Below, in pieces: positions 1-10,296 of a stretch of DNA of 10,296 nt (its first letter is position 1; each line of letters starts with the position of its first letter). The position numbers and the translations under genes are program-made. This DNA is from Solirubrobacteraceae bacterium (lineage in GTDB: Bacteria; Actinomycetota; Thermoleophilia; Solirubrobacterales; Solirubrobacteraceae): NCBI GenBank assembly GCA_030043235.1, contig JASHYF010000240.1, positions 1-10,296 of the forward strand, written 5' to 3'. The notes under the pieces were generated by a model. It was given only the letters and a program-made list of their open reading frames with translations, was not told the origin of the DNA and did no database searches.

Positions 1-938
1 TCCTCCGCGCCCACGAACCACGTGCGCAGGCCCCGCCAGCGCTCGAACAGCTCGGCCTGGCGAAGCGCGCGCTGCTCATCGACGGACATGCCTCCCGGCA
101 GCGCCACGAACTCCTCCGCCGCGACGATCCGCCCGACGAGCTGCCCGGAGCCGGCCTCCTCGATCCGCTCCAGCAGCGCGAGTATCTCCGCCGAGTGCTG
201 CATGCGGCTCTTGCGAAAGCCCTGCAGGTGCTCGAGCAGCGCCCCCTTGCCGCGCTCGAACTCCTCCTCGTCGACCTGCTCGACCGTGCGCATGATCTCG
301 CCGAGCGAGCGCATGAACGCGAGCGCGCCCGCGTGCAGAGCCTCGACCTCCGCGAGCACGCGCTCGAACAGCTCTCGCAGCCGGGTTCCCGCCGGCTGCT
401 CGCGATCGAGCTCCCGGGCGAGTCGCGCTAGCGCGTCGCGGATCGAAGGCAGGCGCGCGGTGTCCAGCCGCCCGATCTCCTCGCCGAGGGCGTCGAGCCG
501 CGCGAGCAGCTCCTCGGTGATGCGGCCCGCCGGCGTGACGTCGTAGGTGTAGCGGTTGCGTCGCCACTCCGCAGCAGTGGCGGCGAGGCTGGCGTCATGG
601 TCGCGCTCGACGGCGCCCCAGCGGTCGAGCGCCGCCAGGCGCTCCTCAAGGCGATCCTCCTCGATGCTCAGCGCGTAGCGCTCGCGCAGGCGGTCTGCAA
701 GCTGAGCGGGGCGCAGCCGCAGGCCGAAGGCCTGGTGCTCGAGGTAGAGCACGCGCATGATGCGCCGGTAGGTCTCCGCCTCTTCGGCCGTCGCGTAGCT
801 GAGCACCGAGTGGGCACCGAAGCGCTCCGCGACAGGGGTGCCTGCGTCCGCGACGACAGCCTCGCCAGCGGCCGGCTCGACGACTCCCGCGAGCTCCAGC
901 CCGGCGCCGAGCAGCGCAGGCGAGAGCTCAGGTTGCAT
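1..938 (-). CDS. jetA: DUF2397/TIGR02677 protein, JetA-type Wadjet subunit (5' part; runs off window)
   Basis: The N-terminal 312 residues are visible; the family usually runs to about 500, so the C-terminal part lies beyond base 1. The TIGR02677 opening is clear: residues 46-63 (LSYATAEEAETYRRIMRV), then an FGLRLRPAQL block at 71-80, a winged-helix-like stretch at 101-140 containing LDRWGAVERDHD and an RNRYTYDVTPAGR end, and long helices rich in E/R/L from 141 on. DUF2397 proteins are the kleisin-like JetA component of one class of Wadjet (JetABCD) systems, SMC-family complexes that recognise and cleave small circular plasmids. The ATG at 938-936 lies inside the end of the upstream sigma-like gene (11-nt overlap), which points to translational coupling. 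The first 45 or so residues are an extension before the conserved start. The family is recognised by motif, not by search; jetB, jetC and jetD are expected downstream but not visible. Confidence 0.85.
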   Translation of the reverse strand, partial: MQPELSPALLGAGLELAGVVEPAAGEAVVADAGTPVAERFGAHSVLSYATAEEAETYRRIMRVLYLEHQAFGLRLRPAQLADRLRERYALSIEEDRLEERLAALDRWGAVERDHDASLAATAAEWRRNRYTYDVTPAGRITEELLARLDALGEEIGRLDTARLPSIRDALARLARELDREQPAGTRLRELFERVLAEVEALHAGALAFMRSLGEIMRTVEQVDEEEFERGKGALLEHLQGFRKSRMQHSAEILALLERIEEAGSGQLVGRIVAAEEFVALPGGMSVDEQRALRQAELFERWRGLRTWFVGAE

Positions 939-1386
939 GGTCGCTTCGCTCGCGATCGTGGAGGGGCTCTGCCTGCACAAGCCCGGACAGGCGCAGATCG
1001 AGCAGCACATGCCGCGGCGGAGCGCCGCGCGCGAGCGCGTCGGCGACATCGCGAGCGGTGGTGGGCAGCTCGATGTGGGTCTCGGCGAGCGCCATGATCT
1101 CCTGCTGTTCGGCGACGCTGAGTCGGTGCGCGGCGGGATGGCGGCCGCGATGGCGCTCGACTGAAGGCACGTGGCCGCGCTCCACCGCCGTGTCGAGCAC
1201 CTTTCCGCCGAGGCGGAGCAGCCAGCTGACCGCCTCGTCTCCTGTGGGCGCCGACTCCCATCGGAGGCGCGCCGTGGCGAGCGTCTCGGTGGTGAGGTCG
1301 TAAGCAAGCGCGGGGTAGCGGACGCTGCGCAGGAAGACGGTGAGGAGCGATGTGAACCAGCGCTCGGCGAACAGTTCGAACTCCAT
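928..1386 (-). CDS. sigma-70 region 2-like protein lacking region 4, coupled to jetA
   Basis: A 152-aa product. Residues 2-70 follow the ECF sigma region 2 pattern: F-x-x-F-A-E-R-W at 3-10, a hydrophobic helix, YPALAYDLTTETLATA at 24-39 (the D-L-T-x-E-x-[FL] signature), and EAVSWLLRLGGKVLDTAVERG at 51-71 in place of the usual W-L-x-x-I-A-R-N-x-x-x-D. The C-terminal half (about 72-152) has no recognisable helix-turn-helix region 4, so it may not act as a normal sigma factor. Start choice: the frame stays open to an ATG at 1464, with another at 1413. Codons between 1464 and 1386 lose the G/C third-position bias and contain an AT-rich stretch, and the sigma-like domain begins right after the ATG at 1386. 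No convincing Shine-Dalgarno decides among them. The stop overlaps the jetA start. A regulator or accessory protein of the defence operon is an inference. Confidence 0.72.
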   Translation of the reverse strand: MEFELFAERWFTSLLTVFLRSVRYPALAYDLTTETLATARLRWESAPTGDEAVSWLLRLGGKVLDTAVERGHVPSVERHRGRHPAAHRLSVAEQQEIMALAETHIELPTTARDVADALARGAPPRHVLLDLRLSGLVQAEPLHDRERSDHAT

Positions 1387-1412
1387 AGGTGGCTGATTCG
1401 ACAAAACCCGCA

Positions 1413-1418
1413 TTATCT
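1413..1418 (-). promoter_or_regulatory. possible -10 element (GATAAT) ahead of the sigma-like/jetA genes
   Basis: On the minus strand GATAAT (5 of 6 matches to TATAAT) lies about 26 nt before the ATG at 1386, in a locally AT-rich island. No good -35 hexamer sits 16-18 bp upstream. If real, the sigma-like and jetA genes would have their own promoter apart from the 452-aa gene. The same bases encode part of the protein if translation starts at 1464. Confidence 0.3.
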
Positions 1419-1499
1419 TCTTCAAAGGATTGCGACGGGTCCGGACGGAACGAGGTCGAGGCATCGGTCAATCTCGCCCTCGCGGCTTGACTGGGGCCG

Positions 1500-2858
1500 T
1501 CAGCGTCGATTGCGGCGGCGAGCCTGCTTTGCCGCGGTGCGCTTGCTGCGGCTGGTGCTCGTCCGCCGGCGTCTTTGCGGCTGAGCTCGCTGGCGGGAGT
1601 CCTCGCGCGTGCCGGCCAGCCTCGCGTTGTACGCCGCGATCCACAGCTCAGCGGCCGCCGGATCGGTGGGGTCCACGCCCTCGGCGATCATCTGCATGGC
1701 GATCGACTTGCTCATGCCCCAGCGAGAAGGATCCCGGCACGCCGCGGCGCTTCCGCGGCGAAGGCGCTCGCAGGCTTCCGTGAGCGCGTCTACGCGGTCC
1801 CCTTCGAGCTTGCCCGCTCGATCGAGGAAGCCCATGAATGCGGAGAGGCAGTCGGGCAGCGTCTCGATCGCCTCCTCGTCCATCGTCATCTTGCGTGGCG
1901 CGCAGTCGAGCATGAACTCTTCGACGTGGGCCACCGTCCAGCGGGTCGGGTGTCCGTCGTGATAGTCGCGTTTCCAGTCGAGCAGCGCGCAGGAGATGAA
2001 CTCTCCGTGGCGCCAAACCGCGCTGTCGAGGCCGTGCTCATCCTGCACATAGCGCCCGTAGTCGCGGACCAGCTCGTCGAGCACGGCCTCCTCGGCGGCG
2101 TTTTCCCCGGAGGAAGGCCCGTCTTCATCTTCGTCTTCGTCCAACTCGGGGTAGGTCGTGACGTGGCCCAGGGCCTGCGCATCGCTGCTGATCGCGCGCG
2201 CGAGGATCGGCAGGCATACGCCCACCTCCAACGGCGCCGTGAGCTGCGCCTCGTTCATGCGCTCGACCACGGTACGAACACGCTCGGTCAGCGCTTGCTC
2301 GGTCGATCGCTCGGCTCGTTCGGTCAGCTGGGCGAGCGCTGCATCGAACTCGTCCGCCGGCCCCGTTCCGGTCAGCAGCGCATCGACCGCGATCGGCCCC
2401 TCCTCGCCGGTCGCGAGCATCAAGCACGCCGCCTGCGGCGCGCCGGCTCCCGGACGATCGAGGACGGCTACCCACGCTTCACCGGAGGGAATCTCACCGT
2501 TCCAGACCTCTCTCACCGTGAGCGTGCCGACGGCGCCGGCCGCCCCTTCCTCGCGCACGGGAAGTCCACGTGCCGCCCGCGACGCAGCGCGGGCGATCGT
2601 CTCACGGCCGAACGCGCTGAGCACCGCCAGGACACCGGCGGACGCCTCACAGCCGCGGTCCGCGAGTGTGTCGACGAGCATCTTCCCCAGCTCCGGGGGT
2701 ACGCACGGATCGTCGAAAGTGGCGAGCAGCGCGACCCCAATTCGCTCCAGCCCGACGACATCGCCGGCGATCTCCGGCTCCTCGAGCAGCTCATCGAGAC
2801 GCGCTCGTGTTGACGTTCGAATCGCGTCGAGCTCGTCCTCGGTGATCGTTGCCGACAT
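1500..2858 (-). CDS. conserved-looking protein of unknown function, acidic linker and basic tail
   Basis: A 452-aa product that I do not recognise. It starts with the ATG at 2858 (MSATITEDELDAIR); the frame is open further upstream to about 3542, but that part overlaps the opposite GGDEF/EAL gene and reads as non-coding. Visible layout: a helical N-terminal region (1-110), a mixed region with V-W-N-G-E-I-P-S-G-E-A-W-V-A-V at about 127-141, a long E/R-rich helix around 185-210, an acidic linker (PELDEDEDEDG, about 238-248), then a helical domain with RWTVAHVEEFMLDCAPRKM and DCLSAFMGFLDRAGKL, and a very basic tail of some 35 residues. The tail could bind nucleic acid or the ribosome. No signal peptide or membrane segment. 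It lies 113 bp upstream of the sigma-like gene on the same strand (35 bp if that gene starts at 1464), so an operon with the Wadjet genes is possible but not shown. Confidence 0.8.
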   Translation of the reverse strand: MSATITEDELDAIRTSTRARLDELLEEPEIAGDVVGLERIGVALLATFDDPCVPPELGKMLVDTLADRGCEASAGVLAVLSAFGRETIARAASRAARGLPVREEGAAGAVGTLTVREVWNGEIPSGEAWVAVLDRPGAGAPQAACLMLATGEEGPIAVDALLTGTGPADEFDAALAQLTERAERSTEQALTERVRTVVERMNEAQLTAPLEVGVCLPILARAISSDAQALGHVTTYPELDEDEDEDGPSSGENAAEEAVLDELVRDYGRYVQDEHGLDSAVWRHGEFISCALLDWKRDYHDGHPTRWTVAHVEEFMLDCAPRKMTMDEEAIETLPDCLSAFMGFLDRAGKLEGDRVDALTEACERLRRGSAAACRDPSRWGMSKSIAMQMIAEGVDPTDPAAAELWIAAYNARLAGTREDSRQRAQPQRRRRTSTSRSKRTAAKQARRRNRR

Positions 2859-2963
2859 GGCGGAACCGTAGAACCCGTCGCGGACGTGACTTGGCCGCCA
2901 GCCTTGAAACGTTCGCCGGCGAGTGAGCAGCTCTATTCGGCCTCGGTGCCCTCGTCGAGGATC

Positions 2964-3053
2964 GCGATCGCTGCATAGCCTCAGCCCACCGTCCCCTCGG
3001 GTCCTGGGCGCAAAGCAGGTCGGCGCGGGCCCGGGCACGGTGGCGATCGCTGC
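2964..3053. repeat. two direct copies of GCGATCGCTGC
   Basis: Identical 11-mers at 2964-2974 and 3043-3053, starting 79 bp apart. Each contains the palindrome GCGATCGC. They lie between divergent genes, so they could be operator half-sites, but GCGATCG-type words are frequent in this GC-rich sequence and chance is possible. Confidence 0.4.
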
Positions 3054-3091
3054 CCGTCCCAACCCAGATTGCAAGGCGGGATGCGGTGTCC

Positions 3092-3108
3092 GCTGCGGCG
3101 AACGCAGC
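3092..3108 (+). other. perfect 6-bp hairpin in the leader of the GGDEF/EAL gene
   Basis: GCTGCG (3092-3097), loop GCGAA, CGCAGC (3103-3108). No T tract follows. It sits 90 bp before the preferred start codon and could be a leader structure or chance. Confidence 0.3.
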
Positions 3109-3197
3109 TTCATGCTTGCCCGTGCGCTTACCGATACGTACTGGCCGGCTCGTTTGACCGCGCCGCGACCGCCTTGGGACCCGGATTCACCACGAAC

Positions 3198-5510
3198 ATG
3201 GAACACGCCGGACACTTGATGAGGCCTGACCGCCCAGCCGCCGACCCGGCCTGCCGCCTGCCGGTCGAGAGCTCGACGGACTTTCTGGCGCGCGTGGGTC
3301 CTGACGTGAGGTTCACGTATGTGTCCGCCGGCTGCGAGAGGCTCACGGGGTGGGCGGCTGAGGAGCTCGTCGGGCGAGATATGCACGAGCTCGCTCATCC
3401 CGATGATCTTGCGGATGCGCACGCTGCGCACGCGGCAGCGCTGTGTGCCACCGGGCCGAGCACCGCGGTGCTGCGGATGCGCTGCAAGGACGGGGGCTTT
3501 GTGTGGCTGGAATCGATCGCCCACTCGCTGCGTGACGAGCATGAGGCGATCTCAGAGTTCCAGGTGGTGTTCCGCGACGCCAGCGCCCGTGTGCGCGCCG
3601 AGCAGCAGCTCGCCCAGCACGCCCGTCAGCACGGCGCCGTCGCGCGTCTCGGGCAGGTGGCGCTGCGCGAGCAGGACCTGTCGACGCTCGTCGAGGAGGT
3701 CGTGGCAACGGTCGCGAGCACCCTCGCGGTGCAGCTCTGCGGCGTGCTCAGGCTGCGCGAGGACGATGACCTGCTGGACATCCTCGCCCACGCGGGCGAC
3801 TGGGCTGGCGAGACCATCGGCCTGCCCGCCGGGACGGGCACGCAGGCCGGCTACGCGCTCGCCACGGGCGAGCCGGTGATCGCCGAGGATCTTCGCAGCG
3901 AGAGGCGCTTCGATGCCAGCAACCTGCTCAGCGAAGGCATGCTCAGCGGCATGGACGTGATCATCGCGCGCCACGAGCGACCGTTCGGCGTGCTCTCGGC
4001 CCACGCAACGCAGCCCCGGCGCTTCAACGTCGACGACGTGAACTTCCTGGTTGCGGTCGCCAACCTGCTCTCCGCGGCGGTCGAGCATCACCGCAAAGAG
4101 GAGCTCACCCGGCACGCTTCCCTGCACGATCCGCTGACCGGACTGCCGAACCGCACGCTGGCGCTCGATCGCCTCGATCGCGCGCTCGCCAGGCGCCGGC
4201 GCGAAGGGATCGACGTGGCGATGCTGCTCCTCGACCTCGACCGCTTCAAGCTCATCAACGAGTCGCTCGGTCACGCGACCGGCGATGAGCTGCTGGTCGT
4301 TCTGGCCTCCCGGCTGGCCGACGCGGTGCGCTCCAGCGACACGATCGCGCGCCTGGGCGGCGACGAGTTCGTCGTCGTCTGTGAGCGCGCCGGCGGGGTG
4401 CGAGAGGTCGTGGCGCTGGCCGAGCGCATCGCCGGAGTCGTGAGCCGGCCGTATGTGCTGGACGGCGACGAGCATGTCCTGACGGCGAGCGTCGGCATCG
4501 CCGTCGCCGACGGCAGCGAGGACACCGCCGCGTCGCTGCTGCGCGACGCCGACGCGGCGATGTATCGCGCCAAGCATCGCGGACCGGGCCGCTTCGAGCT
4601 GTTCGATCCGGCGGTGCGCTCCCAGGTCCTCGCCAGGCTGAGGACCGAGACGGAGCTGCGATATGCGATCGACCACGCTCAACTGCTTGTCCACTACCAG
4701 CCGATCCTCGACGTCGCCAGCGGCCGCCCGGTGGCGACCGAGGCTCTCGTTCGCTGGCAGCACCCGCACCACGGCCTGATCCCCCCGCTGGAGTTCATCT
4801 CGATCGCCGAGGAGACGGGCCTCATCCTCGAGCTCGGGCGCTACGTGCTCGAGCAGGCCTGCGAGCAGTGCGCGGCGTGGCAGCGGCGCTTCGGCGTTCC
4901 GCTGCAGATGTTCGTCAACGTCTCGGGCTGTCAGATCGCCAACCCGCGGTTCGCCGTGGAGGTCGCCGAGCTCGCGCGACGCAGTGGTCTGCTGCCGGGG
5001 ACGCTCGCGATCGAGGTCACCGAGAGCGTCCTGATCGACGAGCGTGGCTCGATGACGGTGCTCGAGACTCTGCACACGCACGGCCTGCGGCTGCTGCTCG
5101 ACGACTTCGGCACGGGCTACTCCTCGCTGAGCTATCTCAGGCGCTTCCCGCTGGACGGCGTGAAGGTCGATCGCTCGTTCATCGACGGTCTCGACGGCAG
5201 CCCGAAGGACGTGGCGATCATGAAAGCGATCGTCGAGATGTGCCGCGTTCTCGGCCTCGCGGTGGTTGCCGAGGGCGTCGAGTCCGAGACCCAGCTCGAG
5301 CAGCTGGGTCAGCTCGGCTGCGAGAACGTGCAGGGCTACCTCATGTGCCGCCCGATGCTCGGCGCCGTGGTCAGCGAGTTTCTCGAGCAGCGCCTCGCCG
5401 AGGGCCCAGCGCCGCCGGCGCGGACGCGCAGCAGCGCCGCCGCTCCAGGCCGCCCAGCATTGCGCGCCGACGCACGCCTGCGCGCATCACGAGACGCGTC
5501 TCGCACATGA
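3198..5510 (+). CDS. PAS-GAF-GGDEF-EAL c-di-GMP turnover protein
   Basis: A 770-aa cytoplasmic signalling protein; no membrane segment seen. Order: PAS about 26-132 (FTYVSAGCERLTGW, HPDDL), GAF about 150-300, GGDEF about 305-470, EAL about 485-730, then a low-complexity Ala/Arg tail. The cyclase domain has DPLTGLPNR (311-319) and an intact GGDEF (387-391), with the inhibitory I-site RSSD (378-381) exactly five residues before it. The phosphodiesterase domain keeps EALVRW (515-520), NVSG, EVTES, DDFGTG (635-640), the KVD lysine, AEGVE and QGY, so the residues used for metal binding and catalysis are present. By family knowledge it may make c-di-GMP from GTP and degrade it to pGpG, under control of the PAS/GAF sensors. 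Start is uncertain: ATGs at 3069, 3198 and 3219 share the frame, and 3198 or 3219 places the PAS domain near the N-terminus. Confidence 0.95.
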   Translation: MEHAGHLMRPDRPAADPACRLPVESSTDFLARVGPDVRFTYVSAGCERLTGWAAEELVGRDMHELAHPDDLADAHAAHAAALCATGPSTAVLRMRCKDGGFVWLESIAHSLRDEHEAISEFQVVFRDASARVRAEQQLAQHARQHGAVARLGQVALREQDLSTLVEEVVATVASTLAVQLCGVLRLREDDDLLDILAHAGDWAGETIGLPAGTGTQAGYALATGEPVIAEDLRSERRFDASNLLSEGMLSGMDVIIARHERPFGVLSAHATQPRRFNVDDVNFLVAVANLLSAAVEHHRKEELTRHASLHDPLTGLPNRTLALDRLDRALARRRREGIDVAMLLLDLDRFKLINESLGHATGDELLVVLASRLADAVRSSDTIARLGGDEFVVVCERAGGVREVVALAERIAGVVSRPYVLDGDEHVLTASVGIAVADGSEDTAASLLRDADAAMYRAKHRGPGRFELFDPAVRSQVLARLRTETELRYAIDHAQLLVHYQPILDVASGRPVATEALVRWQHPHHGLIPPLEFISIAEETGLILELGRYVLEQACEQCAAWQRRFGVPLQMFVNVSGCQIANPRFAVEVAELARRSGLLPGTLAIEVTESVLIDERGSMTVLETLHTHGLRLLLDDFGTGYSSLSYLRRFPLDGVKVDRSFIDGLDGSPKDVAIMKAIVEMCRVLGLAVVAEGVESETQLEQLGQLGCENVQGYLMCRPMLGAVVSEFLEQRLAEGPAPPARTRSSAAAPGRPALRADARLRASRDASRT

Positions 5511-5534
5511 CACGGGCGTCATCTGCCCGGGTGT
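5510..5534 (+). terminator. possible hairpin after the GGDEF/EAL stop
   Basis: ACACGGGC pairs with GCCCG..TGT around a 7-nt loop (5518-5524), with a 2-nt bulge, starting at the last base of the TGA stop. There is no T tract, so termination activity is doubtful and the next gene could be cotranscribed. Confidence 0.3.
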
Positions 5535-5558
5535 GCTCCGCGGTGATTAGATGCGCGT

Positions 5559-7571
5559 ATGGGAGCGCAAGCGCCGGTCCTGCGGCTGCCGGGTGAGCTC
5601 ACCGCCCACTGGCTCGAAGAGGCGCTCGGCACCGGCCCGATACGGGGCCTGCGTGTCGAGCCGGTCGGCACCGGGCAGATGAGCGAGACCCGCCGCGTGC
5701 GCCTCGACTACGGCCCCGGCGCGAGCAGCGGGCCCGCGACGATCCTCCTGAAGACCGCCTCCGAGGACGAGAACAGCCGCGCGGCCGGCGTCGGGCTCGG
5801 CGTCTACGAACGCGAGGTCAGCTTCTACCGCGAGCTCGCGCCCCGCATCGGCGGCCCGCTGCCCGCCTGTCATCTCGCCGTCATCGACCCCGAGGAGGGA
5901 TGGTTCACGCTCGTGCTCGAGGACGTGGCCCCCGCCCTCCAGGGGGACCAGATCGCGGGCTGCAGCGTCGAGCAGGCGCGCCTGGCGATCCGTGAGCTGG
6001 CGAGGCTGCACGCGCCGGTGTTCGCCGACCCGCAGCTGGGGGCGACCGCCTGGCTGAACCGGGGCAGTCCGCTGGACCAGGCGCTGGTCACGCAGCTGCT
6101 GTCGGCCTTCCTGGAGCGCTTCGCGGGCCGCGTCTCGGCCGAGCACCAAGACGTCTGCCGGCGATTTGTCGCAAGCCTGGACGGGTGGGCCGCCGACCGG
6201 CGTCCGCCGCTCGGCCTCGTGCACGGCGACTACCGGCTGGACAACATGCTGTTCGGCTCGGACGACGCGCCCCGCGGGTTCGTCGCCGTCGACTGGCAGA
6301 CCGTCAGCTGGGGGCCGGTGATGACCGACGCGGCCTACTTCCTCGGCGGCTCGTTGTCGATCGAGAACCGCCGCGCGCACGAGCAGACACTCGTCCGCGA
6401 GTACCACGGCGCGCTCCACGCGCACGGCGTGCGCGGCTTCGCGTGGGCGGACTGCTGGCTCGAGTACCGCCGGCAGGCGTTCCTCGGAATCCTCATGACC
6501 GTCGCGCCCGCGATGATCGTGCAGCGCACCGAGCGCGGCGACGAGATGTTCCTCGCGGCGCTCGAGCGCTACGCGCAGCAGGTGCTCGACCTCGACGCGC
6601 TCGAGCTGCTCCCGCAGCCTGGCTCGGGACGCCCGCGAGCGTTGCGGCCGCAGCCGGCCGACGAGGCGCGACACGAGCCCGGGCCGGAGGAGCTCTGGAA
6701 CGAGAGCTGGTACTTCGACGCGATCTCCGGCGACCGTCGCATCGGGATGTACACGCGTCTCGGCCTCTATCCGAACCTCGGCGTGTCCTGGATCACGGCG
6801 TGCATCTGTGGCCCCGATCGCCCGACCCTCGCCGTCCTCGACTTCGCCGCGCCGCTGCCGGACGGCGAGCGGCTCACGGTCGATGCGCACCGCGTGCACG
6901 TAGAGCATGTCTGCGAATCCGGGCTCGAGCGCTTCCGCGTGCGCATGCGGGCGACCGGCGAGGCGCACGCCGACGCCTCGGCGCTGCTGCGAGGCGAGGC
7001 CGGCGACCCCGTCCCGCTGGGATTCGAGCTCTCGTGGGAGACGCTCGGCGAGCCCTACGCCTATCGCGTGGCCACCCGCTATGAGATCCCCTGCCGCGTG
7101 AGCGGCACCATCACCGTGGGCGAGGAGCGCATCGAGCTGCTCGGCGTGGGACAACGCGACCACTCCTGGGGCACCCGCGACTGGTGGTCGGCCGAGTGGA
7201 TGTGGTCGGCGGGGCACCTGAACGACGGAGCGCGCTTCCACGGCGTTGAGTTCCGCCTGCCGGGCGTCCCTCCGCTCGGCGTCGGCTACGTGCAGCCTGC
7301 CGATGGAGGCGTCCTCGAGCTCGACGGAGTGAGCGCGTCCGAGGAGGTTGCCCCCAACGGGCTGATCGACAGCGCGAGAATCGCCTACGGCGAGCTCGCC
7401 CTCGACGTGCAGCCGCTGGCCTTCGGGCCGCTGCGGCTGCAGGCGCCCGACGGGCGGATCTCACAGTTCCCGCGAGCCATGTGCCGCGTCGATGCCGGGG
7501 ACGGCCGGACGGGCGTCGCGTGGGTCGAGTGGAACCGCAACGTGTCGGCACGGTCGCCGTCGGCACGGTAG
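5559..7571 (+). CDS. APH-like kinase domain fused to a DUF7065/DUF7064-type lipocalin-like module
   Basis: A 670-aa product. Residues 1-350 are an aminoglycoside-phosphotransferase/choline-kinase-like domain: K65 in ILLKTA and E86 in YEREVSFYREL as likely ATP-site residues, LVLEDVAP, LARLHAP, the Brenner motif HGDYRLDN (222-229) and VDWQTVSWGP with D245 as likely metal ligand. All key kinase residues are present. Residues about 385-660 carry WNESWYFDAISGDRRIGMY and GQRDHSWGTRDWW (531-543) and end in a GVAWVEWNR block. This is typical of the DUF7065/DUF7064 pair, which I believe is related to the CrtC/AttH lipocalin-like fold; that link is from memory. The substrate is unknown; a small hydrophobic alcohol is a guess. 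The ATG at 5559 has no clear Shine-Dalgarno and follows a GATTAG box closely. The gene lies 48 bp after the GGDEF/EAL gene on the same strand. A TCGGCACGG word is repeated 15 bp apart just before the stop. Confidence 0.9.
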   Translation: MGAQAPVLRLPGELTAHWLEEALGTGPIRGLRVEPVGTGQMSETRRVRLDYGPGASSGPATILLKTASEDENSRAAGVGLGVYEREVSFYRELAPRIGGPLPACHLAVIDPEEGWFTLVLEDVAPALQGDQIAGCSVEQARLAIRELARLHAPVFADPQLGATAWLNRGSPLDQALVTQLLSAFLERFAGRVSAEHQDVCRRFVASLDGWAADRRPPLGLVHGDYRLDNMLFGSDDAPRGFVAVDWQTVSWGPVMTDAAYFLGGSLSIENRRAHEQTLVREYHGALHAHGVRGFAWADCWLEYRRQAFLGILMTVAPAMIVQRTERGDEMFLAALERYAQQVLDLDALELLPQPGSGRPRALRPQPADEARHEPGPEELWNESWYFDAISGDRRIGMYTRLGLYPNLGVSWITACICGPDRPTLAVLDFAAPLPDGERLTVDAHRVHVEHVCESGLERFRVRMRATGEAHADASALLRGEAGDPVPLGFELSWETLGEPYAYRVATRYEIPCRVSGTITVGEERIELLGVGQRDHSWGTRDWWSAEWMWSAGHLNDGARFHGVEFRLPGVPPLGVGYVQPADGGVLELDGVSASEEVAPNGLIDSARIAYGELALDVQPLAFGPLRLQAPDGRISQFPRAMCRVDAGDGRTGVAWVEWNRNVSARSPSAR

Positions 7572-7573
7572 CG

Positions 7574-7587
7574 GCCCGCTTCCGGGC
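7574..7587 (+). terminator. hairpin after the kinase-fusion stop
   Basis: GCCCG-CTTC-CGGGC, a perfect 5-bp stem with a 4-nt loop, beginning 3 nt after the TAG stop in a convergent spacer. No T tract follows, though GTGTTCTTC comes 11 nt later. Confidence 0.4.
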
Positions 7588-7604
7588 GGCGCCCGGGCGT
7601 GTTC

Positions 7605-7630
7605 TTCGCGGAGTGCGCCTGCCGCGCGAA
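7605..7630 (-). terminator. hairpin after the alpha-galactosidase stop
   Basis: TTCGCG (7605-7610) pairs perfectly with CGCGAA (7625-7630) across a 14-nt loop, 5 nt beyond the stop of the minus-strand gene. No T tract. It is supported mainly by its position between convergent genes. Confidence 0.3.
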
Positions 7631-7635
7631 CTTGC

Positions 7636-9021
7636 TCAAGCGGCCCCGCAGAGCGGTTCGACTTCGAACAGCGCGACCCCCTGCGGGGGCACCTGTGCGG
7701 CCACGGTCCCATCGCTGGTGGTGCTCCGCTGATGAGTCCACAGGTTCTCGAGCGCGTAGCCCTGCTGGCAGGGCGCCATCCCGAGCGTGGACGCGCTGGT
7801 CGAGAGCAGGCGTTCGGTGTTGCTCGTATCGAACAGGCCCACGACGACGTCACCGCCGCTGACCGTCTTTGCGACGACCTGTTCGTGTGCGCCGCTGGAG
7901 ACCGGCGAGGCGACCACTCCGTCCTGGTCGACGGCGAGCACCGCTGTGTTCTCGAGCATGTCCAGATCGGTCTCGCAGAGGCCGGTGAGGTTCGCGCCGA
8001 TGATCAGCGGCGATGACGCCAGCGACCACAGGCTCAGCACCGTCTGGCGCGCGGGAACGCTCAGCCCGTCGCCTTCGCAGTCGCCCACCTCCACCGAGTC
8101 GAAGTCGTTGTAGGCGTCGAACTGGGAGCCGCCGAACGTGTGCCACTTGGCGAGCGTCTTGAAGCGCAGCTCGACATTTCGATAGTCGGTCAGCGGGAAG
8201 GAGCTTTCTCCCTGCTCGCATTCGTAGCACTCGATGTCCGGGCTGTACTCCCACTGAGTGGCGTATTCCTCGAGCGTGCTCGCGAGCGCCCGCGTGAAAT
8301 GTCCCTCGGTCACATCCAGCTGCATGGGCCGGCCGGACTGCCTGATCGCCCGTGAGAAGGCCGCGACGTCCGGCGCGTTGGCGTCGGTGATGCCGTCGAG
8401 CTTGATGAAGTCCACGCCCCACGCGGCGAACTCGTCGACGATCGAGTCGACGAACGCCTGCGCCCCCGGCCGCGAGTAGTCGATGCCGACCATCCCGCCG
8501 CAGTTGTAGTTGTTCTCGCGCCGCTTGGTGGCGATCTCATCCGCGGTGTAGCCGGTGCCCAAGATCGGCGTGTTCTCGGCCACCGCCTGCCTGGAGATTC
8601 CCGGCGTTACGTAGATCCCGAGCTTCAGGCCGAGCCCGTGGACGTATCGGGCGAGCGCGGCCATGCCATTTTCGCCGTCCGGGCCGGGCGGGAACAGCTG
8701 AGCGTTCGTCATCCATCGGCCGTACGCGTCCACGCTCGGCCCCTGGGGTCCCGGGCACGCGTACCAGCCGTCGTCCTGGTTGAAGTAGTCGTAGCCGAGC
8801 TGCTCGAGGCCGCTGTCGCTCAGCGCCAGCGCCTCCGCCTCGTCCTTTTCCGCGCTGACGTTGAGCCGCAGGTAGCTCCAGGTGCTGTAGCCGAGCACGG
8901 GGCTCAGGTCGGTGCCGGGCGGCGGATCGAGCTCCGCCGCCGCCAGCGCCGGAACGCCCAGCAGGACGGCGAGCGCCGCCAGCGACGATGCGCCGATCGC
9001 AGTGGCTCTCGATCTCCACAT
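7636..9021 (-). CDS. secreted GH27 alpha-galactosidase-like glycoside hydrolase
   Basis: A 461-aa product with a Sec signal peptide: MWRSR, a hydrophobic stretch of about 18 residues and an ALA-A cleavage site near residue 28. The GH27 barrel follows: LGYSTWSYLR (43-52), YDYFNQDDGWY (77-87), GMAALARYVHGLGLKLGIY (119-137), FIKLDG with likely nucleophile D209, QWEYSPDI with likely acid/base D262, YNDFDSVEVG (304-313) and SSPLIIGANL (336-345). A short beta-sandwich-like C-terminal domain ends it. Family members release terminal alpha-galactose (or the related beta-L-arabinopyranose) from oligo- and polysaccharides; the exact substrate is not readable here. The ATG at 9021 has GGAGG 14 nt upstream, rather far; an in-frame TTG at 9048 would only add nine residues ahead of the signal peptide. 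Multiple cysteines fit an exported protein. No sugar transporter or regulator is adjacent. Confidence 0.92.
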   Translation of the reverse strand: MWRSRATAIGASSLAALAVLLGVPALAAAELDPPPGTDLSPVLGYSTWSYLRLNVSAEKDEAEALALSDSGLEQLGYDYFNQDDGWYACPGPQGPSVDAYGRWMTNAQLFPPGPDGENGMAALARYVHGLGLKLGIYVTPGISRQAVAENTPILGTGYTADEIATKRRENNYNCGGMVGIDYSRPGAQAFVDSIVDEFAAWGVDFIKLDGITDANAPDVAAFSRAIRQSGRPMQLDVTEGHFTRALASTLEEYATQWEYSPDIECYECEQGESSFPLTDYRNVELRFKTLAKWHTFGGSQFDAYNDFDSVEVGDCEGDGLSVPARQTVLSLWSLASSPLIIGANLTGLCETDLDMLENTAVLAVDQDGVVASPVSSGAHEQVVAKTVSGGDVVVGLFDTSNTERLLSTSASTLGMAPCQQGYALENLWTHQRSTTSDGTVAAQVPPQGVALFEVEPLCGAA

Positions 9022-9291
9022 CCCCGCGGATCGTACCTCCGGCCGCAAAAACAGTCCCCATACCCACCCTCACCGGCAAGTCAGCGTCAGGTTGTGCTCG
9101 ATTCCCGGTGCCTCGTGCGCGCTGTGGGTTGCTGGGCTGACGGTGCTCGGGGTTCCGATCCCGTTTGCGCCTGCCCGCGGCGCTCCTGGCCAAGGATCTA
9201 TGGATGCGTGCGACCCTTTGGCCGGTCGCTGGCCTTGACGCTCGCCCTTGTGCGGCTACCGACTGTTGCTCGTTTCGTCTTGCTCCCTATC
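9022..9291. other. intergenic region with no gene seen
   Basis: 270 bp between two minus-strand genes. It must hold the alpha-galactosidase promoter, but no convincing -35/-10 pair was found. An imperfect inverted repeat, GGCCAAGG (9188-9195) with CCTTTGGCC (9215-9223), could be a terminator for the DIP1984-family gene; it has a 1-nt bulge, a 19-nt loop and no T tract. Short T-arm-like words occur but no tRNA can be built from them. Confidence 0.5.
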
Positions 9292-9777
9292 TCACTCCAT
9301 CAATGTCGCCTGCCAGTTGTGCTCCTGCACGCGGTTGTCGAGCTCGCGACGCTGCCTTGACAGGTCGTCGAGCCGGTCCTGCAGCTCGCTGACACGAACG
9401 TGGCGCACCGTGCGGATCTCCGAACGGCTGTAGCGCGAGAACCCTCTCCCCAGCAAGCCGTCGTCGCCGGTGGCGGCCTTGATGGCCGTGCGCAGGGCGC
9501 CCTGGCGCAAGGCGATCACGTCGCGACGCGCAAGCGCCTCGGTCACGGTCTCTCCGGCCGCGAGTCTCGCTTGCGCGTTTGCGTGGTTGATCTTCGCGAT
9601 CAGGCTCTCGAGCTCGTCGCACCGCCGGTCGATCTCCGCCAGCAGCTCGTTCGGGTTCTCGGGCGGCTCCTCGCCCTCCTGGGCCACGACGCAGGCGCGC
9701 AGGCGATCCTGCAGCTGGGCGATCCGCCTCTGCAGGTCGGATCGGTGGTTGAGCGCTTCTCCAATGATCATGTTCAT
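9292..9777 (-). CDS. DIP1984-family protein
   Basis: A 161-aa, largely alpha-helical, charged protein that I recognise as the DIP1984 family, named from a Corynebacterium diphtheriae protein of unknown function. Family landmarks: an N-terminal EALNHRSDLQRRIAQLQDRL helix (7-26), VAQEGEEPPENPNELLAEID, IAKINHANAQARL, TVTEALARRDVIALRQG, the YSRSEIRTV motif and a C-terminal LDNRVQEHNW. Two or three long helices predict a coiled-coil bundle in the cytoplasm; no enzyme motif or membrane segment is visible. The ATG at 9777 is used, with a second ATG two codons in; the upstream region has no Shine-Dalgarno and instead carries a palindrome starting 8 nt upstream, so a short or absent leader is likely. 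Divergent from the patatin-like gene. Role unknown. Confidence 0.9.
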   Translation of the reverse strand: MNMIIGEALNHRSDLQRRIAQLQDRLRACVVAQEGEEPPENPNELLAEIDRRCDELESLIAKINHANAQARLAAGETVTEALARRDVIALRQGALRTAIKAATGDDGLLGRGFSRYSRSEIRTVRHVRVSELQDRLDDLSRQRRELDNRVQEHNWQATLME

Positions 9778-9784
9778 GCCGCAC

Positions 9785-9797
9785 AGTATTGCATACT
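9785..9797. promoter_or_regulatory. perfect palindrome AGTAT-TGC-ATACT, operator candidate
   Basis: Inverted 5-bp arms around TGC lie in an unusually AT-rich spot between two divergent genes, directly upstream of the DIP1984-family start and overlapping its likely transcription start. This is where a dimeric repressor would bind. No regulator gene is visible beside it, so the binder is unknown. Confidence 0.45.
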
Positions 9798-9802
9798 ATA
9801 AG
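9795..9802. promoter_or_regulatory. overlapping divergent -10-like hexamers
   Basis: On the minus strand TATAGT (9800-9795) would serve the DIP1984-family gene with a leader of about 10 nt. On the plus strand TATAAG (9797-9802) would serve the patatin-like gene. Neither has a recognisable -35 at 16-18 bp. Both overlap the end of the palindrome, so one bound protein could control both genes. Confidence 0.4.
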
Positions 9803-9900
9803 TAGCATTGCCACCCATGGGTTCGCTCCTCCGGTTGGCGGGCGTTGTGAGGCCCTATCGCCGAAGGCCCGCCAGGCCGATAAAGGACTTGAGCGCCGGC

Positions 9901-10296
9901 ATGACTCTCGACGTCATCGATCCATACAGCCTCCAGCGCACCTTCGAGCGCGTCAACCGTCTGCGCCACGTGACTGCGGTCAGCGCCGACATCGGTTTCC
10001 TGCGCCGCGCACGCCAGGCGACGCTGCCGCTGCCGCTGATCGATCGCCCGCAAGCACTCGACGGGCATGTGTTCAAGCCCTTCGTCGCGCGCCCGGTGAA
10101 GGCTCTGCGGGGCAAGCGCGTCGCGATCGTCGCCACCGCTGGCAGTGGCGGATGCGTGGCGCTGATCGGCGTCGCGCGGGCCTTCGAGGAGGCGGGCATC
10201 CGTCCCGCGCTGATCTCCTGCTGCTCGGGGTCGACGATCTGGGGGTCCATGTGGGCGGCCGGACTCAGCGCGCAGCAGATGGCCGACTTCTCGCTC
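9901..10296 (+). CDS. patatin-like phospholipase family protein (5' part; runs off window)
   Basis: The first 132 residues are visible. After an N-terminal region (MTLDVIDPYSLQRTFERVNR) comes a patatin core: GKRVAIVATAGSGGCVAL, where GSGGC at 81-85 is the expected oxyanion loop, a helix, then ISCCSGSTIWGSMWAAGLS (106-123). This aligns with the usual G-x-S-x-G nucleophile elbow followed by AAGLS, giving S109 as likely nucleophile, but both glycines are replaced (C-C-S-G-S). The catalytic aspartate (DGG/DGA) would lie beyond the window. Patatins hydrolyse acyl esters of lipids; the substrate here is unknown. The ATG at 9901 has AAAGGA ending 14 nt upstream. The frame is open to an ATG at 9817 with fairly G/C-rich third positions, adding 28 basic residues, and that start would lie just downstream of the -10-like box. 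Confidence 0.82.
   Translation, partial: MTLDVIDPYSLQRTFERVNRLRHVTAVSADIGFLRRARQATLPLPLIDRPQALDGHVFKPFVARPVKALRGKRVAIVATAGSGGCVALIGVARAFEEAGIRPALISCCSGSTIWGSMWAAGLSAQQMADFSL

Follow-up and report, generated by a model that had tools for sequence, protein, structure and literature searches.

In some actinobacteria the Wadjet operon appears to start with an extra gene derived from a sigma factor partly deficient in DNA reading

Introduction

Wadjet is a defence system directed against plasmids. Its type II gene set is JetABCD, characterized by DUF2397, DUF2398, TIGR02680 and DUF2399, respectively. In Mycobacterium smegmatis Wadjet has been named EptABCD, in a report that does not state its type (PMC10586767). 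Sigma-like proteins have been described in other defence loci: CASP-sigma, from type III-E CRISPR loci, is ECF-like with both sigma2 and sigma4 and is inhibited by Csx30, itself the target of a protease (PMC10028731), and in the defence system mzaABCDE, mzaA has been named a sigma factor (PMC9523054, the only relevant paper among the literature matches listed for MzaA). In PhyR, a sigma-like domain serves to titrate NepR (PMC8103513).

The window analyzed here is an entire contig (C395; 10,296 nt) of a 59%-complete MAG. A preliminary description of the window had noted that a dedicated sigma-like first gene was not known to be described for Wadjet. No such description was found among the literature matches listed, which lie outside bioRxiv preprints and most subscription papers, and where 'sigma factor' was mentioned together with Wadjet or JetABCD in the text available, the uses were unrelated, except for mzaA in PMC9523054. 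As far as those sources extend, sigma genes in defence have precedents in CASP-sigma and mzaA, and a sigma-derived gene in type II Wadjet is new. The Wadjet operon in some actinobacteria appears to start with an extra gene derived from a sigma factor that is partly deficient in DNA reading.

Results

The genes and elements at the contig end are as follows.

Positions 928 to 1413, minus strand: sigma-derived gene, 161 aa, start ATG at 1413
Positions 3 to 938, minus strand: jetA of type II Wadjet (DUF2397), 312 of about 543 aa, cut by the contig end
Positions 928 to 938, minus strand: overlap of 11 nt, ATGCAACCTGA, with the stop of the sigma-derived gene and the start of jetA, read from the sequence
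Positions 882 to 929, minus strand: ELSPALLGAGLELAGV, conserved peptide at residues 4-19 of the JetA N-terminus, ahead of a variable linker (residues 20-36)
Positions 1417 to 1423, minus strand: Shine-Dalgarno-like GAAGAAG, three bases ahead of ATG 1413 (a short spacing), read from the sequence

The overlap proposed in the preliminary description proved exact: the jetA start codon lies at 938-936 and the TGA stop of the sigma-like gene at 930-928, both within ATGCAACCTGA. The identification of the second gene as a type II jetA also held, with matches to DUF2397 in Pfam (PF09660, E 1.7e-47) and to JetA2 in PADLOC (E 7.7e-47). The length first given for the sigma-like protein, 152 aa from a start at 1386, was corrected. 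Relatives are mostly at least 160 aa long and 61 of 118 carry an MGELSD start signature, while third-position coding GC bias is seen from 1413 onward and is absent in the 51 nt at 1414-1464. ATG 1413 is therefore the likelier start, on the strength of the MGELSD match, the GAAGAAG element and the GC bias.

Other genes were also seen in the window. A 452-aa protein (chosen start; 1500-2858, minus strand) had no Pfam match over the cut-off; its gene lies on the same strand, stops 86 nt ahead of the sigma-like gene and could share a transcript with it. An EcKL/APH-type kinase fused to DUF7064/DUF7065 domains is encoded at 5559-7571 (plus strand), and a DUF6847 protein (9292-9777, minus strand; E 6.1e-48) is unrelated to the finding reported here.

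The assignment of the first gene to sigma region 2 was borne out by profile methods. Single-sequence Pfam searches stayed below the cut-offs (Sigma70_r2 in 3 of 30 family members, best E 0.017), and a profile matched SigR (1h3l) with E 4.3e-4; in one hhalign comparison, against 20 ECF sigmas, the probability was 98.6 with E 8e-16. The AlphaFold model (pLDDT 89) has a sigma2 fold. The protein comprises this fold (residues 10-81), a linker and a truncated sigma4-like domain (about residues 96-148).

When conservation was compared between hand-drawn regions, the helix at residues 35-52, which corresponds to region 2.2, where beta-prime is bound, was the most conserved part (0.91), and conservation of this presumed core-binding helix is suggestive of polymerase binding. 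It also bears on the idea that the protein is a mimic of a sigma, titrating an anti-sigma by partner switching in the manner of PhyR and NepR and so freeing an ECF sigma encoded elsewhere. PhyR is degenerate in its polymerase contacts too, as far as described in PMC8103513, whereas here those contacts would lie in the best-kept helix, and we consider a mimic of this kind very doubtful.

The DNA-reading parts have changed. In region 2.4 the IARN signature is lost, with LGAx in its place, and the sigma4 recognition helix has gone from VVRKRVSR to LVEAEPLP, with the loss of its basic residues. The mean net charge is -5.3 in 118 sigma-like proteins versus 0.0 in 24 related ECF frames. Sigma70_r4 matched none of the 30 sigma-like members, and three related ECFs matched Sigma70_r4_2 at 7e-12 to 6.5e-11. 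HTH_32 matches in 22 of the 30 (best E 0.0051; 17.7 bits for the window's own protein against a cut-off of 33.7) were taken as an HTH-like remnant of sigma4. The protein thus has the sigma2 domain of the ECF sigmas and lacks a complete sigma4 with recognition helix; it is both kin to ECF sigmas and truncated. A single match to JetD1 of PADLOC (1 of 30 members, E 0.0032) was taken as chance.

Given the lost recognition helix and the acidic charge, the protein is probably no sigma able to read promoters on its own, and the earlier suggestion that it drives expression of the operon is weakened as far as an ordinary sigma is meant. A functional, minimal ECF-type sigma could nevertheless drive its own autoregulated operon as first gene if the -35 contact were altered or dispensable. 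The sigma2 fold and the presumed beta-prime-binding helix are kept, dedicated ECF sigmas are known from CRISPR loci (CASP-sigma; PMC10028731), mzaA of mzaABCDE has been called a sigma factor (PMC9523054), and autoregulation is given for about 55% of the ECFs whose regulons have been predicted (PMC8103513). This explanation is fairly unlikely given the altered helix, the lost IARN and the charge; moreover, no sigma-70-type promoter was seen in a scan of 900-1700.

The remainder of the sigma4-like part is conserved (0.82-0.83) with residues of its own, which suggests selection for something new. The same conservation weighs against a split sigma, in which the protein would supply sigma2 and either JetA or an unlinked protein the DNA reading, as in SigO-RsoA. 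Such sigmas exist (PMC8103513), and a retained sigma2 with a truncated sigma4 would suit one, but the truncated sigma4 is itself conserved and the window showed no evident partner consisting of sigma4 alone; we regard a split sigma as highly improbable.

The remainder of the operon was sought in the MAG, and jetC and jetD were found there, as the preliminary description had led one to expect; they lie on a contig (G000:C40) other than that of jetA. The 3' part of jetC (TIGR02680, E 9.5e-149, model positions 464-1354) is cut by the contig start and is followed by jetD (DUF3323, 6.7e-34; DUF2399, 2.2e-28). No match to jetB was found in the MAG, which at 59% completeness does not show absence, and contig C395 ends inside jetA. 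In Conexibacter sp. DBS9H8, jetA, jetB (DUF2398), jetC and jetD are consecutive, and its jetC and jetD are 60% and 55% identical to those of the MAG.

A protein search with the sigma-like protein gave 118 clusters including the window, the other 117 at 44-73% identity and nearly all of these at 54-73% across most of the protein length; five of the 118 were shorter than 140 aa. Three relatives carried an organism name (Solirubrobacteraceae, Solirubrobacterales and Conexibacteraceae). These clusters were compared with 136 distinct jetA clusters (the best 120 of 234 and the best 120 of 246). A pair was taken to be on the same contig when the nucleotide sizes of the longest contigs, the only ones reported for each 90% cluster, were exactly equal.

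By this measure at least 16 of the 117 sigma-like clusters paired with 16 close jetAs. Fourteen pairs came from the first jetA list (shifted-length control mean 0.52, and 0.1 above 6 kb) and two more from the second (control 0.09); among sigma-like clusters on contigs of at least 10 kb, the window aside, at least 12 of 29 were paired with jetA. The association had been proposed from a single locus and is not a one-off. Over 17 rows, the window among them, distances between sigma-like proteins and between JetAs were correlated (Mantel r 0.848, p 1e-4), as expected from common descent.

No relative of the sigma-like protein was found in a plasmid collection, viral contigs contained neither its relatives nor jetA, and scanning three overlapping sets of 146, 232 and 399 genomes with profiles turned up no second family member. 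When 299 genomes were scanned with a single sequence, the matches other than the window's own were all at about 27-39% identity. Matches near E 1e-11 in G163 and G380 were rejected, as they lie on contigs other than those of their genomes' jetA and have a full sigma4 in their sequence, supported for L036 by Pfam as well.

The overlap could be followed in relatives from the protein ends. An ATG at an overlap of exactly 11 nt was permitted by the C-termini of 90 of the 118 sigma-like proteins, which are not independent of each other; at internal positions the corresponding figure was 4.8%, and among the JetA C-termini it was 0 of 136. Overlaps of 8, 14 and 17 nt were permitted by 36, 22 and 3 of the 118, respectively, these neighbouring counts being raised by the abundance of H and D in the sigma-like tail; an overlap of 4 nt was permitted by 116, with a control of 0.87, and is uninformative. 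Eleven nucleotides is a clear peak. When the ends of both proteins were required to agree, 11 of 14 pairs fitted 11 nt versus 41% of cross-pairs; of the remaining three, one fitted 8 nt, one 4 nt only and one none. Deduced in this way, the same overlap is probably present in most relatives.

The sigma-derived gene is optional and not universal. DUF2397 was over the cut-off in 20 of 146 family genomes and the sigma-like gene was present in the window's own genome alone; many of the jetAs in the other 19 belong to other subgroups with different N-termini, and the six jetAs reaching E 1e-60 (DBS9H8 and the window excluded) are 38-42% identical to P0134. The closest jetAs, in DBS9H8 (69% identity) and palsa_744 (79%), had no sigma-like gene. 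The start signature of the sigma-like gene was found in the jetA frame four times, in palsa_744 and in 3 of 136 database jetAs (P0202, P0243 and P0249), as MGKLSD, MGELSD, MGELSS and MGDLSD, and was absent past residue 60 elsewhere in the 136 JetAs.

L032, positions 4872-5000: JetA N-terminus with sigma-like start signature, an apparent deletion scar, also in P0202, P0243 and P0249

Apparently the sigma start became fused with jetA by deletion, in one event or perhaps several; the jetAs of palsa_744 and P0249 resemble each other. The jetAs with a start signature support the gene order and show that the sigma-like gene is dispensable. Such losses are what would be expected of a passenger, kept only for translational coupling or as a leader, whose product has no role in defence. 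Against this, nearly all 117 relatives hold the identity given above over most of their length and the family-specific residues are strongly conserved, and a passenger seems very improbable.

A different small gene was seen upstream of jetA in a further subgroup of jetAs within the same family (L045, 485-961, plus strand; also L047 and L054), 144-269 nt ahead of the DUF2397 match. It encodes a protein of about 150 aa that has a charged, probably coiled-coil part and a weak match to DUF2605 alone. Its end resembles a HARE-HTH winged helix, and the protein could represent another type of regulator associated with Wadjet.

Discussion

Within the clade, JetA conservation is 0.72 in the peptide at residues 4-18, 0.27 in the linker at 20-36 and 0.84 in the domain at 38-60. 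Tethered binding motifs typically consist of a peptide joined to a domain by a variable linker, and the JetA N-terminus could be one. The peptide was found in 15 of the 16 paired JetAs, one of them partial, the sixteenth being annotated from a later start, and in 104 of 120 unpaired JetAs among the matches listed (score of at least 30; background maximum 29).

Our favoured interpretation, quite possible if still short of probable, is that the sigma-derived gene is a conserved though dispensable fifth member of the operon in one type II Wadjet clade of Solirubrobacterales-type actinobacteria and that it encodes a polymerase-facing adaptor or regulator partnered with JetA. The ECF-related protein has kept its sigma2 fold, above all the helix by which ECFs grip beta-prime, and is without the sigma4 recognition helix. 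Its synthesis would keep step with that of JetA, and it would act as a partner or regulator and not as a sigma that reads promoters on its own. Docking would most likely be on the conserved JetA N-terminal peptide, and RNA polymerase would perhaps be touched through the sigma2.2 face, so that Wadjet output might be linked with transcription or with its own dosage. The overlap, the co-inheritance and the JetA N-terminal peptide together lead us to infer the JetA partner, and the conserved polymerase-binding helix suggests the polymerase contact. The preliminary description had also proposed that the protein might sense plasmid entry or work with the SMC complex; the second of these would have circumstantial support from the same overlap, co-inheritance and peptide. 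A fifth type II protein that is co-inherited, probably co-translated with JetA and of a polymerase-type fold is a concrete candidate partner or regulator.

A bolder form of this interpretation is distinctly unlikely: the protein would be an adaptor linking the Wadjet loop extruder to RNA polymerase via the JetA N-terminal peptide, with transcription on incoming DNA helping to load or license the complex that cuts plasmids. If true, it would directly link a transcription initiation fold with an SMC defence system, a link not described in the literature matches listed.

To our knowledge, neither PhyR nor SigO-RsoA belongs to a defence operon. Both share with the present family the use of partial or degenerate sigma folds in new jobs; PhyR differs in being a response regulator and RsoA in working with a sigma4 partner (PMC8103513). 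MzaA likewise is encoded by a sigma factor gene of a defence system that is missing in many related systems (PMC9523054). It belongs to another system; the PADLOC sigma models matched 0 of 30 family members. CASP-sigma, too, comes from a defence locus with a sigma-like gene dedicated to it (PMC10028731), whereas in the present case neither an inhibitor nor a protease was identified and the defence system is based on an SMC nuclease. With the ECF sigmas SigH and SigR the family shares the sigma2 fold and an alignment that runs until the start of the recognition helix, but it is without that helix and its basic residues, is acidic and forms a divergent group of its own. The Wadjet of Conexibacter sp. 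DBS9H8 is a close relative without the sigma-derived gene. With type II Wadjet in general the locus shares the DUF2397 JetA and, elsewhere in the MAG, the 3' part of a TIGR02680 jetC and a DUF3323-DUF2399 jetD; it differs in having an additional, sigma-derived first gene that overlaps jetA.
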